DNA of 26,128 nt from a virus: IMG/VR virus record IMGVR_UViG_3300025769_000719, positions 1 to 26,128 of that record; one strand, 5' to 3'. Under the pieces are notes generated by a model. That model saw only the letters and a list, made by a program, of their open reading frames with translations. It searched no databases and was not told the DNA's origin. The position numbers and the translations under genes were made by a program. Numbering within the stretch: position 1 is the stretch's first letter; each line of letters begins with the position of its first letter. Below are positions 1-26,128 of this stretch, piece after piece.

Positions 1-558
1 CGCATGTGGCCTGCGCCTGGGTTAACCGTCAGCGCAATCGCGAGGAACATGGGACGGACCCGTGATAGCGTGTCGCGGAAGGCCCAATATCTGGGTCTAC
101 AAAAACGGGTCGTAGATGCCAACGCCGCGCGCAAACAGAAGGATGCCGCGCGCAAGCAGAAGGATGCCGCGCGCAAACACAAGGATGCCGTGCGCGAGAT
201 CGTTCGCGAGGGGTATGACCGTGGCCGCACTGTTGAGGAGATCATCCGCAACCTGTCCGACGCCGGCCACCAGATGACCAAAAACGCGGTTATCGGCTTA
301 GCCTATCGCATGGGCCTCAAGAATAAAAAAAGGCAGAAGTATTTGCCCTATACCCAGCCTCCACCTGAAAAAACAGAGGCGCAGGTGCGAAGCTGTAAGT
401 GGGTCAAACGCATAGATCCAGGCAACCCTCCAGCGGTAGAGTATTGCCACAGGGAAGCCGGTGAAGGCGGCGTCTGGTGCGATCAACATCGAGAGATTGT
501 GTACGTCAAACGAGAGGAGATGCCGAAATGGCTGCAAAAACTAGCGTCGGAACGATGA
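1..558 (+). CDS. GcrA-like cell-cycle regulator, 5' end cut by window edge
   Basis: Residues here are numbered from the ATG at position 4, but the frame is open to the edge and the first helix seems to lack its N-terminus, so the true start is probably upstream. The C-terminal half matches the GcrA family: a helix-turn-helix containing KNAVIG (residues 94-99) followed by a Cys/His cluster (C131, C148, C159, H162) that looks metal-binding. GcrA is an alphaproteobacterial factor that works with sigma-70 at promoters carrying methylated GANTC sites. Unusually, there is a second, related helix (residues 7-32, ending QYLGL), joined to the first by a very basic linker of three 7-residue repeats (AARKQKD, residues 41-61). 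A role in retuning host or phage promoters is inference. The 3' end overlaps the dCMP deaminase gene by 31 nt, so the two are probably translationally coupled. Confidence 0.8.
   Translation, partial: RMWPAPGLTVSAIARNMGRTRDSVSRKAQYLGLQKRVVDANAARKQKDAARKQKDAARKHKDAVREIVREGYDRGRTVEEIIRNLSDAGHQMTKNAVIGLAYRMGLKNKKRQKYLPYTQPPPEKTEAQVRSCKWVKRIDPGNPPAVEYCHREAGEGGVWCDQHREIVYVKREEMPKWLQKLASER
124..186 (+). repeat. 21-bp tandem repeat, three copies, coding for a basic linker
   Basis: Three head-to-tail 21-bp units (124-144, 145-165, 166-186) differ from each other by only one or two bases and encode AARKQKD, AARKQKD, AARKHKD. A fourth partial unit follows. The near identity at DNA level implies recent slippage expansion. 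They lie between the two helix-turn-helix segments of the GcrA-like protein. Confidence 0.9.
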
Positions 559-1016
559 TAGAAACCAATCCCGCATGGCACGCCCATTGGCTAAAGATCG
601 CCAGGGCGTATGCCGACCGCTCGAAAGACCCCAGCACCAAGGTTGGCTGCATCGCCGTCCGAGATCGAGCCCAGATCGCAGCCGGCTATAACGGCCTGCC
701 ACGCGGTGTCGTCGATCACCCAGACCGATACGCCGACCGGGACGTAAAATTGGCCATGACTGTCCACAGCGAGGGAAATTTGATTGCAGACGCCGCCAGA
801 CGCGGCGTAAGCCTCGATGGCGCAACCGCCTATATTACGCATCCGCCATGCAGCCATTGCGCAGGCCTACTGATCCAAGCTGGCGTCGCAAAAATACTGC
901 ACCCACCGGTCGAGCGAGAGTTCCTCGCCCGCTGGGACCAAAAAGTCCAGCGGCAGATGTACTTGGAGACAGGCGTGCTCTGCATGGAAATCAGCGAGGA
1001 GATCGCGTCGTCATGA
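528..1016 (+). CDS. Deoxycytidylate (dCMP) deaminase
   Basis: A 162-residue zinc-dependent deaminase that converts dCMP to dUMP, the substrate for thymidylate synthase, which is encoded four genes downstream. The zinc site and catalytic residues are visible: HSE at residues 80-82 (H80 ligand, E82 proton shuttle) and PPCSHC at 106-111 (C108 and C111 ligands). STKVGC (36-41) and GYNG (53-56) are typical of the phage dCMP deaminase fold. The ATG at 528 was chosen because AGGAG (515-519) lies 8 nt upstream; an in-frame ATG at 477 would bury the start far inside the preceding gene and lacks family similarity. The stop codon overlaps the next start in an ATGA. Confidence 0.92.
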   Translation: MAAKTSVGTMIETNPAWHAHWLKIARAYADRSKDPSTKVGCIAVRDRAQIAAGYNGLPRGVVDHPDRYADRDVKLAMTVHSEGNLIADAARRGVSLDGATAYITHPPCSHCAGLLIQAGVAKILHPPVEREFLARWDQKVQRQMYLETGVLCMEISEEIASS

Positions 1017-1018
1017 CA
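998..1018. repeat. Direct repeat, left copy (junction before pentapeptide gene)
   Basis: These 21 bp match 1804-1824 at 20 of 21 positions. The copy covers the Shine-Dalgarno GGAGA, the last codons and TGA stop of the dCMP deaminase gene, and the ATG of the pentapeptide gene. Confidence 0.85.
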
Positions 1019-1822
1019 CAAACTGAAATACAGGAGCCAACCCTAATGCACGAGAACCCGGAAGGCGTAAATCTGAAGGGCGCGAGCTTTGCAGGCGCGG
1101 ACCTGATAGACGCGGATCTGAAAGGCGCGGATCTGAGGGGCGCGGACCTAGCTGGCGCGAACATGAGAGGCGCGAACCTAGCAGGCGCAAACCTGACGGG
1201 CGCGTGCCTGACGGGCGCGGACCTGAGAGGCGCGGGCTTGGCAGACGCAAACCTGACAAACGCGGACTTGACGAAAGCGGAGCTGGGGGGCGCGAACCTG
1301 TGGGGCGCAAACCTGGGGTGGGCGGACCTGACGGACGCGGACCTGACGGTCGCGAACCTAGGGGCCGCAAACCTGTGGGGCGCAAACCTGACAGTCGCGT
1401 ACCTGTCGGGCGCGAACCTGGCGGGGGCGGATCTGACCGACGCGGACTTGACGAACGCGGACCTGACGAACGCGGACCTGATGAACGCGGACCTGATGAA
1501 CGCGGACCTGTTGGGCGCGGAGATGAAAGGCGCGGACCTAAGAGGCGCGGACATGACGAACGCGGACCTGCCTTTGCGGTTCATCACATTACCCCGCGTC
1601 GGTCATGCCGCCCGAACCTGCTGGGCCTGGGTGATGGATGATGGCGTCAAGATCACCCTCGGCTGTCGGCGTTTCGCGTCATGGGACGAAGCGCGTGCGC
1701 ATTACACCGCGCCAGATTACGAAGGCGAATGCGCGGATCGTATCGACGCGGCGCTGGCACGACTGGACTACGGCCAAGCTATGGAAACCGTTGTTCGAGC
1801 GATGGAGATCACGTCGTCATGA
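1013..1822 (+). CDS. Pentapeptide-repeat protein with a C-terminal domain
   Basis: A 269-residue protein. Residues 19-188 form 34 uninterrupted pentapeptides of the A(D/N)LXX type, which fold as a right-handed quadrilateral beta-helix of about 8.5 coils. The rest (about 190-269) is a separate small domain containing CWAWVMDDG and a helical LDYGQAMETVVRAMEI end, which I have seen attached to phage pentapeptide proteins but cannot name. Some family members (Qnr, MfpA) mimic DNA and protect or inhibit gyrase; nothing here proves that role. The start at 1013 overlaps the previous stop (ATGA). An in-frame ATG at 1046 has a better-placed AGGAG (1032-1036) and would remove 11 residues, so both starts are possible. 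The gene is bounded by a 21-bp direct repeat, suggesting a cassette. Confidence 0.9.
   Translation: MTQTEIQEPTLMHENPEGVNLKGASFAGADLIDADLKGADLRGADLAGANMRGANLAGANLTGACLTGADLRGAGLADANLTNADLTKAELGGANLWGANLGWADLTDADLTVANLGAANLWGANLTVAYLSGANLAGADLTDADLTNADLTNADLMNADLMNADLLGAEMKGADLRGADMTNADLPLRFITLPRVGHAARTCWAWVMDDGVKITLGCRRFASWDEARAHYTAPDYEGECADRIDAALARLDYGQAMETVVRAMEITSS
1067..1576 (+). repeat. 15-bp periodic repeat coding for 34 pentapeptides
   Basis: The sequence has a strict 15-bp period for about 510 bp, with units close to gcggacctgacgaac. It keeps other frames open on both strands, which explains long spurious ORFs here. The last third (about 1437-1510) holds the most similar units, so copy number there may vary between relatives. 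Confidence 0.92.
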
Positions 1823-1824
1823 CA
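1804..1824. repeat. Direct repeat, right copy (junction after pentapeptide gene)
   Basis: This is the right partner of 998-1018, with a single mismatch (A at 1811 against G at 1005). It covers the end of the pentapeptide gene and the ATG of the 61-aa gene. Recombination between the two copies would delete exactly the pentapeptide gene and leave the neighbours intact and still coupled. Confidence 0.85.
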
Positions 1825-2004
1825 GGGATAATTACGACTTACTACGGCCTTGAGGCCGACCGAACGGCGGAAATTTACCATTCGCTGGAGGGCTATTCGG
1901 TCGTCTGCCGCGAGGGCAACAACATCCTTAGCTGCGTGACCGCGCCAAGCCGCGAAGATGCAGATGCGTTTGCAGAGGAGTGGACACAATGCACGCAGAA
2001 GTAA
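1819..2004 (+). CDS. Small protein of unknown function (61 aa)
   Basis: I do not recognise this protein. It is short and acidic, with an N-terminal ITTYYGLEADRTAEIYHSLEGYSVVC and a C-terminal PSREDADAFAEEW helix. The start at 1819 overlaps the pentapeptide stop (ATGA), with GGAGA at 1804-1808 as Shine-Dalgarno. The 3' end overlaps the start of thyX by 16 nt. Tight coupling on both sides supports it being real. A longer in-frame ORF beginning at 1681 would run through the end of the pentapeptide gene and is not believed. Confidence 0.7.
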   Translation: MTGIITTYYGLEADRTAEIYHSLEGYSVVCREGNNILSCVTAPSREDADAFAEEWTQCTQK

Positions 2005-2651
2005 AACTGGCCGGCTACAGCCGCCGCATCGGCGCAGAGCCTGATGAAACGCTGGGCGATCAAGTCGCGTTTTATGCGCGCGTGTCCAATCCTGCTAGCG
2101 CTGAGAACGCAAAAGGCAACGACAGGTTGATTAGCTATCTGATCCGGCACAAGCACTGGAGCCCGTTTGAGATGGTGTCAGCGACCGTGAAGATCACAAG
2201 CACGCGGGATATCCTTCGGCAAATCTTGCGACATTCGTCGTTTTCGTTTCAGGAATTTAGCCAGCGGTACAGCGCAACCGAAACCACCGGAGCCGTGCGA
2301 GAAACGCGGCTACAGGACCACACCAACCGCCAAAACAGCTTGGAAACTGACGACAAAGAACTCAATGACTGGTGGGTTAAGAAGCAGCGGGCCGTCATGG
2401 GCAGCGCGTTCGAGATTTATGATCAGGCGCTGAAGCGTGGCATCGCCAAGGAGCAGGCCCGCGCCATCCTGCCGGAGGGGTTGACTCGCAGCACCATATT
2501 TATGAGCGGGTCGATCCGGTCGTGGATCCACTACTGCCAGCTACGCACCGGCCCGGAGACGCAGAAGGAGCACCGCGAGATCGCTGCTGCGTGCGCAGCC
2601 CAGATCGCCCGCGTATTTCCCCAAATCGTCGGAGTGTTGCAGCATGACTGA
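1989..2651 (+). CDS. thyX: Flavin-dependent thymidylate synthase ThyX
   Basis: A 220-residue ThyX, which makes dTMP from dUMP using FAD, NADPH and methylene-tetrahydrofolate. The signature region is at residues 78-94 (RQILRHSSFSFQEFSQRY), with S91 and R93 in the expected active-site positions. The usual RHR of the motif reads RHS here (residues 81-83), a change of a normally conserved arginine. The second conserved block is ARAILPEGLTRS followed by RSWIHYCQLR. The ATG at 1989 was chosen because GAGGAG (1974-1979) lies 9 nt upstream; a GTG at 1980 is in frame but poorly placed. With the dCMP deaminase it forms a thymidylate supply route. Its stop overlaps the methyltransferase start by 8 nt. 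Confidence 0.95.
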   Translation: MHAEVKLAGYSRRIGAEPDETLGDQVAFYARVSNPASAENAKGNDRLISYLIRHKHWSPFEMVSATVKITSTRDILRQILRHSSFSFQEFSQRYSATETTGAVRETRLQDHTNRQNSLETDDKELNDWWVKKQRAVMGSAFEIYDQALKRGIAKEQARAILPEGLTRSTIFMSGSIRSWIHYCQLRTGPETQKEHREIAAACAAQIARVFPQIVGVLQHD

Positions 2652-2652
2652 C
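2639..2652. repeat. Direct repeat, left copy (thyX/methyltransferase junction)
   Basis: The 14 bp gcagcatgactgac is identical to 3402-3415. It carries the last codons of thyX (-QHD, stop) and the first of the methyltransferase (MTD-) in an 8-nt overlap. Confidence 0.8.
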
Positions 2653-3414
2653 GCGCTATACAACGAAATTGACCCCTATCCAGCGGCCTGGCTGCGCAAC
2701 CTGATCGCTGCCGATCACATCCCGCCGGGGCATGTCGATGAGCGCAGCATCGCCGATCTAACCGCGAACGATGTGAGTGATCGCGCCCAAGTCCATTTCT
2801 TTGCCGGCATCGGAGGATGGAACCATGCCCTGGAATTGGCCGGATGGCCGGCAGCTAGACCTGTTTGGACTGGGTCATGTCCATGCCAACCCTTTAGCCA
2901 AGCGGGAAAACAAAAAGGAGCAAGTGATGAGCGACACCTCTGGCCAGAAATGCGCAGGCTTATCGCTGAGTGCCAACCTTCAGTCGTCTTTGGAGAGCAG
3001 GTTGCAAGCAAACTTGGCCGAGACTGGCTCGCCGGAGTACGCGCTGACCTGGAAGCATTGGGATATGCAGTCGGGTCCGCCGACTTGTGCGCTGCGGGCA
3101 TCGGTGCGCCGCACATCCGACAGCGGCTCTATTGGGGTGCAATCAGGCTGGCCGACGCCGACCACCCGCGACCACAAGGATGGCGCGAGCGTCGGGACGG
3201 TGCCGGACAATGGTCTTCTGGGCCGGGTGGTCTGGCAAGCTGGCACGAATGCCTCGACGGAAAAGCCCGCCGCATACCGGCTGAACCCGAACTTTTCCCG
3301 CTGGCTGATGGGGTTTCCGGCAGAGTGGGCCAACTGCGCGCCTACGGCAACGCCATCGTCCCGCAAGTCGCGGCTGCGTTCATAACTGCATTTATGGAGG
3401 CGCAGCATGACTGA
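2644..3414 (+). CDS. C5-cytosine DNA methyltransferase (short phage type)
   Basis: A 256-residue enzyme that transfers methyl from SAM to carbon 5 of cytosine in DNA, probably to protect phage DNA from restriction. Motifs are in the canonical order: motif I FFAGIGG (52-58, SAM binding), motif IV GSCPCQPFSQAGK (77-89, catalytic C81), motif VI VVFGEQV (114-120, with E118), motif VIII QRLYW (160-164), motif X YGNAIVPQVA (234-243). The stretch between VIII and X that holds the target recognition domain is only about 70 residues, short for the family. No restriction endonuclease is adjacent, so it is an orphan. A second reading frame of the same DNA (2825-3385) also looks coding. The gene is bounded by identical 14-bp repeats at its two stop/start junctions. 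Confidence 0.92.
   Translation: MTDALYNEIDPYPAAWLRNLIAADHIPPGHVDERSIADLTANDVSDRAQVHFFAGIGGWNHALELAGWPAARPVWTGSCPCQPFSQAGKQKGASDERHLWPEMRRLIAECQPSVVFGEQVASKLGRDWLAGVRADLEALGYAVGSADLCAAGIGAPHIRQRLYWGAIRLADADHPRPQGWRERRDGAGQWSSGPGGLASWHECLDGKARRIPAEPELFPLADGVSGRVGQLRAYGNAIVPQVAAAFITAFMEAQHD
2812..2827 (+). promoter_or_regulatory. Internal Shine-Dalgarno and ATG for the overprinted ORF
   Basis: GGAGG at 2812-2816 lies 8 nt before an ATG at 2825 that opens the alternative frame. These bases encode the GGWN end of methyltransferase motif I, so the ribosome site is embedded in a catalytic motif. A second pair, AGGAG at 2916-2920 and ATG at 2927, is in the same alternative frame. Confidence 0.55.
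2825..3385 (+). CDS. Overprinted ORF inside the methyltransferase gene (186 aa)
   Basis: This ORF lies wholly inside the methyltransferase gene, in another frame of the same strand. The protein has features I recognise from a family of phage proteins of unknown function: a DLFGLGHVHANPLAKR start, LQSSLESRLQANL, YALTWK, CALRASVRRTSDSGS, SGWPTPTTRDHKDG, and an end RLNPNFSRWLMGFPAEW followed by CAPTATPSSRKSR. The methyltransferase motif QRLYW and the CALRASVRRTS block are the same nucleotides in two frames, as are YGNAIVP and CAPTATPSS. A strong Shine-Dalgarno precedes its ATG. It could be a real overlapping gene, or a by-product of conservation in the enzyme frame that databases have carried along. 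I know no function for it. Confidence 0.5.
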   Translation: MPWNWPDGRQLDLFGLGHVHANPLAKRENKKEQVMSDTSGQKCAGLSLSANLQSSLESRLQANLAETGSPEYALTWKHWDMQSGPPTCALRASVRRTSDSGSIGVQSGWPTPTTRDHKDGASVGTVPDNGLLGRVVWQAGTNASTEKPAAYRLNPNFSRWLMGFPAEWANCAPTATPSSRKSRLRS

Positions 3415-3415
3415 C
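3402..3415. repeat. Direct repeat, right copy (methyltransferase/XRE junction)
   Basis: Identical to 2639-2652 over 14 of 14 bases. It encodes the -QHD end of the methyltransferase and the MTD- start of the XRE protein, again with an 8-nt gene overlap. Confidence 0.8.
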
Positions 3416-3673
3416 CGACTGGAAGTATTAGAGGGCTTTCGCCAGCGCCTGCAACGGGCCATGGATGTTTGTGGCTATTCACAGCTCGACACCGCCCGCG
3501 TGACTACGCTATCGCGACAGGCGATCACGCAAATTCTGGCCCCGGAGACATGTGATCGGGCTCGCAAGATGGGCCCTAAGCTGTATCAACTCACGCTGCT
3601 GGCTGCTGGACTGCGGGTCGATCCAGGCTGGCTGGCGTTTGGCTCAGGCAATCCGCCGGAGGCCAAAGACTGA
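3407..3673 (+). CDS. Small XRE/Cro-like DNA-binding protein
   Basis: An 88-residue protein with a helix-turn-helix of the XRE type: YSQLDTARVTTLSRQAITQIL (about 24-44), followed by LYQLTLLAAGLRVDPGWLAFG (about 59-79), the typical end of a Cro/CI-like domain that carries a VDPGWLAFG tail. It probably regulates phage or host promoters; no operator can be assigned here. GGAGG (3396-3400) lies 6 nt before the ATG. It overlaps the methyltransferase stop by 8 nt and the next gene by one base (TGATG). A lysogeny repressor would normally be larger and carry a second domain, so Cro-like or accessory regulator is more likely. Confidence 0.75.
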   Translation: MTDRLEVLEGFRQRLQRAMDVCGYSQLDTARVTTLSRQAITQILAPETCDRARKMGPKLYQLTLLAAGLRVDPGWLAFGSGNPPEAKD

Positions 3674-3960
3674 TGCAGATCCGTCACGAAACGCTCATGC
3701 GAATATATCGCCAGACCCAGGATATTTGCGACAAGAAAGAGCTACTCATATCCGACGTTATGCGCCTGATCGAAAAGGCAATAGAGGACCACGAGCGCGG
3801 CTACTTACTGGCCCTAGAAATCCCGCACCAATGGACGAATCACTCGCTCCACACCATATTTTTGCCGCTGGATGAGGCTGAGTTCAGCGTTGAGCTAGAT
3901 GGATGGCCTGTTCGCGCGTCTCCTCTACGCGGCGCGTCCAGCCCCGACCGAACGTCTTGA
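3673..3960 (+). CDS. Unknown protein, last gene of the rightward operon (95 aa)
   Basis: I do not recognise this protein. The first 50 residues look helical and charged (TLMRIYRQTQDICDKKELLI, then IEKAIEDHERGYLLALE). It starts in a TGATG overlap with the preceding gene, which favours translation. The last 77 nt lie over the 3' end of the oppositely oriented endolysin gene, and the tail reading PVRASPLRGASSPDRTS looks non-native. The gene may therefore have been truncated where the two convergent operons were joined. Confidence 0.6.
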   Translation: MQIRHETLMRIYRQTQDICDKKELLISDVMRLIEKAIEDHERGYLLALEIPHQWTNHSLHTIFLPLDEAEFSVELDGWPVRASPLRGASSPDRTS

Positions 3961-4402
3961 ACAGATTGGTCAGGCTTTCATAGTACGCCTGCCGCATCGC
4001 GGAGTAGCTAAAGATCAGCGCTTCGGGGTCATTGCGTTCAACCGCCAGCAAAGTGTTTGGACCGATGATCCCGTCTACCGCTGAGCTAGACGCGGCTTGC
4101 AGCATCTTGATGGCGCGGGATACGCCAGCGTTGACGGCAAAATCGAACACGCACCAATCAACCCCAGCCGGGAGATCATCGCCGCGCACCTTTTCCCAAT
4201 ACATCTGTTGATAAATTGGCCGCACGTCGTCCTGTGTGAGCGAGCGCATCTCGCCTTCCGTCACGTCTCGCCAGATGAAGCGCTCATATGTGGCTTTGGT
4301 GACGCCCCAGTTAGTCATGCCGCCGGGGTCGTTGGGATGATTCACAAAGCCACCCTCATGCTCCATGAGCCACTCAAAGCAACGGCGAAAGTTGCCGATC
4401 AT
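3884..4402 (-). CDS. Endolysin, GH108-type muramidase with peptidoglycan-binding domain
   Basis: A 172-residue cell-wall hydrolase for host lysis. The N-terminal glycoside hydrolase 108 signature is clear: EHEGGFVNHPNDPGGMTNWG (residues 14-33), with E16 as the likely catalytic acid. The C-terminal half (about 80-150, DWCVFDFAVNAGVSRAIKML, then VDGIIGPNTLLAV) matches the peptidoglycan-binding domain usually paired with GH108. There is no signal peptide, so export would depend on the holin. The start at 4402 forms an ATGA overlap with the holin stop; a longer in-frame ORF reaching 4480 would read through the holin gene and lacks homology. Confidence 0.92.
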   Translation of the reverse strand: MIGNFRRCFEWLMEHEGGFVNHPNDPGGMTNWGVTKATYERFIWRDVTEGEMRSLTQDDVRPIYQQMYWEKVRGDDLPAGVDWCVFDFAVNAGVSRAIKMLQAASSSAVDGIIGPNTLLAVERNDPEALIFSYSAMRQAYYESLTNLFKTFGRGWTRRVEETREQAIHLAQR

Positions 4403-4815
4403 TTTTTGAGCTTTCCGGCTATTTTCTCGCCTGATCGGCCAACCACATAACCGCCAACGCCGATCATCAGCAGGTTCCAAAGCTCGTCCGGCAGCGGGAT
4501 GCTAAGAGCCACTTGCTGCCCAAGCGCGTAGTTGATTATCACCGTCGCAATTGGTGCTAACAGATAATTCCAGCCGACGATAGCCGTGATCGTTAGCATC
4601 AGGATCGGACGCCACGTCGCTGTGATCGTATGCTCAGATTTAGCCTCGGCCATAACGACCTGCGCCGCTGCCTGCTCGATGGCGTGGCTGTTGGTCACGA
4701 GCGCCATGTTCAGTTCGCGCTCGATCTCGGCCCGCTTATTCTGATCCTCCGGCAAAATTCGGCCTAATACGTCACCGATAAGTGGAGCTAGGATTGGGAG
4801 TAGTGCACCGATCAT
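4399..4815 (-). CDS. Holin, three-TM gene-transfer-agent type
   Basis: A 138-residue membrane protein with an N-terminal hydrophobic segment (about 4-21), a charged middle (QNKRAEIERELNMALV), a long hydrophobic region around 68-98 starting TWRPILMLTITAIVGWNYLL, and a last segment at 111-130. This layout, and the ATWRP motif, match the three-TM holin family first noted for GTA release. It would permeabilise the inner membrane so the endolysin can reach the wall. It overlaps both neighbours by ATGA, placing it between a TM/coiled-coil protein and the endolysin in a lysis cassette. Confidence 0.85.
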   Translation of the reverse strand: MIGALLPILAPLIGDVLGRILPEDQNKRAEIERELNMALVTNSHAIEQAAAQVVMAEAKSEHTITATWRPILMLTITAIVGWNYLLAPIATVIINYALGQQVALSIPLPDELWNLLMIGVGGYVVGRSGEKIAGKLKK

Positions 4816-5093
4816 TTCATCACCTCGCGTTTTAGCTGATCGACCTCGACACGCAGGTGCTCGACCTCTCGATGGCGGCGTTCCATCGTGTCTGGTGACG
4901 ACATGCCAGCCAAGTCGACGACGTTTTCCAATTTGTCCACCCGCTGATCCAGCTTGCGCAAGCGGATCTCGATGTCGTGCGCCTGATCCGCCAGCAGCTT
5001 TAGCTCGCGTTTTGCTATAGCCGCTGCACTGACGACGCTCACCAGCATCCCGGCGAGCGTCAGCATCAGCTTGATATCAATCGCCCCGTCCAT
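4812..5093 (-). CDS. TM plus coiled-coil protein of the lysis cassette
   Basis: A 93-residue protein with one N-terminal membrane segment (about 6-27, LMLTLAGMLVSVVSAAAIA) and then two heptad-rich helices (about 30-62 and 70-92, including IRLRKLDQRVDKLENVVDL). That layout resembles inner-membrane spanins or DUF2730-like phage proteins, but no partner lipoprotein for a two-component spanin is evident. It lies between two other membrane proteins and directly upstream of the holin (ATGA overlap), so a lysis role is likely by context. The exact function is unassigned. Confidence 0.72.
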   Translation of the reverse strand: MDGAIDIKLMLTLAGMLVSVVSAAAIAKRELKLLADQAHDIEIRLRKLDQRVDKLENVVDLAGMSSPDTMERRHREVEHLRVEVDQLKREVMK

Positions 5094-5099
5094 CGGCGG

Positions 5100-5276
5100 T
5101 TACTTCTCTTCGCTTCTCACGCGACCCAGCAGGCGCTGAACGGTATCTGTCTCGTATATGCGTAGCGACAGCCAGATGACCGACAAAAGAGCGCTGATCG
5201 CAGGAAGGAACTCGAAGAAAGTTCCAACTGCGATTGTCACAGCGGTCCAGTCAAATATGCTGCGCTCGTCCTGCAT
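5100..5276 (-). CDS. Small one-TM membrane protein, holin-like (58 aa)
   Basis: This short gene starts with ATG at 5276 and stops with TAA at 5102-5100. It encodes a polar N-terminus (MQDERSIFDW), a hydrophobic stretch at about 11-40 (including LPAISALLSVIWLSLRIYET) and a basic C-terminus (TVQRLLGRVRSEEK). The LPAIxxLLSxIW-LRIYET-TVQRLLGR pattern is one I have seen in short phage membrane proteins next to lysis genes. It could be a second holin or an antiholin. The next gene starts 6 nt downstream. It is easily missed because of its length, but it fills an otherwise empty gap. Confidence 0.7.
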   Translation of the reverse strand: MQDERSIFDWTAVTIAVGTFFEFLPAISALLSVIWLSLRIYETDTVQRLLGRVRSEEK

Positions 5277-5347
5277 TATGCTATCATTCCATCATAGACG
5301 GTTTTTAGGTCTTCTGCGCTTCCGGCAAGGTCGATCTGCTCATGCAA
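5276..5347 (-). CDS. Possible 23-aa micro-ORF coupling BppU-like and holin-like genes
   Basis: A TTG at 5347 opens a 23-codon frame (HEQIDLAGSAEDLKTVYDGM...) that overlaps the stop of the upstream gene and ends in TAATG, sharing one base with the ATG of the 58-aa membrane protein. GAGG lies about 10 nt upstream of the TTG. The exact fit between two genes, with protein-like composition, is suggestive. At this length chance cannot be excluded. Confidence 0.3.
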   Translation of the reverse strand: MHEQIDLAGSAEDLKTVYDGMIA

Positions 5348-5663
5348 TATCGCTCAACACCTCTACCCTAATATACCCGTCATTGGGGAATGTCTCGATA
5401 GTGCTGTCGGAGTAGGTGACTTCGAACTCACAGACGTAGCTACCAGCCGCGGCGGTATCGGCGGCTTGCCATGCATAGCGCACAAGGCCACTGGCGGCCG
5501 TCACCACCGTTGCCGCCGCATCAACAACAGTCGCCGTCGCGCCAGCCCGGCGCATATGGAAGCGAACCGACGCGCCGCTTAGATCGATTGCAACGCCTGC
5601 CGCCGTCGTCAGAGTCGCCTCTAAAATTGGCGAGGTGTCAGACCGCTTGATTTGGAAGGCCAT
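5340..5663 (-). CDS. BppU N-terminal-like virion protein (107 aa)
   Basis: The protein reads MAFQIKRSDTSPILEATL, then GVAIDLSGASVRFHMR, then a beta-rich YAWQAADTAAAGSYVCEFEV. This is the pattern of the N-terminal domain of phage baseplate upper protein BppU, a beta-sandwich that joins receptor-binding parts to the baseplate. Only this domain is present, so it may act as an adaptor. The start at 5663 was chosen from GGAG 9 nt upstream and the family start; the ORF extends to 5777 but that part reads through the preceding gene. It overlaps the repeat protein's 3' end by 26 nt. Confidence 0.72.
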   Translation of the reverse strand: MAFQIKRSDTSPILEATLTTAAGVAIDLSGASVRFHMRRAGATATVVDAAATVVTAASGLVRYAWQAADTAAAGSYVCEFEVTYSDSTIETFPNDGYIRVEVLSDIA

Positions 5664-6414
5664 TGATCGCCGCTCCGTTTCCGCTGGATTGAATGGCGGC
5701 AACATTCGCTGCCGATATTGATACGCGCACAACTCGCGCGGCACTGGCAGCGCCGAACGATGGAGCCAGCGCGCCAATCGTCAACGCCGAGACAGGAGCC
5801 GAGATCGTCGCCCCTGCCAATATACGCGGCGCTTGGCCAGCAACATCTATTGCCGCAATCGGAGCCGAAATCGTGACGCTTGCCGATATGCCGGGCACCA
5901 GGCTCGCGAGAGTGACGCCCGCAACCGGTGCCGAGATCGCAGCTCCAGCAGATATGCCGGGCGCTTGGCCTGCAATATCTATCGCCGCAACCGGTGCCGA
6001 AATCGTCGCCCCTGCCGATATACCCGGCGCTTGGCCAGCAACATCTATCGCCGCGACAGGAGCCGAGATTGTCGCCCCAGCAGATATGCCGGGCGCTTGG
6101 CCTGCAATATCTATCGCCGCAATTGGGGCCGAGATCGTGACGCTTGCCGTCACTGATACGGCAGGCGTTAGGCCAGCGACTGCCATGTCCGCAACGGGCG
6201 CGGAAACAACTGCCCCGATGGCAAGTCCCGGCGCTAGCGCGGCAATCGTAACGACTGCGGATGGGGCCGAAACTACCGCGCCTGCCGATAGGGCAGGGAC
6301 TAGGCCTGCAATTGATACAGCCGCCGATGGCGCGGAAATTGTGACGCCCGCCGCCGCTTCTGCCGCTGGCAGCGCCGCCAATGGCGCAGAGGCGAGAGCG
6401 GCGAAGCCTAGCAT
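5638..6414 (-). CDS. Repeat-rich tail-region protein with 22-residue beta-solenoid-like repeats
   Basis: A 258-residue Ala/Val/Ile/Gly-rich protein built of about ten units marked by an SAP motif at residues 9, 27, 49, 71, 95, 117, 139, 161, 183 and 205. The typical spacing is 22 residues, with a consensus close to TISAPVAAIDIAGQAPGISA. The alternating hydrophobic pattern fits a beta-solenoid or fibrous protein. The C-terminal 35 residues (RVVRVSISAANVAAIQ and on) do not repeat. It has almost no charged residues. The position between adhesin genes and a BppU-like gene suggests a structural or receptor-binding role at the tail tip, but I cannot name a family. It starts 3 nt after the preceding stop, with no strong Shine-Dalgarno. 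Confidence 0.72.
   Translation of the reverse strand: MLGFAALASAPLAALPAAEAAAGVTISAPSAAVSIAGLVPALSAGAVVSAPSAVVTIAALAPGLAIGAVVSAPVADMAVAGLTPAVSVTASVTISAPIAAIDIAGQAPGISAGATISAPVAAIDVAGQAPGISAGATISAPVAAIDIAGQAPGISAGAAISAPVAGVTLASLVPGISASVTISAPIAAIDVAGQAPRILAGATISAPVSALTIGALAPSFGAASAARVVRVSISAANVAAIQSSGNGAAINGLPNQAV
5749..6390 (-). repeat. 66-bp tandem coding repeat, about ten units
   Basis: Units of 66 bp repeat head to tail, with the central ones most alike (about 5930-6140 on the plus strand) and the outer ones diverged. Two units carry a 24- or 18-codon spacing instead of 22. The periodicity holds open a long antisense frame (5693-6421) that I consider a shadow. Confidence 0.88.
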
Positions 6415-6417
6415 GAA

Positions 6418-6744
6418 TTAGGTCCAGTATTTATCGGCGGCATAATCCGACGGGATCGGCTGCATTGACTCGAGCAAATCGGACTTCGCCCGGATTATCT
6501 GGATTGTCTCCCAGATAAGTTCCATCGCAAGGACTTCGTCGCGCTGCTCCTGCGTCAGGTTTGCCTCGCCAATGCGCAGGAGCTCAACCGAGCGGGCCAG
6601 GAGATTGCGCTGCCGGTAATCAGGTGCAATGGCAAGGATACGGCGGCTCGCTTCCTGCTTAACCATATCGGCTGTAGGGATTAGCTGCGGCAGGCTCCAA
6701 TCTGGAACCTCCAGAATCTGCCCGTTTTTTAGAACCGTTGCCAT
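6418..6744 (-). CDS. Small tail-region protein following an adhesin gene (108 aa)
   Basis: The protein starts [20 protein letters not shown] and has a helical core, VKQEASRRILAIAPDYRQRN, then LTQEQRDEVLAMELIWETIQIIRAKSDLLE. The IAPxYRQRN and IRAKSD patterns occur in small phage proteins encoded next to tail fibres. A role as fibre-associated or fibre-assembly protein is inferred from position only. It begins in a TGATG overlap with the stop of the upstream adhesin gene; an in-frame GTG at 6747 is directly before the ATG and less likely. Confidence 0.62.
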   Translation of the reverse strand: MATVLKNGQILEVPDWSLPQLIPTADMVKQEASRRILAIAPDYRQRNLLARSVELLRIGEANLTQEQRDEVLAMELIWETIQIIRAKSDLLESMQPIPSDYAADKYWT

Positions 6745-7541
6745 CACAACGTCTCCCGATAGCCGAACAACCGCACCTTGCCCGTTGCGATGTTGCCGGA
6801 ATGCTGACTAATCCGGATCGTATCTACCCGCGCAGTCATCTCGCGGCGGTTGCTGATAAATGCCGCGCTATCGTCAAAATCATAAAAGCCCTGCATCACG
6901 AACACATCATCTGAAACGGTGATCTCATAGACGGCGCTTTGTGGCGCGTTTGTGCCGCTGAATGTCGCCTGGATCGCAAGCATAAACGCGACGCCAGTGG
7001 TAGAAGTCCAAGTCACGCTGGTAGATCCGTAAGACAACCCCTGAGTGACAATCTTATGATCTCCGCTAGAAATGAACGTGCTTCCGCCGTCAGTTGAGAG
7101 CGTAACTCGCGTCTGTGCGCCGGTCGAAGATACACTGTTTGTCAGATCATCAATACACAACTTAAATCGAGTATATCCGGCAGGGATATCAATATCGATG
7201 GCGGAAACGGCAGTAGTAACCGTCTCCACGGCCAGCAAAACCAGCCCGCCTAAATCCTCGCCCGCCGCCGTGACAAAGACCGTGGCGCTGCCGCTTAGGC
7301 TGAGCAGCGAGCCGGTAGAACTTTCCAGCAGAGTGCGTGAGAGCGTCGTGCCGGATGCCGTGTATGTGCCAGTGCCGATCTCCCAGGCCGAGCCATCCTC
7401 GATGGTATAGCGCACAACGTCGCCGTCGCTGACGCCAGCAGCGGCGAACGTCTGGTACCCGGCCAGGGCCGACCCCAAGGTAATCGTGCCCGTGCCGGTA
7501 CTGGACGTGCCCACCTTGACGCGGTTGACTAATTTCACCAT
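6744..7541 (-). CDS. Tail fibre/adhesin-like protein (265 aa)
   Basis: The N-terminal half (about 1-95) contains [20 protein letters not shown], then [18 protein letters not shown], a module common in phage tail proteins. The C-terminal half (about 100-265) begins with [18 protein letters not shown], includes [15 protein letters not shown] and ends [12 protein letters not shown]. It resembles the end of the 323-aa adhesin encoded upstream, so the two probably share a receptor-binding domain fold. Known families of this type are virion surface proteins; the receptor is unknown. Confidence 0.72.
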
Positions 7542-7556
7542 CAGCGCGGCTCAGTC

Positions 7557-7994
7557 CTAGGTGTAAGTAAACGTAAAGATGCCGCTCGCGTTCCACGTCA
7601 CCTTAAAATCGGCACCGTCTGTCGCCGTTTGCGTGCCGTCGAAATCGATATATGCAAGCGGCGGATCGTTGGCGTCGGTGTCGTTGTAGATGACTCCATA
7701 TGCGGCGGCGATAGATCCACCGGATGCCGTCCATGTCACGTCGTCAGCGTCGAATTTTGCGTCATTCGTCGTGACAGTCGTCACCGCGACGTTGGCCAGA
7801 GCCTGCCCGCCTGCGGTGTAGCCGGTGCCGGCGGTTGCCTCGGTACCGGTAGCATCGACTTCAGCGAGCGTCGTATCAGTCACGTCCGGTGTCAGCGCGC
7901 TGTACAGCTTGATCTTGTAACTATCGCTACTGCTATTCGCGCCGCTCGCGAACAACTGGGCGGTGTGGTTGAAAAGGGTGATCGTGACGGCCAT
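7557..7994 (-). CDS. Virion protein of unknown role (145 aa)
   Basis: This protein matches a pattern I recognise from many tailed phages: an N-terminal MAVTITLFNHTAQLFASG, then SDSYKIKLYSA, GTGYTAGGQALANVAV, DADDVTWTASGGSIAAAYGV and ending in AYIDFDG plus a beta-rich tail. These are thought to be virion or decoration proteins, but the function is not established to my knowledge. An excellent Shine-Dalgarno (AGGAGG at 8001-8006, 6 nt spacing) suggests strong translation. It follows a 61-nt non-coding gap (7995-8055) in which I see nothing else I can support. Confidence 0.72.
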   Translation of the reverse strand: MAVTITLFNHTAQLFASGANSSSDSYKIKLYSALTPDVTDTTLAEVDATGTEATAGTGYTAGGQALANVAVTTVTTNDAKFDADDVTWTASGGSIAAAYGVIYNDTDANDPPLAYIDFDGTQTATDGADFKVTWNASGIFTFTYT

Positions 7995-8055
7995 TTGCGC
8001 CTCCTATTTGACGTTTGATCTGTAGCAAAAAACTATACCGCTGGCAATCATGCGA

Positions 8056-8406
8056 TCAGTCATTGCTCCATGCTCCAAGTTTGGACCGCACGGCGGCTCG
8101 TAATTGCGCAGGCGAGATTTTTGCAACGCCACGCGCCGCCCGCTCCTGATTCAGCCCGTCCAACAATGTCAGGGCGAGCGCTTTCAGTAGCTTTAGTTGC
8201 CCGCTGTTGGCGTCGTCAAACAGTGGCCGAAGCATATCTTCTTCGGCTTTGCCTTCAGGCGTTAGCGCGGCGCGCCGAGCGGCCTCTGTGGTGGCGGCGT
8301 CTTGTTCCGCAGCAATTGCGGCTTCCTCCGCAGGGGATAGTGGAACCAGCGACTCCTTGATTTTGCCGGTTGTCGCATTGCGTTCGATAATCAGTTTGGT
8401 GGCCAT
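8056..8406 (-). CDS. Small helical protein following the first adhesin gene (116 aa)
   Basis: The protein starts MATKLIIERNATTGKIKESLVPL, then an Ala/Glu-rich helix (LSPAEEAAIAAEQDAATTEA) and a C-terminal helical part (GQLKLLKALALTLLDGLNQE, later SPAQLRAAVRSKL). It directly follows the 323-aa adhesin and may help its assembly, a role inferred only from position. The start at 8406 was chosen for the AGGAC repeats just upstream and the fit with the preceding stop, 8 nt away; the ORF extends to 8520 but that part is a shadow of the adhesin gene. Confidence 0.6.
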   Translation of the reverse strand: MATKLIIERNATTGKIKESLVPLSPAEEAAIAAEQDAATTEAARRAALTPEGKAEEDMLRPLFDDANSGQLKLLKALALTLLDGLNQERAARGVAKISPAQLRAAVRSKLGAWSND

Positions 8407-8414
8407 GTCCTGTC

Positions 8415-9386
8415 CTAACTGTTCTTGATGGCGTAGAGGCTTATTGTGCCTTGGTTTCCGAAGGTGCCGGCACCAAAATAAAGCCGAACGGCATTTACCG
8501 CTGCGCTGGCATCTCGACACCCCCCGAGTTGACTACTAAAAATAGCTCCAGACGAGGTTCGACCGACGATTTCCCAGGCTGCATAGGAGGGCAAGGCCAG
8601 ATGTGGATAATACAGCGTGATGGTGCCCGAAATCCCTTCATCTGATCCGTTGCCAACGCTTTGACCGCCCGATACGGCCAAATAACTTGACGTCGTAGAG
8701 GAGCCTCCCCAAACGTAGTTGGTGCTGCCACTGTCAAAAGTAGAACCGCCGTTTGCACTGGTGCGCATACGAAATTCGGTATTTTGGGTACTGCGAATGT
8801 TTGCAAACCGGATCGAATAAATGTCGTACGCGCTACTGTCAAAGCCTGTAATGTCAATGGTTGCTGGCGATCCAGCCACATCAGTCGTGGACAGCAGCTT
8901 CATCGCGCCGCCGTCTTCAACCTGCCAGGAAGGCAACGCGCCAGCGCCGTTTGACTTCAGCACATAGTCAGCCGTGCCGGGGGTTATAACCGTCGCAACG
9001 CCGGAAGCGTCCCAGGAGAGCAGAGCGCCATCCGTGTTATTTGCAAACTTGGCCACGGTCAGTGTGGCATTCGCCACCTTGGCCGCGGTAACAGCAAGAT
9101 TGTTGATGCGAGCCGTGGTGATAAAGCTATTGTTGATGACCCACTCAACCACGTTGGTCGAGGCATTTACAGTGCCAAGCGTGATGTCGCCGCTTCCATC
9201 ATACAGCTTCAAAACCCACGGGGTAGAAGTTGTGTCGATCCACATCATGCCGGATACGGCATAGCTTGGCCGGCTGCTGCCAGAGTGGAGGCTGTGCAGC
9301 GCAGACCGCCAGGAGTTCAGATCGGACGCAAGCGCCGTGCCTGATTTGGTGCTTGCATTGATTGTGCCAAAATCATACTGGCTCAT
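8415..9386 (-). CDS. Tail fibre/adhesin protein (323 aa)
   Basis: The N-terminus (MSQYDFGTINASTKSGTALA, then LNSWRSALHSLHSGSSRPSY, VSGMMWIDTT) is a tail-fibre attachment pattern seen in phage and prophage fibres. The middle (about 85-150) is rich in Thr, Ala and Asn, as in trimeric fibre shafts. The C-terminal domain (about 165-323) starts TIDITGFDSSAYDIYSIRFA, contains SANGGSTFDSG and ends GTISLYAIKNS, and is probably the receptor-binding head. It starts at the base after the stop of the J-like protein (TAAATG). Confidence 0.78.
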   Translation of the reverse strand: MSQYDFGTINASTKSGTALASDLNSWRSALHSLHSGSSRPSYAVSGMMWIDTTSTPWVLKLYDGSGDITLGTVNASTNVVEWVINNSFITTARINNLAVTAAKVANATLTVAKFANNTDGALLSWDASGVATVITPGTADYVLKSNGAGALPSWQVEDGGAMKLLSTTDVAGSPATIDITGFDSSAYDIYSIRFANIRSTQNTEFRMRTSANGGSTFDSGSTNYVWGGSSTTSSYLAVSGGQSVGNGSDEGISGTITLYYPHLALPSYAAWEIVGRTSSGAIFSSQLGGCRDASAAVNAVRLYFGAGTFGNQGTISLYAIKNS

Positions 9387-12300
9387 TTAGGTGCCTCTCT
9401 CACGGCCATAGCCGACTGCTACATAGTCAAACGTGCGGTCCAGTGGATTGTTGCTACTGTCGAAAAACGAAACCGTAAAGCCGGTTCGGCTTTTGCTGGT
9501 AACGGTAAAATAATCTCCCGTTGCCATGTCTTGCGGGGTCACCGTCACAGACTTTAGCGCATAAAAGGCTGGGCTGAAAGTGACAGCATACGCCGCCGCC
9601 GTTCCGATTGTTATGTCATCCCCGGTCTGATAGATGTTCGGAGCCTCGACATCAACGGAAAGCGCCGTAATAGTAGGCGTGACGTTCTCCTCCAGGCTAC
9701 TCAGCTTGACCCGGAATTTCAAATGGCGAGCCGTGTACTCGCCGGTTGCTGATAACGCCTTCCAGTCGCCGTAAACAGGCGTGCCGTTGTCGTCCATGCT
9801 AAAAGCGACCTGAAACTCGACATTGACTTGATCTGGATCAACGTTGCCACCAAGAGTCGCTACAGAAGCAAGTGTCGTCCAGTCCGACATGAAGCCAAGA
9901 TTGGCATCAACGCCAGCCGTTACGCTCGGTGACACTCGTGTTGTCGTGACAATGCCAAGATCAACCTCATTCTGGAACTCATAATAGCCCAAACTGGGGT
10001 AAGTGCCGTCGGGGTTCGCGGCGATCTTTAGCGTAGAGCCGTCGACCGTCGTTGTCGTCTTGGTGCCGGCAAAGCCGGGGTCTTCAGTTTCAGTCTGGAG
10101 TGTGTTGTATATTTCAGGATCTTCAACCGTGCTGTTGGCATAAACCGCAGTCGATGATCGAGCCCCATTAACATCTATTGGCTTGATCGCATAGGTTCCG
10201 TTGCGTGTTGGCACGGCGAAAGAGCGCACCAATCGGGGCAGCAACGGACCCAGTGGAGTCATTTGTGACCAGTTGGTTACGTCTGGATCTGGATGATAAC
10301 GCAACTCGAAGTTTACCAGGTCAACCGGCGGGCTGGAATAGACCCATTCGGCATAGGTGAATGGGCCGATATTTTTGACCAGCAAACTATCAATCGCAGT
10401 CGGAGGATTGATGGTGCCGGTGACGATATGGTTTGTTTCAGTTCGCCATTGCGAAGTCGCGCCAGCAGCATCAATAGCCTGCACGCCAATATCGTATCCC
10501 TGACCGACAATAACGTCGTCAATCAGCCAGGACGTTGTGTCGGTCAAAAGCGGCGAGTATTGAAAATCAACATCCGTATTATATTCACGCCAGCGCACAC
10601 GATAAGCCGTGGTCGTTGTCGAGCGATAGCCCGAAGTCGCCGGGTCAACAGCGCCAGGACGGAACTGCACCAAGATGGTCGGGACGAATTCACCGTTTGC
10701 GGTCTGCCGCAAGACGGTTTCGTCCGAAATTATCTCGTCAATAATTGGGGTTGTCGGGCCTTGATAGGCGCGCGTGCTGCCGGCGCTAAGAACCGACGTG
10801 TAAGAAGGAATGCTTGTAGCCGCATTAAACACTTCGGGAGCATAGGGCATCGCCGTTATCGTTGCGTTCATGTCATCGGTAGGCTCGATAGCGTGAACAA
10901 TCAGATCCAGAGTTTCACTATCCAGAACCCCGAACATGAAAAGATCGCCAACCTCTGGTGCAGTTGTGTCGATGTCAGCGGGATTGAGGCCGATAGTGGT
11001 GGTCGTCCCCGGCACATACAGGACGTTGCGCAGAACATCTGTGCCATCAGCAAGCCGGAAACGCACTACATGATCTAGCGCGCCCGCCATCGTGACCTCT
11101 TGGTCAAGCGTAAGCTCTTGATCTGAGCCGGTAACGGTCACGCTTTTTACACGGCCAAACGCAGTGCCGATTTTCGGGATATCGTGACTGAGCCGAATGC
11201 GATCTCCCCGGACGCAGATCAGATGTTCCAGATCAGCCTTAAAGGTGAAGATCTCGGGGCGTAGCCGCACGATAGCCAGATATTCGCGCGCCAGCTTGTA
11301 GGCATGATCGGCATTCTGAACACCTGTCAGTTCCAGGCTTTCAAACAACGTAGCATTCGCGCTGGTGTAGCCATCATCGTAAACGATCCGCTCGTCCACT
11401 TGATATTCGGCATCCTCGTTGACGAAGCGAACCCGAAGTGCGTGTGGCTGATCGGGGAAAAGCCTAGACCCCGTAAAGCCCCATGAATTGCGCGGGGTAA
11501 AATGCTGCGTGACCGTCGATTTCACATTGTCGATAACGACGCCCCACAGCCCGTCCACGACGCTTATGCTAGCCCGACCCGCTTGCGCGATCTGCACCAG
11601 CAGATCTCGGACTGACGTTTCGTAGTCGATAACATGACCGAAGGTGTAGCTGTTGGCATCGCAATAACTCCACCATTCCGCCAGCCGCGTATCGTCAACA
11701 GCCGCCGCACTAAGCGCCTTGGCATTCTGCCCGCTTGTCAGCACAAAACGGAAGATGTCAGCAGGGTTGCGGCTGTAACCGACGGTATCCCAATCGTCCG
11801 CGGTAGGGTCGTACATTGGGATTTCGGCTTCCACGATCCCGTTGATTTGATCCAGCACGCCATTTAGCTGATCGGTCGCGCGAACGCGAATCACTGAATA
11901 ACAAAGCCCCGGAAGTGTGACGGGGTCGGCGTTCTGGAAAGATCGCAGCGCCGTCCAAGTCGGGACATAGCGGTCGTTGTTGCCGTCATAGGATGGATTG
12001 TCCGCCTTAATGCGCACATTGTAGGCATCTCGATCAACTGCCACGCGCCAGGATTTGCGATAGGGTTGCACTGTATTGGCCGACACGATTTCGGCGTTTA
12101 CGAGTCTGGTCCAAGGATCGCCGCTCGCGGCGCTGGTCGAGCGATATTCAATCGTTATCTGAATGGTGTTCGTGGCATAGTCGCCGCGATCTGTGACGTG
12201 CAGCAGCCCCTGACGCCACGTTAGGGTGACGCCGATCTCATCCGTGTCAATGGGCGTTGTGCGTTCCGTGAAAGATCCAGCCCCATTTTCATCAAGTGAA

Positions 12301-13022
12301 AGTTCGATGCTAAGATCTTCCTGGCGGGCAACATTCGGATACAGCACAGAGTCAACGTCGGTGCCGGGATCGCCAGGTATTGTTTCGATTTCATAATCAT
12401 CATAGCTGCTTAATAGAGTGTCGCCGACCTTGATATCGGTCACCCGCAGCGGGCCGTAACCCCACACGACCATCATACGCAGATACTGATCTTTCCCGAC
12501 GATCTCGGTGTAGGGATTTGCGCCATACGGCGGAACATAGCGCGATTTGCCGAGTGGGCGAGGGACCACTCCATAGCGTTTTGGGCGATTACGAGCGCCG
12601 CGGATATCATAAACCGTTGCCTCATTTGGTCGATCCGGCGCGCTAATCTCAGGTGGCGACGGCGCAAACAGCATATTCACAAGGAAGCTGAGTGCCGAAG
12701 TAAGAATTGTCGTCAAAACGGCGGCAAAAATCTTTGCGCCAAGCACCCCAAGCAACGGAACAAAGGGAGCCGCTGGTATATGCAACTGCGCCTTCAGATA
12801 AACTGTCGTGCCACCGTTCGGGAAAATACGGTTGAATTTATCCGACCGGATTTCATGCGGTCCGATCCAGGCGGTGTAGCTGGTGCTTGGATATTTCCGG
12901 GCTTCGATTTCCTCAATCGCTCCGGCAATGCTTTTGGATGACGGGCAATCGAAAATTACCCGCTCCTCGCGAAACGGATTTGGGACCGCGACAACGCGAT
13001 AGGTAGAGAGTTCCGGCGTCAC
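9387..13022 (-). CDS. Tail tip/central fibre protein, host-specificity J-like (1211 aa)
   Basis: This is the largest gene and forms the tail tip that contacts the host. The N-terminal 80 residues look like a small beta-grasp domain, followed by a strongly hydrophobic stretch (about 87-119) and then the J core (about 130-640, including TVYDIRGARNRPKRYGVVPR, WGYGPLRVTDIKVGDTLL). In lambda the small hydrophobic-containing protein (gpI) is separate, so this may be an I-J type fusion. Later regions look like fibronectin-like beta domains (about 750-950), and the C-terminus ends in a lectin-like module (FSPAFYALKSVTVTP to FDYVAVGYG). The GTG start overlaps the NlpC/P60 stop (GTGA). Confidence 0.9.
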   Translation of the reverse strand: MTPELSTYRVVAVPNPFREERVIFDCPSSKSIAGAIEEIEARKYPSTSYTAWIGPHEIRSDKFNRIFPNGGTTVYLKAQLHIPAAPFVPLLGVLGAKIFAAVLTTILTSALSFLVNMLFAPSPPEISAPDRPNEATVYDIRGARNRPKRYGVVPRPLGKSRYVPPYGANPYTEIVGKDQYLRMMVVWGYGPLRVTDIKVGDTLLSSYDDYEIETIPGDPGTDVDSVLYPNVARQEDLSIELSLDENGAGSFTERTTPIDTDEIGVTLTWRQGLLHVTDRGDYATNTIQITIEYRSTSAASGDPWTRLVNAEIVSANTVQPYRKSWRVAVDRDAYNVRIKADNPSYDGNNDRYVPTWTALRSFQNADPVTLPGLCYSVIRVRATDQLNGVLDQINGIVEAEIPMYDPTADDWDTVGYSRNPADIFRFVLTSGQNAKALSAAAVDDTRLAEWWSYCDANSYTFGHVIDYETSVRDLLVQIAQAGRASISVVDGLWGVVIDNVKSTVTQHFTPRNSWGFTGSRLFPDQPHALRVRFVNEDAEYQVDERIVYDDGYTSANATLFESLELTGVQNADHAYKLAREYLAIVRLRPEIFTFKADLEHLICVRGDRIRLSHDIPKIGTAFGRVKSVTVTGSDQELTLDQEVTMAGALDHVVRFRLADGTDVLRNVLYVPGTTTTIGLNPADIDTTAPEVGDLFMFGVLDSETLDLIVHAIEPTDDMNATITAMPYAPEVFNAATSIPSYTSVLSAGSTRAYQGPTTPIIDEIISDETVLRQTANGEFVPTILVQFRPGAVDPATSGYRSTTTTAYRVRWREYNTDVDFQYSPLLTDTTSWLIDDVIVGQGYDIGVQAIDAAGATSQWRTETNHIVTGTINPPTAIDSLLVKNIGPFTYAEWVYSSPPVDLVNFELRYHPDPDVTNWSQMTPLGPLLPRLVRSFAVPTRNGTYAIKPIDVNGARSSTAVYANSTVEDPEIYNTLQTETEDPGFAGTKTTTTVDGSTLKIAANPDGTYPSLGYYEFQNEVDLGIVTTTRVSPSVTAGVDANLGFMSDWTTLASVATLGGNVDPDQVNVEFQVAFSMDDNGTPVYGDWKALSATGEYTARHLKFRVKLSSLEENVTPTITALSVDVEAPNIYQTGDDITIGTAAAYAVTFSPAFYALKSVTVTPQDMATGDYFTVTSKSRTGFTVSFFDSSNNPLDRTFDYVAVGYGRERGT

Positions 13023-13429
13023 CTATTCGGCCTCCGATAGTATTGGATCGGTCGCCACGCATTTTCAGGCCGGCGAATGTCCATAATGCAGGAGTCGGAG
13101 CCTTCCTGCAAATGCAGGATTTTGTGCGGATTCTGCACAACAATGCCCACGTGGTTCGCCATTCGCCTGCCGTTCTGGACCGCCCACATGTGCAGAACGT
13201 CGCCATCCTGCGGGTCGTCGGTGGGCTCGGTTATTTTCTGGATCTCGCCTTCCGCGGGGATCTCCCCGCCGCGCAATGCCTTGGCAATATGCGCCCGATG
13301 CTCAGGAAGCTGAATGTCGAACACTTCGCGATAAACTAGCCGCAGCAGTCCGTAGCAGTCGCACCCATCCCGGCTGCTGTGCAGCAGCTTTGCCGGAATG
13401 CCGACATATTGGGCCGACCAATGGTTCAT
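13019..13429 (-). CDS. NlpC/P60-type cell-wall peptidase of the tail
   Basis: A 136-residue cysteine peptidase of the NlpC/P60 family, which in siphoviruses sits in the tail tip and cuts peptidoglycan peptides during entry. The catalytic cysteine is C25 in GCDCYGLLRLVY (residues 22-33), and the conserved histidine is H93 in NHVGIVV. The family usually has GVDCWG at this point; the extra C23 is unusual but not disabling. The ATG at 13429 forms a TGATG overlap with the previous stop; an in-frame TTG at 13432 precedes it. Confidence 0.88.
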   Translation of the reverse strand: MNHWSAQYVGIPAKLLHSSRDGCDCYGLLRLVYREVFDIQLPEHRAHIAKALRGGEIPAEGEIQKITEPTDDPQDGDVLHMWAVQNGRRMANHVGIVVQNPHKILHLQEGSDSCIMDIRRPENAWRPIQYYRRPNR

Positions 13430-13911
13430 CAAAACAGGCCAGGAAAGAAGTTCGGTGTGAAGCGGTCGCTGGGGAAAGGCTCACTGAGAAAATCAACCAG
13501 AGAAAGATCGCCAGTGACCGTAAAAGCATCATAGTCGATGTTGCGTAATTCAAAATTATTGTACGTCGCCAGCGGCGTATCCGGCTCATCTGACATAATG
13601 ATTTGGATCGTCACCTGTATCCGCTCACTCCCACTGATCGAGCGGAGATCGTCGATGATGGTTCGATCTACGTTTCCAACCGCAAGCCGGCCTTGCGGGC
13701 CGTTGTCCTCGTTGTCATCCGGCAGAACGACTGCGAATGGGAAGGGCGTATAGACCGTGCCATTGCTTGTGATCGATTCCGTGTTGTTCACAAAGCGGTA
13801 ATCGCCCGATGCGAAATCGCTGTGGTCAAGATCCAGCAGCGCCAGGAAAACCTTGCTGGTGGACTGCGCGAACAGCGCTTGGAGCTGGGCGGTTGTGAGC
13901 GAGCGACCCAT
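13429..13911 (-). CDS. Distal tail protein, DUF1833-like (160 aa)
   Basis: The protein reads MGRSLTTAQLQALFAQSTSK, then VFLALLDLDH, VNNTESITSNGTVYTPFPF and a later GDLSLVDFLSEPFPSDRFTPNFFPGLF. This pattern, between a tape-measure-adjacent tail protein and an NlpC/P60 peptidase, fits the DUF1833-type phage tail proteins. The start at 13911 overlaps the previous stop by one base (TAATG); the frame is open to 13947 but that part overlaps the preceding gene. Confidence 0.8.
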   Translation of the reverse strand: MGRSLTTAQLQALFAQSTSKVFLALLDLDHSDFASGDYRFVNNTESITSNGTVYTPFPFAVVLPDDNEDNGPQGRLAVGNVDRTIIDDLRSISGSERIQVTIQIIMSDEPDTPLATYNNFELRNIDYDAFTVTGDLSLVDFLSEPFPSDRFTPNFFPGLF

Positions 13912-14288
13912 TACGGCAGGATCTCCAGCTCCAGCGAAACACGCCAATGGCCAAACGCCTTGCCGGTGACCCCCGTGCCGCCGTGTCGAATGGCTTGGAA
14001 GTCCGGCGTATCTATCAGCCGCATATCCACCACCGCGCCGTCAACCGGATCGTACCAAGTGAACGAGTCCGCGCCATAGCCCAACGTCGCCGTGTAAAAG
14101 GCGTCAAAGGTCTGCCGCTGCGCTTGGCTTAATACCATGGTGCCGCTGATGTAGCGTGCCGCCGCCGTAAACCGGGTGCGCTGCTTATGCGGCCCCGCGT
14201 CCATTTCGGTTCGCAGAAACGCCATTTGCATTTTGTCAGATACATCCATTTCCATGGATTGCGGCAGGCTGGCTGGCCAAGTCGCCAT
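13911..14288 (-). CDS. Minor tail protein (125 aa)
   Basis: The protein starts MATWPASLPQSMEMDVSDKM and contains LRTEMDAGPHKQRTRFTAAA, FDAFYTATLGYGADSFTWYD, and a C-terminal HWRVSLELEILP. I recognise this as a widespread siphovirus minor tail protein encoded just after the tape measure, in the position of lambda gpM. It probably forms part of the distal tail or the tail tip hub. It starts 3 nt after the tape-measure stop. Confidence 0.82.
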   Translation of the reverse strand: MATWPASLPQSMEMDVSDKMQMAFLRTEMDAGPHKQRTRFTAAARYISGTMVLSQAQRQTFDAFYTATLGYGADSFTWYDPVDGAVVDMRLIDTPDFQAIRHGGTGVTGKAFGHWRVSLELEILP

Positions 14289-14291
14289 TGC

Positions 14292-16382
14292 TTATCTCCT
14301 ATTCAACCGTGTGCTGGCCTCGAACCGCTGGCCTATGGCCCGGTATATCTGCCCACCGCCTGCAATATCGGACGCCACGGCCTTACGGATGATGACGTCA
14401 ATATCCGGCCCATTCTGGCGCGTGTCGACTTCTGCCCCCGCCTGATTGATAATATTCACATTCACGCTAGCGCCGCCGCCAGCGACGCCCAACTTGCCGT
14501 CTGGCCCGCGCGTCAATGGCATGATTGCTTCCGGGCCGGCCTCACCCATCAGGCCTGCGCCCTTCGCCATCGGGAAAAGCGTTGGGCGGTTGATGACGCC
14601 GCCCTTCGCAAATGGTTTAATCTTACCCCGATCCAACACGCCACCCTTAGCCATGCCCGGACCGATGAACGGAACAAACCCACCGCTTGCCATAACGCCA
14701 GCGCCGCTTGCCCCAAGCGCCGCGCTAGCACCATAACCCGCGCCGCCTAAGCCACCGAGAAACCCGCCAATGCCCTTGAACAGCGAGCCGATCAGGCTGG
14801 CCTTGCCAAGCCTGGCGTTTTGAATCTCAATCCGAATTAACTCTTGAATGATAGTGGAGGCCAAGCGCTTGAATGCGTCCCCAGCCGATGCCGATCCGGT
14901 AATGAATTCGCCGAACGCCGTGGAGATTGATTGCTCTAGCGAATTCATCAAATCTTTCATGCCGCTGAGTTCATCTTGCGTTTGTTTTAACTGCCCAATC
15001 AACCGCTCGCGATCAGCAGATGCCTGCTGCTCGGTGATAATGCCCTCCGCCAGCGCGTCATTGACAGCGACAATGGCTTGGCCGGTTTGCTGATACGCCG
15101 AATAAAGCGGATCAATGGAGCCGCGCACGCTATCATAAGCTGCCTGCACATCTCGCAGGCGCTCAACATGATTTGCAGCCATCTTGGCGGCTGCTTCCTC
15201 GCCCTCTGCCACCGCATCGGCATAGGCTTGCAGAGTGGCAAGCTGGCCTTTCCGTAGCATCTCTAGTCGCTTTTCTGCGGCTTCACGCTCGGGTGCTGTC
15301 GACGCTTTTACCCTGCTGCTAGGCGGCTTTGGCGGTTTCGGTCGATCTGGCGCCGCCGGAATACCAACAGTGCCATCGTCGTCATGCTCGCTTGGCAGGA
15401 AATCCTCTAACCGGCGGCGGTTGCTAAGCATATCTTTCAGGCGTTGCGGCGTTCCAGGCTGACCGCCGCGCTTTTCGAGGGTATCATCTATCTGCTTCTC
15501 AATGCGTTTTATCCGCGCACGGATATCTTGTTCATCGATCTCGCTAAAGAAGTTGCGAACCGCGTTATGGGATTTGCCAATGGCAGATGCAACTTGCGCA
15601 ATAAAATGCGCCGCATCCTTCAACAGCGGCGTCAGATCGCCCAAGGCAACGGCAAACTCCGTGTTAATAACTGCAGACGCCAAGGAAAATTCTTCTTTAG
15701 CCGCCTTGGCCTTATCAACCATCTCCTTGTCCATAACGCCGCCGGCGTCTCTGATCTTAGTTGACAGCCGATCCAGTTCGGCTCCGTTGTTGGCAAAAAC
15801 CTTCTGTAACAACGTGCTATCGGATGCAATTGCCTCAAGGTAGAAGGTCATATCAGCTTGCGATAGATTGGCTTTCTCCAGTGCTTGTATGTACTTACCG
15901 AGCTTTTCCTCAGATGACAGTTTAGCAAAGGCGTCCGCTGTCAGGCCAACGGCTGGCGCTATATTCTCAAAAAAATCGGCAAGCGGCCCCGCCCCGGTCT
16001 GCACGAAGTCACCAAATTTATCGTTTACATCCTTGAGGATATCCGCCATCTTTTCGGCGCTAACACCGAATTGCTGCGCGGCGAACGCGACTTCTTGAAA
16101 CCTCTCGACGCTAAGCCCCGCCACCGACGCTAAGTTTCCAAGTTCCGCCGCGGCGTTGATCATGTTTGATATAGCGCGAGCGCCAAACGCCGCAGCAAGC
16201 AATGGCGCTAATCGCTTAGCCGCTGTGCCCAGAGCGGAGAATGATTTTCCGGTCTTTGACAGGTCTTTTTGTGACTTAGCGGCGAACCGCTCCACCCGCT
16301 TTTGGTTGTCCGCCATGGCCTTGGCGAACTGCTTATCCTTGGCGGTTAAGATGATGTTTAGTTCTTGAGCGGAAATTGCCAC
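14292..16382 (-). CDS. Tail tape measure protein (696 aa)
   Basis: This protein sets tail length and lies inside the tube until ejection. The first 60 residues and several later stretches are coiled-coil like (LNIILTAKDKQFAKAMADNQ, IRARIKRIEKQIDDTLEKRG). Hydrophobic segments occur at about 60-80 and 540-580. The C-terminus carries the phage signature FAKGGVINRPTLFPMAKGAG, then MGEAGPEAIMPLTRG. At about 1.5 angstrom per residue it predicts a tail near 100 nm. It starts with GTG 2 nt after the TAA that closes the -1 frameshift extension of the chaperone gene. Confidence 0.92.
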   Translation of the reverse strand: MAISAQELNIILTAKDKQFAKAMADNQKRVERFAAKSQKDLSKTGKSFSALGTAAKRLAPLLAAAFGARAISNMINAAAELGNLASVAGLSVERFQEVAFAAQQFGVSAEKMADILKDVNDKFGDFVQTGAGPLADFFENIAPAVGLTADAFAKLSSEEKLGKYIQALEKANLSQADMTFYLEAIASDSTLLQKVFANNGAELDRLSTKIRDAGGVMDKEMVDKAKAAKEEFSLASAVINTEFAVALGDLTPLLKDAAHFIAQVASAIGKSHNAVRNFFSEIDEQDIRARIKRIEKQIDDTLEKRGGQPGTPQRLKDMLSNRRRLEDFLPSEHDDDGTVGIPAAPDRPKPPKPPSSRVKASTAPEREAAEKRLEMLRKGQLATLQAYADAVAEGEEAAAKMAANHVERLRDVQAAYDSVRGSIDPLYSAYQQTGQAIVAVNDALAEGIITEQQASADRERLIGQLKQTQDELSGMKDLMNSLEQSISTAFGEFITGSASAGDAFKRLASTIIQELIRIEIQNARLGKASLIGSLFKGIGGFLGGLGGAGYGASAALGASGAGVMASGGFVPFIGPGMAKGGVLDRGKIKPFAKGGVINRPTLFPMAKGAGLMGEAGPEAIMPLTRGPDGKLGVAGGGASVNVNIINQAGAEVDTRQNGPDIDVIIRKAVASDIAGGGQIYRAIGQRFEASTRLNRR

Positions 16383-16384
16383 TT

Positions 16385-16606
16385 TTATCCGTACCTTTCC
16401 GCCAACGCCCTCGCATCAGCTAAGCTGGGCGCGTCGCTGCCAGGCTGTTTTGGACTGTTTGCCTTCTGCCAACCATCGAATACTAGCCGAACATCACGCG
16501 GGATCATAGCACGGATTTCGACGGGCTTTAGGCCGGCGACGATCCCGCTTCGGATAAGGGATCGGACGTTAAATCTGCCGTCGCCTTTCGAACCCGCTTT
16601 TTTTTT
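16385..16606 (-). CDS. -1 frameshift extension of the tail assembly chaperone
   Basis: From the nine-A run the -1 frame stays open for 70 codons after the slippery site and ends in TAA at 16387-16385, right before the tape measure. It has no Shine-Dalgarno or suitable start of its own and reads LIRSGIVAGLKPVEIRAM, then PRDVRLVFDGWQKA and ADARALAERYG. Fusing it to the preceding ORF would give a protein of about 188 residues, as for lambda gpG-T. The fusion product normally binds the tape measure and tube subunits. Confidence 0.72.
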   Translation of the reverse strand, partial: KKKAGSKGDGRFNVRSLIRSGIVAGLKPVEIRAMIPRDVRLVFDGWQKANSPKQPGSDAPSLADARALAERYG

Positions 16607-16950
16607 ACAGTTGGCGTCTGATCCAGCGCATCAGGCATGAGAGCGATTCCCAACACCGCCTGGGCAATCTGGTAATAGCGGAGCAGCATCTCAGCGCCGC
16701 CCGCCTCGATGATCTTGTCAGCTTGCGCATCAGACTTGCCGCCACCGACCAATGCTAGCGCCAGCAAATCCTTTACCTCTTTTGACGTCGGTTTTTGCCC
16801 GCGCCCAAAGAAGCCATCCCATAGATCAAATATCCCGCGGTGCTGATCTTCAAAGCGCTCAATTTCGGCGCAGCGCAGCAAGAACACATGGGAGGCGTTG
16901 CCAACTATTTCGACAACGCCTCCGCGCGGGGCCTTAGCCGTGATCGTCAT
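16528..16950 (-). CDS. Tail assembly chaperone, unshifted product (140 aa)
   Basis: A 140-residue protein lying between the tail tube and tape-measure genes, where siphoviruses encode their tail chaperone. It is helical and acidic (SHVFLLRCAEIERFEDQHRG, IFDLWDGFFG, later AEMLLRYYQIAQAVLGIA). Family members bind the tape measure during tail assembly and are usually made in two lengths by frameshifting. Here codons 115-118 read through a nine-A run, and the unshifted frame ends 22 residues further on. It shares one base with the preceding stop at 16950. Confidence 0.85.
   Translation of the reverse strand: MTITAKAPRGGVVEIVGNASHVFLLRCAEIERFEDQHRGIFDLWDGFFGRGQKPTSKEVKDLLALALVGGGKSDAQADKIIEAGGAEMLLRYYQIAQAVLGIALMPDALDQTPTVKKKRVRKATADLTSDPLSEAGSSPA
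16597..16606 (-). promoter_or_regulatory. Slippery run for -1 programmed frameshifting
   Basis: On the minus strand nine A residues (16606-16598) are followed by G. In the zero frame this includes A AAA AAG (16603-16597), the classic -1 slippery heptamer of E. coli dnaX, and A AAA AAA before it. A 7-bp stem (16540-16546 with 16558-16564, loop of 11) lies 32 nt downstream, farther than usual for a stimulator. Confidence 0.8.
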
Positions 16951-17378
16951 TATGCCGCCGTGAACGTCACCGCGCCATTAGACTCAAGCGAGGCTGAGAA
17001 CGTGACCGCGCCCTCCGTGTCACCGCCAAAGTCAAGCGATGTGACGCGGAATTCGCCGGCATACGTCCCGAAGTCTGGCACGACAATCTCAAAATTGGCG
17101 ACCGGATCTGCCTGCATGGCAATGGTATTAAGCCGGCCTTCCTGAGCGCTTTCGTCGAGGAAAATGCCGTCGCCAGACAGGCTGACCGACTTTAGGCCGT
17201 TCAGGCTTTGCGCCCAGAGCGCGCCACCCGGCGTGGCCGCGTCTGGCGTCGTCACGTCGATTGCGGTATTGTTAATGGTCAGACTTTTGCTGTTCATGCC
17301 GGCAAATGCCGTGAACGCCTCAGACGCAGCACCATCGCCGATTTTTAGCAGTAGAGAGCGGCCTAATTGTTTTGCCAT
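16950..17378 (-). CDS. Major tail tube protein (142 aa)
   Basis: The protein starts MAKQLGRSLLLKIGDGAASE and has a beta-rich pattern typical of tube subunits: KSLTINNTAIDVTTPDAATP, then LNGLKSVSLSGDGIFLDE, and later VNFEIV-type strands ending EGAVTFSASLESNGAVTFTA. It would polymerise as hexameric rings into the non-contractile tail tube. GGA lies 9 nt upstream of the ATG. A 54-nt non-coding gap (17379-17432) precedes it; I see nothing else there. Confidence 0.85.
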   Translation of the reverse strand: MAKQLGRSLLLKIGDGAASEAFTAFAGMNSKSLTINNTAIDVTTPDAATPGGALWAQSLNGLKSVSLSGDGIFLDESAQEGRLNTIAMQADPVANFEIVVPDFGTYAGEFRVTSLDFGGDTEGAVTFSASLESNGAVTFTAA

Positions 17379-17432
17379 CGTCTCGATCCTTTCAATTTAC
17401 GCGAGCGCCCACCTCGCAACCGGGCAGGACCG

Positions 17433-17849
17433 CTAGGCGGTTTCCATCAGCGCCGAAAACATGATTGTCGCGGTGTAGCCTCTGCCCGCAGCATCATCAC
17501 GGTCGGCGTAATATTGTTCGCAAATCAACTCGACCAGGGTGAACCCGGTCGGGCTTACAGCGCTTTCTTGACGGTGCAACGCTTCCCGGATCGCCTCTGC
17601 GATGCGCGATGCCTCGACACGTCCGGTGGAACGCGAGTGCGCTACCAAAGTCAGAGCAACGTCGGCGCTGGTCGATCCATCCGTGTCGAACGTGTCGGCC
17701 ACAATGTTGCCAAAACGAGCATAAGGATAAACCGCATTTGCCGGCGGCTCGTCATATAGCCGGGTTGAGATCAAATCAGTCACGCCGCTATCAGTCAGCA
17801 GCGCAACCCGAACCGCTTTTTGCAGGGCGAGCGAAAAGCCATCACTCAT
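17433..17849 (-). CDS. Tail completion/neck protein, DUF3168-like (138 aa)
   Basis: The pattern SLALQKAVRVALLTDSGVTD, then RLYDEPPANAVYPYARFGNI and VEASRIAEAIREALH fits DUF3168, a family related to the lambda gpU-type terminator that caps the tail tube at the head end. Its position between the gp10-like gene and the tube gene agrees. The start overlaps the previous stop (ATGA). Confidence 0.83.
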   Translation of the reverse strand: MSDGFSLALQKAVRVALLTDSGVTDLISTRLYDEPPANAVYPYARFGNIVADTFDTDGSTSADVALTLVAHSRSTGRVEASRIAEAIREALHRQESAVSPTGFTLVELICEQYYADRDDAAGRGYTATIMFSALMETA

Positions 17850-18277
17850 TTGAAGCCCGCCTCTTTCGCGGCCTTGCGGATCGCGCGCTTGATCCGTCCA
17901 GCGTGTTTTTTTCCTAGCAAAGATTGCGTGCGGCGCATGAATGGCATGGGCTCAGTTATGCCGCGATTAAGCAGCCCTCTGCGGCCAGGAACTCGTCGCT
18001 TGCGCGTGTACCGCCGCCCGAATTCAATAGAAAGCGCCTTGGCTTGGCTCGGCCCATCATCTGGCGCGGCTTCTACCGATGCGCTCAACGATCCGGGTTG
18101 AAAGTCGAATTTTGCGTAAATGCCGCGCTTAAGATCGCCGCTATCGACAGGCGCAAGAGTGCGAGCCCAGCGCACACCCTCAAGAGTCGAAGTGCGGATT
18201 GCATCGCCGATAAGTTTACGCTGTATCCGTGGCAAATCTTTGAACGATTTTACGACCGTTTTCGCTTCGACCCTCAT
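17846..18277 (-). CDS. HK97 gp10-like neck protein (143 aa)
   Basis: The protein shows the gp10 family pattern: a helical N-terminus (VVKSFKDLPRIQRKLIGDAI), TLAPVDSGDLKRGIYAKFDF, IEFGRRYTRKRRVPGRRGLL and a basic C-terminus with PMPFMRR and KRAIRKAAKEAGFK. The family sits at the head-tail joint. The FGRRYTRKRRVP stretch is unusually basic. It starts in an ATGA overlap with the preceding gene. Confidence 0.87.
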   Translation of the reverse strand: MRVEAKTVVKSFKDLPRIQRKLIGDAIRTSTLEGVRWARTLAPVDSGDLKRGIYAKFDFQPGSLSASVEAAPDDGPSQAKALSIEFGRRYTRKRRVPGRRGLLNRGITEPMPFMRRTQSLLGKKHAGRIKRAIRKAAKEAGFK

Positions 18278-18609
18278 GCTGCAACGCCCTTTTCGAGGAG
18301 CATCTCTAGTACTTCGCCCATAGAGTCAACTTGAGATATGGATCGGATCGCCCACACCGCATCACGCGCATAGACTCGGTCAGCAACCGTTATCGCTTTT
18401 GTCGTAGTATCGGCGCGAACTCGCATTGTCGCCGCCGCCACATCTTGCAGCGCGCCGCCTTCGATTGCTTCCTTGCCGAGACGCTCGCGAAAATCTGCGT
18501 GACGATAAGCGTGATCGGCCCAGGCTGCTGTTGTGTTCCCGTAGTCATCAGCAGACGATGCCATCCGCTGGAAAGTCACACGATCCCGAAAGAATCCGGC
18601 TCTAGCCAT
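18274..18609 (-). CDS. Head closure/head-tail adaptor protein (111 aa)
   Basis: The N-terminus RDRVTFQRMASSADDYGNTT, then WADHAYRHADFRERLGKEAI, is the pattern of phage head-tail adaptors (SPP1 gp16 type), which follow the gp6-like connector and close the head after packaging. The family is typically about 110 residues. It overlaps the upstream stop by 8 nt. Confidence 0.87.
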   Translation of the reverse strand: MARAGFFRDRVTFQRMASSADDYGNTTAAWADHAYRHADFRERLGKEAIEGGALQDVAAATMRVRADTTTKAITVADRVYARDAVWAIRSISQVDSMGEVLEMLLEKGVAA

Positions 18610-19198
18610 AGAACCGCTCCCGGTGCAGATTCAGCAAATCTTCAAAGCCGAACGGCAGCGTTTTGCTGTTCACGCCGATTAGCTCATTTTCGCGGTTCTC
18701 ATACCAGTACGCCACCAGCATAAGCATGGCGTGGCGGATCGTGTCCGGCACGTCTGTCGGCGCATCGCCGTAGCCAATCACATATTCGATCTTGATAGCG
18801 TCTTGACGGACTTGTGTCGTTGGCCAATTGTATCCGGTCTTTGGCTTTACCGTCTTATTGTGAGACAGACCAAAAACATCATAATTCGCCAAAGTGTCAG
18901 TTTGCAGATCGCCGTTCGTGTCATAGTATTTAACCGCCGTCACTGACTGCACCGGGCCAAGCTGCAACGCCACCTCGCGTGGCGGCGTATGGCTCATCCA
19001 TTGCGCCCATGTTTGCGTGATAAGCCCTTGGCCTAACATGCCGTTTGCGTCAACCGTGGCAATGCCGGCGTTGATTAGCCGATCTAAATAAATGTCCTCG
19101 TCATCATGCTCTATGCGTAACTGGGCCTTCACGTCTGCCAAATTGATAGGCAGCGCGGTAGGGCCGGTCACACGTTCGAGCAGATGCAAGTCGTTCAT
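18602..19198 (-). CDS. Head-tail connector, gp6-like (198 aa)
   Basis: The protein contains LPINLADVKAQLRIEHDDED, IYLDRLINAG, TQTWAQWM and the C-terminal VPDTIRHAMLMLVAYWYENR, the pattern of the HK97 gp6-like connector family that binds under the portal. The latter block is a long helix typical of the fold. It starts in an ATGA overlap with the small protein before it. Confidence 0.88.
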   Translation of the reverse strand: MNDLHLLERVTGPTALPINLADVKAQLRIEHDDEDIYLDRLINAGIATVDANGMLGQGLITQTWAQWMSHTPPREVALQLGPVQSVTAVKYYDTNGDLQTDTLANYDVFGLSHNKTVKPKTGYNWPTTQVRQDAIKIEYVIGYGDAPTDVPDTIRHAMLMLVAYWYENRENELIGVNSKTLPFGFEDLLNLHRERFYG

Positions 19199-19383
19199 TT
19201 CGCTGCCTTACGCGTAGCGGTTTTCTTGATCGCAGTTTCGACTTTGTCAGCCGTATCCACCACTTCGCCGATACCGTTTTCGATCAACCGCTTCGCATAG
19301 GCGGCATCAGTGACGTCGATGATATCGCCAGGATTATGGCAAAAGTTAATCCCAGCCATGGACGTAAGCATCCTAATCTTCAT
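19195..19383 (-). CDS. Small protein between capsid and connector genes (62 aa)
   Basis: The protein reads MKIRMLTSMAGINFCHNPGD, then IIDVTDAAYAKRLIENGIGE, and ends with a basic tail (AIKKTATRKAAK). This pattern (short beta part with PGD and a Leu/Ile-rich helix) is common in small phage proteins next to capsid genes; the function is not known to me. The start at 19383 has GGGAGA 5-6 nt upstream; the ORF extends to 19422, but that part lies in the hairpin region after the capsid gene. Confidence 0.75.
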   Translation of the reverse strand: MKIRMLTSMAGINFCHNPGDIIDVTDAAYAKRLIENGIGEVVDTADKVETAIKKTATRKAAK

Positions 19384-19398
19384 GGCAATCTCCCGATA

Positions 19399-19420
19399 GG
19401 GCGGAGCCGAAGCCCCGCCC
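19399..19420 (-). terminator. Very stable UUCG hairpin just after the capsid gene
   Basis: On the minus strand GGGCGGGGC and GCTCCGCCC form a 9-bp stem with one G-U pair, closed by a C(TTCG)G tetraloop. It begins 8 nt after the capsid stop and ends just before the next gene's Shine-Dalgarno. No U-tract follows, so a processing or mRNA-stability element, or partial attenuation after the most highly expressed gene, is more likely than full termination. Confidence 0.6.
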
Positions 19421-19428
19421 AAGCCCCA

Positions 19429-20694
19429 CTACGACGCGGCAGTGATCAGGTGCTTGACCGCTGCGGTGTTGGCCAACACGCCGTCGAACCGGATCAAACC
19501 GGCAATGCCGAGATCAGGCCAGAAGCGCTCGCGAACCACGGTGACAACCGGCGCGCCGACTTTCCGGACATAGAATTTCGACATATCGCCGAAGATCATG
19601 ACCTTTTTAGCAGCCGCCAGCGAGTCCATCGCCTGGTTCACGTAGTAGCGATAACCCAGGATCGAACCCGGCACGCCCACCTGATAGTTGCCCATCTGCC
19701 ACAGGTAGTTGCCGTCGCCGTCTTTCAGCTTGCGGATAGCCGCCAGCGTGCTGTCGTTCAGCATGAAAGCCGTTTTCGGGCTTGACCGGTAGGCCGGATC
19801 GACCGAATGCAGCAGATCGATAATTTCGTCTGCCGTGATGGCCGCCGTGCCCGCCGCGGTCTTGCCGAGGCTGGAACCGGTCACGATGCCCTGCACGTCA
19901 GACGAACCGCTGCCAGTGGTCAGCTTGCTGTTTGCCATCCGGCCCAGACGCTCGCCAAGCAGGTTGCCGAGGATCGGCTCCATGTTGAAGATGCTGTCCT
20001 GAGCGAGTTCGTAGGACCACTTCACCCACTCAGTGTCGAACGCATAAGCGCCAAGCTGAGCCTGACCGAACGTCACGTCGCTGCCGCCATCGTCGGTCAG
20101 TGCAGTGCCTTCAGTGTGAGCAACAGCAACCGAGGCGGTGTCGTTCACGGTCGGAATGTTGAACGTAGCGCCGGTGGACGTGTTCAGCGTGGTGCAAATG
20201 TCCTCGCTGTACATCGGGCCATAGGCGGCCATTGCTTGGTCGATGAAATTCGCCAGCTCGACCGGAACGGTGTAACCGCCGGCGCTGTTGGTGCCAGCAG
20301 TTTGGATGCGCGCTTCGACGTTCTGCACGCCCGCCCGCAGCACACCGCGCACTTCCGGGTCCAGCCCGTCAATGCCGCCGTTGCGGATCAGCTCATAAAA
20401 CGCTTCGCGGTAGGCAATCGCCTTGCCGGTATCGACGCCGCGGCCTTCGGCATTGGCCGGAACCGGGCGCTTGGAGATATCCACCTCTTTCGCGCGGGCT
20501 TCGACGGCCTCGACCTGCTCGTGGCGTTCCACCAGCTTCGAAAGCCGGTCATGTTCGGCCATGGCGGCGTCAAACTCGCGTTCGATTTCCGCGGCGCGCG
20601 CCTCGTCGGTGCTATCGGTAACTTCATTTAGCTTAGAGCGGGCTTCGGTCGCGATCCGCGCCATCTGCTCCCGCAGGGTCTTAATATCAGCCAT
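19429..20694 (-). CDS. Major capsid protein, HK97 fold (421 aa)
   Basis: Residues 1-105 form a charged, coiled-coil-rich scaffold-like delta domain (IKTLREQMARIATEARSKLN, later HDRLSKLVERHEQVEAVEAR), which in HK97-type phages is removed by the protease encoded next door. The rest is the shell protein: GTNSAGGYTVPVELANFIDQ, FDTEWVKWSYELAQDS, ILGNLLGERLG and DGVLANTAAVKHL. GGAGG (20705-20701) lies 6 nt before the ATG, giving strong initiation. Confidence 0.96.
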   Translation of the reverse strand: MADIKTLREQMARIATEARSKLNEVTDSTDEARAAEIEREFDAAMAEHDRLSKLVERHEQVEAVEARAKEVDISKRPVPANAEGRGVDTGKAIAYREAFYELIRNGGIDGLDPEVRGVLRAGVQNVEARIQTAGTNSAGGYTVPVELANFIDQAMAAYGPMYSEDICTTLNTSTGATFNIPTVNDTASVAVAHTEGTALTDDGGSDVTFGQAQLGAYAFDTEWVKWSYELAQDSIFNMEPILGNLLGERLGRMANSKLTTGSGSSDVQGIVTGSSLGKTAAGTAAITADEIIDLLHSVDPAYRSSPKTAFMLNDSTLAAIRKLKDGDGNYLWQMGNYQVGVPGSILGYRYYVNQAMDSLAAAKKVMIFGDMSKFYVRKVGAPVVTVVRERFWPDLGIAGLIRFDGVLANTAAVKHLITAAS

Positions 20695-20789
20695 CTAGGG
20701 CCTCCATCTAAGGGACTGGACGTCATCACGACGTTCACTCCGAGCCTTGCCCAAGGGCCGGGATAGGGCAGAAAGAGCGAGAGCCGCCC
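20695..20789 (-). other. 95-nt intergenic gap before the capsid gene
   Basis: The longest non-coding gap in the late operon. It holds the capsid Shine-Dalgarno and a small perfect inverted repeat (ACGTC-ATCAC-GACGT on the plus strand, 20720-20734). I see no convincing promoter boxes. It could set capsid mRNA levels, but nothing here proves a function. Confidence 0.4.
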
Positions 20790-21698
20790 TTACATGGTCA
20801 GCAGTTCGCGCTTCATGCGGAGCCGCCGAATTGCCTGAGATTGCGCCTGACGTTCCGCTCGGAACGCCTCCAGGCTGCGCAAGCCAATCTCGGTGCCTTC
20901 GTATGCCGGCGTGGTAACGATGCTGACATCGTGAAGCGCAACGTCTTCAATCGTGCGTTTTGGAATGTCTCCGCTATCGTCCCACGTTTGGCGCATCGGA
21001 ACGAATGCAAACGACATCTTGTCCAGATCGCCGCGTTTCATTTTCGGAACCAGCGCCCGTACATCTGGATCAGTACCATCCAGCACCGTCTCCATATAGA
21101 GCCCGCGTTCATCCTCAGATAGCGATAGCGTGCCGGAGCGCGTGCGAGCCAGTGGCAGCCCTGCATGGTTCACCAGAAACACCACATCATCGCCGCGCTC
21201 AATAGCGGCAGCAAACGCGCCCGGCGCGATCCGCTCAATAAATGCGCCGCCGATGCTCGTTTCCTCGTTGAACACGGCAGCATAACCGGCAACCCGCACC
21301 TCGCCATCGTCATCCGCGCGGATTTCCACCGGCTCCGATAGCGTCCTGATTTCACGCATTTCTGCCTCCGCCACTTCGGCCCTATCGTCGTCATTTTCCG
21401 CGGCCACGATGCGCCGCGCCCATGAATAGCCCGGATTCCCTGACCACAACGCCCACGCGATGCGCCCATTGCTCGGGTAGCCATCCTCGCCAGGCCGGAA
21501 GCCCTCGGCCTCTTTATCGATCTCGTGCCGGTCAAAATAAGCCTTCATCCGGCGCACAGTTTCAATCGGCAGATCGCGGCCATTCGAGATATCACGTGCT
21601 CGCGCAATGCCGACCGCAGTTCCACCCCGGCCAAACTCGCGCCGCCATTCCAGGCCGCGTTCGGCTTCCCGGCGCATCGCGTCATTCGGAACCGGCAT
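20790..21698 (-). CDS. HK97-type prohead protease with an extra N-terminal domain (302 aa)
   Basis: Residues about 120-302 match the phage prohead protease that matures the capsid: EVRVAGYAAVFNEETSIGGA, then LVNHAGLPLARTRSGTL with catalytic H178, and MSFAFVP with S229. The first 95 residues are a separate domain (GLEWRREFGRGGTAVGIARA, then VRRMKAYFDRHE, GYPSNGRIAWALWSGNPGYS) that I have seen on its own or fused in other phage proteins but cannot assign a function. The gene overlaps the portal stop by 17 nt and lies between portal and capsid genes as expected. Confidence 0.9.
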   Translation of the reverse strand: MPVPNDAMRREAERGLEWRREFGRGGTAVGIARARDISNGRDLPIETVRRMKAYFDRHEIDKEAEGFRPGEDGYPSNGRIAWALWSGNPGYSWARRIVAAENDDDRAEVAEAEMREIRTLSEPVEIRADDDGEVRVAGYAAVFNEETSIGGAFIERIAPGAFAAAIERGDDVVFLVNHAGLPLARTRSGTLSLSEDERGLYMETVLDGTDPDVRALVPKMKRGDLDKMSFAFVPMRQTWDDSGDIPKRTIEDVALHDVSIVTTPAYEGTEIGLRSLEAFRAERQAQSQAIRRLRMKRELLTM

Positions 21699-22923
21699 CG
21701 CTTACGCCTCCCTGTGTTGCGAGCGGCACGGTTGCGCCCTGGATCATGAGATCATCGCCACCCGGCAGCGGCGGCATACTCTCGATTTTGCGAACCTCGT
21801 TCGGCGTGCGGATGCCGTTCTGAATAGCCGTCGCGTGCGCTTCCATACGGGTCTTCAGATCGCCGCGCATTAAGCCGTCCAGGTTGAATTCGCAGAAGAA
21901 CGGCGAGCCGCGCCCAAACAATTTCAGGTTCAATTCCGCTTCCGTCTGCTCCACCCAGCGCTTCACTGTGTGTTTGACGAAGTGCAGATCCTGCTGCTCC
22001 GTGTTGGAGAATGTGCCGTGCGTCAGGTCTTGCAGGAATATGGGCGGCAGATTGTAAATGCGCGCGATTTGTTCAATTGAAAACCGCTGCAATTCCAGCA
22101 ACTGCATCTGTTCCGGGGCAAAGCCGATGGCTTTGAGTTCATGCCCTAGCGGCAGCGCCATAACCGGACGCCCGTCGCGCGCCAGCTTCGCCATCGTGTT
22201 GGCCACGTCATCAGACGCCCGCGCCGCCGCAGCGCCAGACTGAAACGGCCCGGTCATCACCGCAGGCGGCACGCCGCCCGCTTGAAACGCTTTGCTGCCA
22301 TAGCGGCTTGCAGCGATAGCCATTCCAATTGCATCGCGGTTTGTGGCGATAGGGCCGCGATGATCGACAAAATCATGTTCCAACATGAACGGAATGTCGA
22401 TGATATCCGTAGCCGCGTAGGTTTTCGTAAGCTGCGATCCGATCCGCACATCGTAGAATTTCCGCCCCTCGAACATGCGGACGGTAAGCAGCGTCGGATC
22501 TAGCGCGTACAGGTTCACGACCGCGCCCGAATTGTTGCGCTCGATGTATGTTATCCCGCGCCCGCCGGTGAATACCTGATCGAAGGTATATTTTCTCCAT
22601 TCGAATGACGACATGGCCGGGTTGATGGCCTCGCCCAAAATCAGCGGCAGTTGATTGGCGGCGCTGGGAACAACCTCGGACTGCCCGTCAGCATCGCGCC
22701 GGTAGACTTTGAGCGGTAGCCCGGCAATCGTGCCAGCTAGGAAATTGACGGCGGCCCATACGGCAGGCACGCCGAGCGCCGTGTTGACGTTCACAGTCAC
22801 GCCAGCCGAGGAAATCAGATCGCCCCAACCCATAACGCGCACGAAATCGCTCGACGATATCGGCACGTTCGGGTTTTCGATGGAGCCCCGTTGCTCGCGG
22901 CGGAGGAAGTCAAAAACGCCCAA
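21682..22923 (-). CDS. Portal protein, HK97 family (413 aa)
   Basis: The dodecameric ring through which DNA enters and leaves the head. Family features: GVPAVWAAVNFLAGTIAGLP at about 51-70, LKVYRRD, then VFTGGRGITYIERNNSGAVV, and FSIEQIARIYNLPPIFLQDL with HGTFSNTEQQDLHFV. The start codon is TTG at 22923, directly after the terminase TAG; the N-terminus GVFDFLRR matches family starts and the next Met is residue 31. A weak GGA lies about 10 nt upstream. Confidence 0.94.
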   Translation of the reverse strand: MGVFDFLRREQRGSIENPNVPISSSDFVRVMGWGDLISSAGVTVNVNTALGVPAVWAAVNFLAGTIAGLPLKVYRRDADGQSEVVPSAANQLPLILGEAINPAMSSFEWRKYTFDQVFTGGRGITYIERNNSGAVVNLYALDPTLLTVRMFEGRKFYDVRIGSQLTKTYAATDIIDIPFMLEHDFVDHRGPIATNRDAIGMAIAASRYGSKAFQAGGVPPAVMTGPFQSGAAAARASDDVANTMAKLARDGRPVMALPLGHELKAIGFAPEQMQLLELQRFSIEQIARIYNLPPIFLQDLTHGTFSNTEQQDLHFVKHTVKRWVEQTEAELNLKLFGRGSPFFCEFNLDGLMRGDLKTRMEAHATAIQNGIRTPNEVRKIESMPPLPGGDDLMIQGATVPLATQGGVSDAGSE

Positions 22924-24435
22924 CTAGACAGCCATCCTATAGCCGGGATCATCCCAAGGAGAACTATATTGCACGATTTCCTCGCCAATGCAACCTAAAG
23001 CCATCGTCAGTGCCACCATGCCATCAATCTTAGCATACGACTTTGCCTTGTTCAACTTCCGATTGCCGGCAGGATCTCGCTGCACCACTGCCCCAGCAGC
23101 GCACATGTTTAAGATAGGATTATCACCATGGCAGAGCTTGCGCTCCGCCACCAAACGCTCCACCGTATCAACGGCGGGTGCCATATCTTTGAAGCCCTGC
23201 CCGAATGGCTTCATGGGAATATCCGCGCCGATGATGTCGAGTTCGCGTTTGAAGTCGTTAATCCGCCAGCGGTCATAGGCCAGCATGCGCAGATCATACC
23301 GCTCCGCCGCTTCTGCAACGGCTTGCGCCACCACGGCAGGGACAATTACCGGCCCAGGAATGGTGGTCAGGAAGCCTTGATCAGCCCAAATATCATAGGG
23401 CACGCGCTCCGCTCGCGACTTCTCCCGGAGCCCATCGGCGGGTAAGAAGAATTGCGGCACGATGTGGAACGTGTCGCCTTTCGGAAACGCCAGGACGAAC
23501 GCCGTCAAGTCGCGGCTTGCTGACAGGTCGAGCCCCGCAAAGCAGACATCACCGTCATCAATTGCCGGTGGCTCATTGTTCGCTTGCCATTCGCCCTTGC
23601 TCAAAAATGGGCTTTCCGCTTCAATCCGCTGGTTCAGGTAGAGCCAACGGAAGCTGTTCTCTTTCGACGGCAGCCGCGCGGCTTGCTTGGCAAAGTCCTG
23701 CATGTCCTGGAGCGAGCGAAATTTGCCAAGCGCCGGATTTGCGGCGCGCCACGCCTTGCGGTCTGACAGTTCGCAATCCTGCGGCGCGGTGTAGAGATGG
23801 CAAACGATCCGCCTGTCGTTTGCCGTTTGCGCGTCATCCAGCCAGACGGAAAACAGATCGCCATCGGTCGCCGCCTGCGTACTGATTGCAATCAACAGCG
23901 GGTCGGCGTGCGCGCCCTGGGCCGTTTCGATTGCCTCCACAAAAGCATCCGCTGGCCCGCGAACCTGCCCCACTTCATCCAAGATCGCCAGCACGGGAGA
24001 GAGCCCGTGCGCCGTGCCCGCCTCGGCGCTGATGGCTTTGTATTCGACATTCCGCGCCAGGCCTATCAGCGATTTTTGAGAAGGCACGATCTTGATTAGC
24101 TGGCTCAATATCGGCGAAAGCCGAACCATCTTTTCTGCTAGCTTGAACACCAGCGCCGCTTGGTCACGGCTTCTCGCCCCGCTGATAATCTGGCTGTTGA
24201 TTCGCGCCTCTGGCCCGGCAATATGGGCAAGCAAGATCGCGGCGATTAGAGCGCTTTTCCCATTTTTGCGCGCAACGCTGAGATAGGCGCGGCTTGTACC
24301 CGCCGGGTTATCGTAAATATCTTTGATGAACCGTTTTTGGAATGGCATCAGCTTGAACGGCTTGCCTACGTCCGCCCCTTCCGGGATCGGGCATAGCTGT
24401 TCAATGAATGCGATGATGCGTGCGCTACGGGTCAC
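22924..24435 (-). CDS. Terminase large subunit (503 aa)
   Basis: The packaging motor and nuclease. The ATPase domain has Walker A VARKNGKS (54-61), Walker B VLAILDE (148-154) and the coupling motif ISTQ (184-187). The nuclease domain has GLDLSASRD (301-309, D303), AYDRW (386-390, D388) and KIDGMVAL (469-476, D471), the three metal-binding acidic positions expected in an RNase H-like fold. The gene overlaps the Mom-like gene by ATGA and touches the portal gene. Confidence 0.95.
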   Translation of the reverse strand: MTRSARIIAFIEQLCPIPEGADVGKPFKLMPFQKRFIKDIYDNPAGTSRAYLSVARKNGKSALIAAILLAHIAGPEARINSQIISGARSRDQAALVFKLAEKMVRLSPILSQLIKIVPSQKSLIGLARNVEYKAISAEAGTAHGLSPVLAILDEVGQVRGPADAFVEAIETAQGAHADPLLIAISTQAATDGDLFSVWLDDAQTANDRRIVCHLYTAPQDCELSDRKAWRAANPALGKFRSLQDMQDFAKQAARLPSKENSFRWLYLNQRIEAESPFLSKGEWQANNEPPAIDDGDVCFAGLDLSASRDLTAFVLAFPKGDTFHIVPQFFLPADGLREKSRAERVPYDIWADQGFLTTIPGPVIVPAVVAQAVAEAAERYDLRMLAYDRWRINDFKRELDIIGADIPMKPFGQGFKDMAPAVDTVERLVAERKLCHGDNPILNMCAAGAVVQRDPAGNRKLNKAKSYAKIDGMVALTMALGCIGEEIVQYSSPWDDPGYRMAV

Positions 24436-25118
24436 GCTGAAACCTTTGGAGCGTGCGGGTCAGTGCCGCCCTGCCGCTGTGCCGACGGGGAGTCGGTCAT
24501 CGCCTGCTTCGCACGCTTGGGGTATGGTTTTGCAAGTGGTAGTATACGCGCACGCATGTCTGCGTCTAGGGGCATGAGGTATCGGTGTTTGCCGGGAACA
24601 TCGACAACGGTTGCGTTTGGATCAATTTTCCGCGCGCCGTGAATATTTTGCACCAATCCCTTTGCACCTATTGACCGTGGGTGCGTCAGCTTCCCCCGGA
24701 TCATGTAAAACTTTGCTGGATCGCCTTGTCCATTATAGACCCAATTTCCGGCTTGATAGATGCCGCCGTGATGGCCTTGTGACTGATCTGCAAACGAAAC
24801 GATCAACCGCAGTTTGGGATTTGCCTTGTGCAAAAACTTCATTGCCAATGCTGAAATGCGCGAAACGGCGTTTTCGTGCTTAGTCAATGCTATCCTGACA
24901 AGCTCCACACATTCATCTTGGCCAAGGTTATACGGCTTGCCGAGGTTGGGTGTTGCGCCTCGCCCAAACAAAACCACGCCAATAAACTTTCCGCTCTCCC
25001 ACGCTCCAACTTTTACAAGTTTCCCGATGGGCAAGCACCCGCTATAATGCCAATTCTCGCAGGCATACTTTGCGGCGGCATGCGTCGCCCAGTCAATCCG
25101 CAGATCAGCCTTGGCCAT
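24432..25118 (-). CDS. Mom-like DNA adenine hypermodification protein (228 aa)
   Basis: The sequence matches the Mom family of phage DNA modification proteins: NWHYSGCLPIGKLVKVGAWE, FIGVVLFGRGATPNLG, ECVELVRIAL (69-78), SFADQSQGHHGGIYQAGNWV (108-127) and KHRYLMPLDADMRARI. Phage Mu Mom, a GNAT-fold enzyme, converts adenine to a carbamoylmethyl form that blocks many restriction enzymes. That this protein does the same is inference from the family. It lies between a ParB-domain gene and the large terminase, not with the early genes. Its start overlaps the ParB gene by 14 nt. Confidence 0.8.
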   Translation of the reverse strand: MAKADLRIDWATHAAAKYACENWHYSGCLPIGKLVKVGAWESGKFIGVVLFGRGATPNLGKPYNLGQDECVELVRIALTKHENAVSRISALAMKFLHKANPKLRLIVSFADQSQGHHGGIYQAGNWVYNGQGDPAKFYMIRGKLTHPRSIGAKGLVQNIHGARKIDPNATVVDVPGKHRYLMPLDADMRARILPLAKPYPKRAKQAMTDSPSAQRQGGTDPHAPKVSA

Positions 25119-25629
25119 GCTCTCTCAAATCCCATTCTGCCGAGCAATGCGGACAAGTCACCATTTTCGGCGCGAGTTCATCCAGCTTGCCTTGGTCATC
25201 TTCTGTGCCGGGTTCAAAGTTTGGTTCTTTCATCATGGCCAGCAAGTCTTCCTCGCTGAAGCCCGTCAGCTTCTGCATGTCCACGGACATAGATTGCAGT
25301 TCGGCGATCAGCTTTTCCTCATCCCACTCGGCATTCAACGCCAGCTGGTTGTCCGCAATGACCAGCGCCCGCCGCCGGTTCTCATCGAGCCCAGTCACGA
25401 TGATAGCAGGCACCACATCCATTTTTAGTTTGCGCGCGGCCAGGACGCGCCCATGGCCGGCGATCAGATTGTTGGCCTTGTCGATCAGCACCGGGTTCGT
25501 AAAACCAAACTCCCGGATGCTGGCTGCGATCTGAGCCACCTGCTCCTCGCTGTGCGTCCGGCTGTTCATGGCATAGGGGATCAAATCATCCAGCGCAATC
25601 AACGCGTGCTCATAGAATTTTTCAGTCAT
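25105..25629 (-). CDS. ParB N-terminal domain protein with C-terminal zinc-ribbon-like end (174 aa)
   Basis: Residues about 5-120 form a ParB/sulfiredoxin-type domain: IALDDLIPYAMNSRTHSEEQ, AASIREFGFTNPVLIDKANN, and the nucleotide-site motif AGHGRVLAARKL. In many phages this domain is fused to a DNA methyltransferase; here it stands alone and ends in CPHCSAEWD, a half zinc ribbon. It may guide or regulate DNA modification with the adjacent Mom-like protein, or act as a nuclease-type ParB; neither is shown by sequence. The ATG at 25629 forms a TGATG overlap with the TerS stop. Confidence 0.8.
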   Translation of the reverse strand: MTEKFYEHALIALDDLIPYAMNSRTHSEEQVAQIAASIREFGFTNPVLIDKANNLIAGHGRVLAARKLKMDVVPAIIVTGLDENRRRALVIADNQLALNAEWDEEKLIAELQSMSVDMQKLTGFSEEDLLAMMKEPNFEPGTEDDQGKLDELAPKMVTCPHCSAEWDLREHGQG

Positions 25630-26096
25630 CAATTCACCGGCAAAGCAATTAAACCGTCATCACTAAACGCGCGCAGCGCATCAAATGCATTGTTTGCATT
25701 CCTTGCCGCGCCGTTGATGGTGCGCGGATCACTGGCCGTCTGGTTCAGGCTCATAGACCGGATGACCGCAAGCTGCCGCCGCTCCAGCGTATCGACCACC
25801 GCCAGCAACGGGTTGGGAATAACCGTGCCGCGCTTGTTTTCCGTCAGCACGCCGGTGCGATCTAGCATCGCCTGATGCTTTCGAATGTCCGCTTCCATGC
25901 GCACCACCTTTGCCAGTAAGAGCAAGTCCATGTCGCGCCAATCTTCTCTCGCGCGTGCGCGCGTGAACTGGCTCCAGATCACGTGTTCCTCGTCGCTGCG
26001 AAGCGTGACGCCTTCCGGCAGCGGGATCGGTTCAATGGCACCCTGGAAGCCAGCGACGGCAGCAGTGGTGCTGTTCTTGTCAGATCGTCGTTTCAT
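25629..26096 (-). CDS. Terminase small subunit, P27-like (155 aa)
   Basis: The protein contains IPLPEGVTLRSDEEHVIWSQ, ARAREDWRDMDLLLLAKVVR, and the C-terminal LTENKRGTVIPNPLLAVVDT, typical of P27-type small terminases, which recognise phage DNA for packaging. The ATG at 26096 is the best start; an in-frame TTG at 26117 exists and the frame is open to the window edge, so a start outside the window cannot be excluded. It is the first gene of the visible late operon. Confidence 0.82.
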   Translation of the reverse strand: MKRRSDKNSTTAAVAGFQGAIEPIPLPEGVTLRSDEEHVIWSQFTRARAREDWRDMDLLLLAKVVRMEADIRKHQAMLDRTGVLTENKRGTVIPNPLLAVVDTLERRQLAVIRSMSLNQTASDPRTINGAARNANNAFDALRAFSDDGLIALPVN

Positions 26097-26128
26097 CGGT
26101 TTTTTCCGTAAACGCAAAGAAGTTTTTT

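Follow-up and report, generated by a model that had tools for sequence, protein, structure and literature searches.

A viral locus in which two long reading frames share one strand of the same DNA probably encodes a C5-cytosine DNA methyltransferase made of two chains, alpha (the product of frame A) and beta (the product of frame B). The window, that is, the whole stretch analysed, is 26,128 bases from a virus record, considered on one strand from 5' to 3'. Comparison with relatives shows frames A and B both to be conserved, frame B to be selected as a protein, and frame A to be without motif IX; from these comparisons dual coding can be regarded as established, with very little room for doubt. 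We infer, further, that B has a translation start of its own, and that its product binds A and is responsible for target recognition.

How would such an enzyme work? The alpha chain would carry the SAM-binding and catalytic motifs I-VIII together with the C-terminal motif X. The beta chain would start inside the alpha gene, in the +1 frame, and carry the segment that lies between motifs VIII and X in a one-chain enzyme, contributing target-recognition-like GWPTP repeats and, where motif IX would stand, a block LNPxxSRWLMGxPxEW. One message would give both chains, which would assemble, and only then could DNA be bound and methylated; the methylation would presumably protect or mark the phage genome.

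The locus and its methyltransferase frame

Frame A occupies 2644..3414 on the plus strand (256 aa), with thyX (1980-2651; Thy1, E 1.8e-40) as its upstream neighbour, and frame B, +1 relative to A, occupies 2825..3385 of the same strand (186 aa). A first-pass annotation had described a second frame, open for 186 codons, inside a methyltransferase gene, and the coordinates that it gave for both are right. B is open already from a GTG at 2777, upstream of the ATG at 2825, and its stop at 3385 lies 29 bases before that of alpha. Of two superpositions of the frames described in that annotation, CAPTATPSS does lie over YGNAIVP; CALRASVRRTS (3086-3118) had been placed over QRLYW and instead overlies GIGAPHIR, just before it.

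Elsewhere in the window, a pentapeptide-repeat protein is encoded at 848-1822 (+; PF00805, E 8.6e-55), and both strands have further long repetitive open frames, among them 991-1587 (-) and 1204-1641 (+). Genes for a GH108 endolysin-like protein (3884-4480), a tail tip J-like protein (9387-13022) and a large terminase (22924-24435) are all on the minus strand, whereas thyX and the methyltransferase are on the plus strand.

Frame A matches PF00145 (E 1.3e-18) and PHROG 363 (E 2.4e-76), and its best PDB sequence match is M.HhaI. Its AF2 model (pLDDT 79.8, pTM 0.73) finds as best Foldseek match in the PDB 8yf3, a DNA cytosine C5-carboxymethyltransferase (E 2.9e-8), along with M.HhaI (E 3.3e-8, TM-score 0.43); the stretches modelled with low confidence, 174-196 and 220-235, both fall between motifs VIII and X. 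The motif names are those of the C5-methyltransferase literature. All on the plus strand, they are motif I (FAGIGG, 2800..2817), motif IV with the catalytic Cys (PCQPFS, 2881..2898; P80, C81, Q82, P83 and S85 are invariant in alignments A2 and A4), motif VI as EQV instead of the usual ENV (2995..3003), motif VIII (QRLYW, 3121..3135) and motif X (GNAIVP, 3346..3363, compared with canonical enzymes).

The frame had been credited with all catalytic motifs, which is true of I, IV, VI (in its EQV form), VIII and X, and not of IX, which is absent from A. What marks a C5-cytosine DNA methyltransferase, namely catalytic motifs I, IV (PCQ), VI and VIII and a known fold, is found in frame A; a motif IX upstream of X in the same chain is not. 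By its sequence, the frame A chain looks incomplete as a C5-methyltransferase when taken by itself.

Relatives of the two frames and their annotation

Relatives were collected from IMG/VR with B (best 80 of 246 matches taken, 80 new loci) and with A (best 80 of at least 595, 79 new loci). With five phage records and the window, the total was 165 loci; three contigs occur twice among the 164 besides the window, once from each scan. B stands in the same +1 register of A in all 165, and it is a single ORF in 163. The A-selected loci were chosen without regard to B, though they are the closest ones to frame A of the window. When GTDB genomes were scanned with the B profile, 80 further loci were added (best 80 of 202), which include, by record title, Proteobacteria, Verrucomicrobia and Nitrospira. 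Over the 164 relatives and the GTDB loci, HMMs find the overlap in 244 of 244 loci. A standalone B family was also considered and was rejected, as none of these loci has B without A.

The product of frame B had been recognised as a member of a phage protein family, correctly so: in the window it matches PHROG 1008 (E 3e-27) and PHROG 31772 (E 9e-14). The two families share the label "DNA methyltransferase"; in a scan of 75 B proteins, 75 matched the former and 72 the latter. The window's frame B has no Pfam or NCBIfam family and no PDB sequence match, and the 75 B proteins gave only scattered, weak matches to Pfam, the best at E 0.011. No solved structure was matched by the B profile, and Foldseek of the B model returned nothing with E under 0.7. 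Modelled alone, B has a pTM of 0.27 and no confident fold, as is expected if B is part of an enzyme.

How have these frames been annotated so far? Eleven of 297 matching phage records were examined further, and the gene calls differ among 13 phage records with the overlap whose annotation was inspected. Both frames are annotated in three (K1G, fTaEco03 and PhiXhv-5), only A in six (Haboob, Hades, Seifer, RcMaeve, MoxS-R1 and KMB43), only B in three (PMG1, Tunturi_1 and Cy-LDV1), and neither in one (Riah).

Selection on the second frame

The codon tests kept 159 of the 165 loci, which give 141 distinct A proteins; L004, L034, L067 and L139 were left out for split or double frames, and L023 and L155 for a short A. 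The null model held the A protein fixed and redrew synonymous codons, mainly from each gene's own usage. The redraws treat genes as independent; identical proteins were removed, and weights were used in the entropy tables.

Over A codons 81-205, no stop is seen in frame B in the 141 genes, where about 300 are expected. Over A61-240 there are 0.12 stops per gene vs 2.85 expected, and B is open throughout in 129 of the 141 genes vs about 10 under the redraw; the stops that remain are 17 in 12 genes, five of them in A61-80 and 12 in A206-240. The depletion sets in near A codon 41. Control frames are near or above expectation, with stops per gene, seen/expected, of 9.7/9.1 in A+2 and 3.1/3.3, 4.9/4.5 and 5.8/5.0 in the three reverse frames.

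Fourfold sites of A tell the same story at finer grain. They differ in 63-67% of comparisons in A5-104 and in 29-45% in A105-208, fall to 9% in A212-225, which underlies the LNPxxSRWLMG block of B, and return through 40% in A226-240 to 61% in A241-255, about where B ends. The segment under amino-acid constraint in frame B therefore corresponds to A codons 105-240, or 2956..3363 (+), with fourfold differences of 0.09-0.45 vs 0.63-0.67 in A5-104, at a resolution of 12-26 codon bins. In A212-225, 25% of B residues change vs 41% of A residues. The entropy by codon position in A206-225 is turned over, position 3 of A matching position 2 in conservation and varying less than position 1, the pattern that a coding frame B would produce. 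The redraw null slightly overestimates B-frame differences in a control segment (A5-31: 0.652 seen vs 0.685 expected); the gap in A212-225 (0.243 vs 0.750) is far larger.

Synonymous variation by frame and B-frame stops in relatives were the checks proposed with the first-pass annotation, and both favour dual coding. The same-strand overlapping gene pair proposed there, with constraint on the second frame, is borne out by the stop depletion and the suppressed fourfold sites of A. It had also been suggested that, were B not translated, many database proteins of this family may be artefacts; they look real.

Might B be a translation artefact after all, its openness and conservation following from the A protein, GC content and codon usage? 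In GC-rich genes the +1 frame can have few stops, and part of B does mirror A, as in the one-chain enzyme of phage McProf described below. Against this, the redraws predict about 300 stops and none is seen, and variation at the fourfold sites of A is suppressed precisely over the conserved part of B, the rest of each gene being free of this effect. A contrast set of 27 PF00145 genes from a class-wide genome draw, which is not GC-matched, has 8-29 stops in that frame, with a longest open +1 run of 39-202 codons; three of the 30 loci drawn gave no ORF by pattern, and one of the 27 used (L398) may itself be a piece of an overlapping gene. The codon redraw rejects A codon usage as the cause of an open B, and the synonymous-site test contradicts the artefact explanation, to which we give almost no chance.

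Division of the motifs between the two frames

A one-chain C5-methyltransferase has its target-recognition region and its motif IX after motif VIII and before motif X. By pattern, a block resembling motif IX is found in B in 217 of 244 loci and in A in none, and motif X is found in A in 227 of 244; under a loose pattern, an X-like string occurs also in four of the 244 B ORFs. The first reading took A as complete and missed this point: A is without motif IX, and B carries a block in its place. The B block, LNPxxSRWLMGxPxEW or a near form, stands at the motif IX position. When a profile of it (58 of 71 B members) was aligned by hhalign with canonical motif IX, the register was right and the match weak (probability 37%, E 3.5e-4). 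The canonical set consisted of Dcm and 17 of the contrast enzymes; the motif IX pattern had been found in 21 of those 27. Against Dcm alone the register was again right, at a probability of 2.4%, and for a profile of the B set that holds both the IX-like block and X, the match to the canonical enzymes fell on motif X only. Searches of Pfam, NCBIfam and the PDB with C-terminal IX-X segments did not recognise motif IX. From its position and the weak profile match, we infer that the block LNPNFSRWLMGFPAEW of the window (3281..3328, +), where fourfold sites of A differ in 9%, is motif IX.

A one-chain relative offers a useful view of this arrangement. In the DNA methylase of Mycobacterium phage McProf, PTP units, LNPRFAEWMMGWPLDW and GNGVVPQ follow one another in the same order as in the window, but all in the one methyltransferase frame. 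From LNP to GN this enzyme has 31 residues, vs 29-34 in the 17 canonical enzymes, and its +1 frame is closed by 15 stops. In the window, the corresponding target-recognition-like (TRD-like) repeat unit is GWPTPTTRDHKDG of B (3146..3184, +), to which both the entropy by codon position and the in-frame PTP units of McProf point.

Motif X, for its part, can stand on either chain. In seven viral loci of the distant groups described below (L292, L324, L326, L327, L341, L342 and L346) and one bacterial locus (L277), the IX-like block and motif X stand together in the B ORF and A ends without X. A tree of A N-termini, in which six of the swap loci are present, needs at least five changes. Motif X on either chain is expected if both chains form one enzyme, and a likely route of the swap is recombination that exchanges a C-terminal cassette. 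Five of the seven viral loci (L324, L326, L327, L342 and L346) have a Cys-rich tail in common at the end of A, VFASDC..CECC...C.KC..HYADCPC.GPNS.DD, which is possibly zinc-binding.

One may ask whether B, granted that it is a real protein, is a subunit at all or an accessory protein such as a methyltransferase regulator or an antirestriction protein. Many overlapping viral genes encode accessory proteins, and the missing Pfam match of the window's B, with only scattered weak matches (best E 0.011) among 75 B proteins, would suit such a role. The most constrained block of B, however, stands at the place of the very motif that A is without; the one-chain McProf enzyme has the same units in frame; motif X is found on either chain; and B never occurs without A in 244 loci. 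An accessory role is, on balance, unlikely, and the two-chain enzyme is preferred.

Start and probable expression of the beta chain

For the two-chain enzyme, where does B begin? The GGAGG claimed eight bases before ATG 2825 is there (2812..2816, +), with a duplex energy of -9.5, and could serve as its ribosome-binding site. An alternative start is offered by AAGGAG followed by ATG 2927 (2915..2929, +; duplex energy -7.9), which is nearer to the onset of constraint: the constrained segment starts about 30 bases after ATG 2927. Both ATGs fit as the start of B in the window. In relatives, the fourfold sites of A give no sign of amino-acid constraint over the first ~44 B residues after ATG 2825, which may be either unconstrained or outside B in many members. 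With the frame open from 2777 and no constraint on these residues, ATG 2825 is one candidate for the start.

Among relatives, the place equivalent to 2825 holds a start codon in 27 of 139 (16 ATG, 3 GTG and 8 TTG). In the others, the start with the strongest Shine-Dalgarno pairing is at another place, in many cases around A codons 32-42 or 91-95, and L108, L127, L076 and L079 must start B further downstream, as their B frame has a stop at A61-63. The first-pass idea that a SAM motif doubles as a ribosome site is thus not supported as a general rule, and the conserved ATG and Shine-Dalgarno sequence that were to be looked for are not what is found, the position of the start varying between relatives. 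Strong pairing is nonetheless commoner in the frame of B: of +1-frame ATG or GTG codons in A28-100, 26% have a duplex energy of -6 or below vs 4% in +2 (86 vs 17 of 141 genes).

This last comparison also bears on a different source of B, in which ribosomes shift from frame A into B and make a longer hybrid chain, with no start of B's own. The two frames are +1 apart throughout, and in the seven swap loci, as in L277, it is the B frame that has the C-terminal motifs. The excess of strong Shine-Dalgarno pairing at B-frame starts over the control frame speaks against it, as does the place where constraint begins: about A codon 105, upstream of VI and VIII, a shift would lose both motifs, and one that came only after motif VIII could not account for the constraint on B before it. 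On the position of this onset at fourfold sites, frameshifting was rejected as the sole source of B, and overall we consider the hybrid chain quite improbable. Translation of beta from its own start is the reading kept here.

Distant methyltransferase groups

A weak match in a Verrucomicrobiota genome led to other methyltransferase types, in which motif VI is ENV or ENS. IMG/VR relatives of two such distant groups were picked by their A frames alone (76 and 9 loci), and an A frame was obtained at 85 of the 86 distant loci, L369 being without one. At all 85, a +1 ORF overlaps A by 142-506 codons, and the +2 frame overlaps by 0-159. Of the 76 loci of the larger group, 65 entered the codon test, each with a different A protein that reaches 220 residues or more. 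Over A61-460 these 65 genes have no B stops, where some 313 would be expected; beyond this, from A461, stop numbers come close to expectation or exceed it. In this group the IX-like block shows differences at 2.6% of fourfold sites. Long +1 ORFs were seen also in the actinophages Hades and MoxS-R1, coliphage KMB43, Klebsiella phage Seifer, Rhodobacter phage RcMaeve and cyanophage Cy-LDV1.

That the distant B proteins are homologous over their whole length was considered and rejected: the closed +1 frame of McProf shows a similar stretch. Because that frame is alike there, part of the likeness of distant B proteins upstream of motif VIII would be a shadow of A conservation.

A wider proposal can be made, on which we are evenly divided: a large branch of phage and bacterial C5-methyltransferases, with sequences tied to Proteobacteria, Verrucomicrobiota, Cyanobacteria and Actinobacteria, would be an obligate two-frame enzyme. 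Its catalytic chain would be inactive alone, target recognition would lie in the overlapping frame, specificity would evolve under double coding, and motif X would be free to change chains. If this is true, proteins filed as single "DNA methyltransferases" are half-enzymes.

Relation to known systems and significance

A split C5-methyltransferase of this kind is already known from a restriction-modification enzyme, M.EcoHK31I. Its smaller chain was reportedly found by Lee, Kam and Shaw in 1995 to be encoded in an alternative frame inside the gene of the larger chain, and on this definition the window's smaller chain is placed likewise. In the window, too, the larger chain has motifs I-VIII and X. 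The larger chain of M.EcoHK31I (YGGCCR) has motifs I-VIII, X and a predicted TRD, and the smaller chain has motif IX only (PMC3404938); the enzyme is called naturally split (PMC3439449) and is part of a restriction-modification system (PMC6456624). Where the smaller M.EcoHK31I chain has motif IX, the window's B has a block in the right place with a weak profile match (probability 37%). Two differences stand out. The TRD of M.EcoHK31I is predicted on the larger chain, and in the window it is frame B that is constrained from VIII to X; M.EcoHK31I comes from a restriction-modification system, and the upstream neighbour of the window's methyltransferase is thyX.

M.AquI, an alpha/beta C5-methyltransferase (CYCGRG), has both IX and X on the smaller chain, a division that the swap loci share. 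The window differs from it in having motif X on the larger chain and frames that overlap over most of their length. In databases, the window's proteins belong to PHROG 363 (A) and to 1008 and 31772 (B), all labelled only "DNA methyltransferase", with the relation of the two frames unstated. Phage K1G has both frames annotated as separate overlapping genes, ORF30 and ORF31 ("Mte8-like protein" and "C-specific methylase"), and its feature table states no relation between them; a putative Mte8-like gene is mentioned in passing in one paper (PMC5582158). A literature search of open-licence papers found none on the overlap; most subscription literature lies outside such a search, so that this is no proof of its being unpublished. 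What seems new is how broadly the arrangement occurs, that it is conserved in phages with selection on both frames, that the overlapping frame holds a target-recognition-like region, and that motif X is mobile.

Only a few long overlapping prokaryotic genes are said to be fully established (PMC9927249). The pair described here is on one strand, both of its frames are under selection, and it recurs in hundreds of loci and across distant groups of the enzyme, with a simple functional reason. A two-frame gene would explain how two unrelated-looking families of "DNA methyltransferase" come from the same DNA, and it would correct gene calls that drop one chain. The two-chain reading would hint at a reason for a possible lack of activity when frame A is expressed by itself, and it would offer a natural split methyltransferase for targeted methylation work.

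Disrupted and unusual loci

A handful of loci depart from the common pattern. One chain is broken in L034 (an in-frame stop in A), L004, which is phage PMG1 (a shift near the A N-terminus), L067, L285 and Ochi17; these may be cases of decay or sequencing errors. Frame B is intact where A is disrupted in L004 (1303-2225) and L034 (2067-2619). In Mycobacterium phage Ochi17 (L248, 1031-1790), two short "DNA methyltransferase" genes are annotated, the longest methyltransferase frame has no PCQ motif, and the +1 frame ends in a B-like stretch. L139 carries two A/B pairs in tandem on one contig, at 406-1383 and 2501-3484.

In EBPR siphovirus 2 (L257) and a faecal phage (L258), an insert with homing-endonuclease-like sequence interrupts A, so that no A is found by pattern, and the +1 B frame is open in both. 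The insert ends ...VVHN immediately before the catalytic Cys of PCQPFS; it would be intein-like, with that Cys as the residue after the splice. In L276, around 615-700, it is methyltransferase motif I that is split, with LDLFSGI in the B frame and IGGFAIAA in the A frame.

Follow-up and report, generated by a model that had tools for sequence, protein, structure and literature searches.

The tail assembly chaperone gene on the minus strand of the window (the whole 26,128-nucleotide stretch of viral DNA analyzed here) is almost certainly, as judged from sequence comparison, a two-product gene of the gpG/gpGT type, because a second reading frame overlaps it, lacks a start codon of its own and is conserved among relatives. 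The two frames meet at a run of nine adenines (A9). Slippage of RNA polymerase on this run is probably the main mechanism that connects them, because the length of the run is kept whatever its codon phase and both shift directions occur among orthologues.

Layout of the chaperone locus

The zero frame of the chaperone (16528..16950, minus strand) runs from an ATG at 16950 to a TAA at 16530–16528 and would give a short product of 140 amino acids. As expected for a gene of the gpG/gpGT type, it is placed between the major tail (tube) protein gene upstream (16950..17378, minus strand; PF06199, E 4e-28), whose stop codon shares one base with the chaperone ATG, and the tape measure gene (14292..16382, minus strand; phrog_2854, E 2e-71), which starts with a GTG at 16382. 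Close to the 3' end of the chaperone gene, the nine adenines at 16606–16598 (minus strand; GTA AAA AAA AAG in the zero frame) make up the slip site, which holds in-register A AAA AAA and A AAA AAG heptamers. No other A or T run in the window, on either strand, is as long as eight. The −1 frame is open from past a TGA at 16633–16631 to a TAA at 16387–16385. The extension that begins past AAG in this frame (16385..16597, minus strand) comprises 70 codons and the stop, which is separated from the tape measure GTG by 2 nt; the zero-frame stop lies 145 nt from the tape measure gene. The surrounding module encodes a prohead protease, phage capsid, portal, terminase, connectors, DUF1833, NlpC/P60 and J-like tip proteins.

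The zero-frame product is GTA-gp10-like (PF11836, Phage_TAC_11). The match of the window protein (E 2.2e-5, 24.9 bits) is under the curated cut-off of 27.8 bits; all 17 aligned relatives match the same family (E up to 1, best 2.3e-10), and homologue G001 scores above the cut-off with 32.6 bits. In the AlphaFold model, the chaperone core is folded to about residue 104 and is followed by a low-confidence linker that contains A9, and the model of the extension consists of four helices (pLDDT 81). A fold search of the PDB with both models gave no match at E < 1.

Two further minus-strand genes of the window were recorded: one for a Mom-family protein (24432–25118; PF25680, E 2e-47), a candidate for counter-restriction by DNA modification, and one for a repetitive protein (5638–6414) with units like GATISAPVAAIDVAGQAPGIS and without a Pfam match.

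The extension domain and its relatives

The comparison drew on 152 distinct DNA sequences that contain both domains, taken from IMG/VR, phage records and the genomes of alphaproteobacteria; Roseovarius and Salipiger prophages (L062 and L057) are among the relatives. Conservation of the extension reaches relatives with as little as about 35–40% identity, so the open −1 frame is not a product of chance. Its length falls within a narrow range of 62 to 82 amino acids, and the zero-frame tail past the run is highly variable. Codon comparison indicates that the extension is under purifying selection: in one pair of loci (L001 and L008), 21 changes at 52 synonymous sites were counted along with 7 changes at 158 nonsynonymous sites. 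Where the frames overlap, L006 and L007 show two changes, both of which leave the −1 product unaltered and replace residues in the zero frame.

On profile evidence, the extension, with its folded part at 16388..16573 (minus strand), is a remote homologue of g10.1 (PF09550, Phage_TAC_6), which gene transfer agents (GTAs) encode as a gene of its own. Alignment of the extension family with GTA g10.1 by hhalign gave a probability of 94.6% (E 7e-8), and only 39.5% with a narrower set of 16 extension sequences. PF09550 is matched by 10 of 30 extension relatives (best 1.5e-5), and the extension profile retrieves the GTA genes L313 and L314 in host genomes. The extension of the window itself has no match in Pfam or PHROGs, and PF09550 was not found in the record of the window. 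As a separate observation, the same phage has a further GTA-like gene, which encodes a three-helix holin of GTA type (4399–4815, minus strand; PF11351).

The standing of g10.1 in GTAs raises the alternative that the downstream domain is likewise an independent gene, translated from a start codon of its own. GTA g10.1 stands alone with an ATG, mostly located at the g10 stop and mostly 9–24 nt ahead of the domain. In the −1 frame of the window, on the other hand, no ATG, GTG or TTG precedes the domain, and the first ATG (16507) is mid-domain. Start codons within 75 nt upstream of the domain are likewise absent in 121 of 150 loci, and the remaining 29 have only TTG or GTG codons, mostly at the first residues of the domain. 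On this survey of the window and 150 loci, an independent start for the extension was rejected, and a separate gene is very improbable here.

An earlier, sequence-only reading of this region had placed the end of the zero frame at 16528, about 145 nt before the tape measure with no independent gene between, and had described a 70-codon −1 frame ending 2 nt before the tape measure start; these coordinates were right, and the frame is intact in relatives. Its assignment of the gene to the tail chaperones with gpG/gpGT architecture is backed by position and relatives, and its choice of the nine-A run as the slip site by relatives. It had also suggested conservation of the extension frame in related phages as a check, and the extension is conserved in 152 distinct homologous loci. 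Neither stops in the −1 frame of close relatives nor an independent start for the downstream frame in the window or the 150 loci, both of which it had named as refuting observations, were found.

The slip site across relatives

A run of exactly nine adenines is present in 130 of the 152 sequences, with the extension in the −1 frame in 125 and in the +1 frame in five. Among the −1 loci, A9 stands in phase 2 in 63, in phase 0 in 54 and in phase 1 in eight, and is followed by G in 120 and by C in five. The −1 extension is also joined through A10 in four loci and through A6 or A7 in 13, and two loci are without a run. The short sites are phase-locked, 12 of the 13 presenting A AAA AAG in register and one A AAA AAA, and this locking distinguishes them from A9 (Fisher p 4e-4, descent ignored). 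In L059 and L169, the A run has been lost and its place is taken by an in-register G GGA AAG, the heptamer of lambda itself. On a tree of 101 representatives, built by a quick method and with many weak forks, at least 10 phase changes of the long runs and at least nine changes between long-run and short-site classes were counted.

Elsewhere in the representative loci, 621 kb of sequence on the same strand are free of A or T runs that reach a length of nine, which is consistent with avoidance of slippage-prone runs, visible from length nine upward in many bacterial genomes (PMC1088944). A9 also has the length typical of programmed transcriptional realignment, for which a homopolymer of at least about eight is expected where the frames change.

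Three observations concern individual sites. A distant relative, L174 (reverse strand), has a −1 extension with only GGAAAAG and without a canonical slip site. In L050 (5331–5363), a single gene has two candidate slip sites, A9 and, 26 nt further, A AAA AAG. Many Rhodobacteraceae relatives (e.g., L060, L064, L067 and L068) have a (G)NTGGATCG motif after the run, which recurs at the nucleotide level and is read differently in each frame.

The opposite-frame clade consists of six contigs from six metagenomes (L009, L010 and L012–L015). Sixteen bases, CTGTAAAAAAAAAGCG, are common to this clade and the window, and the extension of the clade is intact and 73% identical to that of the window. It is placed in the +1 frame because the sequence that follows the run differs in length, and the few sequence differences within the clade extension are mostly synonymous. 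The occurrence of both directions among orthologues is the published criterion for transcriptional realignment (PMC3711429), and both directions are found here, the +1 direction in this clade and in one lone contig, L199. Sequence comparison places near relatives with the same site in the −1 and the +1 frame, which would be natural for polymerase slippage, where an A can be gained or lost.

Shift mechanism and alternatives

The main alternative is ribosomal −1 programmed frameshifting, in which two tRNA-Lys would move back by one base on either of two heptamers in the run, A AAA AAG or A AAA AAA; a two-tRNA −1 slip of this kind is known in lambda G/GT and Escherichia coli dnaX. The heptamer is in register at the window site, and, since an in-register A AAA AAA occurs in every A9, ribosomal slippage would be possible at all A9 sites. 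Furthermore, ribosomal slippage is surely a fitting explanation for the homologues with A6, A7 or G GGA AAG, nearly all relatives keep the −1 direction, and only one clade is +1, which speaks against a transcriptional origin. However, A AAA AAG would need six, seven or eight adenines depending on the phase, whereas nine are kept in all phases, and the +1 clade has an identical site. A single shift direction among orthologues would be expected of ribosomal −1 frameshifting (PMC3711429), and six +1 contigs depart from it, although a −2 ribosomal shift could be an alternative for this clade. No conserved downstream structure stands out either. The 50 nt downstream of the window run fold no better than shuffles (z −0.56), the mean downstream folding z is −0.60 in the A9 class and −1.29 in the short class (p 0.15, for pseudoknot-free folding), and no upstream hairpin was found (mean z −0.2). 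Not every ribosomal frameshift site has a stimulating structure. The 7-bp stem noted by the sequence-only reading, CGATCCC/GGGATCG, is indeed present about 33 nt downstream; its suggested contribution was rejected, because L009, L011 and L016 do not retain the stem and the downstream sequence is no more stable than shuffles. The ribosomal −1 shift at A AAA AAG that the same reading proposed is not the best interpretation, given that A9 is kept in any phase and that the clade with an identical site is +1, and we regard ribosomal slippage as possible but rather unlikely to be the main mechanism.

It is extremely improbable that the true gene occupies one frame and that DNA-level phase variation or a homopolymer assembly error separates its halves. 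Two single contigs would fit such an explanation, L252 with A10 and the extension in frame (near 1815–1824) and L199 with A8 and the extension in +1 (near 2977–2984), as would the natural in-frame fusion of Rhodobacter phage RcapNL; these two contigs may represent assembly errors, real variants or RNA-derived contigs. Isolates and metagenomes, by contrast, agree on A9. Length-tolerant scans gave A9 in 14 of 14 contigs (eight of the window clade and six of the L009 clade) and no A8 or A10 DNA variant, which refutes phase variation or sequencing error for the clade of the window.

Under RNA-polymerase slippage, most transcripts would carry the templated nine adenines and yield the short chaperone. 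A minority may gain one A (or 3n+1) as the polymerase slips on the run, and normal translation of these lengthened transcripts would enter the −1 frame and produce the fusion with the g10.1-like domain. One added A would give the same junction, TVKKKAGSK, as a ribosomal −1 shift, and four added A's would give a product with an extra Lys. By analogy with lambda, the fusion could recruit the tail tube protein to the tape measure. Selection would keep nine adenines, presumably as the length that sets the ratio of short to long product, and part of the fusion may additionally come from ribosomes that slip by −1 on these adenines. For this large family of alphaproteobacterial siphophages as a whole, the comparison of sites suggests, as the likelier course of events, that the chaperone switch moved from the ribosome to RNA polymerase, with a selected A9 setting the ratio, repeated swaps with A AAA AAG and G GGA AAG, and one clade using the opposite slip product.

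The gene is similar to lambda gpG/gpGT and other siphophage chaperone frameshifts in its position between tube protein and tape measure, and to the lambda pair in its predicted short chaperone plus longer fusion, with the shift placed shortly before the first frame ends. In contrast to the phase-locked heptamer of lambda, A9 is phase-independent here, one clade shifts the opposite way, and the protein families are of the GTA-gp10 and g10.1 kinds. Conservation of the siphophage tail-chaperone frameshift was reported by Xu, Hendrix and Duda in 2004, as cited in PMC5009743. In dnaX of Thermus thermophilus, transcriptional slippage also takes place on A9 (Larsen 2000, as described in PMC1088944 and PMC3711429), and in these descriptions its homologues use either transcriptional slippage or ribosomal A AAA AAG, as here; it is a different gene, and its slipped product is the shorter one, whereas here it would be the longer. 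IS630-type transposases, which employ poly-A programmed transcriptional realignment (PMC3711429 and PMC1088944), likewise join two frames by an A run with +1 and −1 among orthologues, in a mobile-element gene rather than in phage tail assembly.

The tail-chaperone frameshift is a textbook case of evolutionarily kept ribosomal recoding. Within the open-access literature searched, most subscription papers lying outside the search, no report of transcriptional slippage as a tail-chaperone mechanism was found. If polymerase slippage is correct, the switch can alternate between a transcriptional and a translational form with its outcome unchanged; such a change is known for dnaX and insertion sequences, and was not encountered for phage tail chaperones in the open-access papers searched. 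Prediction tools limited to heptamers or to a single direction would misread such genes, and the pair of clades that share an identical slip site and differ in the direction of the frame constitutes a ready natural experiment.

RcGTA-type g10 and g10.1 of the Rhodobacterales form a homologous domain pair in the same order. Unlike in the window, each of them is a gene by itself, g10.1 starting at its own ATG, and the A run is not present in g10/g10.1 of the GTAs compared. Both domains are in one frame in RcapNL, in Rhizobium phage X2_26 and in the host-genome ORFs L311 and L312. Together with the slip sites, the GTA pairs and these in-frame fusions indicate that the two domains are linked in four ways: as separate genes, by in-frame fusion, through heptamers and through A9. 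In the one-frame fusion of RcapNL (L051, 3001–3573), A7 is kept between the domains, and a slip there would yield a short product, the reverse of the arrangement in the window.
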